Positions 1 through 64,000 of a stretch of DNA of 64,000 nucleotides are shown in pieces. Under the pieces are notes generated by a model, which ran no database searches, was not told the origin of the DNA, and saw only the letters and a list, made by a program, of their open reading frames with translations. The stretch is taken from the NCBI GenBank assembly GCA_003599575.1, contig QZKV01000011.1, positions 1 to 64,000 of the forward strand. The letters are read 5' to 3'. Numbering within the stretch: the stretch's first letter is position 1; every line of letters starts with the position of its first letter. The translations under genes and the position numbers were made by a program. This stretch comes from Desulfobacteraceae bacterium (GTDB lineage: Bacteria > Desulfobacterota > Desulfobacteria > Desulfobacterales > Desulfosarcinaceae).

Positions 1-2
1 TG

Positions 3-308
3 CAGCCCTTCAAAGTGAACAAAAGCATTGCAGCCATCAGGGAAGCGCTGGCTTACCAAGGTGTTTCGGTGATCATTTCCCAGGAGATCTGTACGCTCTA
101 CGCGCGCGGCCTGAAAAAGGGCAAGGCACGCCCCTTTCAAGTGTCGGCGCGGTGCAAAAACCATCGCGACTGCATCAACGAACTGGCCTGCCCGGCCTTT
201 TACCTTGAGGATCAGCAGGTGCGCATCGACCCCGTCGCCTGCGTGGGATGCGCGCTCTGCGCCCAGATTTGCCCCGAGAACGCGATTGTAAGGGTGAAGG
301 AGAGCTAA
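3..308 (+). CDS. iorA: Indolepyruvate:ferredoxin oxidoreductase alpha subunit, C-terminal end (partial)
   Basis: This is the last 101 codons of a gene that begins before the window; the frame is open from base 3. Two cysteine clusters are visible: an irregular one (CKNHRDC...C) and a full CVGCALCAQIC motif near the end, the 4Fe-4S ferredoxin-like tail known from IorA. The enzyme oxidatively decarboxylates aryl pyruvates from aromatic amino acids, passing electrons to ferredoxin, in the cytoplasm. iorB follows after an 85-bp gap filled by an AT-rich tandem repeat, which supports the assignment. Only the tail is seen, so the thiamine-diphosphate domain cannot be checked. Confidence 0.9.
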   Translation, partial: QPFKVNKSIAAIREALAYQGVSVIISQEICTLYARGLKKGKARPFQVSARCKNHRDCINELACPAFYLEDQQVRIDPVACVGCALCAQICPENAIVRVKES

Positions 309-310
309 GA

Positions 311-371
311 TTCGAAATTTGAATCTAAAATCTGAAATCTAAAATCTGAAATCTGAAATCTGAAATTTCCA
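311..371. repeat. AT-rich heptamer tandem repeat between iorA and iorB
   Basis: About 60 bp made of imperfect copies of AAATCTG (variants AAATCTA and AAATTTG), running from just after the iorA stop to near the iorB start. The first part also forms a small inverted repeat (GATTC...GAATC). The same heptamer family recurs near 59.5-59.8 kb in this window, so it is a dispersed intergenic repeat and not a site private to this operon. No function is evident. Confidence 0.85.
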
Positions 372-393
372 AGGGGGCAACCAAAGCAAAAAC

Positions 394-996
394 ATGGATA
401 CCATTCGATTGATTATCGTGGCCGTCGGGGGACAAGGCAATTTGCTGGCTTCCAAAGTGCTGGGAGAAGCGGCGCTGCCGGCCGGTGTGCCGGTCCGCAT
501 GAGCGAGATTCATGGGATGGCCCAACGCGGCGGCGTGGTGGAATCGGCCATTGTATTTGGGCCGGCGCAGAGCAATATCATTTCAAACGGCGAAGCCGAT
601 ATCCTGTTGGGTTTCGAGCCAGCCGAAACCTTACGCGCCCTGGGCAAATGCAACCGCAACACCGTCGTCGTCACCAACATGGCGCCCGTGCCCCCATTTA
701 CCGTCGCCATCGGCAAAGGCACCTATCCGGATGTAAACCATATCCAGGAGTTGATCCGGTCCAAAACCCGGCGCTTGATCGCCTTTGATGCCCTGACCCT
801 GGCCCGTTCGGCCGGCAACGCCATGACCCTGAACATGGTTCTGCTGGGTGCCCTGATCCAGACCCGGCTTCTGCCGATCGGCCCCGAACAGGTCAAGGAG
901 GCCATTCGCACCAAAACAAAAGCCGAAACGGCGGAAATGAACATCAAGGCCTTCGATCTGGGCTATGCCGCCGCGCAAAAGGCCGCCGGCGCCTGA
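394..996 (+). CDS. iorB: Indolepyruvate:ferredoxin oxidoreductase beta subunit
   Basis: A 200-residue protein of the gamma-type pyruvate/ketoisovalerate oxidoreductase domain. The N-terminus has the family GGQGN nucleotide-binding loop (residues 12-16), followed by SEIHGMAQRGG, typical of IorB. It partners IorA in ferredoxin-dependent oxidation of indolepyruvate and phenylpyruvate. Length fits the family (about 190-210). The only purine-rich stretch upstream (AAGGGGG) is rather distant, so translation may depend partly on iorA. The repeat-filled spacer to iorA is the unusual feature of this operon. Confidence 0.93.
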   Translation: MDTIRLIIVAVGGQGNLLASKVLGEAALPAGVPVRMSEIHGMAQRGGVVESAIVFGPAQSNIISNGEADILLGFEPAETLRALGKCNRNTVVVTNMAPVPPFTVAIGKGTYPDVNHIQELIRSKTRRLIAFDALTLARSAGNAMTLNMVLLGALIQTRLLPIGPEQVKEAIRTKTKAETAEMNIKAFDLGYAAAQKAAGA

Positions 997-1132
997 AACC
1001 TTGCATAAAGCTTCCAGGCGTACCCGCTCTCTGGATCTTACCGGCGGACCGGGCAGGTGCGTGGCGTGAGCGAGTAGAAAAATCCGGTCTGCCTTGCCTG
1101 GAAAAGAGATCGCAGTCGGGAGAAGCATACTC

Positions 1133-2233
1133 ATGAGAAGGATCGCATCTCTAGCCGGCCAACTTTCGCTGGCCGCGCTCTTAATACCGGCGATCAGTGT
1201 ACGGCCGGCCGCGCCGGTGTATGCCGAACTGTATAAATACCAAAAAGACGGTGTCTGGTACTTCACCGATACGCCGCCCGAGGACATGCCCGCCGACGGG
1301 AAGGTAATCGAGGAAAGCGGACGGCCCGCGCCCGCCCCGCCCCCTGAGGGAACACCCTTGCTGGCGGGCTACCCGGCCCGCAATCCCATTGAACAGGCGT
1401 CAGCGGCCACAGTGGCCGTGAAAAGCGCCCTGGGGTTTGGCAGCGGCTTTTTCATCTCCCGGCAGGGCCATATTCTCACCAACAAACATGTCGTGCGCAG
1501 CACGGAAAAACAGAGCCAGGAAACCGAAGCGCATTTCAAAGAAGCGGAGGGCCGCATCGGGGAATTCGACCAGCGCTTTGCCGGTGAGGAAGAGCGCCTG
1601 CAGGTTTTCAGAAAGCGTTTAAACCAAATGAAAGCGGCGGCCGATGCGGAGCCTCACGCGGAGCGGCGCAAGATCTTACTGGAAGATTACCAAGTCCGGC
1701 ATCGCGAATATGAAGAACGGCGGGCCGATTTCGAAAAACGCTACCACAGCTATAAAATGGAGAAGAAAGCGTTCATCGAAAGCCGGGGAGACTACAATTA
1801 CAGCAAAAGCATCGCCGATCTAGCCCGCAGCTTCACCATTGTCCTTGCAGACAAAACCGAGCTGTATGCACGTTTGATCCAGGTCAGCGTCGAACACGAT
1901 CTGGCGCTGCTCAAGCTCGACGGATACCAAACCCCGGCGCTTTCTTCAGGGCAGACCCGCCTGCTGGCTCAAAGCGATCCGGTCTATGCCATAGGAAGTC
2001 CGGCCCGGCTGCAGAATTCAGTGACCTCCGGCGTCTTCTCAGGTTTTCAACAAGGCTTTCTGCAAACCAACGCCCAGATTTACCCGGGCAACAGCGGCGG
2101 CCCGCTGGTCTCGGCCGAAGGCCATGTGCTGGGCATCAATACCTTTAAAACACTGACCCGCAAATTCGAAGGCTTGGGATTCGCCATTCCCATTGAAATT
2201 GCTCTCAGGGAGTTCAACCCGTATCTGCCGTAG
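1133..2233 (+). CDS. Secreted trypsin-like serine protease with N-terminal DUF4124
   Basis: A 366-residue protein. The start at 1133 is preferred over an upstream ATG at 1094 because GGGAG lies about 10 nt before it and a clean signal peptide follows. After the signal comes DUF4124 (LYKYQKDGVWYFTDTPP), a Pro-rich linker, then an S1C/DegP-type protease domain. The likely triad is His119 (NKHVV), Asp256 (EHDLALLKLD) and Ser321 (GNSGGPL). Between His and Asp lies a charged insertion of about 100 residues, probably coiled coil, which is unusual in the family. No PDZ domain is present, so classical DegP is excluded. Probably periplasmic; its substrate is unknown. Confidence 0.85.
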   Translation: MRRIASLAGQLSLAALLIPAISVRPAAPVYAELYKYQKDGVWYFTDTPPEDMPADGKVIEESGRPAPAPPPEGTPLLAGYPARNPIEQASAATVAVKSALGFGSGFFISRQGHILTNKHVVRSTEKQSQETEAHFKEAEGRIGEFDQRFAGEEERLQVFRKRLNQMKAAADAEPHAERRKILLEDYQVRHREYEERRADFEKRYHSYKMEKKAFIESRGDYNYSKSIADLARSFTIVLADKTELYARLIQVSVEHDLALLKLDGYQTPALSSGQTRLLAQSDPVYAIGSPARLQNSVTSGVFSGFQQGFLQTNAQIYPGNSGGPLVSAEGHVLGINTFKTLTRKFEGLGFAIPIEIALREFNPYLP

Positions 2234-2372
2234 GTAGTCAGGGACCAGGCCGCACGCATGCATGCCCATCCTTGACGCAGCGCCGCACACGGGCTGCTTT
2301 TCCATCCGCGAACGTGCACGAATGATGATCGGTTTGGGACCGGCCCTGCCCTTTTCTTTAATGGATTCTATT

Positions 2373-3092
2373 CTACTTCTCCTCGGGGTGGTCGAACAGG
2401 TATCCTACCGACCGCAGACTTCTAAAGTACTGAGGTTTCCTGGGATTCTTCTCGAAGTATTTGCGGATGCGCACGATGAAGTTGTCCAGCGTACGCGTTG
2501 TTGTACGGCTTGTATAGCCCCAGCCGATTTCCAGGAGTTTTCCGCGCGCGAGCGGTTTACCGCGGTTGGCGACAAACAATCTCAGCAGTTTGACTTCCTG
2601 CTCGGTCAGCCGCACGCTACGGCCGTCGGCACATTCGGCCGTAGCGGTTTCAAAATTGATGCGGTTGCCTCCGAACAGATAGTTTTTCGGCATGGCCGCA
2701 TCCGTTTCCTTGCCCTGCGACCATTGGCCGCGCAGCAGCAGCCGGTCGATGCGCAGCAAAAACTCGTCCAGATGAAAGGGTTTGGCCAGATAATCGTCCA
2801 CGCCGTAGGCGAGTCCTTCGAGTCGATCTTCGATCTCTCCGCGCGCGGAAAGAATCAGAATCGGCAGCCGTTCATCTTCCAGGCGGATACGGCGCAGCAC
2901 GGACAATCCGTCGATGCCGGGCAGCATGATATCCAGAACGATCAGGTCCGGACCAAACTCTTTCCACTGTCGCAGACCCGCCGGGCCATCGGGTGCGATC
3001 TGAACGATATGCCCTTTCATGGCCAGGTTGAGGCGCAAGCCTTCGGCGATATGCGCATCATCTTCGATGATCAGAATCTGTTTGGCAGCCAT
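2373..3092 (-). CDS. OmpR/PhoB-family response regulator
   Basis: A 239-residue protein with an N-terminal receiver domain (acidic pair Glu10/Asp11, phosphoacceptor Asp54 in VLDIMLPG, Lys in AKPFHL) and a C-terminal winged-helix DNA-binding domain (LTEQEVKLLRLF, then RTLDNFIVRIRKYF). It resembles the Bacteroidetes RprY/deltaproteobacterial group. The start lies 1 bp after the stop of the upstream kinase gene, so the two are co-transcribed and probably translationally coupled. The direct repeats at 4085-4106, before the kinase gene, are a plausible autoregulatory binding site. Confidence 0.92.
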   Translation of the reverse strand: MAAKQILIIEDDAHIAEGLRLNLAMKGHIVQIAPDGPAGLRQWKEFGPDLIVLDIMLPGIDGLSVLRRIRLEDERLPILILSARGEIEDRLEGLAYGVDDYLAKPFHLDEFLLRIDRLLLRGQWSQGKETDAAMPKNYLFGGNRINFETATAECADGRSVRLTEQEVKLLRLFVANRGKPLARGKLLEIGWGYTSRTTTRTLDNFIVRIRKYFEKNPRKPQYFRSLRSVGYLFDHPEEK

Positions 3093-3093
3093 C

Positions 3094-4059
3094 CTATGCT
3101 CCTCTTTTCTCCACCAGGGGCAGGCTGAGCGTGAACACGGCCCCCTGCCCGCTTCCCCCGCTGGAGGCCGTGACGCTTCCCCCGTGTGACCTGGCGATGC
3201 TCTGCACCATATAGAGCCCGATGCCGGTGCCTTTGGCGGTCATGTCTTCGGCTCGTCCGATCTGGTAGAACTTCTTGAATATCTTCTTGCATTCGCGCTG
3301 GTCGATGCCTATCCCGTTGTCTTCGAACTGGATCTGCAAACGGGCCTTGTTGAGCCGCACGCGGATGTCCACGGCCGGCTGGTTCGCCGCGTTGTATTTG
3401 ATCGCGTTGGTCATCAGGTTCATCAGCAGTATGTCAAAGAGCGCCGGGTTGAGGCGGCAAAAAAAGCTCTCGCCAGGGGGCGTATGCACCTGCACGCGGC
3501 AGTTGGAGAAAAAATGCCGGTTTTTCTCCATTAAACGATGGATGAGGTCGACCGGGTCCTGCAAGGAAAATTCTCCGGGATAGCTTTTGCTTTCGATGCG
3601 GGCCAGGTTCAGGATGCGGGTGATTGTGTCGGAGAGCCGCTGCGTGTCCGCAAGCATGAAATCGATGTATTTAAGCTGATCTTCGCGCTGCAAGGCATAC
3701 TTCTGAAAAGTCTCCAGGTAAAGACGCAGCGACGCCACGGGTGTTTTGAGTTCGTGGGTGAAATTGTTGATGAAGTTATGCTGCATCCGGTACAACTGCA
3801 CTATTTTATGGCTGTAGACGAAAATGAGCAGCATACCCAAAAGAATCACCGCCACCAATATCGACAGCACCAGAATGACCACCCAGGTCTGGACAGTCAG
3901 TATTTGACCTTCATCGAGATTGAATTTTTCCACTACCGACTTGAGGCCGGCACTGACCTCAATATACCAGTAGATGTAGAGAATAAGGGAGGTGCCCAGG
4001 GCGGCCAGAGAGAGAATGAAAACAAGAATGGGATGGAAAAACCATTTGGCTCGGTCCAT
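3094..4059 (-). CDS. Membrane sensor histidine kinase paired with the downstream OmpR-type regulator
   Basis: A 321-residue protein. Two membrane segments (about residues 10-32 and 58-82) flank a very short periplasmic loop of about 25 residues, so the kinase may sense through the membrane or a partner. There is no HAMP domain. The dimerisation/phosphoacceptor box holds His102 (FTHELKTP), followed by an ATPase domain with N box, DNGIGI and GTGIGL motifs. The gene is first of a two-gene operon with the regulator 1 bp downstream. Divergent transcription of a radical SAM gene starts about 250 bp away. Confidence 0.92.
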   Translation of the reverse strand: MDRAKWFFHPILVFILSLAALGTSLILYIYWYIEVSAGLKSVVEKFNLDEGQILTVQTWVVILVLSILVAVILLGMLLIFVYSHKIVQLYRMQHNFINNFTHELKTPVASLRLYLETFQKYALQREDQLKYIDFMLADTQRLSDTITRILNLARIESKSYPGEFSLQDPVDLIHRLMEKNRHFFSNCRVQVHTPPGESFFCRLNPALFDILLMNLMTNAIKYNAANQPAVDIRVRLNKARLQIQFEDNGIGIDQRECKKIFKKFYQIGRAEDMTAKGTGIGLYMVQSIARSHGGSVTASSGGSGQGAVFTLSLPLVEKRGA

Positions 4060-4084
4060 GGGCTGCGCCTGCCTTGGCCGGAGA

Positions 4085-4106
4085 TTTTGTAAAAGTTTTG
4101 TAAAAC
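4085..4106. promoter_or_regulatory. Tandem 11-bp direct repeat, likely operator of the OmpR-type regulator
   Basis: Two adjacent copies of TTTTGTAAAA(G/C) with an exact 11-bp period lie 26 bp upstream of the kinase start. OmpR/PhoB-family regulators typically bind tandem half-sites spaced 10-11 bp. The position at the head of the kinase-regulator operon suggests autoregulation. It may also affect the divergent radical SAM gene starting at 4316. The pairing with this regulator is inference from position and period. Confidence 0.6.
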
Positions 4107-4315
4107 CGCAGTTTACGGGTGCTTTTTGCCTTATTGCAGCTTAAAATGTAACGCATGATGGCCATGGGTTGCAACCGGCAAATTCGGGATTCAAAGCCAA
4201 TATTAAACCGCCGCCCGGACAGCCCCCACAATATCGCCCATACTTGCGGGTTGCGGCAACTTCAACCGCGGAGATCAAGAACGTTTTCCGCACACCCGCT
4301 CAAGGAAGAAGGACT

Positions 4316-6073
4316 ATGCAAGATCATCCAAAGCACCCCAAAAAAAGCCGTGCCAAAATACTTCTCAGCAGTGTTTTCGGCCCGTATGCGCATGATGACG
4401 AATACGGCAGCCGGGCCATCAATCCGATGGAGCTGTATCACAATCAGGTGACCCGCTTTCAGGGTGCCTTTTCGCTGCGCATGTTTCACCGCAGTTTCGG
4501 CCTGATGCTGATCCAGAGCAACATCGAGGCGCCCTGCACCCTGCTGGACTTTCCTTCGCTCGCGCGCTTTACCGAAGAGATCCGCACCCAGGAGTACGAT
4601 GTCGTGGGTATCAGCGCCATTTTGCCCAATATCGGCAAAGTAGCCAAGATGTGCGCCCTGGTGCGGCGATATCTTCCCCGCGCCACACTGGTCGTGGGCG
4701 GTCATGTAACCAACAAAGAAGGTCTCGAGCACCTGGTCGACGCCGATCATTTTGTGCGCGGCGAGGGCGTTGCTTGGTTCCGCAACTTTTTGGGGCAGGC
4801 GCCCGGGGCTCCGGTACGCCACCCCATGGCCTATTCGGCCCATGGCGCGCGCACCCTGGGGATCCCGCTCAAGGAGAAACCGGGAGGTACGGCGGCCATT
4901 CTGGTGCCGTCCGTAGGTTGTCCGGTAGGCTGTAATTTCTGCTCGACCTCGGCCTTGTTCGGCGGCAAGGGTCGCTTCGTCAATTTCTACGAAACCGGCG
5001 ACGACCTGTTTGCGGTCATGGAACAGTTGGCCCGAAATCTGAAAGTGCACTCGTTTTTCGTTCTGGACGAAAATTTCCTGCTGCATCGCAAGCGCGCCCT
5101 GCGCCTGCTCGAACTGATGCAGACCCACGGCAAAAGCTGGTCGCTGTATGTTTTCAGCTCCGCGCGGGTCTTGCAATCCTATACCATCGAGCAATTGATC
5201 GGGCTGGGGGTGTCCTGGATATGGATGGGTTTGGAGGGCCGCGACAGCCGGTACGCCAAGCTCAAGGGGGTGGATACCCGCGCGCTGGTGCAAACGCTCC
5301 AGTCTCACGGCATCCGGGTGCTTGGATCTTCGATCATCGGTCTGGAAGATCACCGTCCCGAAGAGATGCAGCGCATCATCGAGGAGGCCGTCGGGCACGC
5401 GGCCGACTTTCACCAGTTTATGCTCTATACCCCGATTGCGGGTACGCCGCTGTATGAAAAACACCGCGCGGAAGGAACGTTGCTGGACGATTCGGCCATG
5501 GATCAGGCCGACATCCACGGCCAGTATCGCTTCAACTACCGCCACCCCCATCTTCCCGCGGGGGATGAAGAACGCTATCTGCACCAGGCCTTCTTACGCG
5601 ATTTTGAAATCAACGGACCCAGCCTGGCCCGCCTGATCCGCACCGAATTGACCGGCTGGATCAGATACCGCGCCCACCCCGATCGGCGCGTGCGTGAACG
5701 CATCCGCCGGGAGGCCGAATCTCTGGGCACCACATCGGTGGCGGCCGTCTGGGCCATGCGCCGCTGGTACCGCCATGATCCGCGCATGAAAGGCCGCCTC
5801 GACCGGCTGTTCAAAGATCTGATCCATGCTTTCGGCATCCGGTCGCGTCTGTTCGCCCCGCTGGCCGGACGCTATATTCACAAGATGATGCAGCGGGAGC
5901 AGCGCCGCCTGGATGCCGGCTGGACCTATGAACCGGACACTTTTTACGAGAAAAATCCAGCCGCCCAGGCCCTTCAGGCCGCCCCCCGGCAGGTTGATAA
6001 ACCCGCACCGGCGGAAATATTCGGCAAGATGCATGCGGTGGGAGCATACCTGCGATCTTCGCCCGATCGGTAA
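4316..6073 (+). CDS. B12-binding domain radical SAM protein
   Basis: A 585-residue protein. The start at 4316 is chosen over 4169 because AAGGAAGAAGG lies just upstream. An N-terminal cobalamin-binding Rossmann domain (about residues 60-160, with DVVGISAILPN and LVVGGHV) precedes a radical SAM core with the cluster cysteines at 202, 206 and 209 (CPVGCNFC). The B12 domain lacks a DxHxxG base-off motif, as is common in this class. C-terminal residues 430-585 are basic and helical. Related proteins catalyse methylations, ring rearrangements or hopanoid modifications; no neighbour identifies the substrate. It stands alone, divergent from a two-component operon. Confidence 0.85.
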   Translation: MQDHPKHPKKSRAKILLSSVFGPYAHDDEYGSRAINPMELYHNQVTRFQGAFSLRMFHRSFGLMLIQSNIEAPCTLLDFPSLARFTEEIRTQEYDVVGISAILPNIGKVAKMCALVRRYLPRATLVVGGHVTNKEGLEHLVDADHFVRGEGVAWFRNFLGQAPGAPVRHPMAYSAHGARTLGIPLKEKPGGTAAILVPSVGCPVGCNFCSTSALFGGKGRFVNFYETGDDLFAVMEQLARNLKVHSFFVLDENFLLHRKRALRLLELMQTHGKSWSLYVFSSARVLQSYTIEQLIGLGVSWIWMGLEGRDSRYAKLKGVDTRALVQTLQSHGIRVLGSSIIGLEDHRPEEMQRIIEEAVGHAADFHQFMLYTPIAGTPLYEKHRAEGTLLDDSAMDQADIHGQYRFNYRHPHLPAGDEERYLHQAFLRDFEINGPSLARLIRTELTGWIRYRAHPDRRVRERIRREAESLGTTSVAAVWAMRRWYRHDPRMKGRLDRLFKDLIHAFGIRSRLFAPLAGRYIHKMMQREQRRLDAGWTYEPDTFYEKNPAAQALQAAPRQVDKPAPAEIFGKMHAVGAYLRSSPDR

Positions 6074-6112
6074 AGGTCCTGAAACCGGGAATGGTCCTGG
6101 CCTTTTTTGCGC

Positions 6113-6140
6113 TTGCTTTCCGGTGAAAAAGTGGTATGTT
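6113..6140 (+). promoter_or_regulatory. Possible sigma-70 promoter of the first cold-shock gene
   Basis: TTGCTT (6113-6118) and TATGTT (6135-6140) are separated by 16 bp. Transcription from here would give a leader of about 130 nt before the csp start at 6277, in keeping with the long leaders of cspA-type genes. The -35 match is weak. Confidence 0.4.
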
Positions 6141-6224
6141 GTGCGCCATCAACAAGGCCCATGAAAAGCATGAAGCGGCATGGGACGATTTTTTTCTGAA
6201 GGAACAAATCAGTTTTGTGTGCGC

Positions 6225-6271
6225 CATCCTCCAGTAAAAAGATTTTGAGCATATTTGAAGAAAGGAGGATG
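6225..6271 (+). promoter_or_regulatory. csp leader element able to mask its own ribosome binding site
   Basis: CATCCTCC at 6225-6232 is perfectly complementary to GGAGGATG at 6264-6271, which contains the Shine-Dalgarno sequence of the csp gene at 6277. The 8-bp stem would close a 31-nt, AU-rich loop and hide the ribosome site. The second csp gene (10826-11029) has the same arrangement with a 32-nt loop and a different anti-SD sequence that still pairs. A temperature- or protein-controlled translation switch is inferred. Confidence 0.55.
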
Positions 6272-6276
6272 TCGGC

Positions 6277-6477
6277 ATGAAAAACGGAACTGTAAAGTGG
6301 TTCAACGAAAAAAAAGGGTTCGGATTCATTCAACAGCAAGACGGACCCGATGTTTTTGTGCATCATTCAGCCATCAACGCTCACGGTTTTAAAAGCCTCA
6401 GAGAAGGCGACAAGGTCACCTTCGACGTCGAGCAAGGCCCCAAAGGCCCGTCCGCTGTAAATGTCACCGTAAGTTAG
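6277..6477 (+). CDS. Cold-shock protein, CspA family
   Basis: A 66-residue single cold-shock domain (OB fold) with RNP1 KGFGFI and RNP2 VFVHHSAI, the full length of CspA-type RNA chaperones. They bind single-stranded RNA and melt secondary structure in the cytoplasm. GGAGG lies 8 nt before the ATG. The leader is long and can pair with the ribosome site. A clear terminator follows at 6497-6539. A paralogue (67 residues, 10826-11029) and an RRM protein (6628) are close by, making a small cluster of RNA-binding proteins. Confidence 0.95.
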
Positions 6478-6496
6478 GTTCATCTCTTCTCAAGCA

Positions 6497-6539
6497 AAAG
6501 GGCACGCCACTCAGAACGATTGGGTGCCCTTTCTTTTTT
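6497..6539 (+). terminator. Rho-independent terminator after the first csp gene
   Basis: AAAGGGCAC (6497-6505) pairs with GTGCCCTTT (6524-6532), with an 18-nt loop, followed by CTTTTTT. It ends the csp transcript and separates it from the RRM gene. Confidence 0.8.
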
Positions 6540-6579
6540 GGGCTTCATCCATTTACGCGCGGCTTTCTGCCATTGCAAT

Positions 6580-6616
6580 CTTGTTGCGCCCTCAGTCACT
6601 ACTTCTCCACAACAAG
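6580..6616 (+). promoter_or_regulatory. Leader stem next to the Shine-Dalgarno site of the RRM gene
   Basis: CTTGTTG (6580-6586) is complementary to CAACAAG (6610-6616), whose last base begins the AAGGAGG ribosome site of the gene at 6628. The 7-bp stem has a 23-nt loop and a possible U-G extension into the site. It is weaker than the csp leader stems and may be chance. Confidence 0.3.
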
Positions 6617-6627
6617 GAGGATCTTTT

Positions 6628-6912
6628 ATGAATATTTATGTAGGCAATCTGTCCAACGACACCAAGGAAAGTACTTTGAAAACCCTGTTTGATGAATTTG
6701 GACAAGTCGATACCGTCAAAGTGATCATGGACCGCTTCTCGGGTCGCTCCAAGGGTTTTGGTTTTGTGGAAATGCCGAGCAATTCCGAGGCGGATCAGGC
6801 GATCCAGGCCTTGAATGGAAAACGCATCGACGGGAGCAACATTAAAGTCAACCCCGCCGATCCGGGCGGCAGAAGACGGACCAAGCGCGCCTTGAAAAAA
6901 AGAAGGTACTAG
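6628..6912 (+). CDS. RRM-domain RNA-binding protein
   Basis: A 94-residue protein. The ATG at 6628 has AAGGAGG 7 nt upstream, and an earlier in-frame start at 6520 would fall inside the csp terminator. It is a single RNA recognition motif with RNP2 IYVGNL at residues 3-8 and RNP1 KGFGFVEM near residue 45, then a short basic tail (RRRTKRALKKRR). Such small glycine-rich-like RRM proteins are known in cyanobacteria and some proteobacteria, often cold-induced. Its position straight after a csp gene fits a role as RNA chaperone. Confidence 0.93.
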   Translation: MNIYVGNLSNDTKESTLKTLFDEFGQVDTVKVIMDRFSGRSKGFGFVEMPSNSEADQAIQALNGKRIDGSNIKVNPADPGGRRRTKRALKKRRY

Positions 6913-6945
6913 TTTGGGGGATGCATTCGGCCCGGCGATCCGGAA

Positions 6946-7281
6946 TCAATCACTGCGGATCATGACCAGCAACATCTTGAATCTATCTTCTGCCAACAGG
7001 GCATGCGGAATATTGGCCGGCATGACGAGCATCTGGCCCGCCGACACAGAGCTGGCTTTACCGCCGATCGTGACCTGCGCAGTGCCGTCCAGGATATAGA
7101 CAACGGCATCGAACGGTGCGGTGTGTTCACTCAGCCCCTGGCCTTGCGCGAATGAAAAAAGCGTGATGTTTCCCGCTTCCTTCTTCAGCAGCGTCTTGCT
7201 TACCACCGATCCTTCGGCGTAGGCCACGTGGTTTGCCAGGTGGAAAGGCACGCCTTTGATGGTTTCCACAACTTTGCTCAT
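6946..7281 (-). CDS. Small cupin-domain protein
   Basis: A 111-residue single-domain cupin (beta barrel). Motif 1 is visible as G-x5-HTAPFDAVVYILDG (here LSEHTAPFD), and motif 2 as MPANIPHAL near residue 90, with the likely metal ligands His52, Glu/Asp and His91. Related proteins include metal-binding sugar isomerase-like or quercetinase-like cupins; nothing in the neighbourhood fixes the substrate. The gene lies 27 bp upstream of the start-to-stop gap with the convergent RRM gene and just downstream of an unknown lipoprotein gene on the same strand (28-bp gap), so the two may be co-transcribed. Confidence 0.85.
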   Translation of the reverse strand: MSKVVETIKGVPFHLANHVAYAEGSVVSKTLLKKEAGNITLFSFAQGQGLSEHTAPFDAVVYILDGTAQVTIGGKASSVSAGQMLVMPANIPHALLAEDRFKMLLVMIRSD

Positions 7282-7308
7282 AACGGCTCCTTTGGTTGAA
7301 AACGCGGG

Positions 7309-8313
7309 CTAGAGGCGCCAGCCCCAATACTTCAAAAACTCGGCAAAATCCCACATATCCGATTCGTCTCTGCGCCAAAATTTCAGGCTGGTGTAGAAGC
7401 GGTTGCCCCACTCCTGCGGGTCGGCGTAAATTTTATCCGAACCCACAAAAAGATCCAGGCTGATCAGGCTCATCAACAGGGTTTCAAATGGCTTGAGCGA
7501 TCCTTTGACATGGCCCTTCATCAATCCCTCTTCGTAATAGAAGCTGGTGGCGCCATGGTCGAATGGCAAGCGCAACAGGTCCTGCATGGGAGCGCCCGTC
7601 ATAGCGATCGGCGCGTAGCGGTCGCTGTGCAGTTGGCCGCCCGGGACCACTTCCAAATGCGTGATACGATGAACGCCGGGCCGCACGTGAACCAGCAATC
7701 GCGGAGTCTCAAAGGGTGCGTAGACCAGTCGAGGCGGCAACGTTTCCCCGTATACCTCCAATGTCCGGCCGGTCCAATTTTCAGGCAGCGCTTCGTCGGG
7801 CAGATAGTCGGTGGGCACGATGGCCAGGTAGCAGCCGCACGTGTGAACACTGGCAACGAGCACCGGCCGGTGCCGGTCGTCCAGCGTCACCACAATCATA
7901 ATGCCCGGATTGTCGCCGGCGGTCAGATGAAAAGGAATCAAGCTGAAGGGCACGCTGGGAAAATGGACCCGGTAAAAAAGATTGGTGTAGGTGCCCCTTT
8001 GCGTGGAGAAAGTGCGCTGCAGCGTGTAAACTGTAGGAGCCTGGGGATCGATCCACACCTCTTCGTTCCCGCCGGGTGTGCGCCGCGCGCTGGGCCGTCC
8101 GATGCGGTTGTAAACATCCGCATACCCGTAAGTTAAGAAAGCCGGCGCCCATCGATCGATCAGCGGTTCAGGCATAGGCCCGGGCATGTAAACCGCGGAA
8201 CGCACTTCCTCCGGCAGCGCTCGATATTCCGCGCATCCCTGCCAGAAGGGAATCCAGAGCATCAGCACCAGCAGCAACACCTGTTTTACATGCTTTTTCG
8301 CGTGCAATGTCAT
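7309..8313 (-). CDS. Hypothetical lipoprotein
   Basis: A 334-residue protein with a basic N-terminus, a hydrophobic stretch (VLLLVLMLWIPFW) and a cysteine at residue 27 (WQGC), consistent with a lipoprotein signal although the lipobox is atypical. No family is recognised. The mature part is rich in aromatic residues and beta structure, with two cysteines in a HTCGCYL segment in the middle. It lies directly upstream of the cupin gene on the same strand. Likely envelope-located; function unknown. Confidence 0.7.
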   Translation of the reverse strand: MTLHAKKHVKQVLLLVLMLWIPFWQGCAEYRALPEEVRSAVYMPGPMPEPLIDRWAPAFLTYGYADVYNRIGRPSARRTPGGNEEVWIDPQAPTVYTLQRTFSTQRGTYTNLFYRVHFPSVPFSLIPFHLTAGDNPGIMIVVTLDDRHRPVLVASVHTCGCYLAIVPTDYLPDEALPENWTGRTLEVYGETLPPRLVYAPFETPRLLVHVRPGVHRITHLEVVPGGQLHSDRYAPIAMTGAPMQDLLRLPFDHGATSFYYEEGLMKGHVKGSLKPFETLLMSLISLDLFVGSDKIYADPQEWGNRFYTSLKFWRRDESDMWDFAEFLKYWGWRL

Positions 8314-8610
8314 CTTCGACTCCTTGCGCGGTTGCGCGGCTTCACACGATGAGGTTCATCATAATCTCTTTTTCGTCCCTATCAAGACGACCTCCCGGAT
8401 TGGCACTCTCCCGAACGTCGCATAGGCCGCGCTCACCACCACCCGGCGGACCGGCTTGGATGCCATTGCCGGCCCTCTTCCCACGATTGACAACATCACT
8501 GGGATGGTGACAATATCTCCAATTCCGGATGCCTGGGGCAAGCGCAAGAACCGCCATTCGGAAGTTATTTCGGAACTGCTGTTTTCAGCCTACGAAGAAG
8601 CAAACCGGCC
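8314..8610. other. Intergenic region without a convincing gene
   Basis: This divergent gap lies between the lipoprotein gene (minus strand) and the metal exporter (plus strand) and must hold both promoters. Short open frames on both strands (for example 8359-8547 minus) have no clear ribosome site or recognisable protein. A TTGGCAC at about 8400 resembles a sigma-54 -24 element but lacks the -12 TTGC. Confidence 0.5.
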
Positions 8611-9576
8611 ATGCACACCCAAAATCTTGATTATTGGAAGCACGCCCACGTATTTGAACTCCACAATCAAGCGAGCGAACGCAGGATCCTGTGGGTGGTG
8701 GCCCTCACGCTGATCACCATGACGGTGGAAATATCCGCCGGCATACTCTTCGGTTCCATGGCCCTGCTGGCCGACGGATGGCACATGGGCACCCATGCCG
8801 CCGCTCTGGGTATCACCGCAGCCGCCTATTATTTTGCCCGCAAACATGCCCAGGATCGGCGTTTCACTTTCGGCACCGGAAAGGTCGGGGTTCTGGGTGG
8901 GTTCAGCAGCGCGGTGGTGCTGGCGGTGGTCGCGCTGCTGATGGCGGTCGAATCGCTGGAAAGGTTCTTTTCTCCCCGTCCGATCCATTTCGATGAGGCG
9001 CTGATGGTGGCAGTGCTTGGACTGGCCGTCAATATCGTCAGCGCGGTACTGCTCCAGACCCCCCATGCGCACCATCCTTCCTCCGGGCAGGAACACCATC
9101 CTAAAATCCGGCATGATCACAATCTGCGCAGCGCGTACCTGCATGTGCTGGCCGACGCACTGACCTCGCTCCTGGCCATTGCCGCCTTGACCGCCGGGAA
9201 ATACTTGCATTGGATCTGGCTGGATGCGGCCATGGGCATCGTCGGGGCGCTGATCATCGCCCGCTGGGCCAAGGGGTTGTTGTGGGATGCGGGCAAGATC
9301 CTGCTGGACCGCGATGTCGAACAACCAATGCTGGAGCGCATCCATCATCTGATCGAGTCGGATGCGGACAATCGCATCAGCGATCTGCACCTGTGGAAAA
9401 TCGGCGCCAATCAATTGGCCGCCCAGGTTTCCCTGGTCACGCACTTTCCCCGCCCGCCGGAGCATTACAAGCAATTGCTCTCGCCCGTGGAAGAATTGGC
9501 CCATGTGACCATTGAAGTATTCCATTGCGACGCGCCGCCGTGCATTCCGGTCGGAAAAAGGGATGGCGCGCGCTAG
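8611..9576 (+). CDS. dmeF: Cation diffusion facilitator (DmeF-like Co/Ni/Zn exporter)
   Basis: A 321-residue, six-helix CDF transporter. Helix II carries the metal site ADGWHMGTH (about residues 50-58), and helix V carries HVLAD. A His-rich cytoplasmic loop (HAHHPSSGQEHHPKIRHDH) lies between helices IV and V, followed by a C-terminal dimerisation domain. The RHDHNLRSAY sequence and the FTFGTGKVG stretch match DmeF-type proteins, which export Co2+ and Ni2+ by proton antiport. No DmeR-type repressor gene is adjacent. The symbol is by resemblance; the true metal is not shown. Confidence 0.85.
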   Translation: MHTQNLDYWKHAHVFELHNQASERRILWVVALTLITMTVEISAGILFGSMALLADGWHMGTHAAALGITAAAYYFARKHAQDRRFTFGTGKVGVLGGFSSAVVLAVVALLMAVESLERFFSPRPIHFDEALMVAVLGLAVNIVSAVLLQTPHAHHPSSGQEHHPKIRHDHNLRSAYLHVLADALTSLLAIAALTAGKYLHWIWLDAAMGIVGALIIARWAKGLLWDAGKILLDRDVEQPMLERIHHLIESDADNRISDLHLWKIGANQLAAQVSLVTHFPRPPEHYKQLLSPVEELAHVTIEVFHCDAPPCIPVGKRDGAR

Positions 9577-9644
9577 CGTTACCGCGCAGTGCTCTGTTTT
9601 CCTTTCGTGGTTATGCACCGCGTTCAAGTGAATTGAGGTACCCA

Positions 9645-10571
9645 ATGGGCGCGCGTTATTACGACTTGAACACCTACTTCAGGCAGCGCTTTGGCGTGCG
9701 GGTGCACAAGTTGACCGTGGATGCCGGACTTACCTGCCCCAACCGGGACGGCCGTCTAGGCCGCAATGGCTGTATTTATTGCAATGCGCGCGGCTCGGGA
9801 ACCGGCGCTTTTGCGCGCGGCCTGTCCATCACGCGGCAACTGGAGGAGAGCAAGCAAGCGGTGGCCAAGCGTTTCAAAGCCAAAAAATTCATGGCCTACT
9901 TTCAGTCCTTTTCAAACACCTATGCTCCCATCGATCACCTGCGCAGGCTGTATGACGAGGCGCTGGCGGTTGAGGATGTGATCGGTTTGTCCATCGGCAC
10001 CCGGCCCGACTGCGTGGACGAGCCTGTCCTCGCGCTGCTTCAAGCGTATGCCCGCGAGCGCCTGATATGGATCGAGTACGGCCTGCAATCGGCTCACGAT
10101 CCAACGCTGGCGCTGATCCGCCGGGGTCATCATGCGGCCGCTTTCGAGCAGGCTGTATACGCCACCGCCGGCCGTGGCATTCAGATCTGCGCCCACATCA
10201 TTCTGGGATTGCCCGGCGAAACGGCTGCGCACATGCGCGCCACAGCCGATTATCTGGCGCGTCTGCCCCTGGACGGTGTCAAAGTGCATCTGCTCTATGT
10301 CATTGCCGGCACACCCATGGAAACGCTTTATCGCACAGGCCGTTACCGCTGCCTTGCGCAAGATGAATACGCCGAGCTGGTCTGCGATGTGCTCGAACGT
10401 TTGCCCGCCAGCATGGTGATCCAACGCCTTACGGGAGACCCGCACCGGGAGGAATTGCTGGCGCCGCAATGGGCCTTGCAAAAAACCGGCACCCTAGACC
10501 TGATCAAACGTAAATTGGAGCAACGAGACACCCGGCAGGGAATCCGGGCACCGGCGCAATTGGCAAGGTAG
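9645..10571 (+). CDS. Radical SAM protein, TIGR01212 (YhcC-like) family
   Basis: A 308-residue protein. The ATG at 9645 gives the usual N-terminus MGARYYDLNTYFRQRFG; the frame is open further upstream but would overlap the exporter gene. The cluster cysteines are widely spaced, Cys31-x11-Cys43-x2-Cys46, as in the TIGR01212 branch related to Elp3. SAM-binding strands follow (CAHIILGLPGET). Function of the family is unresolved; a role in RNA or tRNA modification has been proposed. It follows dmeF by 68 bp on the same strand, but no functional link is apparent. Confidence 0.88.
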   Translation: MGARYYDLNTYFRQRFGVRVHKLTVDAGLTCPNRDGRLGRNGCIYCNARGSGTGAFARGLSITRQLEESKQAVAKRFKAKKFMAYFQSFSNTYAPIDHLRRLYDEALAVEDVIGLSIGTRPDCVDEPVLALLQAYARERLIWIEYGLQSAHDPTLALIRRGHHAAAFEQAVYATAGRGIQICAHIILGLPGETAAHMRATADYLARLPLDGVKVHLLYVIAGTPMETLYRTGRYRCLAQDEYAELVCDVLERLPASMVIQRLTGDPHREELLAPQWALQKTGTLDLIKRKLEQRDTRQGIRAPAQLAR

Positions 10572-10591
10572 CGCCCGCTAAATGGCCGGTT

Positions 10592-10716
10592 TGTTGAGTT
10601 TGTGGGTTGGTTGGGTTTATTGAGTTTATTGAGTTTATTGAGTTTGTTGGGTTTATTGGGTTTATTGAGTTTATTGAGTTTATTGAGTTTATTGATTTTG
10701 TTGGGTTTGTCGGGTT
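10592..10716. repeat. 9-bp tandem repeat array (TTGAGTTTA type)
   Basis: About 13 imperfect copies of a 9-bp unit (GAGTTTATT, variants GGGTTTATT and GAGTTTGTT) lie downstream of the radical SAM gene and upstream of the csp terminator. Because the period is 9, open frames across it translate into three-residue repeats; these are not genes. A short, decayed copy in opposite orientation lies near 40885-40945, so the family is dispersed. The rest of 10572-10825 holds only the csp terminator. Confidence 0.9.
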
Positions 10717-10765
10717 CGAAATCTGTTTGGAATTTCAATTTGAGGCGTGTCAGCGATCTCAAGGC

Positions 10766-10806
10766 GAAAAAAAGGGCGCACCCCCGCTTCACGAGGGTAC
10801 GCCCTT
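10766..10806 (-). terminator. Rho-independent terminator of the second csp gene
   Basis: On the minus strand AAGGGCG-ACCC pairs with GGGT-CGCCCTT around one mismatch and a short loop, followed by a run of seven T. It lies 20 bp past the csp stop. Confidence 0.8.
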
Positions 10807-10825
10807 AATGCTTCCAGAATCGGGC

Positions 10826-11029
10826 CTAACGCAAAGTAACGTTGACCGCCGAGGGGCCTTTGGGGCCTTGCTGGATGTCGAAAGTCACTTTATCGCCTTC
10901 ATTCAGAGATCTGAAACCGGTCGTGTTGATACCGGAATGATGAACGAAAACATCCGGTCCGCCGTTTTCCTGCTCGATGAAGCCGTAGCCTTTGCTGCTG
11001 TTAAACCACTTCACTGTACCGTTCGGCAT
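10826..11029 (-). CDS. Cold-shock protein, CspA family (second copy)
   Basis: A 67-residue cold-shock domain protein, closely similar to the one at 6277-6477 (shared [34 protein letters not shown]). RNP1 is KGYGFI. The start at 11029 is fixed by parallel with the first copy: GGAGG is followed by nine bases and ATG; longer in-frame starts (11038, 11131) are rejected. The leader has a matching ribosome-site-masking stem. A terminator follows. Likely an RNA chaperone; the two copies may respond to different conditions. Confidence 0.95.
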
Positions 11030-11034
11030 GCTAA

Positions 11035-11084
11035 GCATCCTCCTTTCAAATAAAATTTCCCAAAGCTTCAAACTTGAAGGATGC
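11035..11084 (-). promoter_or_regulatory. csp leader element able to mask its own ribosome binding site (second copy)
   Basis: On the minus strand GCATCCTTC (11084-11076) pairs with GGAGGATGC (11043-11035), which contains the Shine-Dalgarno sequence; eight pairs are Watson-Crick and one is G-U. The loop is 32 nt. The anti-SD segment can instead fold locally into CTTCAA-GT-TTGAAG (11079-11066), so two exclusive folds are possible. This is the arrangement expected of an RNA switch; behaviour is inferred. Confidence 0.55.
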
Positions 11085-11302
11085 CGCATGGATCTTGCAG
11101 GACTTTCCTTAAGCACGAAACTGTCCGTCAATGAAGAACGGGCCTTTATTGATTAAAAGGACTTTTATCATTTTTTTTGATGATTGCAAGAAAATTTATC
11201 ATTCAACGGCCGGTGGTGCCCAGAATTACCTGAAAACCTTGAAGGGGAGCTGCAGGAGGGCTTAAGCTTAGTACACATATTCCTAATATTATGACCAACT
11301 AT

Positions 11303-11383
11303 GCGGGGTCGGGGTCGGTATCGGGGTCGCAATCGAATTCGACTATCGATGCCGATTCCGATACCGACCCCGAGGCCGACCAA
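11303..11383. repeat. Imperfect hairpin built of GTCGGG-type hexamers
   Basis: TCGGGGTCGGTATCGG (11309-11324) recurs inverted as CCGATACCGACCCCGA (11358-11373): a perfect 16-bp inverted repeat. Its centre contains the palindrome TCGAATTCGA. The arms consist of repeated hexamers like GGGGTC and GGTATC. The structure sits in the 466-bp gap between the csp start and the end of nadE. The rest of that gap holds the csp leader and an AT-rich stretch with no recognised gene. Confidence 0.85.
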
Positions 11384-11495
11384 TTCACCGACTAAACAAA
11401 TCTCCCAAAGCGGTACGTTATTGAAGACAAGATTATACGTCACTGAATTTATGCCTCGAAGCACTTTGCCGGGCCGGCCTTTGCTTCCAACATCG

Positions 11496-13136
11496 TTATA
11501 CCGGCCTAAACCGTTTGGCGACCGGATAACGTCTTCCCTCTCCGAATGCCTTGGATGTGACTTTCAGGCCGGGTGGGGCTTGTTGCCGCTTGTATTCGCT
11601 TTTGTCGACCCGCGAGAGGACATCCTCAACACTGCGGCGGTCACGGCCGCCAGCGATCAACTCATCGGGTGACAATCCCTCTTCGATGTAGCCTTTCAAA
11701 ATCCCATCGACCACTTCATACGGCGGCAGGTCATCCTGGTCGGTCTGGTTGGGCTTGAGTTCCGCGGAGGGCGCTTTTTCAAGAATCCTGCGCGGGATCA
11801 CTTCCCCGGCGCTATTGATCAAACGGCCGATTTCGTAGACCTGTGTTTTGTATACATCCGAAATAACCGCCAACCCACCGTTCATGTCGCCGTAGAGGGT
11901 GCAATAACCGACCGCCAGCTCGCTTTTGTTGCCGGTGGAGAGCACCAGGCAGCCGTCGCGGTTGGAAATCCCCATCAACAGTGTGCCGCGCGCGCGCGCC
12001 TGAATGTTCTGCTCGGTCAGGCTTACCTCGGATGGGTTGGCCGCGGGCAGCAGCAGACGCACGAAATCGTTATAGATGCTGTCGATGGGTATGACATTGT
12101 AGGCAACGCCCAGGTTTTGGGCCAGCAACCGAGTATCTTCATGATTGTCGCGTGAGGTATGCCGCGAAGGCATAAAAACCGCAGCGACATTTTCGCTACC
12201 CAGGGCCTGGACGGCAATGTAGATGGTCAGGGCCGAATCGACCCCCCCGGAAAGGCCCACCACGGCCTGATGATAACCGCATTTGGTGACATAATCGCGG
12301 GTGCCCATGATGAGCGCCTGCAGGACGGACTGGGTATCGCCTTGGCTGACGGCATGCACATCGCCCATGCCGGAGGCGGTATCAAACACAATCTCATCTT
12401 CATCGAAATCGCGGCATTGCGCCACGACCTCGCCGCGGGCGTTAAAAACGGCGCTGGCACCGTCGAATAAAATGTGATCGTTGCCGCCCACTTGATTGAC
12501 AAATACCAGTGTCATTTTGTGCTTGCGCGCCAAACCGGCCAGCATGCCGTCACGGAAAGCCCGCTTGCCCTGGTGAAAGGGTGAAGCCGATATATTGATC
12601 AAAAAATCGATGCCGTCTCCGATCAATTGGGTCACCGGATCGAGTGCATACCGCCGCCGTTTGAATATATCCTTATCGTTCCAGGCATCTTCGCAAATGG
12701 TCAGGCCGAGGCGCAGCCCTTTGTAGGCCAAGGGACGGGAGGGTCGGCCGGGTTCAAAATGGCGCCGTTCATCAAACACATCGTAGGTGGGCAGCAGCTG
12801 TTTGTTGACCTGGTGCAGGATGCGTCCGTTTTCGAAAAGCACTGCGGAGTTGAACAGAAAGTTACCGGTCTCGTCCGGGTTTGTATCCACCAGGCCGCAA
12901 ACGACACCGATGCCCTGCACCGCATGCATCAATTTTTCCAGGCAGCTCCGGTTGGCGTCCACAAAATCCTTGCGGTCCAGCAGATCCCGCGGCGGGTAGC
13001 CGCACAAGGCCAATTCGGGGCAGACGGCCAGATCGCATCCCTGTATTTTGGCTCGCTCGCAGGCCTTCACGATACGCTCAAACTGGCGTTTGAAATTGCC
13101 GATCAGCGGGTTGAGTTGAATAATGGCGATCTTCAT
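11496..13136 (-). CDS. nadE: Glutamine-dependent NAD+ synthetase
   Basis: A 546-residue, two-domain enzyme. The N-terminal nitrilase-like glutaminase domain (about 1-250) shows the Glu (CPELALCGYPP), Lys (NKQLLPTYDVF) and Cys (LTICEDAW) of the catalytic triad. The C-terminal synthetase domain has the PP-loop SGGVDSALT, TGNKSELAVGYCTLYGD and the C-terminal KPNQTDQDDLPPY. It amidates deamido-NAD+ using glutamine-derived ammonia and ATP, the last step of NAD synthesis. The start overlaps the stop of the large histidine kinase gene upstream by 4 bp (ATGA), an unexpected operon partner. Confidence 0.97.
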   Translation of the reverse strand: MKIAIIQLNPLIGNFKRQFERIVKACERAKIQGCDLAVCPELALCGYPPRDLLDRKDFVDANRSCLEKLMHAVQGIGVVCGLVDTNPDETGNFLFNSAVLFENGRILHQVNKQLLPTYDVFDERRHFEPGRPSRPLAYKGLRLGLTICEDAWNDKDIFKRRRYALDPVTQLIGDGIDFLINISASPFHQGKRAFRDGMLAGLARKHKMTLVFVNQVGGNDHILFDGASAVFNARGEVVAQCRDFDEDEIVFDTASGMGDVHAVSQGDTQSVLQALIMGTRDYVTKCGYHQAVVGLSGGVDSALTIYIAVQALGSENVAAVFMPSRHTSRDNHEDTRLLAQNLGVAYNVIPIDSIYNDFVRLLLPAANPSEVSLTEQNIQARARGTLLMGISNRDGCLVLSTGNKSELAVGYCTLYGDMNGGLAVISDVYKTQVYEIGRLINSAGEVIPRRILEKAPSAELKPNQTDQDDLPPYEVVDGILKGYIEEGLSPDELIAGGRDRRSVEDVLSRVDKSEYKRQQAPPGLKVTSKAFGEGRRYPVAKRFRPV

Positions 13137-16072
13137 GGCACCTGTGCGCTTTTCATGGAATTGGGTTCAGTGCGTCCCCCTGACCGGATGGCGGCGATCA
13201 GATCGGGGGTCGCGGTTCCTTTGTTCTGGTAATTGACGGCCCCGGCCGTGCGCATGGCGTGATCGCATTCCTTGTCCTCGTACATGGAAAGACCGATGAT
13301 GCGAATGGCCGCAAAGGTTTGATGAATCACACGGGTCGCTTCGATACCGTCCACCAGGGGCATGTTGACGTCCATCAGGATCACATCGGGCCTGAGTTTG
13401 CTGGCCAGATCGATCGCCTCCTGGCCGTTGCAGGCTTGCCCGACCACTTTCAGGTCCGGTTCTCGGTTGATCAGGCGCGCCAGGCCGTCTCGAAATAGAA
13501 TGTGATCATCGGCGATCAGCACCCGGATGAACGGCTCCGGTTCCTCCGGCGAACCGCCTCCTTCCAAGGGCCCCGCAGGCGGCCGCATGGAAGGGGTAAC
13601 CACCGGTACGGCCGGTGACTGGGCATGCGGAACCGTCAAGGTAAACCGGCTGCCTTGGCCGATCGCGCTGTCGATCTGCAGAAAGCCGCCGATCAATCCG
13701 ATGCGCTCGCGAATGCTGAACAGCCCGAATCCGCCGCCGATTTCGCCTTCCGGAGCCAACCGGCAAGCGTCAAATCCCTGTCCCTTGTCGCTGACGATGA
13801 TTTGAAGGCCGCCTTCCACGAGCCGCAGGCTCACCTGCGCTCTAAACACCTGCGCATGCTTGACGGCGTTGAACAGTAGTTCGCGCACCGCCTCGAATAC
13901 CAAGATTTTCACATCCTCGGGCGGTTCAACTATTTTTTGCAGGTCCAGATCCACCGTGAGTTGATGCTTTTCGCTCATCCAGCGGGCCAACCACTCCAGG
14001 CCGGCCGCAAGCCCGCCCTCATGAAGAATGGACGGACATAAATCCGCGCTCAGCGAGCGCGACATCTGGATACTCTCGCCGATCATCGTCTCGACCTCAT
14101 CGGTCAACCGTCTGAGACCGTCTTGACCGACCTGCGTGGCGATATAGCCCAAGCGCATTTTGGCTGCCGCCAGGTGCTGTTGAATGCCGTCGTGCAGCAC
14201 CCTGACCAGGCGCTTGCGCTCCTTCTGCTCGGCCATGGTCAGCTCGCCGGCCAGCGCCCGCAGCTGCGCCGCGCGGGTGTTGAGTTGTTCGTTGACCCGC
14301 CGCAATTGATCTTCGACCCGCTTGCGCTGCGCGATTTCTTCCTCCAGGATGTCGACGGAATGCGCCAGGGCGGACGTGCGTTCACGGACCCTGCCTTCGA
14401 GGGCTTCATTGGCGAGAAGCAGTTCCTTTTGGGACTGAATGCGTTGCACGGCCAGGGCCACCTGGTTTGCCACTGTATGCATCAATTCGATATCTTCGTG
14501 GGAAAACCGCGGCCGGTTGCGGGTGCCGAAGGAAAGCGTGCCGATAAGGGTGCCCTGCACCATCAGCGGATGGCAGCAGTAAGCCTCAATTCCATAGGAT
14601 TTTACCAGATCGGTGCGCTGGTCGGAGGTATTGAGGATATCCTCGGCAACCGCGCGCTGTCGATCGCGGGCCACGCAGCCGCACACGGCCGCACCGAAAT
14701 CGAGCCACTCGATTTCGCGGGCTTCCCGCTCCGGAATGCCGTGATAAGCATTCAGGCGCAGCCGGCCGACCGTCTCATCCAGCAGGAAATTGAAAAAAAA
14801 CTGGCAGTCCAGGTAGGCCATCACCTCCCGGCACAGCTGATTGACCAGGTTCTGGGGGTCTTGCGTCGCCAGCAGCCGGCCGGCCGTATCCGAAAGCAGT
14901 TTAAAACGTGATTCACTGGCCCGCAAAGCATCCTCGGCGTTCTTGCGTTCGGTGATATCTTCGAAGATCGTGGCAAACTGTCCTTTAATCGGGGAATAGG
15001 CGCTGACCGAGTACCATTTTTTCAAGATCTGACTGTAGCTTTCCAGTTGTATCGACTCCCTGGTGGCGGCGACCCGGCCGTAGACACCGATCCAATCGAA
15101 AGCTTCATTGCGGATGCCGGGCATGACTTCAGTGATCCTCTTGCCGACCACATCTTTCAGGCCGGTCAGTCTTTCAAACGCCTCATTGACTTCGATGAAG
15201 AGATAGTCAATCGGTTGTCCGTCGGCATCGTATATGACCTCATGGCCGGCAAAGCCGTTGATCATATGGCTGAAAAGCGCTTGGTAGCGATCCTTGGTGC
15301 GGCTGATATCCCTGAAAAGCAACTCATACGGCCTGGCCAGCCCGGTCTCAATGATGGCCTTGTAGATAAAATAAAAAGAGAGGATCTTGAAATAATGGCC
15401 GAGCAGATTTGAAAATCCATATACGCTGGCGTAAGCGGTGAATGAAAGTTCGGCCAGGACCGTCATCCCAATGGATATCAGCAGCCAATGCATGATCCTG
15501 GATTCGAACTGATGGCGGTTGCGGACAATCAGGGCTCCGGCCGCGATCAATATGAGGCAAATCACATATTCACTGGTTTTCTTGAAGGGAGTCAGGCCGC
15601 CGGCGCTTTCGAGATAGCAATCCGGGAAGATGGGCCAAAACAGGATGGATAAGAGCAAAAAACTCACGATCAGGCCATACCCGAGGAGATAATACTCGGC
15701 CCTGATATGCCTTTTGAACATCAACGGCGCCGCCAGCAGGGTCAGGCTTTCCAGGTAGCGGGCGGCGATCCACAGCTGCGTCGGCGCGTTGGCACCATAC
15801 CCGGGCAGGATATTCATGCCTTTATAGGCAAATGTGTGCACCAGGTCGATAATGCCCACGAAAAGATAGGCGATGCCGATGAACAATAGATACTGGTTCG
15901 AGAGATATTTCCTGGAATTCCAGGCCACCATAAAGATACCGCAGCCGATGACGATCGAAAACACTTCGGCCAGGCCGTGGAAAAGGAGGTAGTTGTAAAG
16001 GCTGCTCGCGTAGAGTCCGGCCAGCACAAGCAATGCCGCAAAAATGGAGATCAGCTTTTTCATCGGATGCAT
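13133..16072 (-). CDS. Hybrid sensor histidine kinase: MASE3-like - PAS - GAF - HisKA_3 - ATPase - REC
   Basis: A 979-residue protein. Residues 1-235 form about seven membrane helices of MASE3 type. A PAS domain follows (about 260-385, ending [14 protein letters not shown]), then a GAF domain (about 390-555) with several cysteines, a coiled coil (560-615), and a NarX-type dimerisation box with the phosphoacceptor in [13 protein letters not shown]. The ATPase domain has [10 protein letters not shown] and [13 protein letters not shown]-terminal receiver (about 855-975; Asp in [13 protein letters not shown]) lacks an output domain. A separate LuxR-type regulator (for example 17617-18279) is a plausible partner. 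Overlaps nadE by 4 bp. Confidence 0.9.
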
Positions 16073-16278
16073 CGGTCCGCGGGAACAATGTCGGAGGCCA
16101 TCTGCCGCCGCATAGGAAAGGTCCTTTTTTAGCAGACCACTCCATCAATATCAAGCCTACCGTCGATTTGCAGCAATTCTCGCTGAAGTCGACCGGTCGT
16201 CCGTGACGCAGCTGTTCGCGACCGGCACCGTTTTTAAAAGGCCGCTCAACCGCGCTGCGGGAACGGATCATGCTGCAT

Positions 16279-16322
16279 CAAAAGAAAAACGGCCTGTCCT
16301 GGCACCCTGCCAAACAGGCCGT
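16279..16322 (-). terminator. Rho-independent terminator of khpA; remainder of the gap is empty
   Basis: ACGGCCTGT (16289-16297) and ACAGGCCGT (16314-16322) form a 9-bp stem. Read on the minus strand it is followed by GTTTTTCTTTT-type sequence, so it ends the khpA transcript. Nothing else is recognised in the 344-bp gap 16073-16416 apart from the presumed kinase promoter. Confidence 0.7.
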
Positions 16323-16416
16323 CTTAAAATGATTACAGGATCTTGATGGTCAGGGCGCAATGCATTCGGAAAGAGATTGCCTCTCTGATGCCATGCGCAG
16401 GCCATTCCCTTGGAAG

Positions 16417-16647
16417 TTACTCGACGATCTCCAATACCGCCCGTTTTTTGGCCTTGGTGGACACCGCGCTGAGAATGGTCCGCATCGCCTGAGCTGTGCG
16501 CCCTTCCCGGCCGATCACCTTACCTATATCTTGTTTGGCGACTCTAAGCTCCAGAACGGTCGTATGACTTCCTTCGACTTTTGAAACCATAACGTCTTCG
16601 GGATGATCTACCAATTGCTGGGCGATAAAACCGATCAATTCATTCAT
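16417..16647 (-). CDS. khpA: KH-domain RNA-binding protein KhpA
   Basis: A 76-residue protein that is almost entirely one type II KH domain, with the RNA-contacting GxxG loop as GREG in [14 protein letters not shown]. This length and sequence fit KhpA (formerly YlqC/UPF0109). KhpA pairs with KhpB in Gram-positive bacteria to bind many RNAs, and is usually encoded between rpsP and rimM. Here it stands alone, away from ribosomal genes, with its own terminator. It adds a fourth small RNA-binding gene within about 10 kb. Confidence 0.92.
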
Positions 16648-16732
16648 CTCTCATTCTCCTTTCTGAGGGTGGTTGTATGTGCATCCATGGGCCGTTTGGA
16701 AACGGCATTCAGATTCAGATGCCTTTGTAAGG

Positions 16733-17227
16733 TTACATGGTGGTCCTTGAGGCATGCAGCTGTTCCGAGGAAGGCAGCTCAAGGCTATTGAGAACACTGC
16801 AAAGCTCGTTCAAGCCGAACGGTTTGAAAAGCCAAGCGTCCACCGGTCCAGCGTTCATCAGATCGGCCAACTCATTCTGACAATGACCTGTCATGATGAT
16901 GATCTTTGTATCGCGAGATTTTTCTTTGACTCTGGAAGCCAGGTGATAACCGCTCATAATGGGCATCTCCAGGTCGGTCACCACAAGATCGTAGCGGCCA
17001 GTCGACATGGCGCGAAGCGCTTGTAAACCATCTTTGGCCATGTCCACCCGGTAATCGAGGTCCGCCAGCATCTCAGCCACCAGGCGCATGATGAACGGAT
17101 CATCGTCCACGACCAGACATTTGTGCAAAGCACTTTGATCTTCAGAGTCCAAAAAGAAAAAAATCGATTCGTCCTCCACCAACAATGCGCCCGGTCTGTT
17201 CTGGACCAGAACCTCTTCAGCGTACAT
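16733..17227 (-). CDS. Stand-alone receiver-domain response regulator
   Basis: A 164-residue protein. The ATG at 17227 has AAGGAGAA just upstream; a longer frame to 17311 has no ribosome site. After an acidic N-terminal extension of about 35 residues with a hydrophobic patch (SIFFFLDSED) comes a receiver domain: acidic residues VVDDDP, phosphoacceptor Asp85 (VVTDLEMP), Thr in IMTGH, and Lys in FKPFG. No output domain is present. It may relay phosphate or regulate by protein contact. The cognate kinase is not adjacent. A perfect 16-bp palindrome lies about 180 bp upstream. Confidence 0.88.
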   Translation of the reverse strand: MYAEEVLVQNRPGALLVEDESIFFFLDSEDQSALHKCLVVDDDPFIMRLVAEMLADLDYRVDMAKDGLQALRAMSTGRYDLVVTDLEMPIMSGYHLASRVKEKSRDTKIIIMTGHCQNELADLMNAGPVDAWLFKPFGLNELCSVLNSLELPSSEQLHASRTTM

Positions 17228-17405
17228 ACATTTCTCCTTGGTTGCTCGGTCTTCGATCGGAGATGTAGCAGATTGATGGGCGAAGGATCGTTTCTGCGAT
17301 GGACTTTGCAACCCTGAGAAAGATCCGCCATTCCCACCCTCCGATCAACAACAACGGTTACCGGATGGTGGGTGACACTTAGCATGTGCCTATTTCGGTG
17401 AGATA

Positions 17406-17421
17406 TGGGGTGATCACCCCA
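17406..17421. promoter_or_regulatory. Perfect 16-bp palindrome TGGGGTGATCACCCCA
   Basis: The palindrome lies in a 389-bp gap (17228-17616), 179 bp upstream of the receiver gene and downstream of the LuxR-type gene. A near-copy, TGGGGTACTTACCCCA, occurs at 37190-37205 upstream of the LuxR paralogue, and a half-site (TGGGGT) lies at 18333-18328 upstream of the first LuxR gene. This suggests a binding site of a dimeric regulator. The remainder of the gap has no recognised gene. Confidence 0.5.
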
Positions 17422-17616
17422 ATTTATACGCTTCGTTTACTTAGCTTTATCGGCCTTTGTGCAGTCGCCGCATAAAGGCTACCGTGAGAATCGGGGAGGC
17501 GTACAATGTCAGTTCGTAGGAAGGCCTTCCGGCGGGCGTTGGGACACTGCCGCCGACGCGCCCATGTGCGGGAGAAAAGGGGGAAAATGTAAGGGAGAAA
17601 AGTCAGTTGCCGATGG

Positions 17617-18279
17617 CTACTTCTTTGAGATCAACCCGCGTTCTGCAGCGTACGCCGCCAATGAAGCGGCATTATGCATATCCAACTTGTTCATCAGACT
17701 GGCGCGGTGTTTTTCGACCGTTTTGGGGCTGATATTCAGCAGATCGGCGATTTGCTTGTTCGCATAGCCTTCGCCGATCAGTTTCAGGACTTCCTGTTCA
17801 CGATAGGTGATGCTGTCCCAGGCGCTTTTGGGCTTGAGCTGTTTGCCTCTTTCGACATAGCCTTCCAGAACTTTTTCTGCAATTCCAGGGCTGATGTAGC
17901 GCTTGCCTTCCAGCACCGAACGGATGGCCAGACGGAGCTCTTCAATGCTTGAATCCTTGATGCAGTATCCGTCCGCACCTTCCTCAAACGCCTGCAGAAC
18001 ATGGTGGTCGGAGTCGTGAATGCTGATGACCAGTATTTTGATATCACCGGAAAACAGTCTTCGGATTTCCCGCATGACCGAATAGCCGTTGATCTTGGGC
18101 ATGGAGAGGTCCAGCAAAACCATGTCCGGCTTCGATTTTTGAATTCTTCGCAAGGCTTCATGCCCGTCGGCCGATTCGCCGACCACTTCGACGCCTTGAT
18201 AGCCTGCCAGCATCGCCTTGAGGCCCTCTCGAAACAGCTGGTGATCCTCAACAATAAACAGTTTCTTATTTTCACTCAT
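17617..18279 (-). CDS. NarL/FixJ-family response regulator (LuxR-type HTH)
   Basis: A 220-residue protein: receiver domain (EDH at 11-13, phosphoacceptor Asp57 in LLDLSMP, Lys in CIKDSS) and a C-terminal LuxR-type helix-turn-helix (TYREQEVLKLIGEGYANKQI, then SPKTVEKHR). It has a same-length paralogue at 37796-38458 with the same Asp57 and near-identical motifs (EDHQLFREG, KTVEKHR). No kinase gene is adjacent. The hybrid NarX-type kinase 2 kb downstream has the right dimerisation type to be a partner, but this is inference. An inverted repeat and a TGGGGT half-site lie upstream. Confidence 0.92.
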   Translation of the reverse strand: MSENKKLFIVEDHQLFREGLKAMLAGYQGVEVVGESADGHEALRRIQKSKPDMVLLDLSMPKINGYSVMREIRRLFSGDIKILVISIHDSDHHVLQAFEEGADGYCIKDSSIEELRLAIRSVLEGKRYISPGIAEKVLEGYVERGKQLKPKSAWDSITYREQEVLKLIGEGYANKQIADLLNISPKTVEKHRASLMNKLDMHNAASLAAYAAERGLISKK

Positions 18280-18297
18280 GGAGAAGACTCGCTTGTC

Positions 18298-18354
18298 AAC
18301 TTGGCAAATACAATTTCAGATCAAGGTACCCCAAAATTGTTCAAGAGCCAAGTT
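18298..18354. promoter_or_regulatory. Inverted repeat and TGGGGT half-site upstream of the LuxR-type gene
   Basis: AACTTGGC (18298-18305) and GCCAAGTT (18347-18354) form an 8-bp inverted repeat with a 41-bp centre, followed by a T run on the plus strand. Inside the centre lies GGTACCCCAAAA, which on the minus strand reads TTTTGGGGTACC and matches one half of the palindromes at 17406 and 37190. Just beyond, 18382-18391 and 18452-18461 carry an inverted CGCCCCGATT pair. These may be operator sites of this regulator gene. Confidence 0.35.
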
Positions 18355-18479
18355 TTTTTTATAAATCAATGCTGACCAGGCCGCCCCGATTTGAAAAACC
18401 GGCCCCCCATGGCCATAAACCGGCTGCTTGCCGCTTCAATCGGTTGGGGCGAATCGGGGCGATTTTGGGGGCGTTAATA

Positions 18480-18515
18480 AAATAAAAAAGGGATTGCCCG
18501 GTGGGAGCCAATCCC
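18480..18515 (-). terminator. Rho-independent terminator after tRNA-Leu
   Basis: GGGATTG (18490-18496) pairs with CAATCCC (18509-18515). On the minus strand the stem is followed by CTTTTTTATTTTATT. It lies 11 bp beyond the tRNA CCA end. Confidence 0.8.
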
Positions 18516-18525
18516 TCGCTTTTCT

Positions 18526-18612
18526 TGGTGCCGGAGGTCGGAATCGAACCGACAAGGGCTCGCGCCCGGCGGATTTTGAGTCCGCTGCGTTTACCAATTT
18601 CACCACTCCGGC
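18526..18612 (-). tRNA. tRNA-Leu (anticodon CAA)
   Basis: An 87-nt cloverleaf can be drawn on the minus strand. The acceptor stem is GCCGGAG with CTCCGGC, then A and an encoded CCA. The D arm is present, the anticodon stem is GCGGA/TCCGC with loop CTCAAAA (anticodon CAA at 18578-18576), a long variable arm typical of leucine tRNAs follows, and the T loop is GGTTCGATTCC. It reads the UUG codon. It has its own strong promoter and terminator and stands alone. No integrase or att-like duplication is next to it. Confidence 0.97.
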
Positions 18613-18624
18613 TGAGAATGCGGT

Positions 18625-18653
18625 TTTATACGGAATTTTACCTGCCTTGTCAA
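18625..18653 (-). promoter_or_regulatory. Near-consensus sigma-70 promoter of tRNA-Leu
   Basis: On the minus strand TTGACA and TATAAA are separated by exactly 17 bp, placing the start point about 6 nt before the mature tRNA 5-prime end. It is the best housekeeping promoter visible in the window. Confidence 0.85.
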
Positions 18654-18819
18654 CACGGATGAACCCATCGGCCCGCTCTCTCAGGGTATCCATTTTAGAT
18701 CAAAGTCGCATGGGTTGGTGGGGATATCCTCGGGCCGGGGCGGTATCGGGGCAATGGCGGCCTCGCAGATCCGCTCACCCCAATCAGGTTTGATCCTGTG
18801 CCTTTGGCGTTGCGCTGGC

Positions 18820-19497
18820 TCAGGTTTCGGATGCGTGCCTGCCGGCCTTTTGCAACTGCTCAAAAACAGCCATGATCTCATCGCCAGGCACTGCTCCGGC
18901 CCTCAAAATGGCCGGTTTTTCCATGGTCAAGTCCACCACCGTAGACCCGGGGCCCCCTCTGAGCAGCCCGCTGTCAAGAATCAGATCGACGGCATCGACC
19001 ACGGCCGGATCGATGTCGTCAATCACGGCACACCCGGTTGCACCCGAAAGATTGGCGCTGGTGCCGGTCAACGCAGAATCCAGGGCGCGCACCAGCGCAC
19101 CGGCCACGGGATGGGCCACCTGGCGTACGCCGATCTTGCCGGTGCCGCCGGTCAGGCCTTGGGGCAGCCCTTGGCGCGCGGGCAGCACGAAGGTGACCCG
19201 GCCGGGCCAGAAGCAGGCCATCATTGATCGCGCCAGTGCGTCCACCGGCCCGGCGACTTGGTGCAGCATGGCCTCGGACGCGATCAGTACGAGGATCGGC
19301 TTGGACCGGTCGCGGCCTTTGAAGCGGAACAGCCGCTCCACCGCATCGGGATTGAGCGCATCCGCACCCAGGCCGTACAATCCGCTGGTGGGCAGGATCA
19401 CCACTCCGCCGGAGCGGACCACCGCCGCCGCCCGGGCGATGGCGTCAGTTGCCGGATGGAGCGGATCCACCCGTATGATTTTAGCGGTACTCTTCAA
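18820..19497 (-). CDS. Threonylcarbamoyl-AMP synthase, Sua5/YrdC family
   Basis: About 225 residues with a YrdC domain: [26 protein letters not shown], the TGTSANLSG motif and [10 protein letters not shown]. The enzyme makes threonylcarbamoyl-AMP from threonine, bicarbonate and ATP, for the t6A37 modification of tRNAs reading ANN codons. It is a short YrdC/YciO-type protein without the Sua5 C-terminal domain. The start is uncertain: a TTG at 19497 with AGG upstream gives the usual KIIRVDP beginning and overlaps the purD/purE stop by 17 bp; a GTG at 19473 is the alternative. Last gene of the 23.9-18.8 kb operon. Confidence 0.9.
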
Positions 19498-21253
19498 GCT
19501 GCCTGGCTTTGCGTTCCAGCGCAACGGCCATCTCTATTTTGTGCGCCTCGAGCAGGGCGGCCAAAGCCGCATCATCGACCGCCAGGATCTGAACCGCCAA
19601 AATACCGGCGTTGGTTGCGCCCGGTTTGCCCACGGCCACGGTGGCCACAGGAATCCCCGGGGGCATTTGAACCGTGGACAGCAGGGCGTCCAATCCTTGC
19701 AGGCTGGAGGAGTCGATGGGCACGCCGATGACCGGCAGGGTGGTTTGGGCGGCCAGGGCTCCGGCCAGATGGGCGGCATGGCCCGCTCCGGCGATAATCA
19801 CCTTGACGCCGCGCCGGCGCGCTTCGGCGGCAAACCGCGCCGCGCGCTCCGGCGTGCGATGGGCCGAGGCCACGGTCATTTCAAACGGCACCCCGAATTT
19901 CTTCAACATGGCCACCGTCCCTTCCATCACCGGCAGGTCCGAATCACTGCCCATGACGATGCCCACCAGAGGTTTGATCTGGTAGCGTTTCATGGCTTTG
20001 CGGCCGATGTCGTTGCGATAGTGAACATCCGGCCAATGAATTTTGGATACGGCCTGATAGGCTTTGTCAATGGCGTCGCCGACCGTCTGGCCCAAGCCCG
20101 TGACGCCCAGCACCCGGCCGCCGGCGGTTACAACGGCTTTATCCTTCACGGCGGTGCCGGCGTGAAAGACCATGACGTCCTTCATGCGCCCCGCCTTTTC
20201 CAGACCGCTGATAGGGATCTCCTTTTTGTATTTGCCAGGGTATCCGCCCGAGGCCATCACCACGCAGACGGCGGCGCGCTCGTCGATCTCAAGGCGGCAT
20301 TGATCCAGGCGCCCCTCGATGACGGCCTGCATAACCGGAATGATGTCGTTTTTGATCCGCATCAACAGCGGTTGTGCTTCGGGGTCACCGAAGCGGCAGT
20401 TGAATTCCAGTACCTTGATGCGGTCGCGCTCGATCATCAAGCCGGCGTACAACACCCCTTTGTAGGGCCGGCCTTCGGCGGCCATGCCGCGCACAGTGGG
20501 CAGCATGATCTCCTGCATGATTTTGTCGTGGATGAATCTATCCACCACCGGGGCCGGCGAATAGGCGCCCATGCCGCCGGTATTGGCTCCCTGGTCGTCG
20601 TCGAATACGGCCTTGTGGTCCTGTGAAGAGGGCAGCGGCAGTACCGTCTTGCCGTCGGTGAATGCCAGAAAGGAAGCCTCTTCGCCTCTGAGATACTCTT
20701 CCACGACAACCTGGCGGCCGGCCTCGCCGAACTCTTTTCTGACCAGGACCCGGTTGAGGGCGTCCAGCGCCTTGGCCACGCTGTCGCAAACGATGACGCC
20801 TTTGCCGGCGGCCAGGCCGTCGGCTTTTACCACGCAGGGGGGGCCCATTTTTTTGACAAAGGCTTCGGCCTGTTTGTAGGTGGTGAAGGTGGCGCCCTTG
20901 GCGGTCGGCACACCATATTTGTTCATGATGTACTTGGAAAACGATTTACTGGCTTCAAGCGCGGCCGCCTTTTCGACGGGCCCGAAAATGCGCAGCCCTT
21001 CTTTTTCGAAAAGGTCCACGATGCCCATCGAAAGAGGGCCTTCGGGCCCCACCACGGTCAGATCGATCTGCTCCTGCCGCGCATAGGCCAGCAATTGGGC
21101 TGCATCCTCGGCCTCGATGGGCACGCACTCGGCCATTCCGGCGATGCCGGCATTACCGGGCGCGCAGAAAACCTTTTTCACCAGCGGGCTTTGGCGGATC
21201 TTCCAGACCAGGGCATGCTCGCGTCCGCCCCCGCCGATCACCAATATTTTCAT
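19481..21253 (-). CDS. purD-purE: Fused phosphoribosylamine-glycine ligase / N5-CAIR mutase (PurD-PurE)
   Basis: A single uninterrupted frame of 590 residues carries two purine enzymes. Residues 1 to about 420 are PurD (ATP-grasp): GGGGREHAL at the start, [33 protein letters not shown] and [10 protein letters not shown]. Residues from about 425 are Pur[34 protein letters not shown] and GKPGATNAG. PurD makes GAR in step 2; class I PurE interconverts N5-CAIR and CAIR in step 6, so the joined activities are not consecutive. No purK is nearby. Overlaps the ATP-grasp gene upstream by 4 bp. Both parts keep their key motifs. Confidence 0.95.
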
Positions 21254-22023
21254 TGCAAACCTCCTTTGGGCGTTCCCGATCTTTCCTGCGCCAGTTCCAT
21301 TAAATGCTGCTGTTTCATTTTCATCAGTTCAGCCTGGGAAATCTGAGCGCCGTGCGCGCCGCCGTTCAAACTGATTTCGGACAGGTAATAACCGCCGTGC
21401 GCGGTAATCATCAGATCGATGTGCGCAAAGGGCATTTGCCCCCGTGCCATGATCCGCCGGCATGTCGTCATCTGATCCGGGCTGAGTGCATAAGGCCGGC
21501 TGCTGCCGCCGGCCCCCAGGTTCATGCGAAAGCCGCCGGAATTGCAGCGGGCGTAGGTTTCCCAATAGTCTCCCACTGCCACAATACGCAGGTCCGTTTC
21601 AACCGGACTGAAGGGTTGCAGCACGAAAGGGTAATGGCGCTCATCCAGGCTCATACAACTGTAAAGGGTTTCCAAGTCGTTCCATTTGCGCACCCCGTGG
21701 CCGCAATGCACGTGTTCCTGCTTGCTGACCGCTGTCGTAATCCCATGCCGGTGGTACAGGCCTATGGCGTCAAGCAGATCTTTGCGGCGCGCAATCACGC
21801 GGGTGTGCGGGAGCATCCATTCCTGCAGTAGAAAGGCCTGGGCCGTTTTCGAGGCGCTGAGCAGTTGCGCCGTGGCCGAGGGCAACAGGCGCACGCCGCG
21901 CGCGGTCAGGTCCACCAAAATGGCGGATTTCAGGTGCGTTCGGGGGATCAGCCCGATAAAGATATCATCCGGACCCAGCTGGGGGTAAATCCGGGTCAAG
22001 TGGCTGAAGCGGGTAATGATCAT
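21250..22023 (-). CDS. ATP-grasp protein of unknown function (RimK-like)
   Basis: A 257-residue protein. The C-terminal half has ATP-grasp features: [33 protein letters not shown] (a RimK-like segment at about 155-185) and a metal-binding end [11 protein letters not shown]. The N-terminal half is a short pre-ATP-grasp domain with [15 protein letters not shown]. RimK-like enzymes ligate amino acids to peptides, cofactors or proteins; no substrate is evident here. It overlaps purD/purE by 4 bp and lies 6 bp after ddl, so it is certainly in the operon. It may act in wall or amino-acid metabolism. Confidence 0.8.
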
Positions 22024-22029
22024 GGTCTT

Positions 22030-22968
22030 TCATCGATGATGATGGGCTTGAATGCCCAATTCGATCAGGCGGTCCAGCAGCCGGTCAAAAGGGATGCCCG
22101 CCGCCTGGGCGGCCTGAGGAAAGAGGCTGGTGGGGGTCATACCAGGGATGGTATTGGTTTCCAATACATAAATTTCATCGCCGCGCACCAACATATCGGT
22201 TCGGCTGTAGCCGCTGCAAAAAAGCGCCTTGTGGGCCATACAGGCATACGATTGCGCTTTGGCGGTCAGCTCCGGGCTGAGGCGGGCCGGGCAGATCTCC
22301 TGGGTGTGCCCGGGGGTATACTTGGCTTCATAGTCAAAAAAATCGTGCTTCGCGCCGGGGATGATCTCGACCAGGGGAAGTGCCTGCAATTCGGTGTTGC
22401 CCAACACGCTGCCGGTGATCTCGACGCCTCCGATATAGGCTTCCACCAGTGCAACGGCATCTTGGTCAAAAGCTTTGTCCAGGGCCGCGTGCAGCCTGTC
22501 GGCCGTGCGAACAATGGTCAGGCCGATGCTTGAGCCGCCGGTCACCGGTTTGACCACCAGCGGAAGTCCCACACGGGCCGTCAATTCCGCTTCACTCACG
22601 CTGTCATCGCGGCGGACGACCGCATGGGGCGGCACCGGTATGTCCCATTGCCGGTAGATTTGCTTGGCGGCCAATTTGTTCATGGACAGGGCGCTGCCCA
22701 GCACGCCGGCGCCCTGAAAAGGGATATCGAGCAGCTCCAGCAACCCTTGCACCGTACCATCCTCTCCGTAGGGCCCGTGCAGAATGATCAGAGCCGCATC
22801 GATTTGATCGGCCTCGGCGACCAGTCTGGCCAGTTCGGATTGCGTATCGTAGCGCCGCACATCGTACTTGTTTTTATCCAGGGCTTGAAAAACCTGTTGG
22901 CCGCTTTTGAGAGAGACCTCCCTTTCCGATGAAATTCCGCCGTATAACAAAGCGATGGTTTTTTTCAT
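22030..22968 (-). CDS. ddl: D-alanine--D-alanine ligase
   Basis: A 312-residue ATP-grasp enzyme. The ATG at 22968 has GGAAAG at the right distance and gives MKKTIALLYGGISSEREVSL, the classic Ddl start. Other motifs are LHGPYGEDGTVQGLLELL, PLVVKPVTGGSSIGL, VEAYIGGVEITGSVLGN, the YEAKYTPGHTQEICPARL loop and VLETNTIPGMTPTSL. It makes the D-Ala-D-Ala dipeptide for peptidoglycan in the cytoplasm. The Tyr in the omega loop (KYTPG) suggests the normal D-Ala-D-Ala rather than D-Ala-D-lactate product. It lies outside any mur cluster. Confidence 0.96.
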   Translation of the reverse strand: MKKTIALLYGGISSEREVSLKSGQQVFQALDKNKYDVRRYDTQSELARLVAEADQIDAALIILHGPYGEDGTVQGLLELLDIPFQGAGVLGSALSMNKLAAKQIYRQWDIPVPPHAVVRRDDSVSEAELTARVGLPLVVKPVTGGSSIGLTIVRTADRLHAALDKAFDQDAVALVEAYIGGVEITGSVLGNTELQALPLVEIIPGAKHDFFDYEAKYTPGHTQEICPARLSPELTAKAQSYACMAHKALFCSGYSRTDMLVRGDEIYVLETNTIPGMTPTSLFPQAAQAAGIPFDRLLDRLIELGIQAHHHR

Positions 22969-23007
22969 GGGTTCACTTTCCATTTTCGATCGGGGTCCGC
23001 CGGGTAA

Positions 23008-23529
23008 TCACTCCCCGAAAAACCTGCGTTTGGCAGTGGTATACTCTTCGGGTGTGATGAGCTTCTTTTCCAACAGTCGGGCCAGTATCTCGATATCGCG
23101 CAATTGATTTGCCTGCGGGTCTTCCAGTTGCAACATCTCATCCCGACCACCGGCATCGAGAAGGGGTGGGCGGGTGGGAGGGCCGAGTCGAAAGCTGGCA
23201 ATTCCGCCCAAAAAACTGATCTCGACGGCGCGCCCCTGAAAGGTGGGCGAATGCAGCGCATCGCGCAGGGTACGGCCTTCCCTGCGCAGGCGCCGGTAGA
23301 AAAGATAGCCGCCAAGGGCTGCCAGCAGAAAGCCGGTCAGCACGATCCAGACGAGATATCGCACCAGACCGCCGAAAAAGAGCACCAGCAAGCCCACTCC
23401 GGCCAGGAGCAGCACGTGCAGGATCAGAATGGTATGGGCGAGGACGATGCTTTTAAACAAACCCTCGCGGTTATGATCGTTTTTCGCGCGCATAGTGAAA
23501 GTACCGGGCGATTGGGCGGACGCCATCAT
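23008..23529 (-). CDS. Membrane protein with C-terminal SHOCT-like motif
   Basis: A 173-residue protein with two membrane helices (about 25-50 and 58-78), a cytoplasmic middle part, and a C-terminal segment ILARLLEKKLITPEEYTTAK that matches the SHOCT short helix motif. Function unknown; SHOCT is thought to mediate oligomerisation. It starts within the stop of the upstream DUF1992 gene (ATGA overlap), so the pair is translationally coupled. ddl starts 39 bp past its stop. Confidence 0.8.
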   Translation of the reverse strand: MMASAQSPGTFTMRAKNDHNREGLFKSIVLAHTILILHVLLLAGVGLLVLFFGGLVRYLVWIVLTGFLLAALGGYLFYRRLRREGRTLRDALHSPTFQGRAVEISFLGGIASFRLGPPTRPPLLDAGGRDEMLQLEDPQANQLRDIEILARLLEKKLITPEEYTTAKRRFFGE

Positions 23530-23918
23530 CTTTTGAAGGCGGCCTCTTTCGGGCGGAGACGATCCGTGACTCCCGCCATATAGCGCTGGGGAATATCAAA
23601 CAGCATGCTGCCCCGCCGTGAGGCATTGAATTTCAGAATCAGGTAATTGAGTTTTTTAAAGGTTGCATACCGTTGCGCCGTATCAGGCATTTGGGTCAGC
23701 AATTGCTCGGTGTTATGAATCTCCTTCTTCAGCTCGATCTCAGCCGGCAGACAATCGGCATTCTTCAATATTTTATAGGTCAAACGCAGATCTTCGGGGA
23801 CATGCTGGTCCGACGCCAGGTCCAGCGGGCGCCCCGCGCCGGGCAAGTTGTCAAACACACCCTGCTCCTGCGCTCGTTTGATGCGTTCTTCGACTATTTT
23901 CTCAAATCCGGTAATCAT
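23526..23918 (-). CDS. DUF1992 (DnaJ homologue subfamily C member 28-like) protein
   Basis: A 130-residue protein made of the DUF1992 domain: FEKIVEERIKRAQEQGVFDNLPGAGRPL, then LRLTYKILKNADCLPAEIELKKEI, both hallmarks. The family occurs in bacteria and in the eukaryotic DNAJC28, but there is no J domain here. Function is not established. It is the first gene of the operon running through SHOCT, ddl, ATP-grasp, purD/purE and the YrdC-type gene; a promoter is visible upstream at 24032-24061. Confidence 0.88.
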   Translation of the reverse strand: MITGFEKIVEERIKRAQEQGVFDNLPGAGRPLDLASDQHVPEDLRLTYKILKNADCLPAEIELKKEIHNTEQLLTQMPDTAQRYATFKKLNYLILKFNASRRGSMLFDIPQRYMAGVTDRLRPKEAAFKR

Positions 23919-24031
23919 GATCCCCCTTCAGAAGCCGGCCCACTCTTTCCCGCCATCCGTCAACGGCGCTGCGGCCAACCGCAACAATGGCACCGGTCAG
24001 GCCCTCCGCGCCGGCGCTCACGTGTCGGTTC

Positions 24032-24061
24032 AATATAATACATGGGATTTCGGCTTTTCAA
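24032..24061 (-). promoter_or_regulatory. Likely sigma-70 promoter of the DUF1992-ddl-purD/E operon
   Basis: On the minus strand TTGAAA and TATATT are 18 bp apart. A start point about 24025 gives a leader of about 105 nt before the gene at 23918. Confidence 0.5.
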
Positions 24062-24114
24062 GCGCTAATCCGGCCATCCGGCAATTTCGCTGAACGGCAT
24101 TCAGTCACAAAGAA

Positions 24115-24143
24115 TTGACACCCCAAAATGAAATTGGTACTCT
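24115..24143 (+). promoter_or_regulatory. Possible sigma-70 promoter of the PilZ gene
   Basis: A perfect TTGACA (24115-24120) is followed 17 bp later by TACTCT, which keeps the key first, second and last -10 bases. It lies 41 bp upstream of the GTG start and is divergent from the operon promoter at 24032-24061. Confidence 0.5.
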
Positions 24144-24183
24144 CAACGGCATTAACACCCAGGGAAAAACAAGGAAGCCGGCC

Positions 24184-24507
24184 GTGGATTCAAACCAGCG
24201 TGGTTTCAAACGCCGCACCGCTTTCATTATCGTGGAATATGCCGTCAAAGAAGGCGTATTTCGCGATATCATCAAGAATATAGGTCCCGGCGGCATCTTT
24301 ATAGGCACCCAGCGCGCCATCGCCAGCGATCAGGATATCGTGCTCAAATTTCCGCTCTTCTCATTCGAAGAAACGATAGAGGTCAAGGGGCGCATCGCGC
24401 GCAGCGGCTCGCATGGGTTCGCGGTGACGCTGGACACACCCATCGAAACGCTGATGGCCAAAGACGGCAGATTCCGCGATATCGTGCACGAAATCGATCG
24501 CAAATAG
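24184..24507 (+). CDS. PilZ-domain protein
   Basis: A 107-residue protein. The GTG at 24184 is chosen because AAGGAAG lies about 8 nt upstream; a TTG at 24115 would coincide with the promoter. It begins with RGFKRRTAFIIVEY and has NIGPGGIFI, matching the PilZ RxxxR and (D/N)xSxxG regions. The serine is replaced by proline and the first motif is altered, so c-di-GMP binding is doubtful. Such single-domain proteins are common in deltaproteobacteria. The HD-GYP protein at 48906-50507 shows that c-di-GMP signalling exists in the cell. Confidence 0.8.
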   Translation: MDSNQRGFKRRTAFIIVEYAVKEGVFRDIIKNIGPGGIFIGTQRAIASDQDIVLKFPLFSFEETIEVKGRIARSGSHGFAVTLDTPIETLMAKDGRFRDIVHEIDRK

Positions 24508-24534
24508 CCGCTTCGTTCAACCGTTTAATCCCTA

Positions 24535-24574
24535 AAATGAAAAGACCCCTTGGTACGAAAAAAAAGAACCAAGG
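24535..24574 (-). terminator. Probable terminator of the alpha/beta-hydrolase gene
   Basis: CCTTGGT (24548-24554) and ACCAAGG (24568-24574) form a 7-bp stem around a 13-nt T-rich loop on the minus strand, followed by GGTCTTTTCATTTT. It lies between two convergent genes. Confidence 0.45.
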
Positions 24575-24586
24575 CGATTCGACCCG

Positions 24587-25450
24587 TCAACGAACCGATT
24601 CCTCAATGAAAGACCGGATAAGACGGGCTGTTTGCGCCGGCTTCTCCATGGGTACAAGATGCCCGGCGTCCTCCACTTTGGCATAGCGGCCGTGGGGGAT
24701 CAGTTCCGCCGCACGTTTAAGGTCGATCCACAGCCTGTTTTCACTCTTTCCGCCTTCCACGACCAGCGCCGGGCAGGATACTTTTGGCAACTCAGGCCAT
24801 GGGTCGTGGTGCATGCCGCCCATAAACAATGAAGCTTCCTGCCAAGGCGAACACGAGAGCTCCACCCCGCTGGCACCGGCTGCGCGGATGCCGTATTCGA
24901 TATAGAGCCCGAGCACTTCAGCTTCCCAGGACCGAAAGAACGGTTTGGCTTTGAAATCCTTCCGCACCGCCGCGCGGTCCGGCCAGTGATTGCGGCGTTT
25001 GATCGCTTTGCCGGCCAGTGGATGTTGGTCCGGCCGCATAGGCGTGCGGTAGGCTTCGGGGGGTAGGAATATGGGTTCAATCAGGATCAAACAGGCCGAG
25101 GAGGCGCCGTGAACAGCATGCGCGAGCGTAGCGACCGTCGCCCCCATGGAGTGGCCGACAAGATAAGGATTTTCAATCCCCAGGCGGATGCACATCTGTT
25201 TGAGATCATCCGCCAGCCGGAGCCAGGGCAGCCCTCCGGCGTACAGATCAGAAGGCCGATGATTATAGAAGCAGGGGGCGATTACCCGGTGATCCTTGGC
25301 AAGCGCCTCTGCAATCGGGTGCCACAGCCACGGCAGGAACCCGGTGGCATGCAGCAGTACGACCGTGGGGCCGCAATCCCCGTAAGCGAGATAATGGATT
25401 TGCGCGTCCGGGATATCAACCCTGCTCAATTTCGGTGGAGCGGTGGGCAT
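24587..25450 (-). CDS. Alpha/beta-fold hydrolase
   Basis: A 287-residue protein. The ATG at 25450 has GGAGAA 7 nt upstream. It has HATGF oxyanion-type loop sequence after the second strand, the nucleophile elbow GHSMG (Ser near residue 104), LVVEGGKS before the acidic residue, and the catalytic His in DAGHLVPMEKP. There is no signal peptide, so it is cytoplasmic. The family includes esterases, haloalkane dehalogenases and C-C hydrolases; the substrate cannot be told. A TPR lipoprotein gene ends 47 bp upstream on the same strand. Confidence 0.9.
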   Translation of the reverse strand: MPTAPPKLSRVDIPDAQIHYLAYGDCGPTVVLLHATGFLPWLWHPIAEALAKDHRVIAPCFYNHRPSDLYAGGLPWLRLADDLKQMCIRLGIENPYLVGHSMGATVATLAHAVHGASSACLILIEPIFLPPEAYRTPMRPDQHPLAGKAIKRRNHWPDRAAVRKDFKAKPFFRSWEAEVLGLYIEYGIRAAGASGVELSCSPWQEASLFMGGMHHDPWPELPKVSCPALVVEGGKSENRLWIDLKRAAELIPHGRYAKVEDAGHLVPMEKPAQTARLIRSFIEESVR

Positions 25451-25497
25451 AATCTTCTCCTGCATCACTTATTACGGCTTACCAGTTTGGGCTTTCA

Positions 25498-26238
25498 TCA
25501 ATCGTACTGCATGGCTCGTCGGGATTGGAGCAATTGGCGCAGCTCGCGGGCTTCCGCATTGTCCGGATCGATTTGCCGGATGCCGGCGAGATGCGCGTCT
25601 GCTTTGTCCCAGCGGCTTTGATCCAGGTACAAACGGGCCAGGGCAAGATGTGCATCCAGATGGTTGGGATCCCTGGAAACGGCCTGCTGCAACGCTGCTT
25701 CGGCACGCTCCGGTCGATCGGCGGCCAACTGGGTCAGCCCCAGGCCGAAATGGTTATCGGGATTTTCGGGTTTGATCGCCACTGCCCGCTCAAAGGCCTG
25801 GATGGCGCGGTTCAAATCGTGGAGCTCACCATAAGCCATACCCAAGTTGAAATAGAGTTGGTCATCGAACGCGTAACCGCATTCGAGGGCCGCTTCGTAG
25901 AAGTCAATCTCCTTAAGACGGTCACCCATCCGGCCCCAAATGAAACCCAGATGATACATGGCCAGGCAATTGGCAGGCTCTGAAGCCAGCAGGCGTTCGT
26001 GGCCCTCAAGGGCTGCTTCAAATCGGCCTTGTTCCACGGCTGCGTCGGCAGAAGGGTCGCACTGCTGAAGGCGCCCTTGAGGAACGGCTTGCCTGAACGC
26101 ACAGGCGAACACCATCACAGCGGAGAAGAGCAGGACCCAAAAGCGGTACCGGAAAACCGCAGCGGCCGCTGGTGTACCGTCAGAAACCCGGCGATCGGCG
26201 GGAAATTTAGCGTTTTCAACAACCAGGTTCATTTCCAT
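25498..26238 (-). CDS. TPR-repeat membrane or lipoprotein
   Basis: A 246-residue protein with a hydrophobic segment (FWVLLFSAVMVFACAF, about 33-48) whose VFAC resembles a lipobox, but the 30-residue N-terminal leader is long for a signal peptide. From about residue 65, five tetratricopeptide repeats follow (for example AMYHLGFIWGRMGDRLKEID and NHFGLGLTQLAADRPERAEA), likely forming a periplasmic protein-binding surface. A shorter start is possible. Function unknown. Followed by the hydrolase gene. Confidence 0.8.
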   Translation of the reverse strand: MEMNLVVENAKFPADRRVSDGTPAAAAVFRYRFWVLLFSAVMVFACAFRQAVPQGRLQQCDPSADAAVEQGRFEAALEGHERLLASEPANCLAMYHLGFIWGRMGDRLKEIDFYEAALECGYAFDDQLYFNLGMAYGELHDLNRAIQAFERAVAIKPENPDNHFGLGLTQLAADRPERAEAALQQAVSRDPNHLDAHLALARLYLDQSRWDKADAHLAGIRQIDPDNAEARELRQLLQSRRAMQYD

Positions 26239-26417
26239 CCTTGGTTTCGGCCCCTACCGGGCCATGAACGACAGCCATCACGCAGTCAGATAGATTAGGG
26301 TATCGGCTTAAAACGGGTCAAGGTAAAATTCCACGCAATCAGGTCTTGCAATACACCATCACATGTGATCATATCCGATCAAAATTATCAGTCCTTCGAT
26401 CTATCGGGAGGATCACC

Positions 26418-27197
26418 ATGAAAAAGAGATCATTGCGCCGGACATTGCATGTCTGGATGATCTTTGTTTTTTTCTCCATGTTCATCGCAGCAAACGCCCA
26501 TTCAAGAGACCTCCCGTTCGCTCCGGGAGAAATACTGGAATATGCATTGCGCTGGGAAAACGTTCCGGCCGGATCGGCGCGCTTGGAGATCATGCCGGTC
26601 AAAATCATCAACGGCGAACAGGTCCACCATTTTGTCCTGACGGCCGAGTCCAATGCATTTGTTGATATCTTCTACAAAGTACGCGATCGCATCGATGCCT
26701 TTGCCGATTTGTCCATGAGCCGTTCATTGCTCTATCAGAAAAAACAGCGTGAAGGGCGCCATCACCGTGATGAAATCATTGAATTCAATTGGCAGAACGG
26801 TCAGGCGCAATACTCCAACCACGGCCAAAAGAAAGAACCCATCGAATTGATGGACGGCAGCTTCGATCCGCTGTCCGCCTTTTATTTCACCCGCACGCTG
26901 GATCTGGAGATTGGTCACAATATGGAACGGCCCATCACCGACGGCCGCAAAAATGTGATCGGGCGATTGCGCGTGACCGGACGCGAGACCATTACACTGC
27001 TCAACGGCAGAACATACGACACCTATCGGGTTGAACCGGAGTTGAACCATGTCAGCGGTGTATTCAAAGAGGGCATCAACGCCAAAATTCAATTGTGGGT
27101 CACTGCCGATGAGAAACGCATTCCGGTACGGATTCAGAGTAAGATCCGCATCGGTCAGTTTATCGGCGAGTTGATCACCGCCGAAGGATTGCGCTGA
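26418..27197 (+). CDS. Secreted DUF3108 protein
   Basis: A 259-residue protein. The ATG at 26418 has GGGAGG 7 nt upstream; the frame opens earlier but lacks a ribosome site. A signal peptide (KKRSLRRTLHVWMIFVFFSM...ANA) is followed by DUF3108, recognised by LPFAPGEILEYALRWENVPAG and a beta-rich body with YKVRDRIDAFAD and RVEPELNHVSG. Known members are periplasmic, of unresolved function. It is a single-gene unit with a strong terminator at 27259-27296. Confidence 0.88.
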   Translation: MKKRSLRRTLHVWMIFVFFSMFIAANAHSRDLPFAPGEILEYALRWENVPAGSARLEIMPVKIINGEQVHHFVLTAESNAFVDIFYKVRDRIDAFADLSMSRSLLYQKKQREGRHHRDEIIEFNWQNGQAQYSNHGQKKEPIELMDGSFDPLSAFYFTRTLDLEIGHNMERPITDGRKNVIGRLRVTGRETITLLNGRTYDTYRVEPELNHVSGVFKEGINAKIQLWVTADEKRIPVRIQSKIRIGQFIGELITAEGLR

Positions 27198-27258
27198 ACC
27201 GGACTATCTCTGCGCCGCAGCGCGATGGCGGTTCTAACGCTTTGGATAGACTTATCAG

Positions 27259-27296
27259 TCAAGTCGCTGCCGGAATCGGCAGCGACTTGATTTTTT
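27259..27296 (+). terminator. Strong rho-independent terminator after the DUF3108 gene
   Basis: TCAAGTCGCTGCCG pairs perfectly with CGGCAGCGACTTGA (14 bp, 4-nt loop), followed by TTTTTT. Confidence 0.95.
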
Positions 27297-27384
27297 AGGA
27301 TGTGTTGAACACCCATACCGGTTGAGTTCTTATCTTTTCCCGCCGCAGCCTGCAGGCCTGCACCCATTTGCGCCAAGAGAACCT

Positions 27385-28275
27385 TCATGGCGCATTTTTG
27401 AAGGCGCGATAGCGGATCAAGCCCTCCTGGGCCACAGTGGCCGCCAGCACCCCTTGACGGGTGAAGATACGTCCGATGCTCAACCCTCTTGCCTTGCAGG
27501 CGTTGGGACTCTGCATGGCGTACAGCAGCCAGTCGTCCATACGGAAATCCCGGTGAAACCACATGGCATGATCCAGGCTGGCCACCTGCATATCGGGTTC
27601 CCAAAACGTATGGCCGTGACGATACAGGGAAGTGGCCATCAAATTGAAATCCGAAGCATAGGCCAGCATGTAGCGATGCGCCGCGCGGTCGGCGGGCATG
27701 GGGCTGATGGCACGGAACCAGACAAACCTTTGCGAAGGCGCACTCTGCGGCGCAAAGGGATCGCTGGGGTTCACGTGCCGGATTTCGATCGGTTTTCCAC
27801 AAAAGATGCGCTCCCGAATATGGGGTGGAATCTTATCGGCCCATTTGCGGGCCTGGATCTCTTCGGACGCGAACCCCTCCGGCCCCGGCACATCAGGCAT
27901 TTCGTCCTGATGCTCGAAACCCGGTTCATCGATCTGGAAAGAGGCCGACATGGAAAAAATGGCCTCTCCTTTCTGTAACGCCACCACTCGGCGGGTAGTA
28001 AAGCTTTTGCCGTCCCGGATGCGATCCACGGCATAGACGATAGGCTGCGTTGCGTCCCCGGGGCGCATGAAGTAAGCATGCAGGCTGTGGGCCGGCCGAC
28101 TCTCGGGAACGGTATGGGAAGCCGCCGACAAGGCCTGGCCCAGCACCTGGCCGCCAAACACGTTGCCGAAGCCCAGATTCTGGCTCTGGCCGCGAAAGAT
28201 GTTCTCTTCGATTTTTTCCAGTTTCAAGAGCGTGAGCAGCTCTTCCAGCACATTGCCCAAGGTGCAAGTGGTCAT
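27385..28275 (-). CDS. tesB: Acyl-CoA thioesterase II
   Basis: A 296-residue double hot-dog protein. The start at 28275 (MTTCTLGNVLEELLTLLKLEKIEE) aligns with the N-terminus of E. coli TesB; a longer start at 28332 is less likely. Recognisable stretches are NVFGGQVLGQALSAA, LHAYFMRPGD, EPGFEHQDEMP, ASLDHAMWFHR and the C-terminal VAQEGLIR; the Asp of SLDHAMWFHR is the known catalytic residue. It hydrolyses medium- to long-chain acyl-CoA to free acids in the cytoplasm. The 284-bp region upstream holds a GCGCAA-GATT-TTGCGC palindrome near 28430 and nothing else recognised. Confidence 0.96.
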   Translation of the reverse strand: MTTCTLGNVLEELLTLLKLEKIEENIFRGQSQNLGFGNVFGGQVLGQALSAASHTVPESRPAHSLHAYFMRPGDATQPIVYAVDRIRDGKSFTTRRVVALQKGEAIFSMSASFQIDEPGFEHQDEMPDVPGPEGFASEEIQARKWADKIPPHIRERIFCGKPIEIRHVNPSDPFAPQSAPSQRFVWFRAISPMPADRAAHRYMLAYASDFNLMATSLYRHGHTFWEPDMQVASLDHAMWFHRDFRMDDWLLYAMQSPNACKARGLSIGRIFTRQGVLAATVAQEGLIRYRAFKNAP

Positions 28276-28559
28276 GGCCTGACTTTCTTTTCGTTCGAAG
28301 TTTGCACGTCTGATAGGAGCGGCATTGCTCATCCGCGTTGCGATTTGCGGTGTTCTTTATCTTAAGACCCGGTCTTTTTTGCGCAAGCCGCCGCCCACCT
28401 CCGGCGCCATTTTTTTTAAGCGCAAGATTTTGCGCAAGGAAACTGTAAAAACCGGCGCGTTGCGGTTCGTTTGCCCGAAATGAACCAGTTTCGGAACGGC
28501 TAAGTCACGATACCGATATTTCCCCCGAATCACCGGTCACTGACCCGCGGGTAAGCGGA

Positions 28560-29639
28560 CTAATGGGCCACCGGCAGCGTCAACCATACGCAGGTCTCAT
28601 CCGGCCGGCTTTCGGCGCCAACCTGGCCGCCGTGGGCGTTGATCAGTTCCTTGACAATGGCCAGACCGATACCGGCCCCGCCGCCTTCACGGGATCGCGA
28701 GCGGTCCGCCCGGTAGAATCGCTCAAAGATAAAGGGCAAATCTTCCGGGGCGATCGCCGGGCCGTTGTTGGCGATGCTGACCCGGATGCCATTGCCTTCA
28801 GCGGTGGGAGTGGTCTCGATCGTTATGCGCCCATTGAGCGGCGAGTACTTCCATGCGTTTTCGATCAGGTTGCGCAGCGCCTGGAGCAGTTTATCCGGAT
28901 CGGCGCTCACATGGTCGCCTCCCGGAGCGAAGCGGTACAGGACATCGATCTTTTTTTCTTCCAATTGGGGTCGATACAGCGCCAGCAATTGTTCGATCAG
29001 GGCCCGCAAAGAGATCGGACGCCGATTAAGAAAGGCTTTGGCGGCATCCGCTTTGGCCAGTTGCTGCAGATCTTCGACCAAATGCACCAGGCGCAAAATT
29101 TCCTGCAGCAACATGCGGAACATGCCCTGGGACGGGGGGATCACCTCATCGCTGAGGCCTTCCAAATAGCCGCGCAGATTGGTCAAGGGCGTGCGCAATT
29201 CATGGGCCACGTCGGCAACCATGCTTTTGCGCAGCCGTTCCAATTTTTCCAGGCTGTCGGCCATGCGGTTGAAGGCCAGACCGAGCTGGCCGATTTCATC
29301 CCGCGAGGATACGGCCACCCGCCCGGAAAAATTGCCGGCCGCAAACTGCCGGGTGATGGCCGCCATTTGGGACATCGGGCGCAAGACCCGCCTGGTCAGA
29401 AGATAACCGAGCAGCAACGCCACGGCCAGAGCCGCCAGCGTGGCCCAGACTAGATAGCGGTGGACGGCCGCCAGGAACATCTGGTGGGTTTCGGTAGGGG
29501 ATACATCGTATTTATCCATCAACGTCATGAAATAATCGGCGGCCAGTTGATCGATGGCCAGCCAGACGACCAGGATAATGACCGCGATCACCGGCACGAC
29601 ACTTATCAGCAGCAGTTTCCACAGCAATCTATGTTTCAT
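28560..29639 (-). CDS. Membrane sensor histidine kinase (BaeS-like)
   Basis: A 359-residue protein; the ATG at 29639 follows GGGGAA. Two membrane helices (about 7-30 and 62-84) flank a small periplasmic loop, then a HAMP domain (TRRVLRPMSQMAA to MADSLEKLE), the dimerisation box with His146 (DVAHELRTPLTNLRG), and an ATPase domain (NLIENAWKYS, IFERFYRADRSR, GAGIGLAIVKELI). The regulator gene ends 106 bp upstream. Architecture is that of BaeS/CpxA-like envelope-stress kinases, but the signal is unknown. Confidence 0.92.
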   Translation of the reverse strand: MKHRLLWKLLLISVVPVIAVIILVVWLAIDQLAADYFMTLMDKYDVSPTETHQMFLAAVHRYLVWATLAALAVALLLGYLLTRRVLRPMSQMAAITRQFAAGNFSGRVAVSSRDEIGQLGLAFNRMADSLEKLERLRKSMVADVAHELRTPLTNLRGYLEGLSDEVIPPSQGMFRMLLQEILRLVHLVEDLQQLAKADAAKAFLNRRPISLRALIEQLLALYRPQLEEKKIDVLYRFAPGGDHVSADPDKLLQALRNLIENAWKYSPLNGRITIETTPTAEGNGIRVSIANNGPAIAPEDLPFIFERFYRADRSRSREGGGAGIGLAIVKELINAHGGQVGAESRPDETCVWLTLPVAH

Positions 29640-29745
29640 CGAAATTCCCCGGCTCACCCGGCTGGATCAATCGAAGGATGACCGGCTGCATTGGACCTGC
29701 GCCGCGACCAGGTGGCAACCACAGGCCAACCGCCAACGAACGGCA

Positions 29746-30456
29746 TTACTCCAATTCGTTTTCTTCAGCCAGGCGGTAACCGAAGCCGCGCACGGTGAGG
29801 ATATAGCGCGGCCTGGCGGGTTGCGCTTCTATTTTCTGTCTCAGTTTGCCGATATGCACGTCGATGACCCGGTCAATCACCGTTTCCCCGTTGCGGTAGA
29901 AATGCCGCAACAGTTCTTCCCGCGAAAATACCCGGCCCGGCGCGTGCAGCATGGCCTGCAGCAATTTATACTCAGACGATGTCAGCGCTATGGGGCGCCC
30001 CTTCACCGTGACCCTGTGTTTGGACAGATCCATGGCCAAATCGCCATGCGACAAAATATCCGTGTTGCGCCGGGAGGGGGGGCGAGAACGCCGCAAAATG
30101 GCCTTGACGCGTTCAACCAGTTCCCGGGGGCTGAACGGCTTGACCACATAGTCATCTGCGCCGAGTGAAAGCCCCAATACGCGGTCGATCTCTTCTTCCC
30201 GGGCCGTCAACATCAAGATGGGGACATCGGAATACTGCCGCAGGCTGCGGCAGATCTCCCAGCCATCGATTCCAGGCAGCATCACATCCAGGACAACCAG
30301 CAGGGGCATGTGCTGTCGAGCCGATTGCAGGGCTTGGCGGCCGTCGTGGACGGCGATGGTCCGGAAACCCTCGCGTTGAAGGTAGGCGGCCACCAGAGAA
30401 GCGGTATTGCGATCGTCCTCGACGATCAGAATCGGTTGCGCATGTTCGGCGCTCAT
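29746..30456 (-). CDS. OmpR-family response regulator (BaeR-like)
   Basis: A 236-residue protein. The receiver domain has VEDD near residue 13, the phosphoacceptor Asp57 (VVLDVMLPGIDG) and Lys in VVKPFSP. The C-terminal winged helix shows ALTSSEYKLLQAML, GRVFSREELL, RVIDVHIGKLRQKIE and VRGFGYRL. It is encoded 26 bp after the aconitase stop and before its kinase, so acnA, regulator and kinase may share a transcript. Confidence 0.93.
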   Translation of the reverse strand: MSAEHAQPILIVEDDRNTASLVAAYLQREGFRTIAVHDGRQALQSARQHMPLLVVLDVMLPGIDGWEICRSLRQYSDVPILMLTAREEEIDRVLGLSLGADDYVVKPFSPRELVERVKAILRRSRPPSRRNTDILSHGDLAMDLSKHRVTVKGRPIALTSSEYKLLQAMLHAPGRVFSREELLRHFYRNGETVIDRVIDVHIGKLRQKIEAQPARPRYILTVRGFGYRLAEENELE

Positions 30457-30482
30457 GGCCGGCTTGCCCCCTTATTGACTTT

Positions 30483-32423
30483 CTAACGGGGTTGCCGTTT
30501 GCGAACGACGTTGATCAGACTGCCTTCCAGAACCATTTCGACCTGGCGCGAAGTCAACGTATGGCTCAATTTATAGGTTTCCTTGCGGGTTTTGTTATGT
30601 ACGCTGAAACGATCGCCCGCGGCCAGGGTTTTGCGAATGTCCGCCACTTCCATTTCATCCCCCTGGGAAATACGATCGTAGTCGCCGGCATCATCGAAAA
30701 CCAGCGGCAATATGCCAAAATTGGCCAGGTTCTGCCAGTGAATGCGGGCAAAACTCTTGGCCAGCACGATCTTAAGGCCCAGATAGCGCGGCGCCAGAGC
30801 GGCATGCTCGCGGCTCGAACCCTGTCCGTAATTGTTGCCGCCGACCAGCATGAAATCACGGCGCTGGTGCTGCAAGGCCCGGTCGTAAAAAGATGGGGCC
30901 ACCCGGCTGAACACAAATTTGCTGATCTCAGGGATATTGCTGCGGTAAGGCAGCACCTGGGCGCCGGCCGGCATGATTTCATCCGTAGACACATTGTCGC
31001 CGACCTTGAGCAACACCGGGCCGGACACGTGATCCGTCAAAGTTTTAAAAAGCGGCAAAGGCTGGATGTTGGGACCTTTCTCGAGCTCGACCGGAGTACC
31101 CGGCGCGGGCGGAGGAATCAGCATCTGGGTATTGATCCGGACAGTTTCCGGTTCGACATACTTCGGATAGGGCATGTTCAAGGAGCGCGGGTCGGTGATG
31201 ACGCCGGTCAAGGCCGAAGCCGCGGCGGTCTCCGGGCTGCATAAGTAAACCTGGTCCTCTTTGGTCCCGGAGCGGCCGGGGAAGTTACGCGGAACTGTGC
31301 GCAGGCTGATCTTGCCCGTGGCCGGGGCCTGTCCCATGCCGATGCAGCCGTTGCAGCCGGCCTGATGGATGCGCGCACCGGAACGGATCAGTTTCTCCAG
31401 CAGCTCTTCGGCTACCAAATTTTCAAGAATCTGCCGCGAGGTGGGATTGATGTCCAGGGAAACGCGCTCGTGCACCTGCCGGCCTTCCAGCATCATCGCG
31501 GGAACGGCAAAATCGCGGAATCCGGGATTGGCTGAAGAACCGATATAAGACTGGTAGATTTCGCGGCCGGCCACTTCGCTCACCGGAACGACATTGCCGG
31601 GGCTGCTGGGCAGGGCGATGAGCGGCTCGAGCCTGGAAAGGTCGATTGCATCGGTTTCGTCATAAACCGCGTCTTTGTCGGGCAACAGCGCCGACCAGTC
31701 TTTTTCGCGGCCCTGCGCCTTCAGGAAGCGGCGCACGGACTCATCGGAGGGGAAAACGGTGGTGGTTGCGCCCAACTCGGTGCCCATGTTGGCGATCACA
31801 TGCCGGTCCATGGCCGTCAGGTGCTGCAATCCCGCCCCGTGGTACTCGACGATCTTGCCGAAGCCGCCGTGCACACCGTGGCGCCGCAGCATCTCCAGGA
31901 TGAGGTCCTTGGCGCTGACCCAGTCGGGAAACCGGCCGGTCAGCTTGACACCCATGATTTTAGGCATGCGCATGTACATCGGCTCGCCGGCCATGGCCAG
32001 GGCCACCTCCAGACCGCCCGCGCCCATGGCCAGCATGCCCATAGCCCCGGCGGCCGGCGTATGGGAATCCGAGCCCAGCAGGGTCTTGCCTGGAATGCCG
32101 AAGCGCTCCATGTGCACCGGGTGGCTGACCCCGTTGCCCGGCCGGCTGTACCAGGCGCCGTATTTTTTGCAGGCGCTCAGCAGGAAGAGATGATCGTCCG
32201 CGTTCTTATAATCGAGCTGCAGCAGATTGTGATCGACATATTGGGCGGAAAGCTCCGTTTTCACGCGGGGAACCTGCATGGCCTCAAATTGCAGCATCAC
32301 CAGAGTGCCTGTGGCATCCTGGGTCAAGGTCTGGTCGATTTTGAGCCCGATCTCTTCACCGGGTTTCATTTGGCCGGAGACCAGGTGCGCTTCGATCAGT
32401 TTATGAGCGACACTTTTACCCAT
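30483..32423 (-). CDS. acnA: Aconitate hydratase
   Basis: A 646-residue protein; the ATG at 32423 has GAGGAGGGGG close upstream. It shows the aconitase landmarks GSDSHTPAAGAMGMLAMGAGG, the cluster ligands (CNGCIGMGQAP and the later YLCSPETAAAS), a swivel domain with NYGQGSSREHAALAPRYLG, and the TGVITDPR stretch. At about 645 residues it belongs to the shorter Aquifex-type group (TIGR01342) found in Desulfobacterota, rather than the 890-residue AcnA or AcnB. It interconverts citrate and isocitrate through a 4Fe-4S centre. trpS lies 170 bp upstream. Confidence 0.95.
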   Translation of the reverse strand: MGKSVAHKLIEAHLVSGQMKPGEEIGLKIDQTLTQDATGTLVMLQFEAMQVPRVKTELSAQYVDHNLLQLDYKNADDHLFLLSACKKYGAWYSRPGNGVSHPVHMERFGIPGKTLLGSDSHTPAAGAMGMLAMGAGGLEVALAMAGEPMYMRMPKIMGVKLTGRFPDWVSAKDLILEMLRRHGVHGGFGKIVEYHGAGLQHLTAMDRHVIANMGTELGATTTVFPSDESVRRFLKAQGREKDWSALLPDKDAVYDETDAIDLSRLEPLIALPSSPGNVVPVSEVAGREIYQSYIGSSANPGFRDFAVPAMMLEGRQVHERVSLDINPTSRQILENLVAEELLEKLIRSGARIHQAGCNGCIGMGQAPATGKISLRTVPRNFPGRSGTKEDQVYLCSPETAAASALTGVITDPRSLNMPYPKYVEPETVRINTQMLIPPPAPGTPVELEKGPNIQPLPLFKTLTDHVSGPVLLKVGDNVSTDEIMPAGAQVLPYRSNIPEISKFVFSRVAPSFYDRALQHQRRDFMLVGGNNYGQGSSREHAALAPRYLGLKIVLAKSFARIHWQNLANFGILPLVFDDAGDYDRISQGDEMEVADIRKTLAAGDRFSVHNKTRKETYKLSHTLTSRQVEMVLEGSLINVVRKRQPR

Positions 32424-32593
32424 ATCCCCCTCCTCTTTTGTTGTGGCGCAACCGGTCACAGTGATCATTGCATGCGCTTGGCGGTCGCGGCGCCAACAGG
32501 CCGGTGCGCATAGTAGAGTTCGCCTTTTCGCCCTTTCTTCTACTCTGATATGCTTCTTTCAGTCCTTCAAAGATCCACGAAAATGGGTTCGTT

Positions 32594-33595
32594 TTAATCG
32601 ATGCCGATGGTCCGGCGAAGCTTGGACATCAGCGGCCTGGCCAGGGAGCGTGCCTGTTCGGCGCCCTGGGCCAGAACACGGTCAACAGCCGCCCGATCCT
32701 CAAGCAGCGCTTCGTAAGCGGCGCGCTGCGGTTTAAAGTTTTCCGCCAAAATATGCGCCAGCTCTTGCTTGATGTCACTGTATGCCAGCCCGCCGTGTCG
32801 ATAGGCGTGCAGTCGCCTTTCGACGGCCTGCGGCGGGGCAAAATGGCGGTAGATTGCGAACACGTTACACTGGTCAGGGTCTTTTGGCTCTTGGGGCGAT
32901 TTGGAATCGGTGACAATCCGCATGACCTGCTTGCGGATTGCGGATGGGTCATCGAAAATGGGAATCGTATTGTTGTAGTTTTTACTCATCTTCCGGCCGT
33001 CGATACCGGGCACCACCTTGGCCTCTTCACCCACAAGGGCTTCCGGCAGCGTGAAGATATCTCCGTGCCGATGGTTGAAACTTGAAGCAATGTCTCTCGT
33101 AATTTCGATGTGTTGTTTCTGATCCTGTCCCACGGGCACCAAGTGGCTGCCAAACAGAAGGATATCGGCGGCCATGAGCAGTGGGTAGTTGTACAGACCG
33201 GCATTGACGCCCTCGTCAGCCTCCTTGCCTTCATCCTGATTGGTCTGAACGGCGGTTTTATAGGCATGCGCGCGATTGAGCAGCCCCTTGGGTGCCCAGC
33301 ACGACAATATCCAGGTCAGTTCGAAGACCTCCGCGATATCCGACTGCCGAAAGAAAACAACCCGGCCGGGGTCCAGCCCCAGCGCCAACCATGTCGCGGC
33401 CACTTCATAAATATGGCGCTGCAGCGTCGCGCGATCCTTATAAGTCGTCAGGGCATGATAGTCGGCGATGAAATAAAAGGCCCGATAACGACCCGACAGG
33501 TCGATGGCCGGTCGGATCATCCCCAGAAAATTGCCGATGTGGGGCTTGCCAGTGGGTTTGATACCCGTAAGGGCTATTTTGGGGGCGGCATTCAA
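32594..33595 (-). CDS. trpS: Tryptophanyl-tRNA synthetase
   Basis: A 333-residue class I synthetase. The HIGH-type signature is PHIGNFLG near the start and the KMSKS-type loop is GRKMSKNYNN. LLMAADILLFGSHLVPVGQDQKQHIEITRDIA is diagnostic of TrpRS. GGAG lies 9 nt before the ATG. Length is normal for bacteria. It charges tRNA-Trp in the cytoplasm. No leader peptide or attenuator is seen in the 278 bp upstream, which hold only a GC-rich palindrome (GGGCCGCGGCCC near 33810) after sodB. Confidence 0.97.
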   Translation of the reverse strand: MNAAPKIALTGIKPTGKPHIGNFLGMIRPAIDLSGRYRAFYFIADYHALTTYKDRATLQRHIYEVAATWLALGLDPGRVVFFRQSDIAEVFELTWILSCWAPKGLLNRAHAYKTAVQTNQDEGKEADEGVNAGLYNYPLLMAADILLFGSHLVPVGQDQKQHIEITRDIASSFNHRHGDIFTLPEALVGEEAKVVPGIDGRKMSKNYNNTIPIFDDPSAIRKQVMRIVTDSKSPQEPKDPDQCNVFAIYRHFAPPQAVERRLHAYRHGGLAYSDIKQELAHILAENFKPQRAAYEALLEDRAAVDRVLAQGAEQARSLARPLMSKLRRTIGID

Positions 33596-33873
33596 GATCG
33601 CTCCTCGAAGCCTGGCGGCGACATATGCATCCCTTGCACTGTTGACACGAAAACAGAGCCCCCTGCAAAACGAACCGGCTCTTCAAAAGAAACTCGGCGT
33701 GTGAGCATTTGACAAGCTGCGCAATTTCCGTGGGGGGTTTGAAAGACGGCGTTCCGAAAATGGACGGGGGATATGCGCGGGCCCGCGGTATTCACAGCGG
33801 ATGGGGCAGGGCCGCGGCCCCGCCCTGTTCATTTGGCGTCCTGCCTATATTTTGCCGTCGCCGGTGCGACCGG

Positions 33874-34482
33874 TTACCGCATAGCGGCATTAAAATGCTC
33901 GTTCACCTTGCCCCAGTTGATCACATTGAAAAAAGCGCTGATATACTCAGGCCGTCGGCTCTGGTATTTGAGGTAGTAGGCATGTTCCCAAACATCCAGC
34001 CCCAGGACCGGTTTTTTGCCCTGGCTCAGCGGGCTATCCTGATTTGAGGTGGTCACGATCTCCAGCTCTCCCTGATTGACCACCAGCCATGCCCAGCCGC
34101 TGCCGAAAAGCAGGGCCGCAGCACTGGAAAACTGTTCTTTGAAGGCATCATAGTTGCCAAAGCGTTTTTTGACCGCATCATGCACCGGACCGCCGATATC
34201 AACGCCCTTTTTCAGGATCGGCCAGAAAAAACTGTGATTTGCGTGTCCTCCGCCGTGATTACGAACAGCGCTGCGGATTTTTTCCGGAACCTCATTCAAA
34301 TTCTTGATCAACTGCTCGACATTCAGTTTCTGAAACTGATCATGACCATCCAAAGCGGCGTTGAGTTTATCGACATAGGTTTGGTGGTGTTTGGTATGGT
34401 GGATCTCCATTGTGCGCGCGTCAATGTAGGGTTCCAGTGCGTCATACGCATAGTCGATTTTCGGTAAAGTATGTATCGTCAT
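33874..34482 (-). CDS. sodB: Fe/Mn superoxide dismutase
   Basis: A 202-residue protein; the ATG at 34482 has GGGGGT just upstream. Metal ligands are visible: His in [16 protein letters not shown], His in HANHSFFW, then Asp and His in [23 protein letters not shown] and SGWAWLV are typical. It has no signal peptide and is cytoplasmic. The iron or manganese preference cannot be told securely. In an anaerobe it would protect against oxygen exposure. A small Cys-rich protein gene lies 58 bp upstream on the same strand and may be co-transcribed. Confidence 0.96.
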
Positions 34483-34540
34483 GTTTACCCCCATATAAAT
34501 GTGCGCCGGGGAGCCTCAGTGTGCCGGGCGCCCGGGCTGC

Positions 34541-34750
34541 TTATTCCTGGTTTTTTGTGGTTTTGAGCCGATTTGGGCTTAGCTTGCAGCGGCGGTCCAA
34601 ATATTCCGATGCCGGTCTGTAACAAGGGTCCACATAGTTGCCGTTTTCATCGATAACGTAACAACAGCAAAGGTCGGCTTCGCCCATCCCGGTGTCGGGT
34701 GTGCAGGCATCTGTGCGTTGCATCTCATCTCTTTGAATCTCGTCGTTCAC
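34541..34750 (-). CDS. Small cysteine-rich protein
   Basis: A 69-residue protein with a GTG start and GGGAG 9 nt upstream. It contains six cysteines: CTPDT, a CCC triplet in DLCCCYVIDENGNYVDPC, and one in DRRC. It has no signal peptide and is acidic in its first half. No family is recognised. The CCC-x14-C arrangement might bind a metal or cluster. It lies just upstream of sodB on the same strand, suggesting a link to metal supply or oxidative stress, which is inference only. Confidence 0.65.
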   Translation of the reverse strand: MNDEIQRDEMQRTDACTPDTGMGEADLCCCYVIDENGNYVDPCYRPASEYLDRRCKLSPNRLKTTKNQE

Positions 34751-34867
34751 GGCGAACTCCCTTCTTGGCCTTTCGAGCGGGAGGGCACCTGTGCTCCGCC
34801 TCCACAGGTCACCGATCTCTTCCGTGCATCGGCACAGTCATCGGCACGAGCGCCCTCATGAGGCCCA

Positions 34868-34896
34868 TAAACTTTTTATCATTGCTGATTTGTCAA
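34868..34896 (-). promoter_or_regulatory. Possible promoter of the Cys-rich gene and sodB
   Basis: A perfect TTGACA on the minus strand is followed after 17-18 bp by AGTTTAT, a weak -10. The rest of the 309-bp gap 34751-35059 has no recognised gene. Confidence 0.35.
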
Positions 34897-35059
34897 GTAG
34901 CGGCCGCGGGGCTCTGCCGCGAGTGAACCGGAGAGATAAGATGGTGAATAGAAAATCGGACGATCCAGCATGATTCGGCTGCAATCAAACCCTTGCATGC
35001 GCTGAATCGGAGAGTGTTGAGCGGATCGAAGTAAATCCTTTGGGAAACTTGATCCTTTA

Positions 35060-35347
35060 TCAACTCTCCTCAACGGCCGTCAGGCTTTCCTCGATCAGGT
35101 ATTCAAAAAGAAAACCTTGTATTTTTTCCCAATTTTCAACATTGGCCACAGGCGTGGATTCGGCCTTCTTGAAATGATAGGTATCGCATAAAGTGATGAT
35201 TTCCGGATGGTTTTGAGACAGGCCGCGCCATATGTGCTTGGCGTCCGTTAAATCGCTCAACGCAGTGATGGCGTCGATTACGGCGATTTTGCCATCCGGG
35301 GTGAATCGAATTGCATGTTGGTCCAATGCCAGATGTATTGCTTGCAT
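35060..35347 (-). CDS. Small hypothetical protein
   Basis: A 95-residue protein. The ATG at 35347 has AAGGAG 7 nt upstream, which makes it a likely real gene; an upstream in-frame start at 35404 lacks a site. The middle, FTPDGKIAVIDAITALSDLTDAKHIWRGL followed by HPEI, resembles the first part of BRO/antirepressor-type DNA-binding domains, but the match is only by eye. It has no membrane segment. It stands alone between the Cys-rich gene and mscS. Confidence 0.6.
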   Translation of the reverse strand: MQAIHLALDQHAIRFTPDGKIAVIDAITALSDLTDAKHIWRGLSQNHPEIITLCDTYHFKKAESTPVANVENWEKIQGFLFEYLIEESLTAVEES

Positions 35348-35545
35348 GCGGTACTCCTTTTTGGAAGGCGGGCTGTTGAATTCCCGGCGGGGCGGAAATC
35401 GCACCCACGTTTGAGCTATACAAACCCCATCTGGCAGAATAAACCAATGGGTTTAAAGCCCCAAAATGCTGGTGAAGATCACGGTATTGACCCGGCCGGA
35501 CACCCCCGCATGACGCACGCGGCCCGCCCTGTCATCCGGTGTGGT

Positions 35546-36661
35546 CTACGGTCTGTCTGATTCGGCTCCCTCAGTAAGGGACGGCGTTTGCTCCAAACCT
35601 GTACCCTCGGCCGGGGTTTGGAGATGCACGGTACGCGTGGGATAGGCGAAGGAGATGTCCGCGTCGGCAAACTTTTTGAAAAGCTCCAGATTGATCGTTT
35701 GCCGTATATCCATATACAGATTGTATTCGGCGCTCAGCACATAATAGACGATCTCGAAATTCAGTGCGGAATCGGCGTATCCCTGGAAATGCGCGCGGTC
35801 GAAGCGCACATTGTCCTGTGCTTCGATGGTTTCGCGAATCATGCCGGGAATGCGTTTGATTTTCTCGTGAGGGGTTTGATAAACGACGCCGATCGAGAAG
35901 AGTACCCGCCGTTCCGCCATGCGTTTGAAATTGCGGATGCGGCTTTTGAGCAAATCGTTATTGGAAAATATCAATTGCTCTCCGGACAAGCTGCGGATAC
36001 GTGTGGATTTCAATCCGATGTATTCGACCGTTCCGGAAAAAACATCGACCACAATGAAATCACCGATCACAAACGGCTTATCCAAAACGATGGATAGAGA
36101 TGCAAACAGGTCGGCCAGAATATTCTGCAAGGCGATGGCCACGGCGATGCCGCCGATTCCCAAGCTGGCCAGCAACGTCGTGATCTTGACACCCGGTATG
36201 TTGTCGAGCACCAGCAGCGCAGCCACGGCGATCAATACCAGTTTCCCGAGGAATCCCAGCGCACGCAAGGTCGTCATGCGATCGCCTTCTTCACGGATGT
36301 CGTGCTTGGATTGATATCGGCGCAACGCAAATACGATCAGTTCATTAGCCCAGATGGCCGTCTGGATGATGAACGCTATAATGACGACAGCGGAAAACCA
36401 TTTATCCACGGGTGCGGGCAATTCCAGCACCAACGATCCTGCAAAAACCGCCAGGATCGCCATCACCACGGTGGATGCCTTTTCGACCAGTGAACCGATC
36501 AAACCATACAGGCCGCCTTGGACCTGATCCTTCTTGAAATAACGGTGAGCCAGGACGGCTTCCAGTACCCTCAGAGTGATCAATATGCCCAGGGCCAATG
36601 CAAAGGCAATCAACCAGCGCTCCATATGGTTGTCCCAAATCACCCAGTTTAGAACCCGCAT
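35546..36661 (-). CDS. MscS-family mechanosensitive channel
   Basis: A 371-residue protein; the ATG at 36661 has CGGAG upstream. Four or five membrane helices lie in residues 10-185. The pore helix is recognisable as LLASLGIGGIAVAIALQNILADLFASLSI, followed by DKPFVIGDFIVV and the beta domain with GTVEYIGLKSTRIR and a C-terminal cytoplasmic cage (to about 345). MscS-like channels open under membrane tension to relieve osmotic shock. It is the plain, small-conductance type with one extra N-terminal helix. Followed by no operon partner. Confidence 0.93.
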   Translation of the reverse strand: MRVLNWVIWDNHMERWLIAFALALGILITLRVLEAVLAHRYFKKDQVQGGLYGLIGSLVEKASTVVMAILAVFAGSLVLELPAPVDKWFSAVVIIAFIIQTAIWANELIVFALRRYQSKHDIREEGDRMTTLRALGFLGKLVLIAVAALLVLDNIPGVKITTLLASLGIGGIAVAIALQNILADLFASLSIVLDKPFVIGDFIVVDVFSGTVEYIGLKSTRIRSLSGEQLIFSNNDLLKSRIRNFKRMAERRVLFSIGVVYQTPHEKIKRIPGMIRETIEAQDNVRFDRAHFQGYADSALNFEIVYYVLSAEYNLYMDIRQTINLELFKKFADADISFAYPTRTVHLQTPAEGTGLEQTPSLTEGAESDRP

Positions 36662-37795
36662 CTTCAATACTCCGTTCTGGATCGCGGTTTTGATTGCGAT
36701 ACGCCCCGGCGATGGGGCTCGTTTGAGGAAGGCCGCTCGACTGAAATTCGCTTCTTTATGGAAAACAAGGTATTTGAATCCGTGCCAAATGGCACCCGCA
36801 ATCCGGCCGTGAATCGGCTCTGCATCGGCGGTTCAGAGGTGATTGAACAATAAGATGCCGAACCAAGTAGACCGGAGCAGGCAAAGAAAGCGACACCGTC
36901 CCTGGCCGCCCTCAGCAAAGATGGTGAGCATCCCCTTGTGGGGTTTCCCGGATTTGGAAGAATATCGGGCAGGGTCGGAATTGAGCTGGTAGCGACTGTC
37001 GTCCTCACAAGGGGCTTATCCTCATTCGATTTCAATGCCGTCCATAGACGGCATTTCGGAGACTAAGATGGGATCTATTAATGCATGGGATGGCAAAGAC
37101 AGCTGCCGACAGTTGTCCCCGCGGTGGGGGAACTCAACTCAAATATCAAAATGAAAAAGCACTATAACCACCCGCGGTGGGTATCACAATGGGGTACTTA
37201 CCCCATATACCAAAGCGGCTCATTGGTATAAATAAAGAAAATAGGTTTGGAAAAGGTTTCTCAGCAGGCGCCGGGATTATTCTCAACTCACTAATATCTC
37301 AGGCTCTTAGAAGTAGGCCCAAGAGTCTGGAAACGGCATCCTCGAAAATTTTCAGCCATGTGGAAACCCTGCTGGAGTGGAAAAAACCCGATGCGCAGGA
37401 TACGTTTTCTTCTGATCTTAGTTTTTTTTTTGACAAGCTCATTAAAGGATTAATTGTTAATACAGTAAAACAGCCTTGCCAAATAGGCATTAGGCCCCAT
37501 TCACCGACACTCCGCATTTACGCTCCGACTGGATATGCAAAGTCCTATTTGCAAGGCCTGCTAAGAACCCATGCGGCTAAGATGAGCCGTAGACAGTGGC
37601 TTTTTGAACTCAGCGCGGTTGCAGTGCGCTAAATGGACGTGGTCATCCGGCCGCAACGATCATTACCGGATCATGACCGGAAACTACCCACAGGGGGAAG
37701 TTCAAGTCCTTGGTGCCTTGATCGTTTATACCTCCAAACCCGAGCAACCGGATAAAAAGAACAGCAGCAATAAACGAGCAAGAGGGAGCCGACCA
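36662..37795. other. Gene-poor, partly AT-rich stretch
   Basis: This is the longest gap in the window. It contains GTGCCA-AA-TGGCAC (36781-36794), CCCCTTGTGGGG (36932-36943), a perfect hairpin ATGCCGTC-CATA-GACGGCAT (37035-37054) and a palindrome cluster at 37116-37205. From about 37130 to 37560 the base composition is clearly richer in A+T than the surroundings. The one long open frame (37177-37632) has no ribosome site and no recognised relatives. It may be decayed foreign DNA plus the regulatory region of the gene at 37796. Confidence 0.6.
37116..37205. promoter_or_regulatory. Cluster of three G/C palindromes
   Basis: TCCCC-GCGGT-GGGGGA (37116-37131), CCACC-CGC-GGTGG (37168-37180) and TGGGGTA-CT-TACCCCA (37190-37205) lie within 90 bp. 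The last matches the palindrome at 17406-17421 in 14 of 16 positions outside two central bases. They are about 600 bp upstream of the LuxR-type gene, which is far for a simple operator. Confidence 0.4.
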
Positions 37796-38458
37796 ATGAA
37801 AGAAAAGAAAAGAGTCATAATTGCCGAAGACCATCAGTTGTTCAGAGAAGGAATGAAGGCAATGCTGGCGGGTCATGAAGGTTTGGAAGTGGTGGCTGAA
37901 GCGCATGATGGCCTGGAAGCCGTCCGATCTGTTAAAAAGAACAAGACCGACCTGCTGATATTGGATCTTTCCATGCCCAGGTTAAGCGGGATCAGCGTCA
38001 TGAAAGACATTCGCACGCAATTTCCGGACTTGAAAATCTTGGCCTTGACCATCCATGAATCCGACCAATATGTTCTCGAGGCCTTCAAAGCCGGCGCCAA
38101 CGGCTACTGTATAAAAGATGCCAGCCGTCAGGAACTGCTGGTAGCCATCGAGAGCGTCCTGAGCGGAAAAACCTACATCAGCCCTGGGATCGCCGACCAG
38201 GTCATGGAAGGATATTTAAACGGCAGAAGGACCCTCAAGGAAAAAAGCGACTGGGATACCATCACGCAGCGCGAAAGGGAGGTGCTCAAGCTTTTGGCCG
38301 AAGGCTATATGAATAAAGAGATCGCGGATTTTCTCAACATTAGTGTTAAAACCGTCGAAAAACATCGCGCCAACATCATGAACAAGCTAGACCTGCACAA
38401 CGCTGCGGCGTTGACGTCCTATGCCATTGAAAAGGGTCTGGTCACACCCAAAATGTGA
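37796..38458 (+). CDS. NarL/FixJ-family response regulator (paralogue)
   Basis: A 220-residue protein; the ATG at 37796 has GAGGGAG upstream and excludes a 64-codon open extension. It has a receiver with phosphoacceptor Asp57 (LILDLSMPRLSG), Lys in CIKDAS, and a LuxR-type helix-turn-helix (TQREREVLKLLAEGYMNKEI, SVKTVEKHR). It is clearly a duplicate of the protein at 17617-18279: same length, same motif positions and the shared EDHQLFREG start. No kinase gene is next to it, so a distant or shared sensor is likely. Confidence 0.93.
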   Translation: MKEKKRVIIAEDHQLFREGMKAMLAGHEGLEVVAEAHDGLEAVRSVKKNKTDLLILDLSMPRLSGISVMKDIRTQFPDLKILALTIHESDQYVLEAFKAGANGYCIKDASRQELLVAIESVLSGKTYISPGIADQVMEGYLNGRRTLKEKSDWDTITQREREVLKLLAEGYMNKEIADFLNISVKTVEKHRANIMNKLDLHNAAALTSYAIEKGLVTPKM

Positions 38459-38574
38459 TACCTGCCGCCCAAACAGACAAGACCGTTGCGCTTCAGCCTG
38501 CCTGATGTGTGATGGAGGAGGGTGCCGCCATATCTCGGATACGGCGGCTCTCAGCGGGAGGTTCTTTGAATTTG

Positions 38575-38766
38575 TTAGACATGACCGCCCAACGAACCGG
38601 GCGGCTCATTGCGCTTTTTGGCCTCTGGAGCGTTGGGATATTCTTCAGGAGACTCTACGTCTTCGTGCGATAGCTTGGCCTGGCGTTCTTCTTCACCCTC
38701 TTTGACGCGATCCCGGCATTCGCCTTCACATTTGCCTTGGGTGTCTCTTTTGGGCATTTCTGTCAT
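38575..38766 (-). CDS. Small, highly charged hypothetical protein
   Basis: A 63-residue protein with a good ribosome site (GAGGAGAG, 7 nt before ATG). More than 40 percent of residues are charged (for example RDRVKEGEEERQAKL), with two cysteines (KCEGEC) and a Pro/Gly-rich end; it is probably disordered. No family is recognised. It lies downstream of ftsH on the same strand (120 bp past its stop) and convergent with the LuxR-type gene. Coding status rests on the ribosome site and open frame. Confidence 0.5.
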   Translation of the reverse strand: MTEMPKRDTQGKCEGECRDRVKEGEEERQAKLSHEDVESPEEYPNAPEAKKRNEPPGSLGGHV

Positions 38767-38886
38767 TGAGTCACTCTCCTCTCATTTTTTTCGCAGGGCA
38801 GTTGGTTAGAGAATAGGGTCAAGCGGGTAATATAGCGAACCCTGAACTGTAGATCCTACATGCCCTGTGTTCAGACGCCCAGGTCA

Positions 38887-40755
38887 TCAACTGGCCGCTT
38901 TCAAGACCAGCAGCGTTTCCACTTGCTCCTTGCTGAGCGTCTCCTGGTCCAGAAGCGCCTGGGCCAATAAGGCCAGATTGTGATGGTTGTCCTTTAATAC
39001 TTTCTCCGCCTCGGCTTCCGCGTGCAGCAGGATTTGGGCGATCTCCTCATCGATGACGCGAGCCGTATGCTCGCTGAAGTCTTTGGGTTCGGTCAGTTCC
39101 CGCCCCAGGAAAGGGTGGGGCGATGATTGGGTGAAGGTAGCGGGTCCGAGTTTTTCGCTCATTCCCCATTCACATACCATGCGGCGCGCGATTTGCGTGG
39201 CCCTTTTCAGATCATCGCTGGCCCCCGTGGAAATTTCGCCGAATACGATTTGTTCAGCCACCCGGCCGCCCAGCATAATGGCAATACGGTTGACCAGATA
39301 ACTTCGCTTGAGGTTATGTCGATCTTCCTCCGGAACCTGCTCGGTAACGCCAAGGGATCGACCACGAGGAATAATGGACACCTTTTGCAAGGGGTCGGCG
39401 CCCGGCAGCAATTGCGCCAGAAGCGCGTGACCTGCCTCATGATAGGCGACAATCTGCTTTTCTTCCGCGCTGATGACATCTTCTCTTTCGATGCCCATCA
39501 AGATCTTGTCCCGGGCCATTTCAAAATCTTCCGCCGCCACTTGATCTTTCTTTTTGCGTGCCGCTACCAAGGCGGCCTCGTTGACCAGATTCTTCAAATC
39601 CGCGCCGGACATTCCCACGGTGCGCTCGGCGACATTGACCAGATTGATATCCTCGGCCAAGGGCACACGCCGCACGTGAGTCTTAAGAATTTCATGACGG
39701 GCCTGTTTTTGGGGAAGATCCAAGGTGATCTGGCGATCAAAGCGTCCCGGGCGGATGAGAGCCGGGTCGAGCACATCCGGTCGATTGGTGGCCGCCAGCA
39801 CCACGATCGAACGACGTGGAGAAAATCCATCCATCTCGGCCAGTATTTGGTTCAGGGTCTGTTCCCGTTCATCATGCCCCCCGCCCAAGCCGGTTCCCCT
39901 GACGCGTCCGATGGAATCGATTTCATCAATGAAAATGATGGCCGGTTCGCTCTGTTTGGCCCTTTTGAACAGATCGCGTACCCTTGAGGCACCGACACCG
40001 ACAAACATTTCAATGAATTCGGAGCCGCTGATGCTGTAAAACGGTACATTGGCTTCTCCTGCGGTTGCCTGAGCCATCAGGGTTTTGCCCACACCCGGGG
40101 GACCCACCAACAGGATCCCTTTGGGCAGCGTTGCGCCTAGTTTTCTGAAGTGTATGGAATCTTTAAGGAAATCGACCACCTCCTGCAGCTCTTTTTTTGC
40201 ATTGTCCAGACCGGCCACATCACTGTAGTGTACATCCACAGTTTCCTTGCTGAAGAGCTTGGCTTTGGAACGAGCGAACCCGAACAACCCGTCCTGGGCT
40301 CCGCCCATGCGGTGCTGCATCCTTTTGCCGACGTAGACAAAAAGTCCGATGATCAAAAGCCAGGGCAGCAAACCGACCAGCAGCGCCTGGCCCCAGGAGC
40401 TTTGGGTCGTTTCGGCCTGAATCGTCACCGAGTTGGATTGAAGCAGATCGAGTAGTTCCGGATCTTCAACGGCGGGCATAATCGTGGTAAACCGCTCCGG
40501 CGGTTCATCCGGGGCTTTTGCATCAACGCGGTTCCCCTTATACTGCCCCGTGATGGTATCCCCCTTGATCACCACCTCGGCCACGCGATCTTTGCGCACC
40601 GCATTTTTGAATTCGCTGTAGCTGATCTTGTTGATGGCGTCGGCTGATCCGTAACCTCTTACGAAATAGATTCCGAACAATGACAATATGATTACCCAAT
40701 AGAGGGTACGCCAGCCAAAGCCGTTTTGATTTCTGGATTGGTTTCGATCATTCAT
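38887..40755 (-). CDS. ftsH: ATP-dependent zinc metalloprotease FtsH
   Basis: A 622-residue protein from the ATG at 40755; an in-frame ATG at 40809 would add 18 residues. Two membrane helices (about 16-36 and 118-138) flank a periplasmic domain. The AAA+ domain has Walker A GPPGVGKT, Walker [13 protein letters not shown] and the second region of homology [21 protein letters not shown]. The protease domain has the zinc site HEAGH. It degrades unneeded membrane and soluble proteins such as LpxC or sigma-32 in model bacteria. It stands alone here. Confidence 0.97.
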
Positions 40756-40884
40756 TGGCTTTTCTTTCTGCACCAAAATATCAACTCTTTTGCGCGAAGG
40801 AATAACCATAAAACCCTATTTTTCTCGGCCGGCTTCCCTAATCACGCCAGGCTGCCCATACTGCACCTGCGGATATCGCTGAAA

Positions 40885-40945
40885 CTTAAATACTCAAATA
40901 AGCTCCATGAACCCGAGAAACCGACCAACTCAATTAACCGGGCAC
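40885..40945. repeat. Decayed copy of the 9-bp repeat
   Basis: ACTCAAATA, GCTCCATGA, ACCCGAGAA and CAACTCAATTAACCGG run with an approximate 9-bp period. They match the complement of the array at 10592-10716, including its end next to CCGG. It lies upstream of ftsH in the 549-bp gap 40756-41304, whose other content is the ftsH promoter region and a hairpin at 41096-41123. Confidence 0.5.
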
Positions 40946-41095
40946 TTGGACATGCAGATTTCCTGTAGACACACTTGTTCACATATCTGTACGCCCCTGG
41001 TTTAGGCCGGCCGCCGAATCACGGCGATTCTCTTTGAGCAGGATTCAGCCAAGCTCCACGGTCAGTCGTCCGGGACGGAGATGGTTGCGCCCCAT

Positions 41096-41123
41096 GTCCG
41101 CGCATATCATAGGATGCGCGGAC
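41096..41123. repeat. Strong hairpin upstream of the PH-like membrane protein gene
   Basis: GTCCGCGCA (41096-41104) and TGCGCGGAC (41115-41123) form a perfect 9-bp stem with a 10-nt loop, extendable by two pairs including one G-U. No T run follows, so it is not a simple terminator. It lies about 180 bp before the start at 41305. Confidence 0.6.
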
Positions 41124-41304
41124 GTCGTTCGAGCAACTCCGCCCCGAACGCCGGCCGGCTTCAGTCAGAATGGCCGGCTCATTCCATCATTTTCGCAACG
41201 TGCTCAATCGGCATGATTCATGCTTAGCTGTCTGCAGATGGTTCGGCTGCCTTGTTCCGAACGTCCTTGCACCTGCAGCACCCATCGCGCAGGAGAGATG
41301 TGCC

Positions 41305-42228
41305 ATGAGCGACGCCCCGACCGCCGTACGAACCGCGCCGGCCCCCAGCTTCACGCGCCCGGTGGCTATATTCACAGTTCCCGTAGACCGGGATGCCATC
41401 TTCAGCAACCACAAAGGCGTATATAAAAGGCGCATCGAAAACCGGCAGCGCAAGTTGATCGTTAAAAGTACGTTCATCAGGCATTTTTTGCAGCCGGGTG
41501 AACACATCCGCTGCTTGACCACCGGGTACTCCCCTGTCTCGGCGATTGAGCAAACCCTGACCGGACCTGCATTTTTGTTTTTTAAAAGGGCTCTTCTGGT
41601 GTTCACAGACCGGCGCATTTTACACATCCCCACCCGCTTCAACCGATCACCGCGCGGCGCCATTTCCCAGATTGCGTATGAAGATTGCGCATTGCTCGAC
41701 ATCAAGGGCCGCTCTTTACAGGTCCGATATAAAAACGGGCCCAGGGAGGTTTTTAGTTTCATCGGACGCATGGAAAAAAAGAAACTGCGCCTTCTGCTAT
41801 CCGGCCTGCGTTTATCTCCCCATCAGTCCGGCCGGCTGCAGGGTCGGGTCCATCTGTGTCCGGGTTGCACCTGTGTTTTGCCGGCCGCTGCAACCTGTTG
41901 CGGCTCCTGCAGGTTGGCTTTCAAAACCCCCTTCAAGGCCCGGCTCTGGTCGGTCCTTATTCCGGGCGGAGGTTTTTTTTATGGCGGATACCCGCTGGCG
42001 GGAATCGTCACCGCAGTGTCCGAAATCGCGCTGAAGGCCTTTGTTTTGTTCACATGGTTGGAAATGAGCAAAGGGGGGGCGGGGGGTTATGGATCAATGG
42101 CTGTGGCGGCCGGCGGATTGATCGTCGAGAAGCTGATCAGCGCCTTTTACGCGAAACAGTTGGTTCAGGATTATGTGCCTGAGAGAAAAGAGCACTCCCT
42201 GCGCAGGCTATGGACTGCCGCTACTTGA
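41305..42228 (+). CDS. Membrane protein with PH-like domain and zinc ribbon
   Basis: A 307-residue protein; the ATG at 41305 has AGGAGA upstream. Residues about 60-185 look like a bacterial PH-like (bPH) domain: LQPGEHIRCLTTG, FFKRALLVFTDRRILHI, YEDCALLDIKGRSLQVRYKNG. Then comes a four-cysteine zinc ribbon (CPGCTCVL...CCGSC, about 205-225) and two to three membrane helices (about 240-290). No known function. The gene overlaps the convergent uspA end by 8 bp. Likely an inner-membrane protein with its N-terminus in the cytoplasm. Confidence 0.75.
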   Translation: MSDAPTAVRTAPAPSFTRPVAIFTVPVDRDAIFSNHKGVYKRRIENRQRKLIVKSTFIRHFLQPGEHIRCLTTGYSPVSAIEQTLTGPAFLFFKRALLVFTDRRILHIPTRFNRSPRGAISQIAYEDCALLDIKGRSLQVRYKNGPREVFSFIGRMEKKKLRLLLSGLRLSPHQSGRLQGRVHLCPGCTCVLPAAATCCGSCRLAFKTPFKARLWSVLIPGGGFFYGGYPLAGIVTAVSEIALKAFVLFTWLEMSKGGAGGYGSMAVAAGGLIVEKLISAFYAKQLVQDYVPERKEHSLRRLWTAAT

Positions 42229-42670
42229 TAACATGCACAGGAACAGGTGATCGCTGCAAGATGCTCTGGGCCACGCGGCCCAGTTCCTGGACCTGTCCAC
42301 CCCGAGCCCCTTGGCCGCGGCTGCTGAGCACGACCAAGTCCGCCCCGGCCTGATCGATCATCTTCAGAATTTCACTCGCTGGATCACCGGTTACCAGGCG
42401 CAGCTTGAGGAAAGGACACGCTTTCAACTCGTCTGCGCAAATGCGCTCCAACTGCTTGCGCGCCCTTTCGATCTCCCAATCCCTGAAATTGTTCAAGTGT
42501 TCCGGGCTGGGATAATTGCCATAGGCCGGGAAGTAGGCGCACAGATCCACGGCGACATACATGAGGATCACTTCGGCACCAAAATTTTGGGCCAAAGTCA
42601 CGACCTGACCACCCGCTTTTAGTGAAGCCTCTGATAGATCGGTGGGCCATAGAATGGTTTTTACAGGCAT
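42221..42670 (-). CDS. Universal stress protein, UspA family
   Basis: A 149-residue protein; the ATG at 42670 has GGGGGG upstream. It starts VKTILWPTDLSEAS, typical of UspA, with the ATP-binding end SSRGQGARGGQVQELGRVAQSIL, a variant of G-2x-G-9x-G(S/T) in which the last residues are altered. VLMYVAVDL and DLVVLSSRG are the other family strands. Members help cells survive starvation and oxidative stress. The downstream end overlaps the convergent membrane-protein gene by 8 bp. Confidence 0.9.
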   Translation of the reverse strand: MPVKTILWPTDLSEASLKAGGQVVTLAQNFGAEVILMYVAVDLCAYFPAYGNYPSPEHLNNFRDWEIERARKQLERICADELKACPFLKLRLVTGDPASEILKMIDQAGADLVVLSSRGQGARGGQVQELGRVAQSILQRSPVPVHVIK

Positions 42671-42935
42671 GAGCCCCCCACTTCCAAGTTGCCACATTTC
42701 GCATACTCAAAGTGGTGACGTACGGCCGAACTGTCAAAAGCACATTTTCTGTTTGCCTGGTTCTCAAGCCACCTGGGCTGGATTGCCCGCGGGACGATGA
42801 TGAATTTCTGCTTGTCCAGGGCTTAAAGCTGGCAACGGCCGGACGAGTCACCCATTGCGCAGAATCTTCCTAAAGTTGCAAAATCGAATGCCGATATCTG
42901 AGTTGCAGTTCTATTTTGGACTAGGATGGCGCACA

Positions 42936-44126
42936 ATGGATATTTTAGAACCCTCGCTGGCGGAAAACCTCTTCACCTTTGCGCAAAACCGATCCGCGCA
43001 ATTGACCACGCTCGCCAATCAATCGCTGAACAAGGGCATCGATAAATATATCAACAAGGATTATAAAGGGGCGGCCTTGGAGTTCAAGCGCGCCTTTGGC
43101 CTGGACCCCTATTCGGAATATTCGGTGGACGCGATCAAGTATCTGGCCATGACGCACCTCAAGTTGAATGAGCCTGACAAAGCGATCGAAGCCTACCGGC
43201 AAGGTCTTCAAATTCACCCCGACCGGGACGATCTGCAGATCGCCTTGGGCAACATTCATTTCGGCGAAGGTCGCACCGGAGAAGCCATTACGGCCTATGA
43301 AGCCGCGGTGCGCATTTATGATGATGTCAACAACCGCTTTGCCCTGGGGCAGGGATATTTGAAAGCCGGTCGAAATGACGATGCGGCCCGGCAATTCCAA
43401 AAAATCATCCAGGCCAGTCCGGGCAGCCCCAATGGCTATTTCGGTCTGGCTCAGACCCACGCCGCCCGCAAAGAGTATTCCGAAGCCATTTCCCTATTCG
43501 AACGAGCCCTCCAAAAGGACAAAAAATTCTATGACGCCTACGCGGAAATGGGCTACGCCTATGCCGACGCGGGCGATATGGTCCAGGCCGAAAAGATGAA
43601 AGCCCTTCTGGAGGAAAAGGACGAGGGATTGGCGGAGACGCTGGGTGAGTATATCAAGAAGAAGACCCCGCCCAAAATTCTGTTTGCCTGGGGGACCAGC
43701 TCCTTTTCCTATTTCCTGCCCCCCAAAACCCAGGTGGCTGCGCTGAACGATTACATGGCCAATGCAAACGCCAGCCAAAGCTTCAGCATGGAACTGCAGT
43801 TCAACAAAGCCATGGATCGCGAAGCAGTGGAAAATCCGCTCAACTGGTCCATCCGGCGCTCCATTGGCAACGGACCCGGCATGGAGTACAATCACGGGTT
43901 GGGGGTGCCCGACACGGAAGCGCAGATCAGTCCTTATCCCACCGATGTCTATTACGATGAAAAAAATTACACCGCCCTGGTACGTTTCACCATCTCCCAA
44001 AACGCCTCAGCCAACGCCACCATCGATCCCTCCCATATGGTGTTTTCCTTTAAGGGACTCGATGCCGACGGCAACACCATGAATCCCAAGTACGATCAGT
44101 ACATGGGCTTTTCGGGAAGTTTTTAA
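42936..44126 (+). CDS. TPR-repeat protein with C-terminal Ig-like domain
   Basis: A 396-residue protein; the start at 42936 (MDILEPSLAENLF) has AGGATGG 10 nt upstream, and an in-frame start at 42855 is less likely. Residues about 25-215 hold five or six tetratricopeptide repeats (FKRAFGLDPYSEYSVDAIKYLA, AIEAYRQGLQIHPD, EAISLFERALQKD). From about residue 265 comes an SbsA-type Ig-like domain (SFSMELQFNKAMDREAVENPLNWSI ... YTALVRFTIS), normally extracellular. No signal peptide is visible, so location is unclear. Function unknown. Confidence 0.8.
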   Translation: MDILEPSLAENLFTFAQNRSAQLTTLANQSLNKGIDKYINKDYKGAALEFKRAFGLDPYSEYSVDAIKYLAMTHLKLNEPDKAIEAYRQGLQIHPDRDDLQIALGNIHFGEGRTGEAITAYEAAVRIYDDVNNRFALGQGYLKAGRNDDAARQFQKIIQASPGSPNGYFGLAQTHAARKEYSEAISLFERALQKDKKFYDAYAEMGYAYADAGDMVQAEKMKALLEEKDEGLAETLGEYIKKKTPPKILFAWGTSSFSYFLPPKTQVAALNDYMANANASQSFSMELQFNKAMDREAVENPLNWSIRRSIGNGPGMEYNHGLGVPDTEAQISPYPTDVYYDEKNYTALVRFTISQNASANATIDPSHMVFSFKGLDADGNTMNPKYDQYMGFSGSF

Positions 44127-44220
44127 GTTAGGCGCAACTCCGATCCTCGTTACTTTGAAAAGCAGTTACGGCACATCATCCCTTGGGTATTTCATTCGTA
44201 CCGTTGGTGATTGGCCCTGA

Positions 44221-45687
44221 CTAGGGCGTGTAGTTGGCTACGTAGAAGTCATCGATGACGCCTTGGCTCTTCAACTTCTCGCCGTATGTTCGGGCTGCGT
44301 CTCGGGTGGCAAAATGGGAGACTTTCACCTGGTACCAGGTCCGGTTGGCGCCGGTTGCCTTGGTCCAAAATGCTTCCACATTTTTTTGTTTCAGGCGATC
44401 CACATACAATTGGGCATCTTCAGGCTTCAGGTAGGCGGCCACTTGAATCGTGAATGGATCACGCGCCAGTGCCCGGGGGGCTTCCGCCGGTGGCTCGGAT
44501 GCCGGAGCCGGTTCCGGCCGGCGGCCGACCGACTGCCAACCGAGTGTGGACAAGATCCCGAGTGCGCCTATAATGGCGATTCCCGCGGCAATGCGCCGCA
44601 AGCGACCCGATGCCCACCAAAGTCGCATTCGATTCGCCCGGAATTGCGGCTTTAACGCGCGGATTTGCTGATAGAACGCAATTGAGATCCGGCGCAGGCC
44701 GATTCGCATAAGGCCCAATCGCTCTTGGCGACCCGGTTCGTTCATCCGGAGGTCTGCGCTTTTTTCGCCGGCTGCACCGGCGGGCATGGGCATGCGTGGC
44801 TCGCTCGGCCGGATCAATTTCCGGCGTTGCGCCTCATCCAGCCCGGCGATGGTGCGTTCGGCCTCGGCCAGATCATGGCGGTTTTCGGCATTGGGCCGCA
44901 ACCATTGGATGCTCGCCGCAAGTCCTTCCAGGCAATCGGCATCTCCCGAGTCATACCCCTTCAAGTAGACTTGCAGGGCCCAATCATTGAGACAAGTTTC
45001 GTTCAGCAGCAGGCGTGCGATTTTGCGGGTTAATGTCCGGGGCAGATCGTTGCCCCATTGCCACACCCGCCGGTAGGTCTGCATGGCCTCAAAATCCGAA
45101 CGTTCATCGCTCAGATAAAACTGCATCAGCAGGCGTTGAATCTTTTCATGGTCATGCCAGGCTTCATTGATGCGGTCCGCCGCCTCATGGTCATCATGAG
45201 AGCGGGTTTCACCCTGCAATGCCGTTTCGAGCCACCCGAGCGCCACCGCCTCATCTTCGGGATGAATTTGCAGATAGGACAACACGATGGCGCGACCGGC
45301 ATTTCCCAAGGCACTCTGGGCCAGACAAAAACGCGCCAGCCGCTGGAGGATCCAGTCCGCGCTGCGCCGTCTCTGCAACGGCGAGAGCCAAAAACCATCA
45401 TATGCCGCTTTGGCCTTCTCGAAAGCGTTTTCAGCCTCAGCGCTCATGCCTGCCCGCTCCCAAACCGTGGCTTCCGTGATCTGACGCCGTATGGATGATA
45501 AACCGAACCGGTTCATCACAAACCCGCAGAGAACAAAGCAGCCGGTCATGACCGCCAGCACCGGCAGCCACAATCCATCCAGCCCCATCATGCGATGCCA
45601 CAAAGGCAGCAGCACCGTACACATCAATCCGCCGGCAAGGGCGGTGATCCATAATCGGATGGTGATGTGGCGGAAAACGGCGCTCAT
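44221..45687 (-). CDS. Membrane protein with C-terminal SPOR domain
   Basis: A 488-residue protein; the ATG at 45687 follows GGAG. Two N-terminal membrane helices (about 10-30 and 38-58) precede a helical region that looks TPR-like (65-270). A third membrane helix lies near 370-390, then a Pro/Ala-rich linker and a SPOR domain (about 415-488: FTIQVAAYLKPEDAQLYVDRL, WYQVKVSHFATRDAARTYGEKL). SPOR domains bind denuded glycan strands of septal peptidoglycan. It lies 42 bp after the PBP1A stop, so a cell-wall or division role is likely. Confidence 0.85.
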   Translation of the reverse strand: MSAVFRHITIRLWITALAGGLMCTVLLPLWHRMMGLDGLWLPVLAVMTGCFVLCGFVMNRFGLSSIRRQITEATVWERAGMSAEAENAFEKAKAAYDGFWLSPLQRRRSADWILQRLARFCLAQSALGNAGRAIVLSYLQIHPEDEAVALGWLETALQGETRSHDDHEAADRINEAWHDHEKIQRLLMQFYLSDERSDFEAMQTYRRVWQWGNDLPRTLTRKIARLLLNETCLNDWALQVYLKGYDSGDADCLEGLAASIQWLRPNAENRHDLAEAERTIAGLDEAQRRKLIRPSEPRMPMPAGAAGEKSADLRMNEPGRQERLGLMRIGLRRISIAFYQQIRALKPQFRANRMRLWWASGRLRRIAAGIAIIGALGILSTLGWQSVGRRPEPAPASEPPAEAPRALARDPFTIQVAAYLKPEDAQLYVDRLKQKNVEAFWTKATGANRTWYQVKVSHFATRDAARTYGEKLKSQGVIDDFYVANYTP

Positions 45688-45729
45688 AAAAGTTGACTCC
45701 ACGTTTTGCCGGGAAGTACGGATTCTTCG

Positions 45730-47727
45730 TCAATCCGTCTCGATTTTTTCTTCCAAAGCCAGCGCTACCCGAACCGCCGATGGGGTGTTGAAGTAGACCG
45801 GCCGTCCGGTGGCCGGATCAACCGACTGCATGCGAATGCCCGCCGGCTGTAAAAAAGGTTTTGGCGGTTCGCCTTCGGTGGCTTTGGTCATGAAGGCGGT
45901 CCAGATCGGTGCCGCAGCGCGACCGCCGGTAACCCCGCCGCCTTTGGCGTCTTTGAGGCCTGCCTGGCGGTCGTAGCCCACCCACACCGATGTGCACAGG
46001 GAGGGTGTAAACCCGGTAAACCAGGCATCCTTGTATCCATTGGTAGTGCCGGTCTTGCCTGCAGCCGGTTTGTCGAAGCCCAAGCGGCGGATGATTTCTC
46101 CGGTGCCCTCATCCACAACGGCTTTCATCATATCCACAACCTGGTATACCAGCCGTTGCTCCAAAGCCTGGCTGCCGCTGACGATATGTTCCTCCAGCAC
46201 CTGCCCATATGCATCTTCCACCCGCCAGATGCCGAATGGCGCATAGCGGACGCCGCCGCTGGCGAAAGTGCTGAATGAGGAAGCCATCTCCAGAGGGCTG
46301 ACGCCGGAGGTTCCCAGCGCCACCGAAAAGACCGGCGCAAGGGGGCTTGTAATGCCGCACCGGCGTGCTGTTTCGATCACCGCTGCGGGACCGGTTTGAA
46401 TGACCAATTGGGCGGCGACACTGTTGATGGACTCGCTGAAAGCCTTTTTCAGAATAACCGGGCCGCGATGCTCCCTTCTGAAATTCAGCGGGCGCCAGTC
46501 CGCCGCACCTGCCACCGGCACTGTCACCGGTTGATCAATCACCACCGAAGCAGGCGTCAGTCCCGCCTGTTTAAAGGCGGTATAGTAGAGAAAGGGTTTA
46601 AAGCCCGAACCGGGCAGTCGGTTGTTTTCCACGGCGCGGTTGAATTCGCTTTGGGCATAGTTGCGACCGCCCACCATGGCCTTCACGGCACCTGAATTGA
46701 CTTGCACCGAGACCAAGGCGGCCTGCGGTCCCTCGTATTTACCCTCAACATTTTGAACAGGCCCGTTTTGCAGGACCTTTTCGAGATCCGCCAAGCCGAA
46801 TTCGACCGATTCCTGGGCGATCTGCTGCAAATGCAGATCCATGGTGGTCGTAATCTTCAGGCCGCCGTGATACACGACTTGCGCGCCGTAGCGCTCCTCC
46901 AATTGCTTCAGTACCCAATCCACAAAATAGTCCCCTAACGGTCCCCCGGCGCCCTGCCTGCGGAAGGTCAAAGGCTCTGATGCCACTGCGGCGGCATGTT
47001 CGGCCGAAACGAAGCCGGCGGACACCATTCGTGCGAGAACGATCTTCTGGCGGAATTTGGCCCGCTCGAAATAGCGCAGGGGATTGTAGCGAACCGGCGA
47101 TTTGGGCAAGCCGGCCAACATGCTGGCCTCGGCCAAATTGAGCTGGGCGGCGGATTTGCCGAAAAAGAGACGGGCCGCCGCGGACACGCCCTGGGCGCGC
47201 GGTCCGAAATAGATCTGATTGACATAGGCTTCCAGGATCTCTTGTTTGGTGAATTGGGACTCAATCTGTAAGGAGACAAGCAACTCCTTGAATTTGCGGT
47301 CATACGTCTGTTCAAAGCTGAAAAACAGATTTTTGGCGAGCTGCTGGGTGATGGTGGAAGCCCCCTGAACCCGTCCCTCGAACAAAGTGATCCAGAGCGC
47401 CTGCAATGTCCTCAATTTGTCGATGCCGTGATGCTCCCAAAAGCGATGATCCTCGGTGGCCAAGATGGCCTGGGTGAAGTGGTTCGAAACCTGATCCAAG
47501 GGCACGTAGTCGTGGCCGCCAATCTGCAGGATCCGCTCCCCGTTGGACGCATATAGTTCCGTGGGCGGTGTTTCGATAATGCGTTGCAGCGGTTCGGGCA
47601 CGCTGGGCAGATCGTCGAGGCTTCCAAAAACAAGCAAGGCCGTCCCCACGGCCGCAATCCCGGTCAGGACGAGAAACGCGGCCAGCCCCGTGGCCAGCCA
47701 ACGCAGCATGCGCGCGGTCAACGTCAT
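45730..47727 (-). CDS. Class A penicillin-binding protein (PBP1A-like)
   Basis: A 665-residue bifunctional peptidoglycan synthase. An N-terminal anchor helix (about 12-35) is followed by a GT51 glycosyltransferase domain with ATEDHRFWEHHGID and GASTITQQLAKNLFF (catalytic Glu in the first), and a transpeptidase domain with SxxK as GSGFKPF, SxN as SINS and KTG as AGKTGTTNGYKDAWF. It polymerises and cross-links peptidoglycan in the periplasm. It overlaps the upstream membrane-protein gene by 4 bp, and a SPOR-domain gene follows: a three-gene cell-wall operon. Confidence 0.95.
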   Translation of the reverse strand: MTLTARMLRWLATGLAAFLVLTGIAAVGTALLVFGSLDDLPSVPEPLQRIIETPPTELYASNGERILQIGGHDYVPLDQVSNHFTQAILATEDHRFWEHHGIDKLRTLQALWITLFEGRVQGASTITQQLAKNLFFSFEQTYDRKFKELLVSLQIESQFTKQEILEAYVNQIYFGPRAQGVSAAARLFFGKSAAQLNLAEASMLAGLPKSPVRYNPLRYFERAKFRQKIVLARMVSAGFVSAEHAAAVASEPLTFRRQGAGGPLGDYFVDWVLKQLEERYGAQVVYHGGLKITTTMDLHLQQIAQESVEFGLADLEKVLQNGPVQNVEGKYEGPQAALVSVQVNSGAVKAMVGGRNYAQSEFNRAVENNRLPGSGFKPFLYYTAFKQAGLTPASVVIDQPVTVPVAGAADWRPLNFRREHRGPVILKKAFSESINSVAAQLVIQTGPAAVIETARRCGITSPLAPVFSVALGTSGVSPLEMASSFSTFASGGVRYAPFGIWRVEDAYGQVLEEHIVSGSQALEQRLVYQVVDMMKAVVDEGTGEIIRRLGFDKPAAGKTGTTNGYKDAWFTGFTPSLCTSVWVGYDRQAGLKDAKGGGVTGGRAAAPIWTAFMTKATEGEPPKPFLQPAGIRMQSVDPATGRPVYFNTPSAVRVALALEEKIETD

Positions 47728-48629
47728 CGGTCACCCTCCCCTGACCAGGGCCAGCGCGAAGACGAACCTGTTTCCAACGTGCGCCGGAGGCGTAGCACAT
47801 CATCCCGAACCCCCTGCATGAGGATCACTTTGGGTCCATCCGGGCCATCGACCTCAAAGCCCAAATCCACGGCGTCTCCAAGATCGCCGTCCGATATGCC
47901 GACGCGCCCGATGCGGCCGGTAACGCGCAACAGATCCTCCGGGTGGGCCACGATTCTCTTGCGAACCTCCGCGGGAAGAGTGCTGAGCGCTCTGAAAAAG
48001 CGTTCCGCCGGATAGATGTAAGCGGCAAAATCGGATAACTGGTCCAGACTTGACCTGACGGCGACTTCTCCGCGCTCAATATGCCCGATGAGATCCGGCC
48101 CCATGCTCAAGCGATGAACAACCTGATTTTGGGTGTCCAGCAGATAAATCAGCAGATGGTTGTCCTGCTTTTCTATAAAAGTGCGCTGCCATGTTCCGGT
48201 ATTGCTGAAATTCAACAACTCGTAGGGGGACATGATCTCGCTGGAAAGCACCGGCGGCAGCTTTAGATAGAGCGCAAGGAAATGCTCGGCTGAAATCATG
48301 GCGCCCTTTTCTTGGGAAATGGTGGCAATCACCTGGCTCAATGAGCCTGCCTGGCGTGCTTCGCGCTGAACATTTTGCTGTTGAATGGCGTACTCGGCCA
48401 ATGTTTGCCGTGCCGAATGGGCTTTTTGGCCTTGCTCCCAGATGGCTCCGGACTGTGGACGAAATGGATTGGTGGTGACAAGGTACGTTCCCAGCGCTTT
48501 TTCCGCCCAATCGAATCGCAATTCGGTTGACGCCAGCGCCGCCAGGGCCAAGGCAAGCACGACCGCCCGCGGGGACAACAATCGCCGACGCCAAGCGCTA
48601 AAATTGGTGGGAGCGTACCAGGGGGTCAT
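47724..48629 (-). CDS. Unknown single-pass membrane protein upstream of PBP1A
   Basis: A 301-residue protein. One N-terminal membrane helix (about 20-40; RRRLLSPRAVVLALALAALAST) leads to a periplasmic part with helical and mixed segments (SSEIMSPYELLNFSNTGTWQRTFI, RFFRALSTLPAEVRKRIVAHP). No family is recognised. Its stop overlaps the PBP1A start by 4 bp (ATGA), which argues for coupled expression and perhaps a complex with the synthase, as for lipoprotein activators of class A PBPs. Here that is inference. A good promoter lies 46 bp upstream. Confidence 0.75.
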   Translation of the reverse strand: MTPWYAPTNFSAWRRRLLSPRAVVLALALAALASTELRFDWAEKALGTYLVTTNPFRPQSGAIWEQGQKAHSARQTLAEYAIQQQNVQREARQAGSLSQVIATISQEKGAMISAEHFLALYLKLPPVLSSEIMSPYELLNFSNTGTWQRTFIEKQDNHLLIYLLDTQNQVVHRLSMGPDLIGHIERGEVAVRSSLDQLSDFAAYIYPAERFFRALSTLPAEVRKRIVAHPEDLLRVTGRIGRVGISDGDLGDAVDLGFEVDGPDGPKVILMQGVRDDVLRLRRTLETGSSSRWPWSGEGDR

Positions 48630-48674
48630 CGTTGGTGATCCGGCAGCCTTTCAAATTCAAAATTAATCACGTTA

Positions 48675-48703
48675 GCTATAATCCAAAAAGCCTGCAAGGT
48701 CAA
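48675..48703 (-). promoter_or_regulatory. Likely sigma-70 promoter of the PBP1A operon
   Basis: On the minus strand TTGACC and TATAGC are 17 bp apart, giving a start about 38 nt before the first gene at 48629. Confidence 0.6.
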
Positions 48704-48905
48704 AACAGCAATTCAAGGAGGCCATATTTCAGTGCCCGGCAAGGGGTCCTGTGTGGGAGGATTTTCTAGGCTGGCGTTCAGCTAAGGTCCGATCCGATGG
48801 CCGCGGCGGGTCGCGTCGCTGATCGGTGGAGGGTCGATTCGTTTATTTTGGATGGGTTGGTTCGGCTGGAGGCCTGCTGGACGATCGAGGATTCACCTGA
48901 GCACC

Positions 48906-50507
48906 TCATTTGGCATTCATCGCGGCCTCTTCCCCGATCAACGCCTGAGCCAGCTCACCGGATCGATGCATCGCACGGAACACATCGATGACTTGCGGAT
49001 CAAACTGCGTACCGGCCCCGGCGAACATGATTTCAAGGATCCTGTTTTCGGGCATACGGTTGCGGTACGCGCGATTTGAGGCCAGGGCGTCATAAACGTC
49101 GGCCACGCTTAGAATTCGAGCCAGCAGGGGAATTTTTTGACCGGCGATCCTGTCCGGGTATCCCGTTCCGTCAAAGCGCTCATGATGGGAGCGCACGATC
49201 TGCTTTTCGCGCGTCCAGAGCCCGAGGTGCCCCATGATTTCGTAGCCGATCACCGGATGCTGCTGAATGATAAGATATTCTTGCGGGTCCAGCCGCCCGG
49301 GCTTGAGCAGGATGTCGTCGCGAATGCCGATCTTGCCGATATCGTGCAGCAAACCGCTCACATTCAAAATTTCCTGTTCTTCCACGGTGCAGCCGATGGT
49401 TTTGGCCAGGCTCACGGCCAGCAGGGTGACGCGGCTGGAGTGCTGTTTGGTATATGGATCGCGGGCCTCTATGGCTTTGACAAAGGCGTACAGGGTGGAC
49501 AAAAGATTGTTGTAAATGTTCTCGTACAAAGCCAGGTTTTCGATCCCGGCCGATGCCTTTTTGTTCATAAAATCAAGATAATACAAATCTTTTTCATTGA
49601 AGCGGCGGTTGCCCCGGCAGATGCTTGCCATCAGAACGCCCAGGATCTTGGCCCGTATTTTCAACGGAACCAGCATGAAGGATAGAAACTGATCGGGCAA
49701 ACGCTGACAACCTCCGTTGTTCGAAGCGATGATCAGGGGTTGTTCGTCCTGGATCACTTCCATGATCAGATCATGAATTTTGTCGCCCCCGCAAAAAATC
49801 GAGGCGCTTCCGCTGCCGCGATCCATCCCCTCCGAGGGTTCGGCGGCTTCCTTTTGCATCCATTGCGCTCCGGCGCGCGCGATCGGCAGGGGGTTCTGGG
49901 AAGCTTCGTTGATCAGGTAAAAGCAGGCCGCATCTGCATTGACGATATCCACGGTCATTTCCACCAACTGCTTGAACACATCGGTGCTTTCATGCAACGC
50001 GGCGAAGTCGCTTAAAATCCGGTTAAGGATGTTCAGGTCTTCGATCTTGGTGAGCAATTCCGCGTTGAGTTTTTCGAGTTTGGCTTTGCCCTCCAGCTCT
50101 TTGCTCAATATCACGTTTTTAATGAACAAGCGGCGCTCGCGCAGCACGCGCTGAACGCACAACTCCATTTGGTGCAGGTTGACCGGTTTGACCAGGAAGT
50201 CGACCACCCCGTTCTTCAGGGTCTGAATGGTGTTGTCCAGCGAGGGGTACCCGGTCATGACGATAACCGGAATGGTGTTGTCGTGGCCCCGGATATATTC
50301 GGCCAGCTCCAAGCCGTCCATCTCAGGCATGTTGATATCGGTGAAACAGCAATCTACATGCCGGTGGCCCAACAACTCGACTGCTTCGCGTCCATTGTTG
50401 GCGGTCAGGACATTATATCCACGGGAAGTGAAATAGGTATCGGCGATATCGAGAATGCTCTTTTCGTCATCCACAAACAGAATGGTTTCTTTTTCGGGAG
50501 CATCCAT
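48906..50507 (-). CDS. Response regulator REC-GAF-HD-GYP, cyclic di-GMP phosphodiesterase
   Basis: A 533-residue protein; the ATG at 50507 has AGGA upstream and the long open extension beyond it is rejected. Residues 1-125 are a receiver (VDDE, Asp57 in CFTDINMPEMDG, Lys in LVKPVN). A coiled coil (130-165) and a GAF domain (about 170-320) follow, then HD-GYP (about 325-515) with HSSRVT, LLHDIGKIGI and SHHERFDGTGYP. All metal and GYP residues are present, so it should hydrolyse c-di-GMP when phosphorylated. No kinase gene is adjacent. A cobalamin-riboswitch-like sequence lies on the opposite strand just upstream. Confidence 0.95.
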   Translation of the reverse strand: MDAPEKETILFVDDEKSILDIADTYFTSRGYNVLTANNGREAVELLGHRHVDCCFTDINMPEMDGLELAEYIRGHDNTIPVIVMTGYPSLDNTIQTLKNGVVDFLVKPVNLHQMELCVQRVLRERRLFIKNVILSKELEGKAKLEKLNAELLTKIEDLNILNRILSDFAALHESTDVFKQLVEMTVDIVNADAACFYLINEASQNPLPIARAGAQWMQKEAAEPSEGMDRGSGSASIFCGGDKIHDLIMEVIQDEQPLIIASNNGGCQRLPDQFLSFMLVPLKIRAKILGVLMASICRGNRRFNEKDLYYLDFMNKKASAGIENLALYENIYNNLLSTLYAFVKAIEARDPYTKQHSSRVTLLAVSLAKTIGCTVEEQEILNVSGLLHDIGKIGIRDDILLKPGRLDPQEYLIIQQHPVIGYEIMGHLGLWTREKQIVRSHHERFDGTGYPDRIAGQKIPLLARILSVADVYDALASNRAYRNRMPENRILEIMFAGAGTQFDPQVIDVFRAMHRSGELAQALIGEEAAMNAK

Positions 50508-50653
50508 TCGCAATCCTAATGAGTGTGAATTTACCTGTCGCGCTAGCACAGTTGCGTCGTTCCGGTGCAATGCCGGTTTTCTTAAATGCACAGCTGCCCC
50601 GCAACACTTTAATGTATCGGCAGGGTTCAAAAAGAACTTAAACCCTGATCGCC

Positions 50654-51535
50654 TCATTGTGTCCCGGCCGGCAAAGCGCGACCGAAATACCGGTTCAGCC
50701 GCCGACTCCAAACCGCCACTTTGGCGGCATCGATGCCGGTATCGATGCCAAGGCCGTGAATGAGCCGGACGGTGGATTCGGTGGCAATATTGCCGCTCGC
50801 ACCGGCAAGGAAAGGACATCCGCCCAGACCACCCAAGGCGGTATCGAAATGGATGATGCCCATTTGAAGTGCCGCCCGGACATTGAGCGCTCCAAAACCG
50901 CGGGTGTCGTGCAGGTGCAATCCAACCGGCACTGTTCCGGCCTGGGGTATCACCGCCGCGAGCACATCGGTTAACGTCTGCGGCGTGGCCATGCCGGCCG
51001 TATCGGCCAGCACCAGCAGATCAATTCCTTGATCCACCAAAAACCGGGTCATTCGCACAACCTGCTCGACACCGACATCCAAGGGGTCGGTGTAACCGAA
51101 AGCACACTGGATGCTGGCCCTCAGACGGCGCTTGGCGCGGGCGGCCAGTGTTACCATGGCGCCGGCTTCCTGTATGGCCTCGGGCAACGAAAGACCCGCG
51201 TTGCGGCGGCCGTGCGCATCACTGGCCGACAGGGAGACTTCAATCCAGGCAATGGAGGTGCGGCAGGCCCGCTCCACGCCTTTTAGATTCAGGGTCAAGG
51301 CACTGTAATGAACATGCTCCCGGACCGGCAACAGTTCCGCCAGCGCATCGGTATCGGCCATCTGGGGGATTTTCCGCGGATGCACAAAGGCCCCCACCTG
51401 AATCGACGAAACGCCGGCCTCGACCAGCCCGCCGATCAGATCCACTTTGATCCTGGTGGGCAGCACGCGCTTTTCCATTTGCAGCCCATCGCGCGGGCCG
51501 ACTTCCGTGATTTGGATACGTTGCGGCACGTTCAT
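50654..51535 (-). CDS. mvaB: Hydroxymethylglutaryl-CoA lyase-like protein
   Basis: A 293-residue TIM-barrel protein of the HMGL-like family; the ATG at 51535 has GGACGGAG upstream. It starts RIQITEVGPRDGLQ, the substrate/metal region, and has SASDAH, the metal pair HLHD, and GGLGGCPFLAGASGN with the essential cysteine. HMG-CoA lyase splits HMG-CoA to acetoacetate and acetyl-CoA in leucine catabolism. No leucine-degradation genes are next to it, so a related aldol-type lyase cannot be excluded. The order of motifs and the length fit true HMG-CoA lyase. Confidence 0.87.
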   Translation of the reverse strand: MNVPQRIQITEVGPRDGLQMEKRVLPTRIKVDLIGGLVEAGVSSIQVGAFVHPRKIPQMADTDALAELLPVREHVHYSALTLNLKGVERACRTSIAWIEVSLSASDAHGRRNAGLSLPEAIQEAGAMVTLAARAKRRLRASIQCAFGYTDPLDVGVEQVVRMTRFLVDQGIDLLVLADTAGMATPQTLTDVLAAVIPQAGTVPVGLHLHDTRGFGALNVRAALQMGIIHFDTALGGLGGCPFLAGASGNIATESTVRLIHGLGIDTGIDAAKVAVWSRRLNRYFGRALPAGTQ

Positions 51536-51913
51536 GCGCTCCGTCCTTTCGCATCGTCCAGCCAAGCAGATTAAAAAGCATTGTCATTTCAGTTCACTAT
51601 AACCAAGGTGCCGCTTTGGCAAGTCTTTTGCCCGTTTGGCGCCGCGCGCAAAGCCGGCCGATCTCCTGCCCGCAGTTCCCGGTGAGGAGACGCAGGCAGC
51701 AACATTGTCCGGCCAACCCTTGCGAAACCGCCATCCCGGAGCCGGATGCCCGTTCTGCCGATCTATAAAAGAGGGTTGTTCGGGATTCGGAACCGCCTTG
51801 TTCGCCAAACAGAACACCCCTTGTCCGGCCATCGGTCCGCGCAAGTTGTCTCCAGGAATCCAAGCCATTGGATAAACCTCGAAATCGATTCAGCGCCAAT
51901 GCGCTGAGCATTC

Positions 51914-51929
51914 TGGCACGGCGCTTGCT
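51914..51929 (+). promoter_or_regulatory. Perfect-consensus sigma-54 promoter
   Basis: TGGCAC-GGCGC-TTGCT matches the sigma-54 (RpoN) consensus TGGCAC-N5-TTGCW exactly, with the GG/GC dinucleotides in correct spacing. Transcription would start near 51940, about 50 nt before the lipoprotein gene at 51991, which has its own AAGGAGG. It needs an NtrC-type activator; one is encoded at 56683-58104. The rest of the gap 51536-51990 has no clear gene. Confidence 0.85.
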
Positions 51930-51990
51930 AAATAGCCTGCGACGCGGACATAGGGGCACTTTCTCAATCCATTCTCAAGGAGGTCGATGT

Positions 51991-54303
51991 ATGATTCAAT
52001 GCAACTTCAGACATTCCCACAAGCAGGCCCTTTGGGGCATTGCTTTTGCCTTAGCCGGCTTGATCGTGCTGGCGGCCTGCGGCGGAGGCGGAGGCGGCAG
52101 CTCGGCCCCGACCACCAGCCAGGAGGTCCGGGCCCTGGCCCTGCCCGATCGCATCCAGCTTACCAACGTGCAGGACCAAAACGGTGCCGCACGGGCGGCC
52201 GCTTTCAAATCGCTGGGCCTCGGAAGCGCGGCTTATGACGATGCAGGTACGGATTACGCCAATGAAGCCAAGCGTTCATGGGTGGACGACACCGATGCCC
52301 TGGAGATGATCAACACCATCCTGGGAGTGCTGAAAGAGACGGCTTACGAAAATTTTGTGAACCTCGACCCGTACAAAGCCCTGGTGCGCGATGACGATGA
52401 GAGCAGTCCAAGTCAAAGCGGCGCCAGCACCACTTCCACGGCCACCGAAGCGCTGATGGAAATCATCGTGGAGGTCGACCGCGAAAGCAACGATGATCCC
52501 ATGATGATCAAGATCTGGCTCTACGTGAACGGCCCCGATGATGGGCCCATGCTGGTACGCGGTCACTTCACCGTCAGCCAGGGGGTCAGCGCCGAATACC
52601 CCTATGGCGTGATGGAGGCCCATTTCAAGGGCAACAGTGTGGACGGGGAAGGCGCTATCGGCATCGAGGTGATGCAGATGTCCCTGAGCGTTACCGCCGA
52701 GGGCGGCCAGGTGATCATCGAAAACATCGATGACGAAGGGATCGCAGGCGGGTGGGAGAGCCACCGCAAAGTGCGCGTGGTGGCCAATGCCGATGTGACC
52801 CAGGGCAATGCCTATGTTTCGGTCCGGGAAACCGGTTGGGTTGAAGGGGAAGGATCGGTTCTGCCGGACGTGCCTACGATAACGCAGATCGCCTTCAATG
52901 AAACCTATTTCAAGGAAACCCCATCCGGTGAAGCGCCGGTGATATACGCAAAAGATGATCTAAAGAAGCGGATCTTCCGCTACAAACTGTTCGATGCCGC
53001 AACCGGCGCGGCGGTCACCCGCAGCTCGGGTTTCCCGATCGAGTTCGATACGGACAGCGGCACGAAAAACGGATATGTCGGCTACTACGGGTTGTGGACC
53101 AACAACAACCTCACCCTTGCCAATGGAGCCGCGGTCCGCGACATGGAGGGCAACGGGTACACGGTTTTCCGCGCGGCCGGCAAACTGACCAAACATACCC
53201 GCAACAGCACGACCTTGAGCGAACTGACCGGGGTCGAGATGACCAAGTATGTTTGCAGCGGAATGGAGTGTCAGGATACCGTGGTCACCTGGAACGGCAC
53301 AAACTTCGTCTCCATCGGGTACCGCGACCAGACCAACGGCCAGATAATCTATGCAAGCGGTCCCGTGGTCACCTTCTTGGAGTGGGAAGGCGCCTGGTGC
53401 GAATCCCTCAAGGCCTATCTGCGCCTGGGCAACCTGTTTTACGATGACGATTCAGATCGCAACACGCCTCCTGTTCTGCGGCCCGGGGCCAGCACGGTTT
53501 CCTATCACGCCGAGCACACCCTGACCCCCAGCGAAGCGCTCTCCCTGCAGAACGTTCCCTTGTACACCTGGTCCTATACCCTGGCAATGCCGATCACGCA
53601 GACAGTGGTGGATACCGCCGATCAGAACAGCTACTGGGGCAGTCCGGAAGAAAAGACCTTCTACTTCGACCCGCAGGATATGCTTCTCAAGGATGGGGAT
53701 GGAAACAGCGCGGTCCTGACCGGCCTGACCATCCCGGCAGGCAGCAACCTGCAGTGGGGCTATCATGTCGGCCCCCTGACCACGAGCCATTTTTCCGCTG
53801 AAACCTCGTGGCAAGCCAACGACGCCGAGGAGTACTATTCCTGGAATACCGGCGCCGACCAGTGGAACCAGTATGTCACGGTGCGGGACGAAAGCGGCAA
53901 TTTCGCCTCCTTTGATCCGCCCCTTTCCTTCACCTATACCCATTTGGGTGAAAACGATGCCAATGACGACGACACCAACGACGGCAAAATATTCCGCCTG
54001 GAGTACGACGGCTTCTCTTTGAACATGCCCTGGGCTTATGATCCGGACAGCGGGGAATGGGTTCCTTTGATCAACCTTGCCGACGGTGTGCAACTGACTT
54101 CCGGAGGCGCCGCATACGTGGTAAAAGGCGTCGAACAGGCCTATATCATGACCCCTGTCCCAGATCCCGCCGGCATCACCTTTGCCAATGAAGAGGAAGT
54201 GGGCGCACCGGAACTGGTCTACGACGCAACCAAAACCGATCTGGTGGGCGCAGTGCCCACGGGAGTCACGCTCAAAGTGATCAAGGGGATCGTGCTCGAG
54301 TAA
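51991..54303 (+). CDS. Large hypothetical lipoprotein, sigma-54 dependent
   Basis: A 770-residue protein; the ATG at 51991 has AAGGAGG 8 nt upstream, and an in-frame start at 51868 would precede the promoter. The signal ends in a good lipobox (LIVLAAC, Cys about residue 30), followed by a glycine-rich spacer typical of outer-membrane or surface lipoproteins. The mature part is acidic, rich in Asp, Thr and Tyr, with beta-type segments; five or six cysteines occur in the middle (YVCSGMECQD, EGAWCES). No domain is recognised. A strong terminator follows, so it is a single-gene unit controlled by RpoN. Confidence 0.85.
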   Translation: MIQCNFRHSHKQALWGIAFALAGLIVLAACGGGGGGSSAPTTSQEVRALALPDRIQLTNVQDQNGAARAAAFKSLGLGSAAYDDAGTDYANEAKRSWVDDTDALEMINTILGVLKETAYENFVNLDPYKALVRDDDESSPSQSGASTTSTATEALMEIIVEVDRESNDDPMMIKIWLYVNGPDDGPMLVRGHFTVSQGVSAEYPYGVMEAHFKGNSVDGEGAIGIEVMQMSLSVTAEGGQVIIENIDDEGIAGGWESHRKVRVVANADVTQGNAYVSVRETGWVEGEGSVLPDVPTITQIAFNETYFKETPSGEAPVIYAKDDLKKRIFRYKLFDAATGAAVTRSSGFPIEFDTDSGTKNGYVGYYGLWTNNNLTLANGAAVRDMEGNGYTVFRAAGKLTKHTRNSTTLSELTGVEMTKYVCSGMECQDTVVTWNGTNFVSIGYRDQTNGQIIYASGPVVTFLEWEGAWCESLKAYLRLGNLFYDDDSDRNTPPVLRPGASTVSYHAEHTLTPSEALSLQNVPLYTWSYTLAMPITQTVVDTADQNSYWGSPEEKTFYFDPQDMLLKDGDGNSAVLTGLTIPAGSNLQWGYHVGPLTTSHFSAETSWQANDAEEYYSWNTGADQWNQYVTVRDESGNFASFDPPLSFTYTHLGENDANDDDTNDGKIFRLEYDGFSLNMPWAYDPDSGEWVPLINLADGVQLTSGGAAYVVKGVEQAYIMTPVPDPAGITFANEEEVGAPELVYDATKTDLVGAVPTGVTLKVIKGIVLE

Positions 54304-54333
54304 ACCGATATCGGTTCACAACCTTACCCTCAA

Positions 54334-54365
54334 ACGGGGCCCCCCAGCGGGGCCCCGTTCTTTTT
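54334..54365 (+). terminator. Strong rho-independent terminator after the lipoprotein gene
   Basis: ACGGGGCCCC pairs perfectly with GGGGCCCCGT (5-nt loop), followed by TCTTTTT. Confidence 0.95.
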
Positions 54366-54509
54366 GGGGGCGTTTCCCGATCGTCATTTTGATCGTTATT
54401 GCTTTGGCTGCAACAAATTTCTTGACGCACAGGCCTTTGAACGAGTATCTGATTTTTCCTTTAAGGGTAGACGGCCTGAATTCTTCCACCAGCGAAATGG
54501 CGGCGCGCT

Positions 54510-55799
54510 TTGTCTGAATTGAACCTCGAGCCAATCGACTCCGCCCGAAGCGATCGTCCCCTGCGTATCGGCCTGCTCAGCTACCGCGGCAATCCCCATT
54601 GCGGGGGACAAGGCGTGTATGTGCGCCACCTCAGCCATGCCTTGGGTCAACTGGGGCATACGGTAGAGGTTATTTCCGGACCGCCCTATCCCCATTTGGA
54701 CAACGGCGCACGCCTGCACCGCCTGCCCAGCCTGGATCTTTACAATCCCCAAGACCTGTTCCGAACGCCCACCCTGCGCGAGCTGTGCAATCCGATCAAT
54801 ATGCTGGAATGGGTCGGCATTTCCACCATGGGTTTCAGCGAGCCGCTGACATTCGGGCTAAGGGCCTACCGGATGCTGAAATCCTGCGATCGCTTTGACA
54901 TCCTGCACGACAACCAGTGCCTGTCTTACGGCATTTGGGCCCTGGCCCGGCGCATACCCACACTGGCAACCATTCATCACCCCATCACGGTGGATCGTGA
55001 TATGGCCATACGCGCCGAAAAGAGGCTGTGGAAAAAAGCCAAGCACATACGCTGGTACAGCTTTATCGGCATGCAGAAGCGCGTGGCCCGCACGCTGAAT
55101 CGCATTATCACCGTATCGGCCCAAGCACGTGACGATATCAGCCGTGAATTCCGCATCCCGCCAGAACGGTTTTCGGTCGTCCCCAACGGGATCGATACGA
55201 CGCTGTTTCACCCGCTGCCCGGGCTTGCCCGGGAACCGTTCCGGCTGATTGTCACCAACAGCGCCGACATTGCTTTGAAGGGCCTGCATGTTCTGCTGCG
55301 GGCCATGGCCACGCTGGTCCCCGGGTGCCCCGGGCTTCATCTGGTGGTGGTGGGCATGCCCAAAGAAAAGAGCCCCATTTTTTCTCTGATTCGGGAACTC
55401 GGATTGGGTGAAAAGGTCCAATTTACCGGCCGAATCGATCAGGATGCGTTTGTCCGCCATTATGCGCGCGCCTGGGCCGCGGTGGTGCCCTCGCTGTATG
55501 AAGGCTTCGGGTTGCCCGCCGGGGAGGCCATGGCGTGCGCCGTACCGGTGATCAGCACCACCGGCGGTGCTTTGCCGGAAGTCGTCGGAGATGCCGGCCT
55601 GCTGGTACCTCCGGGTGATCACCTGGCCCTGGCGAAAGCCATTGCATTGATTTGCGATCATCCTCACTTGGCGCGCACTTTGGGAAGGGCCGGATACGAG
55701 CGGGTGATGGCGAATTTTACCTGGCAGGCGGCGGCCCGCCAGACGGTTTGCGCCTACCGCACGAGCATCGATGATTACCGTCGATTTTCATTGTCTTAA
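54510..55799 (+). CDS. GT4-family glycosyltransferase
   Basis: A 429-residue GT-B glycosyltransferase. The N-terminal half begins LRIGLLSYRGNPHCGGQGVYVRHL (glycine-rich acceptor loop); the C-terminal half has VPNGIDTTLFHPL, ALKGLHVLLRAM, GRIDQDAFVRHYARA and the donor motif VPSLYEGFGLPAGEAMA (E-x7-E). Only a TTG start at 54510 is available upstream of the domain, with a poor ribosome site, so the true start is uncertain. It probably adds a sugar to a surface glycan. It overlaps the methyltransferase gene downstream by 29 bp. Confidence 0.9.
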   Translation: MSELNLEPIDSARSDRPLRIGLLSYRGNPHCGGQGVYVRHLSHALGQLGHTVEVISGPPYPHLDNGARLHRLPSLDLYNPQDLFRTPTLRELCNPINMLEWVGISTMGFSEPLTFGLRAYRMLKSCDRFDILHDNQCLSYGIWALARRIPTLATIHHPITVDRDMAIRAEKRLWKKAKHIRWYSFIGMQKRVARTLNRIITVSAQARDDISREFRIPPERFSVVPNGIDTTLFHPLPGLAREPFRLIVTNSADIALKGLHVLLRAMATLVPGCPGLHLVVVGMPKEKSPIFSLIRELGLGEKVQFTGRIDQDAFVRHYARAWAAVVPSLYEGFGLPAGEAMACAVPVISTTGGALPEVVGDAGLLVPPGDHLALAKAIALICDHPHLARTLGRAGYERVMANFTWQAAARQTVCAYRTSIDDYRRFSLS

Positions 55800-56487
55800 T
55801 CTGCCCGCCGGCAGCCGCATTCTGGATATCGGCTGCGGCTCAGGGCGGCATGTGGCCGCGGCCTATGCACTCGAAAGGGCCGACGTGATCGGTGCCGATC
55901 CGAGTCTGCAGGATTTGAAGCAGGCCCAAACGCGCATGCACTATCACGATCAACTCGGCATCCATGGCAAGGGCCGCTGGCACTTGACGGGTGGCGATGT
56001 CACCTCCCTGCCCTTTGCGGACAACAGCTTCGATCTGGTGGTTTGCTCAGAGGTTCTGGAACATATCCCCGACCATCAGCGTGCCATCACCGAGATCGTG
56101 CGCGTTCTCAAAACCGATCGCCACCTGGTGGTGAGTGTCCCGCGCCGCTGGCCCGAAAAACTGTGCTGGCTGTCGCACGCCTACGGTCATATGCCGGGCG
56201 GGCACATCCGCATTTATCGCGCCGCAGACCTTGTCCAGCGCGTCCAATCGCGCGGCCTGCGGCACTGGCGAACCCATTTTGCCCATAGCCTGCACACCCC
56301 CTATTGGTGGCTCAAATGCCTGGTCGGGCTGCACCACAATGATTTTTGGGCGGTCCGCCTGTACCATCGGTTTCTGACCTGGGACATCATGCAGCGCCCG
56401 CGCCTGACCCGCGTTTTGGACGACATCCTCAATCCACTGCTGGGCAAAAGTGTGGTGCTCTATTTTTACAAGCCTTTGCAGCGCTAA
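55771..56487 (+). CDS. Class I SAM-dependent methyltransferase
   Basis: A 238-residue protein. Motif I is ILDIGCGSGRHVAAA (about 18-32), then IGADPSLQDL, GDVTSLPFADNSFDLVVCSEVLEHI (motifs II-III) and VVSVPRRWPEKLCW. It resembles the Methyltransf_11 group acting on glycans, lipids or quinones. The start lies 29 bp inside the glycosyltransferase gene, so the two are translated from one mRNA and may act on the same glycan or carrier. Residues 150-238 form a family-specific tail with many Trp and Tyr. Confidence 0.92.
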   Translation: MITVDFHCLNLPAGSRILDIGCGSGRHVAAAYALERADVIGADPSLQDLKQAQTRMHYHDQLGIHGKGRWHLTGGDVTSLPFADNSFDLVVCSEVLEHIPDHQRAITEIVRVLKTDRHLVVSVPRRWPEKLCWLSHAYGHMPGGHIRIYRAADLVQRVQSRGLRHWRTHFAHSLHTPYWWLKCLVGLHHNDFWAVRLYHRFLTWDIMQRPRLTRVLDDILNPLLGKSVVLYFYKPLQR

Positions 56488-56682
56488 CCCCGCTGAACCC
56501 TGTCCTTGTGTCCGTGCGCCCGTATGGCCGATGGGTCATCGTCGCTGTTGCGCTGGCATATGGGTGGTTGAGATTGCGATAGTCGACATTTAGAACGGGC
56601 AACGGCCGGGCTGCTTAAGTTCCCCCCAGAACGTTCGATACCATTGAGCAGAGCATCTCGGACACTCGAATGGAATCGACCT

Positions 56683-58104
56683 ATGAACAACGTTCTCATC
56701 ATCGATGACGATCCTGATGTCAATCGCCTGTTAAGTCAAGTGGTCAGCAGAATGGGCGGCCGGTCTCAATGTGCCGAAACGGCTCGCCAGGGCATGGCCG
56801 CGATGCAATCGGAAGTATTCGATCTCGTGTTGCTGGATGTCCGTCTTCCCGACGGAGACGGATTACAGATGCTGCCTCAAATCCGGGAGGCCCGGAACGC
56901 ACCCGAAGTGATCATCATCACGGGCAACGGTGATCCGGACGCGGCCGAAATGGCCATTCACAGGGGCGCTTGGGATTATCTCATCAAACCGTCCAGTGCC
57001 CAAAATCTCATGGTGACGATCCAACGCGCCTTGACCTACCGGCGTGGAAAACATGCCAATCCAAGGCCCAGGGCGCTCAAACGCGATGATATTGTGGGCG
57101 ACAGTCCCGGCCTAAACGCCATGTTGGAGCGGGTGGCCCAGGCCGCAGAGGTTACGGCCAATGTGTTGATCAGCGGAGAAACAGGCACTGGTAAAGAGCT
57201 TCTGGCGCGGTCCATCCATGAAAACAGCCCCCGCGCGGAGCACCGTTTTGTCACGGTTGACTGTGCGGCTCTGCCGGCAACCCTGGTCGAAAGCGTTCTT
57301 TTCGGATATGCCAAGGGGGCTTTCACCGGCGCCGAAAAAGAGCGCGAAGGATTGATCCGGCAAGCCCATGGCGGCACATTGTTCCTGGACGAAATCGGTG
57401 AACTGCCCCTTGCGGTGCAAAAAGCTTTTCTGCGGGTCATCCAGGAACGCTGCGTCCGACCGATTGGAGGAACCAACGAGATCGGCGTTAATTTCCGGTT
57501 GCTGGCGGCCACCAACCGGGATCTGGATGCAATGGCCCAAAAAGGACTTTTCAGAAGCGATCTGCTGTTCAGATTACGCTCTTTCAGCATCGAAGCCACA
57601 CCTTTGCGCCGGCGCCTTCAGGATATCAAAAGCCTCGCCCTTCATCAGGTCGCACGTCTTTGCGACCATTATCAGATCGATAGCAAGGCCGCTTCACCCG
57701 AATTTTTGGCGGCCTTACAGAAATACGATTGGCCCGGCAATGTGCGGGAACTGTTTCATACGATTGAAGAGGCTTTCAGCCTGTCGGGCAGCGAGCCCAC
57801 CCTCTATCCGCATCATTTTCCCACGCGCTTGAGAGCGGTCCTGGCGCGCAATGCGGTCCAGGCGAAAAGCGCCTGCACCATCCACCAGGACAAGGCAGAA
57901 GAAGAGTGCTTGCCTGGTGAAAAAGAGGGTTGGGTGGACATCAATACCTATCGCCGGCAAATGGAACAGCGTTATTTGCGACAGTTGCTGCGACTGACCG
58001 CGGGGAATCGCAAGGAAGCGTGTCGTTTAGCGGGCCTGTCCCGCACCCGGCTTTTCGAATTGCTGAAAAAATATGACCTGGGCCTCATCCCCGGAGGCGA
58101 TTGA
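56683..58104 (+). CDS. NtrC-family sigma-54-dependent response regulator
   Basis: A 473-residue protein; the ATG at 56683 gives MNNVLIIDDDPDVN. Receiver (Asp52 in VLLDVRLPDGDG), then a sigma-54 AAA+ domain (about 140-370) with Walker A GETGTGKE, the sigma-54 contact loop GAFTGA, Walker B GGTLFLDEIGELP and the arginine finger region. The C-terminus has a Fis-type helix-turn-helix (NRKEACRLAGLSRTRLFELLKKY). It should activate RpoN promoters; two such promoters lie nearby (51914 and 58299). No cognate kinase gene is adjacent. Confidence 0.96.
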   Translation: MNNVLIIDDDPDVNRLLSQVVSRMGGRSQCAETARQGMAAMQSEVFDLVLLDVRLPDGDGLQMLPQIREARNAPEVIIITGNGDPDAAEMAIHRGAWDYLIKPSSAQNLMVTIQRALTYRRGKHANPRPRALKRDDIVGDSPGLNAMLERVAQAAEVTANVLISGETGTGKELLARSIHENSPRAEHRFVTVDCAALPATLVESVLFGYAKGAFTGAEKEREGLIRQAHGGTLFLDEIGELPLAVQKAFLRVIQERCVRPIGGTNEIGVNFRLLAATNRDLDAMAQKGLFRSDLLFRLRSFSIEATPLRRRLQDIKSLALHQVARLCDHYQIDSKAASPEFLAALQKYDWPGNVRELFHTIEEAFSLSGSEPTLYPHHFPTRLRAVLARNAVQAKSACTIHQDKAEEECLPGEKEGWVDINTYRRQMEQRYLRQLLRLTAGNRKEACRLAGLSRTRLFELLKKYDLGLIPGGD

Positions 58105-58298
58105 ACCCCTGCGTTGCATAAGGCGCGTTGCCTAGGCGCCGCTCACCCGTAAGAATGTTCTTTTTTGCGAACACGCACCCATAAGCCGAACATCCCGGCC
58201 CCCGCCTGCGCTCGCGCATTGATCCGGCACTGCATCCGGAATCTCTTCAAGCAATTGGAATAATTAATAAAGTCATTTGCGGCAAGAGGCCGGCCGGC

Positions 58299-58314
58299 TG
58301 GCATGAGCATTGCT
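58299..58314 (+). promoter_or_regulatory. Near-consensus sigma-54 promoter
   Basis: TGGCAT-GAGCA-TTGCT, preceded by C, differs from the RpoN consensus only at the last base of the -24 element. Transcription would start near 58326, about 90 nt before the gene at 58417. It is the second RpoN-type promoter in 6.4 kb and lies 195 bp after the NtrC-type gene. The rest of the gap 58105-58416 contains a small TGTTC...GAACA hairpin (about 58154-58171) and no gene. Confidence 0.75.
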
Positions 58315-58416
58315 CTATGGCCAGTGGGAAGCGCCAAAAGTCACATGAGGGGTTGCCGCCAGGCTGTTGCGGGCCGATGCCGGTTACAGACCACGGGATC
58401 AGAGAAAGGATTCTTC

Positions 58417-58812
58417 ATGCGGTTAATAGTGTACTCCACGTTCACCAACGCGGCGGGTCCACGCCTTCTTGGGATTATCGGGGCGTTGAATGGTAAAAAG
58501 CCCTACGAATGCTACACCACCATCGAGGCCTTGATCAAGCGCTTGCGTCAACCCGTGGGAGCCGATGCAGTGGCCATTTTGTGCCCTTCGAGCAACGATG
58601 AATTGAACCGGCTGCTCGCCATACGCCCCTTGCTGCGGGATGTGCGCATCATTTTGATATTGCCTGACGGCCGGGCCAAAACCATTTCGGAAGGCCACGC
58701 CTTGCGGCCGCGCTTTGTCAGCTATGCCGACGGGGATTTCAGGGATGTGGCGGCCGTTGTTCAGAAAATGGCCGGCCTGGATTCGCCCGCTGCCGGCGGA
58801 AGCGCCTGGTGA
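58417..58812 (+). CDS. Small receiver-like hypothetical protein
   Basis: A 131-residue protein; the ATG at 58417 has AAAGGA 7 nt upstream. The sequence alternates strands and helices (MRLIVYST, DAVAILCPSS, VRIILILPDG, RFVSYADGD), which resembles a receiver-like or Rossmann fold, but the conserved phosphoacceptor Asp and Lys are not evident. It may be a degenerate receiver. Its sigma-54-type promoter and its place just after an NtrC-type gene suggest it is one of that regulator's targets. It converges with the methyltransferase gene 8 bp away. Confidence 0.7.
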   Translation: MRLIVYSTFTNAAGPRLLGIIGALNGKKPYECYTTIEALIKRLRQPVGADAVAILCPSSNDELNRLLAIRPLLRDVRIILILPDGRAKTISEGHALRPRFVSYADGDFRDVAAVVQKMAGLDSPAAGGSAW

Positions 58813-58820
58813 GAGGCTTT

Positions 58821-59447
58821 TCACTTTGCACAGATCGCTTTTCGCAATACTCCCAACGATTTGGTCATGGGCAATTCCTCAAAATATCCGGAGGCCAATG
58901 CATCTTGATAGACGCGATAGGGGGCCTGACCGCCGTGCGCCGGATCCTTGAAGATATCGTGGATCAGCAGATAACCGCCCGGCACGATATGGCCGGCCCA
59001 GCAGCTGTAATCGGTGCGCACGGTTTCGTAAGCGTGTCCGCCGTCGATAAATACCATCCCCAAGGGCGTGGCCCAGGCGCGCGCCGTGACCTCCGAAGTT
59101 GCAACGATGGGCACAACCGTGCCCTCCAGCCCGGCCGCCTGCAATGTTCGCCGAAAATGTCCCAAAGTATCCATTTGATAGGTTCGCGCATCAAATAGGG
59201 AAGGATCGAAGTATTCCTGGCCGGGTTGCTGCTCTTCCGACCCACGGTGGTGATCGACGGAAAACAAAATCGCACCCTTTTGCCTGCACGCCTGCCCCAG
59301 GTAAAGCGCCGATTTGCCGCAGTAACTTCCGATCTCCAGACAGGGTCCCAGGGTCACCGCCAGGCAGGCGGTCGCATAGAGCCGCAGCCCTTCGTCCGGG
59401 TCGAGAAAGCCTTTGACCGTGTCGGCCAGAGAAAAATCGATGTGCAT
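58821..59447 (-). CDS. Class I methyltransferase (Methyltransf_24/CmcI-like)
   Basis: A 208-residue protein; the ATG at 59447 has AGGA 8 nt upstream. Motif I region is CLEIGSYCGKSALYLG, then ILFSVDHHRGSEEQQPG, MVFIDGGHAYETVRTDYSCW and GGYLLIHDIF. The sequence resembles Methyltransf_24 proteins often seen in surface-glycan or rhamnosyl O-methylation loci, with a likely metal site around DGGHAYE/HD. Adjacent glycan-type genes (54510-56487) fit this. The nested repeat element lies directly upstream and would contain its promoter. Confidence 0.88.
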   Translation of the reverse strand: MHIDFSLADTVKGFLDPDEGLRLYATACLAVTLGPCLEIGSYCGKSALYLGQACRQKGAILFSVDHHRGSEEQQPGQEYFDPSLFDARTYQMDTLGHFRRTLQAAGLEGTVVPIVATSEVTARAWATPLGMVFIDGGHAYETVRTDYSCWAGHIVPGGYLLIHDIFKDPAHGGQAPYRVYQDALASGYFEELPMTKSLGVLRKAICAK

Positions 59448-59480
59448 TGGAGACAATCCTAGACCGGCGCAAGCGCCTGA

Positions 59481-59800
59481 AAATTTCAGATTTCAAATTT
59501 CAGATTTGAAATATCGAATTTCCGGTTAAGTTTTTGCATCCCCCTGCAGAATCGTCCAACCGCAAAGGGCGTTAGAGTCGTACTCGTACGCGTACTCGTT
59601 CTCGTACTCGTACTCGCAAAACATGGCTTCGAGTACGAGAACGCGTACCGCTGGCCTGAGTACGAGTACGACAGGCAATTTCCTAACCGGAAATTACTGT
59701 ATCGAATTAATTAAAATTCCTGATTTGAAATTTGAAATCTGAAATCTGAAATATCGAATTAAATGTTACATTTGAAATATCAAATTTGAAATTTCAAATC
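59481..59800. repeat. Nested inverted-repeat element, about 320 bp
   Basis: The gap 59448-59802 is built symmetrically. Outer arms consist of AT-rich heptamers: TTTCAGATTTCAAA-type on the left (59481-59516) and GAAATCTGAAATCTG-type on the right (about 59723-59800). Inside is a perfect 12-bp pair, AATTTCCGGTTA (59517-59528) and TAACCGGAAATT (59684-59695). In the centre is a hairpin of GTACTC hexamers (59577-59672). The heptamers match those at 311-371. It has no coding capacity. It may be a small non-autonomous mobile element or a structural repeat. Confidence 0.8.
59577..59672. repeat. Central hairpin of GTACTC hexamers
   Basis: GTCGTACTCGTAC (59577-59589) is repeated inverted as GTACGAGTACGAC (59660-59672), and an inner pair of GTACTC/GAGTAC arrays (about 59590-59616 and 59631-59648) continues the stem imperfectly. 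The period is 6 bp, like the GTCGGG element at 11303-11383. It lies inside the larger element 59481-59800. Confidence 0.85.
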
Positions 59801-59802
59801 CT

Positions 59803-61974
59803 TCAGGGCATATCGTCGAGGCCGCGCACCAGCACCTCCCTGGGCTTGACCCCATCCGAGGGCCCCACCACGCCTTCCTGTTCCATCATTTCCACAATGC
59901 GGGCGGCCCTGTTGTAGCCGATGCGCAAATGACGCTGGATCATTGAAATCGACGCCTGGCCCGTTCGGGCGACCAGGGCTACGGCATCGTCGTAGCGTTC
60001 ATCATACTCTTTTTCCCCCTCTTCAACCATCTCTTCCTTGGGCGCTTCGACCACGGCATGGTCGTAATCCGGCGCCTTCTGCTGTCTGAGAAATTCGATG
60101 ATCCGGCCCAATTCCGCTTCGGAGATGTAAGCGCCATGAATACGCTGAAGCCGTCCGGTGCCGGGCGGCAGAAAGAGCATGTCCCCCATGCCCAAAAGGT
60201 TCTCGGCCCCATTGGCGTCGATAATGGTGCGCGAATCGGTTTTGGAAGAGACCTGAAAGGTCAGGCGGGTGGGGAAATTGGCCTTGATGATGCCGGTGAG
60301 CACGTCCACCGAGGGGCGTTGGGTCGCCAGAATCAGGTGAATGCCGGCCGCCCGGGCCATCTGGGCCAAACGGGTAAGCGCCACCTCCACATCCCTTGAA
60401 GCCACCATCATCAGATCGGCCAGCTCGTCTATTATGATGACGATGTAGGGCAAGGGGGATTCGGGCTTCTCTTCGCCCTCAGGCGCTTCTGACTTTCGGC
60501 TATGCTGATCACGTTCCAGTTTTTGGTTGTACTGGCTGATATGACGGGCTTTTTTCTGGGACAGCAACTCATAGCGCCGCTCCATCTCCCTGACGGCCCA
60601 GAAAAGGGCATTGGTGGCCTTTTTGGCATCGGTCACCACCGGCGTAATCAGATGGGGAATGCCGTCATAGGCCGAAAGCTCGATGCGCTTGGGATCCACC
60701 ATGATCAGCTTCACCTCATCGGGAGTCGCTTTGTAGAGAAAGCTGCAAATCATGGTGTTCAGGGCCACGCTTTTGCCCGCCCCGGTGGCGCCGGCAATCA
60801 ACAAATGAGGCATCTTGTCCATGGCCGCAGCCACAGGGTTGCCGACGATGTCCTTGCCCAGGCACAGGGTCAATTTGGATTTGGATTTTTCGAATTCTGC
60901 GGAAGCGACGATCTCCTTGAACCGTACGGTCTCGCGGTCGGCGTTGGGCACTTCGATGCCGATCACCGCTTTGCCGGGGATGGGCGCCACAATCCGAACG
61001 CTGATGGCCCGCAGGGCCAGTGCCAGGTCGTCGGAAAGGTTGGCGATTTTATTGATTTTGACGCCCGGCGCCGGGGCGTATTCATACGTGGTGATGACCG
61101 GTCCGGGCGTAACGGCCACAACCTGGCCTTGAACGCCGAAATCTTCCAGCTTTTTTTCCACCAGTTTGGACTGCATGCGCAGATTATCCTCGTTCACCGA
61201 TACCGGCCGTCCTTCCGGATCATCGAGAAACTCGATGGACGGCAACTGGAAAGAGCTGTCGTCGCGCATGAATTCAAACATCTTTTGCTGAGGCGGCGCC
61301 GGTTTCTTGACCGGCGCCTGAATGGACGGCGCATTGATTTCAACAGCCTGCTGCTCTGTGCGGGCCTTGGTTTTGATGGTATGCACCCTCTTTTTGGCCT
61401 TCGTGCGCCGCTCGCGCCACTTGATCAGAACGGTCTTCAGGCGATCGGTTAAAACGGCCCCAACAAAGCGAACGCGTCCATAGAAAGCCACCAGGGAAAA
61501 ACCGGTGGCCAGCATAAAGCCGATCAACCAGGCGATACCGACAATGATGATGCCTCCGGTGAGATTGGCATACTCGACCAGAGCCTCCTTCAAAGGCACC
61601 CCGATGAGCCCGCCCGCGGAAAACCGGCTCCCGAACAACTCGTAGTGATTCTGTTTGAAAGCCAGAAGGCATCCGGTGGTCAGCAACAGGAGAATGCCGC
61701 CGCCGCCAATGTGGGCGACGGATTGACGTGATTTGGCGCTGAAAAAATGAACGCTGGCCAACAGCAGCAAAAAAGGGGTCCAAAATGCGCCCAAACCAAA
61801 AAGCCCCACCAGCACGCCTGCCACCTGGGCGCCCAGGCTCCCGAATAGGTTGTGCACGCCGGCAACCGAACCGGCGCTGTGAATCGAAGGATCGTCTTGG
61901 TGATAGGAAATCAAGCTGATCAGAGTGAAGATCACCATGAAGAAAAGCAGAATACCGATGATTTCTTTGCGCAT
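59803..61974 (-). CDS. ftsK: FtsK/SpoIIIE-family DNA translocase
   Basis: A 723-residue protein. Four membrane helices occupy about residues 5-165, followed by a short basic/Pro linker (far shorter than in E. coli FtsK) and the motor: GPVITTYEYAPAPGVKINKI in the alpha domain, Walker A AGATGAGKSVALN, Walker B IVIIIDELADLMM, and ATQRPSVDVLTG. The C-terminal gamma winged helix (SISMIQRHLRIGYNRAARIVEMME) recognises KOPS-type sites. It pumps chromosome termini through the division septum and activates XerCD. rnj lies 51 bp upstream on the same strand. Confidence 0.97.
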   Translation of the reverse strand: MRKEIIGILLFFMVIFTLISLISYHQDDPSIHSAGSVAGVHNLFGSLGAQVAGVLVGLFGLGAFWTPFLLLLASVHFFSAKSRQSVAHIGGGGILLLLTTGCLLAFKQNHYELFGSRFSAGGLIGVPLKEALVEYANLTGGIIIVGIAWLIGFMLATGFSLVAFYGRVRFVGAVLTDRLKTVLIKWRERRTKAKKRVHTIKTKARTEQQAVEINAPSIQAPVKKPAPPQQKMFEFMRDDSSFQLPSIEFLDDPEGRPVSVNEDNLRMQSKLVEKKLEDFGVQGQVVAVTPGPVITTYEYAPAPGVKINKIANLSDDLALALRAISVRIVAPIPGKAVIGIEVPNADRETVRFKEIVASAEFEKSKSKLTLCLGKDIVGNPVAAAMDKMPHLLIAGATGAGKSVALNTMICSFLYKATPDEVKLIMVDPKRIELSAYDGIPHLITPVVTDAKKATNALFWAVREMERRYELLSQKKARHISQYNQKLERDQHSRKSEAPEGEEKPESPLPYIVIIIDELADLMMVASRDVEVALTRLAQMARAAGIHLILATQRPSVDVLTGIIKANFPTRLTFQVSSKTDSRTIIDANGAENLLGMGDMLFLPPGTGRLQRIHGAYISEAELGRIIEFLRQQKAPDYDHAVVEAPKEEMVEEGEKEYDERYDDAVALVARTGQASISMIQRHLRIGYNRAARIVEMMEQEGVVGPSDGVKPREVLVRGLDDMP

Positions 61975-62025
61975 ACCGCCACCTGAACCCTGAACCGGTT
62001 TGTCGATGGTTCCGTATCCGTACTC

Positions 62026-63675
62026 TTATACCACCACTATGAACGGCAATATCACCGGCCGCCTTCCGATGGTGAAGAAAAAATATTGCCGCAGGGCGGT
62101 CTGGATGCGCGAGCGGATGATGTCGGTCCGATTGGGCACCTCGGGCGGAACATCTTCCACGATTTCCAGGATCACACATTGGGCGTCATCAAGCAAATGG
62201 CCTGTCTCTGTTTCGAACACAAATCCCTTGGAGACCACATCGGGTCCATAGATGATGACGCCGGTATCCTCATCGAAGGCCATGTTGACGACCACCATCC
62301 CCTCCTCGGAAAGCATGCGGCGTTCCTTGAGCACGCTGCGTCCGACATCCCCCACGCCCTTGCCATCAATCAACAGCCGACCGGTCGTCACCTGTTCCGT
62401 GATGCTTGCCCCCTGCGGGCTGAAGGTGATCACCTGGCCGTTTTGGGCTAATAGGATATGGTCCTTGGGAATCCCCTCCTTTGCGGCCAGCCGGGCATGC
62501 TGCACCAGATGCCGGTACTCGCCGTGAATCGGTATGAAGTATTTGGGCCTGGTCAAGCGCATCATCATTTTGAGTTCTTCCTGGAATGCATGGCCGGAGA
62601 CATGAATCTTGGCTATTTTTTCGTAAATGACATCGGCGCCGCACCGAAACAGATCGTTGATGATGTTGGTGATGGCTTTCTCATTGCCCGGAATGAACTT
62701 GGAAGACAGAATCACCGTATCGTCCGATCTAATCTTGATTTGACGGTGGGTGCCGGCGGCCATGCGCGCCAGCGCGGACATCGGTTCGCCCTGACTGCCG
62801 GTCGTGATGATGATGATTTCGTCATCCGGATATTGGTTGATCTGGTCGATCTCAATTTCCATTTTTTCCGGCATGCGCAAATAATCCAGCTGTTTGGCGA
62901 TATTGACGGACACCTCGATGCTGCGGCCGTTAAAAAGGATCTTGCGACCGATTTTGCCTGCCAATTCAACGATCTGCTGAATACGGCCGATGTTTGAAGC
63001 AAACAGGGCGATGATGATCCGCCCAGGGCAGTCCTGGCAGATAATGGACAGCGATTCAGCGATTTCGCAATCCGATACGGTGTAACCGCTGTTTTCCACG
63101 TTGGTGGAATCGGACATCAGCGCCAGCACCCCCTCTTCCCCGTATCGCGCGAAGGTGCTGACATCCGTTGCCATGCCCTCAATACAGGTGCGGCTGAACT
63201 TGAAGTCGCCGGTATGGACGATCGTGCCATAAGGGGTGCGGATGGCGATGCCGACCCCGTCCACAACGCTGTGGTTCACGCGAATGAACTCCAATGCGAA
63301 GGGGCCGATCTTAAGAGTTTCCCCGGGACCGATGGCGTGCAGGGCGGTAGCGCCGAGCAAATCGTATTCTTCCAGCTTGTGGCGCACCAGCCCCAGGGTA
63401 AACGGGGTGCCGAACACCGGCGCATGTAAATCCTTGAGCAGATACGGCAACGCCCCGATATGGTCTTCATGCGCATGGGTCAAAACGATGCCGGCGATTT
63501 TCTTTACATTCTGTTTGGCGTAGGTCATGTCGGGAATCACATAATCCACCCCCAGCATGTAATCTTCCGGAAACATGAGGCCGACATCGATGATGAACAT
63601 GGTGTCATGACATTCCACCGCCATCATGTTGAGCCCGATCTCACCCAATCCGCCCATAGGGATCAGTTTAAGCAC
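62026..63675 (-). CDS. rnj: Ribonuclease J
   Basis: A 549-residue metallo-beta-lactamase/beta-CASP enzyme. The GTG at 63675, 7 nt after a G-rich site, gives the usual [15 protein letters not shown] start; the open extension to 63774 would run inside plsC. The metal site is [13 protein letters not shown], with later [16 protein letters not shown] and the beta-CASP residues [13 protein letters not shown] and PIHGEYRHL. It has endo- and 5-prime exonuclease activity in RNA decay. The start overlaps the plsC stop by 8 bp, so expression is coupled. Confidence 0.96.
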
Positions 63676-64000
63676 GCTCACCCCCGTCCGATTCAGCGGA
63701 CATGGCCTCCAGAATTGAGCTCCGAACATGCGCCAAAAGATCGTTTTTGGTGTTGCGGTTATATGCGGTTGCATCGATGGGCGGATGCACGACGATCGTA
63801 ACCGAGTGGCGCCGGATGAGCTTGCGGTGCTTGGGCATTATATGAAAAGTACCCTGAACGGCCATGGGCACGATGGGCACGCCGGCATCCACGGCCAGAA
63901 TGAATCCGCCGCTTTTAAACGGCAGCAGGGTGCCGTCGGCGCTGCGGGTGCCTTCCGGAAAAAGCAGCACCGACTTGCCGTTGCGGATGCTCTCGGCGGC
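63668..64000 (-). CDS. plsC: 1-acyl-sn-glycerol-3-phosphate acyltransferase, C-terminal part (partial)
   Basis: The last 110 codons of a gene that begins beyond the window end. The conserved block III is [12 protein letters not shown] and block IV is [11 protein letters not shown], both typical of PlsC-type acyltransferases, which add the second acyl chain to lysophosphatidic acid at the membrane. The NHxxxxD active site lies outside the window. The stop codon overlaps the rnj start by 8 bp. Confidence 0.9.

Follow-up and report, generated by a model that had tools for sequence, protein, structure and literature searches.

The two cold-shock protein genes of the window, csp1 and csp2, are each preceded by a copy of a conserved 5' leader RNA of about 125 nt, which we interpret as a two-state translational switch. 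The window is the whole stretch of DNA analysed, 64,000 nt from a Desulfobacteraceae bacterium (GenBank: GCA_003599575.1, contig QZKV01000011.1). Alignments of related leaders and predicted folds make this interpretation somewhat more probable than its negation, and we estimate its probability at roughly 0.57. The original prediction, made from the csp2 region at 11035-11084, which falls in the 3' half of the leader, was a helix between the Shine-Dalgarno (SD) sequence and an upstream anti-SD, here called P3. It is confirmed in part: judged from the related leaders, the helix is real, and it gains its meaning only as a part of a conserved csp leader with two folds, of which it is one.

In the proposed mechanism, the SD would be free in state 1, which would consist of the hairpin P1 and a long irregular hairpin, PA/PB, tipped by P2. 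A further helix, P0, would loosely close this state by pairing the 5' end of the transcript with UUGA. Within PB, an SD-like box further upstream (CUGAAGGA; in csp2, CUUAAGGA) would sequester the anti-SD UCCU. The strands of state 1 are transcribed ahead of the SD, so this fold should already be in place when the SD emerges. In state 2, PB and P2 would open, and the anti-SD segment would form P3, which closes the SD, by pairing with the SD together with the bases that follow it as far as the start codon. The message would be translated while state 1 lasts and shut once P3 replaces it. Cold may slow this exchange, or Csp that binds single strands may tip it, which could lead to cold induction or feedback.

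The features of both leaders are listed in Table 1. The leader directly adjoins the start of a CspA-type gene as its 5' UTR. In the whole genome there are eight matches to the cold-shock domain (Pfam: PF00313), seven of them above the cut-off, and the leader is missing at four of these eight genes. The csp2 frame is open into the leader in the window, and an N-terminal extension of csp2 was considered; this frame is open in 19 of 75 related leaders, compared with 36 and 16 for two control frames, so it is not conserved coding sequence. Around the two genes, about 13 tandem copies of the 9-mer GTTTATTGA lie at 10589-10708, between the upstream gene and csp2. An imperfect inverted repeat with 33-nt arms (82% complementary, 9 nt apart) occupies the intergenic positions 11304-11378, upstream of the csp2 promoter. 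The reading frame at 6520-6912, directly downstream of csp1, presumably encodes an RRM RNA-binding protein.

Table 1. Positions of the csp genes, leader helices and putative promoter elements in the window. R1 and R3 are covariance models of state 1 and of P3; A1 is a sequence-only alignment of 75 leaders; MFE, minimum free energy structure.
Feature	Position	Strand	Evidence or remark
csp2 coding sequence	10826..11029	-	start ATG 11027-11029; 67 aa cold-shock protein; PF00313 102.9 bits
csp1 coding sequence	6277..6477	+	66 aa cold-shock protein; PF00313 100.9 bits
csp2 leader, whole conserved element	11030..11154	-	R1 match 11027-11154 (ATG included), 89.8 bits, E 6.4e-17; R3 81.9 bits
csp1 leader, the other copy of this element in the window	6147..6276	+	R1 match 6147-6279, 74.6 bits, E 2.3e-13
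P1 5' strand GGCCCGU	11138..11144	-	A1 helix 1: 83.3% of cells paired, two-sided change in 6/6 pairs; tree null 0/500
P1 3' strand ACGGAC	11123..11128	-	P1 pairs only in part in the csp2 leader
PA 5' strand AGUUUCG	11116..11122	-	A1 alignment (see text); MFE of csp2 leader without SD
PA 3' strand UGAAGCU	11064..11070	-	alignments; MFE
PB 5' strand GCUUAAGGA, SD-like box predicted to capture the anti-SD	11106..11114	-	A1 alignment (see text); MFE without SD
PB 3' strand UCCUUCAAGU, anti-SD, predicted to be sequestered here while the SD is free; a C is bulged	11072..11081	-	
P2 5' strand CUGCA	11096..11100	-	A1 alignment; MFE
P2 3' strand UGCGG	11084..11088	-	A1 alignment; MFE
P3 5' arm, anti-SD GCAUCCUUC (5' arm of the original prediction)	11076..11084	-	
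P3 3' arm GGAGGAUGC with SD (3' arm of the original prediction)	11035..11043	-	
Shine-Dalgarno AAGGAGG	11039..11045	-	
CAUGC, predicted to pair with GCAUG 11027-11031 (start codon)	11086..11090	-	full-length csp2 MFE; prediction for the csp2 leader only
Hairpin CTTCAA-GT-TTGAAG (originally proposed alternative)	11066..11079	-	present in csp2; not conserved
csp1 PB 5' strand CTGAAGGA	6196..6203	+	
csp1 PB 3' strand TCCTCCAG	6227..6234	+	
csp1 P3 5' arm CATCCTCC	6225..6232	+	
csp1 P3 3' arm GGAGGATG with SD	6264..6271	+	
Putative -35-like TTGCAA	11184..11189	-	corresponds in position to a conserved CTTGCTTT-like block that precedes (A)ATCAAT in relatives
Putative -10-like TAAAAG	11162..11167	-	TATWAT-like block in relatives

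The arms of P3 lie in csp2 where they had been predicted, with GCATCCTTC pairing with GGAGGATGC over a 32-nt loop in nine pairs, one of which is U-G. Nearly the same geometry is found in csp1 (CATCCTCC with GGAGGATG, 31-nt loop). Taken alone, the SD pairing of either window leader is no better than chance: when the upstream part was dinucleotide-shuffled 1000 times, the longest SD-covering helix of csp2 (ten pairs with wobbles) was reached in 96 shuffles, and that of csp1 (eight pairs) in 329 of 1000. Among the related leaders, the mean longest SD helix was 7.22, against 7.18 when shuffled (96 of 101 leaders; the five without an SD pattern were dropped), and the probability of an unpaired SD was alike in real and shuffled leaders (0.24 and 0.25 at 15 °C, 0.29 and 0.28 at 37 °C). 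The probability of pairing between SD and anti-SD was 0.37-0.40, compared with 0.05 when the upstream part was shuffled, which does not count as evidence as this shuffle displaces the anti-SD. It had been argued that two independent copies make chance less likely. The shared design holds, but the csp1 and csp2 leaders are homologous and hence not independent, and neither beats its shuffles alone.

Related leaders were taken from 117 csp loci in 30 genomes of the family, which are part of the matches listed, and from 80 named loci. Four of the 197 loci have no csp by the pattern used, and 184 distinct leaders were parsed. A loose pattern of a T-rich box plus SD was passed by 116 leaders, about 20 were added and two dropped by eye, and leaders with less than 145 nt upstream were dropped. 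Of the 133 leaders that remained, 101 are non-redundant at 88%. Alignment A1 was built from sequence only with 75 leaders hand-picked from these 101; the 26 left out mostly have irregular spacing, and the selection favours regular members with box and SD. Alignment A2 consists of 101 rows from 100 loci aligned to the state-1 covariance model R1, and hence leans towards P1, PA, PB and P2; P0 and P3 are not part of R1. In addition, a P3 model (R3) and a sequence-only model (R2) were used.

Across these relatives, the alignments indicate that pairing at the specific positions of P3 exceeds chance. On A1, 77.3% of the P3 cells are paired, compared with 35.2-55.2% in slid controls. The covariation is 0.194 versus 0.164±0.009 in shuffles (reached by 1 of 500), and there are 29 double-change cells versus 23.5 (reached by 53 of 500). 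On A2, whose model does not contain P3, 77.2% of the cells are paired versus 33.8-45.1% when slid, with 40 double-change cells versus 22.7±4.1 in shuffles (0 of 500). The expectation that pairing would be better than in shuffled leaders thus fails for its raw strength and holds for its position-specific conservation and, moderately, for its covariation in relatives. A functionless chance complementarity between a pyrimidine stretch and a strong SD would agree with the two window leaders, which singly fall within their shuffles. The conservation and covariation at these positions in relatives and the specificity of the model for csp genes contradict it. We regard chance as hardly credible; as the whole explanation it is ruled out on the relatives, though not from the two window leaders alone.

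The upstream domain pairs more consistently. On A1, after one mostly mismatched inner position of PB had been left out, P1, PA, PB and P2 together have 84.6% of 1708 cells paired (37.0-53.8% when slid) and two-sided change in 20 of 23 pairs. They show 128 double-change cells versus 51.0±5.9 in shuffles and a covariation of 0.320 versus 0.214±0.008; none of 500 shuffles reached any of five measures. PA is paired in 93.0% of the cells (slid 32.6-76.5%, the highest value at slide +3) with 30 double-change cells versus 8.9, PB in 92.2% (slid 25.7-64.3%) with 14 versus 4.9, and P2 in 71.2% (slid 44.3-56.3%), a fraction reached by 6 of 500 shuffles, its double changes being reached by 3 of 500. On A2, PA is paired in 87.9% of the cells (slid 31.4-74.8%) and PB in 90.3% (slid 29.0-54.9%), except that PB slid by +1 gives 95.1%, with 206 of 600 cells and no double changes. 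P0 is paired on A2 in 79.4% of the cells, compared with 16.4-51.2% when slid, and has 26 double-change cells versus 10.5 in shuffles (0 of 500), though a slide of -2 yields 32, above its own value.

RNAalifold, whose consensus was empty on the first local alignments, yields P1, PA and PB unprompted on A1 with a weak consensus energy of -3.81 kcal/mol; it chose neither P2 nor P3. We also ranked column pairs by covariation in the 101 leaders, with a background correction, as the uncorrected ranking is dominated by conserved G-U columns. The pairs 59-105 (PA), 35-49 (P1), 65-99 (PB) and 55-109 (PA) were ranked 2nd, 3rd, 6th and 19th, in a ranking whose top includes many column pairs outside any helix.

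As a tree-aware null, substitutions were redistributed on the FastTree tree of A2 in 500 simulations. The double-change cells were reached in 0 simulations for P1, 1 for PA, 8 for PB, 10 for P3, 14 for P0 and 43 for P2. The corresponding counts are 0 (P1), 0 (PA), 3 (P2), 94 (P0), 183 (PB) and 367 (P3) for the fraction paired, and 0 (P1), 0 (PA), 12 (P2), 42 (P0), 63 (P3) and 71 (PB) for the covariation score. This null begins at an already complementary ancestor, and conserved complementarity itself is probed by the slid controls instead. On these comparisons we grade P1 and PA as firm, PB as fair to good and P0, P2 and P3 as moderate.

According to the alignments, P1, PA and PB, with the weaker P0 and P2, would together sequester the anti-SD, so that the SD stays accessible. 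State 1 and P3 share the anti-SD columns, and the two predicted folds are mutually exclusive, one of them occluding the SD. P3 thus appears as a conserved exclusive alternative to state 1, with moderate covariation. A competing fold that captures the anti-SD had been proposed from the start, in the form of the hairpin CTTCAA-GT-TTGAAG. The proposal was right in kind and wrong in detail: a competitor exists, but the conserved one is the longer P1/PA/PB domain with the weaker P0 and P2. The six pairs of the hairpin are complete in one of 75 leaders, the window's own, and 61 of 75 keep three or four, so we rejected it as a conserved alternative.

The better covariation in P1 and PA, and then in PB, would also be expected if only the state-1 fold were selected, either for binding Csp or another protein or for protecting the message, with the SD pairing as its by-product. 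Such a by-product could arise from the likeness of the PB box CUGAAGGA to the SD AAGGAGG, by which a partner of one can pair with the other as well, and the P3 core, CCU with AGG, may indeed be a by-product of PB. The absence of P3 from the RNAalifold consensus and the raw SD pairing, equal to that of shuffled leaders, point the same way. However, the outer pairs of P3 involve neither the SD nor PB, and on A1 they are complementary in 78.0% of the cells, compared with 24.8-55.2% when slid and 75.3% when shuffled among sequences (1 of 500), with 24 double-change cells versus 19.3 (reached by 44 of 500). On A2 the outer eight pairs have 40 double-change cells versus 18.7 under the tree null (reached in 10 of 500 simulations; fraction paired in 91, covariation in 20). 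Furthermore, in some distant relatives (L268 and L272) changes in the anti-SD arm look, by eye, to be matched by changes in the bases that precede the start codon. We consider selection on state 1 alone doubtful, yet a reading to be taken seriously beside the two-state switch.

A covariance search had been named as a check of the original prediction, and covariance models do find many further copies upstream of csp genes, in the own genome, the order and the phylum. R1 has five matches in the own genome at E<=1. Four are below 1e-12, each ending at a csp start codon, and the fifth (E 0.155) has no csp. The searches of larger groups, which overlap in genomes, gave R1 matches in 126 of 146 genomes of the order (E<=0.01) and in 50 of 395 genomes of the phylum (E<=0.001, stricter filters, eight candidates scored per genome), 35 of these 50 lying outside the window's order; R3 was found in 31 of 40 genomes of the class, all 40 of the same order. 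At E<=0.01 a match is present at 69 of the 117 family csp loci (62 in L001-L100 and seven in L101-L117) and at 74 of the 80 named loci; some of the loci tested had themselves gone into the model, 35 from the family set of 117 and 40 from the named set of 80. Among 55 best-hit loci from the order and phylum searches (L203-L257), 53 have a csp behind the match and two are cut by the contig end. Among 20 chosen regions with weak phylum hits (E 3.7e-9 to 8.8e-4), 18 have a csp. The weak hit region L273 has a reading frame other than csp, which we take to be of the universal-stress type. L274 is leader-like, with PA- and PB-like motifs and no csp, and is possibly a remnant.

The csp2 leader scores lower with R3 than with R1 (Table 1), while the csp1 leader reaches 76.7 bits with R3 versus 74.6 with R1. 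At 18 weakly matching loci, R3 was more than 1 bit better than R1 in 12, worse in two and within 1 bit in four. The sequence-only model R2 scored below R3 on all 70 loci compared and below R1 on 66 of them (R2 was higher at L268, L271, L272 and L275), a comparison that is no proof of structure as the information content differs (0.467 versus 0.59 bits per position). It omits L205, L219 and L223, which looked like copies of A1 members, and may retain other near-copies.

Some loci stand apart. L130 and L165, whose genome titles name Aminicenantes and Acidobacteriota, have one copy each of leader plus csp, by transfer, contamination or mislabelling, and we do not claim a spread beyond the phylum from them. 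L264 and L191 (record title Desulfacinum hydrothermale) carry two tandem csp genes, each with a leader and an extended P0 (CUCAAG with CUUGAG); they are awkward for a purely cold-sensing role, as the species name suggests a warm habitat. Other csp classes in the same family (L020, L021 and similar) have different conserved leaders, for example one with GACAGGAGGACAATGCT where the start codon is TTG and another with AAGGAGGCTGCAGAA where it is ATG.

In 42 of the 101 leaders an (A)ATCAAT motif could serve as an anchor. Counted from this motif, a CTTGCTTT-like block is found around -35, and a second block, similar to TATWAT, around -10. We infer that the transcript probably begins at (A)ATCAAT, and that of csp2 would be expected to start at about 11154-11156. 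If this start is right, the leader makes up the entire 5' UTR, and its very first bases are engaged in P0. A wider reading, which we offer tentatively and consider unlikely in its entirety, is an order-wide csp RNA switch of the Desulfobacterota that reaches other parts of the phylum and has both exclusive folds under selection. The 5' end, fixed by the conserved promoter, would close the open fold through P0, and the internal SD mimic would hold the anti-SD until the real SD emerges. Csp itself would read the balance, so that the leader would report free RNA-chaperone capacity and not temperature as such.

In folding predictions with the SD and everything downstream removed, PA-PB is part of the MFE structures of both window leaders at 15 and 37 °C. 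In the full-length leaders the SD is closed in the MFE structure, and in csp2 the start codon is paired too. Over the 101 leaders, the mean PB probability at 15 °C is 0.65 without the SD and drops to 0.35 once it is added; at 37 °C the two values are 0.63 and 0.29. The mean P3 probability in the full leaders is 0.39 at 15 °C and 0.41 at 37 °C. P0 is rarely predicted (0.20-0.23 in leaders without the SD, 0.05 in full ones).

The temperature predictions disagree. The mean energy difference E1-E2 between the two drawn structures is -0.01, 0.70, 1.38 and 2.19 kcal/mol at 5, 15, 25 and 37 °C, respectively, so the gap shifts towards state 1 on cooling, and the helix probabilities likewise lean to state 1 in the cold. 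The opening of the SD does not: it is costlier in the cold (mean 10.5 kcal/mol at 5 °C versus 5.1 at 37 °C), and the ensemble probability of an unpaired SD grows with temperature, with 0.23 at 5 °C and 0.34 at 45 °C. A simple equilibrium thermometer that opens in the cold is therefore not supported, and we would rather favour a switch that is governed by kinetics or tipped by a protein. The rise in SD accessibility on warming is what an RNA thermometer opened by heat, in which P3 melts and translation increases, would predict. Yet accessibility changes little, support is stronger for the upstream domain than for P3, and one would not expect heat to induce a csp, which makes a heat thermometer very unlikely.

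Transcription attenuation was considered as well, with P1 and the U run of the 5' strand of PA acting as an early terminator that is relieved by PA formation or by antitermination through Csp. Read by eye, csp1-type leaders do have GATTTTTTT after P1, but the A1 consensus of this tract is GGTTTCGTTC, a poor terminator. Attenuation also leaves P3 and the conserved spacing to the ATG unexplained, and we judge it quite improbable.

An Rfam scan of both strands of the window at the gathering score gave no match except a tRNA. Six whole loci compared with the cspA thermosensor family (Rfam: RF01766) all stay below its gathering score of 78 bits: L142 has 49.5, L121 45.9, L002 44.9, L143 43 and L005 26.7 bits, and L162 gives no match. 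By eye, in one alignment, the agreement lies mostly in the coding part, and the leader alone (L142 600-803, a single leader other than the window's own) gives no match up to E 10. Given the sub-threshold scores of whole loci and no match for the L142 leader alone, we rejected membership of the leader in RF01766. The sections of PMC11109978 covered here hold no csp, and their single Desulfo passage concerns another motif. In the literature searched, which is a part of the whole, we found no description of this leader.

The known examples of csp leader switches come from a few model bacteria, and the generality of a two-fold design is at stake. The leader described here occurs in 126 of 146 genomes of the order and stays below the Rfam 15 thresholds in the tests made. 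With an alignment that shows covariation for competing folds, the candidate switch is amenable to simple compensatory mutations. The csp genes of environmentally important sulfate reducers thereby gain a concrete regulatory hypothesis.

In the ROSE and fourU RNA thermometers a hairpin occludes the SD. The predicted P3 fold resembles them in this respect; unlike them, the leader has a second, better supported competing domain, and the window has no Rfam match at the gathering score other than a tRNA. In Listeria (cspA) and Staphylococcus aureus (cspB and cspC), csp messages are under RNA thermoswitches according to the part of a review drawn on here (PMC8155936), a likeness to a csp message under an RNA switch by description only. 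For Bacillus subtilis cspB and cspC, the portion of PMC8307031 used reports two conserved cold-shock boxes in the csp 5' UTRs. In cspC, suppressor mutations map within a box or close to it, and the mutant region tested gave raised expression (PMC8307031). The likeness to conserved csp 5' UTR elements, described there as boxes, is again by description only. In Escherichia coli, transcription of cspA at low temperature lets the message take an open form, with a less accessible form at 37 °C, as stated in the sections of PMC9947658 covered. The cspA 5' UTR thermosensor (Rfam: RF01766) is, on that partial account, like the candidate switch in being a csp leader with two forms that differ in ribosome access. 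It is unlike it in that, in the form present at 37 °C, its 5' UTR is base-paired to a segment of the coding region (PMC9947658, same sections), whereas P3 would be a local SD helix that ends at the ATG.
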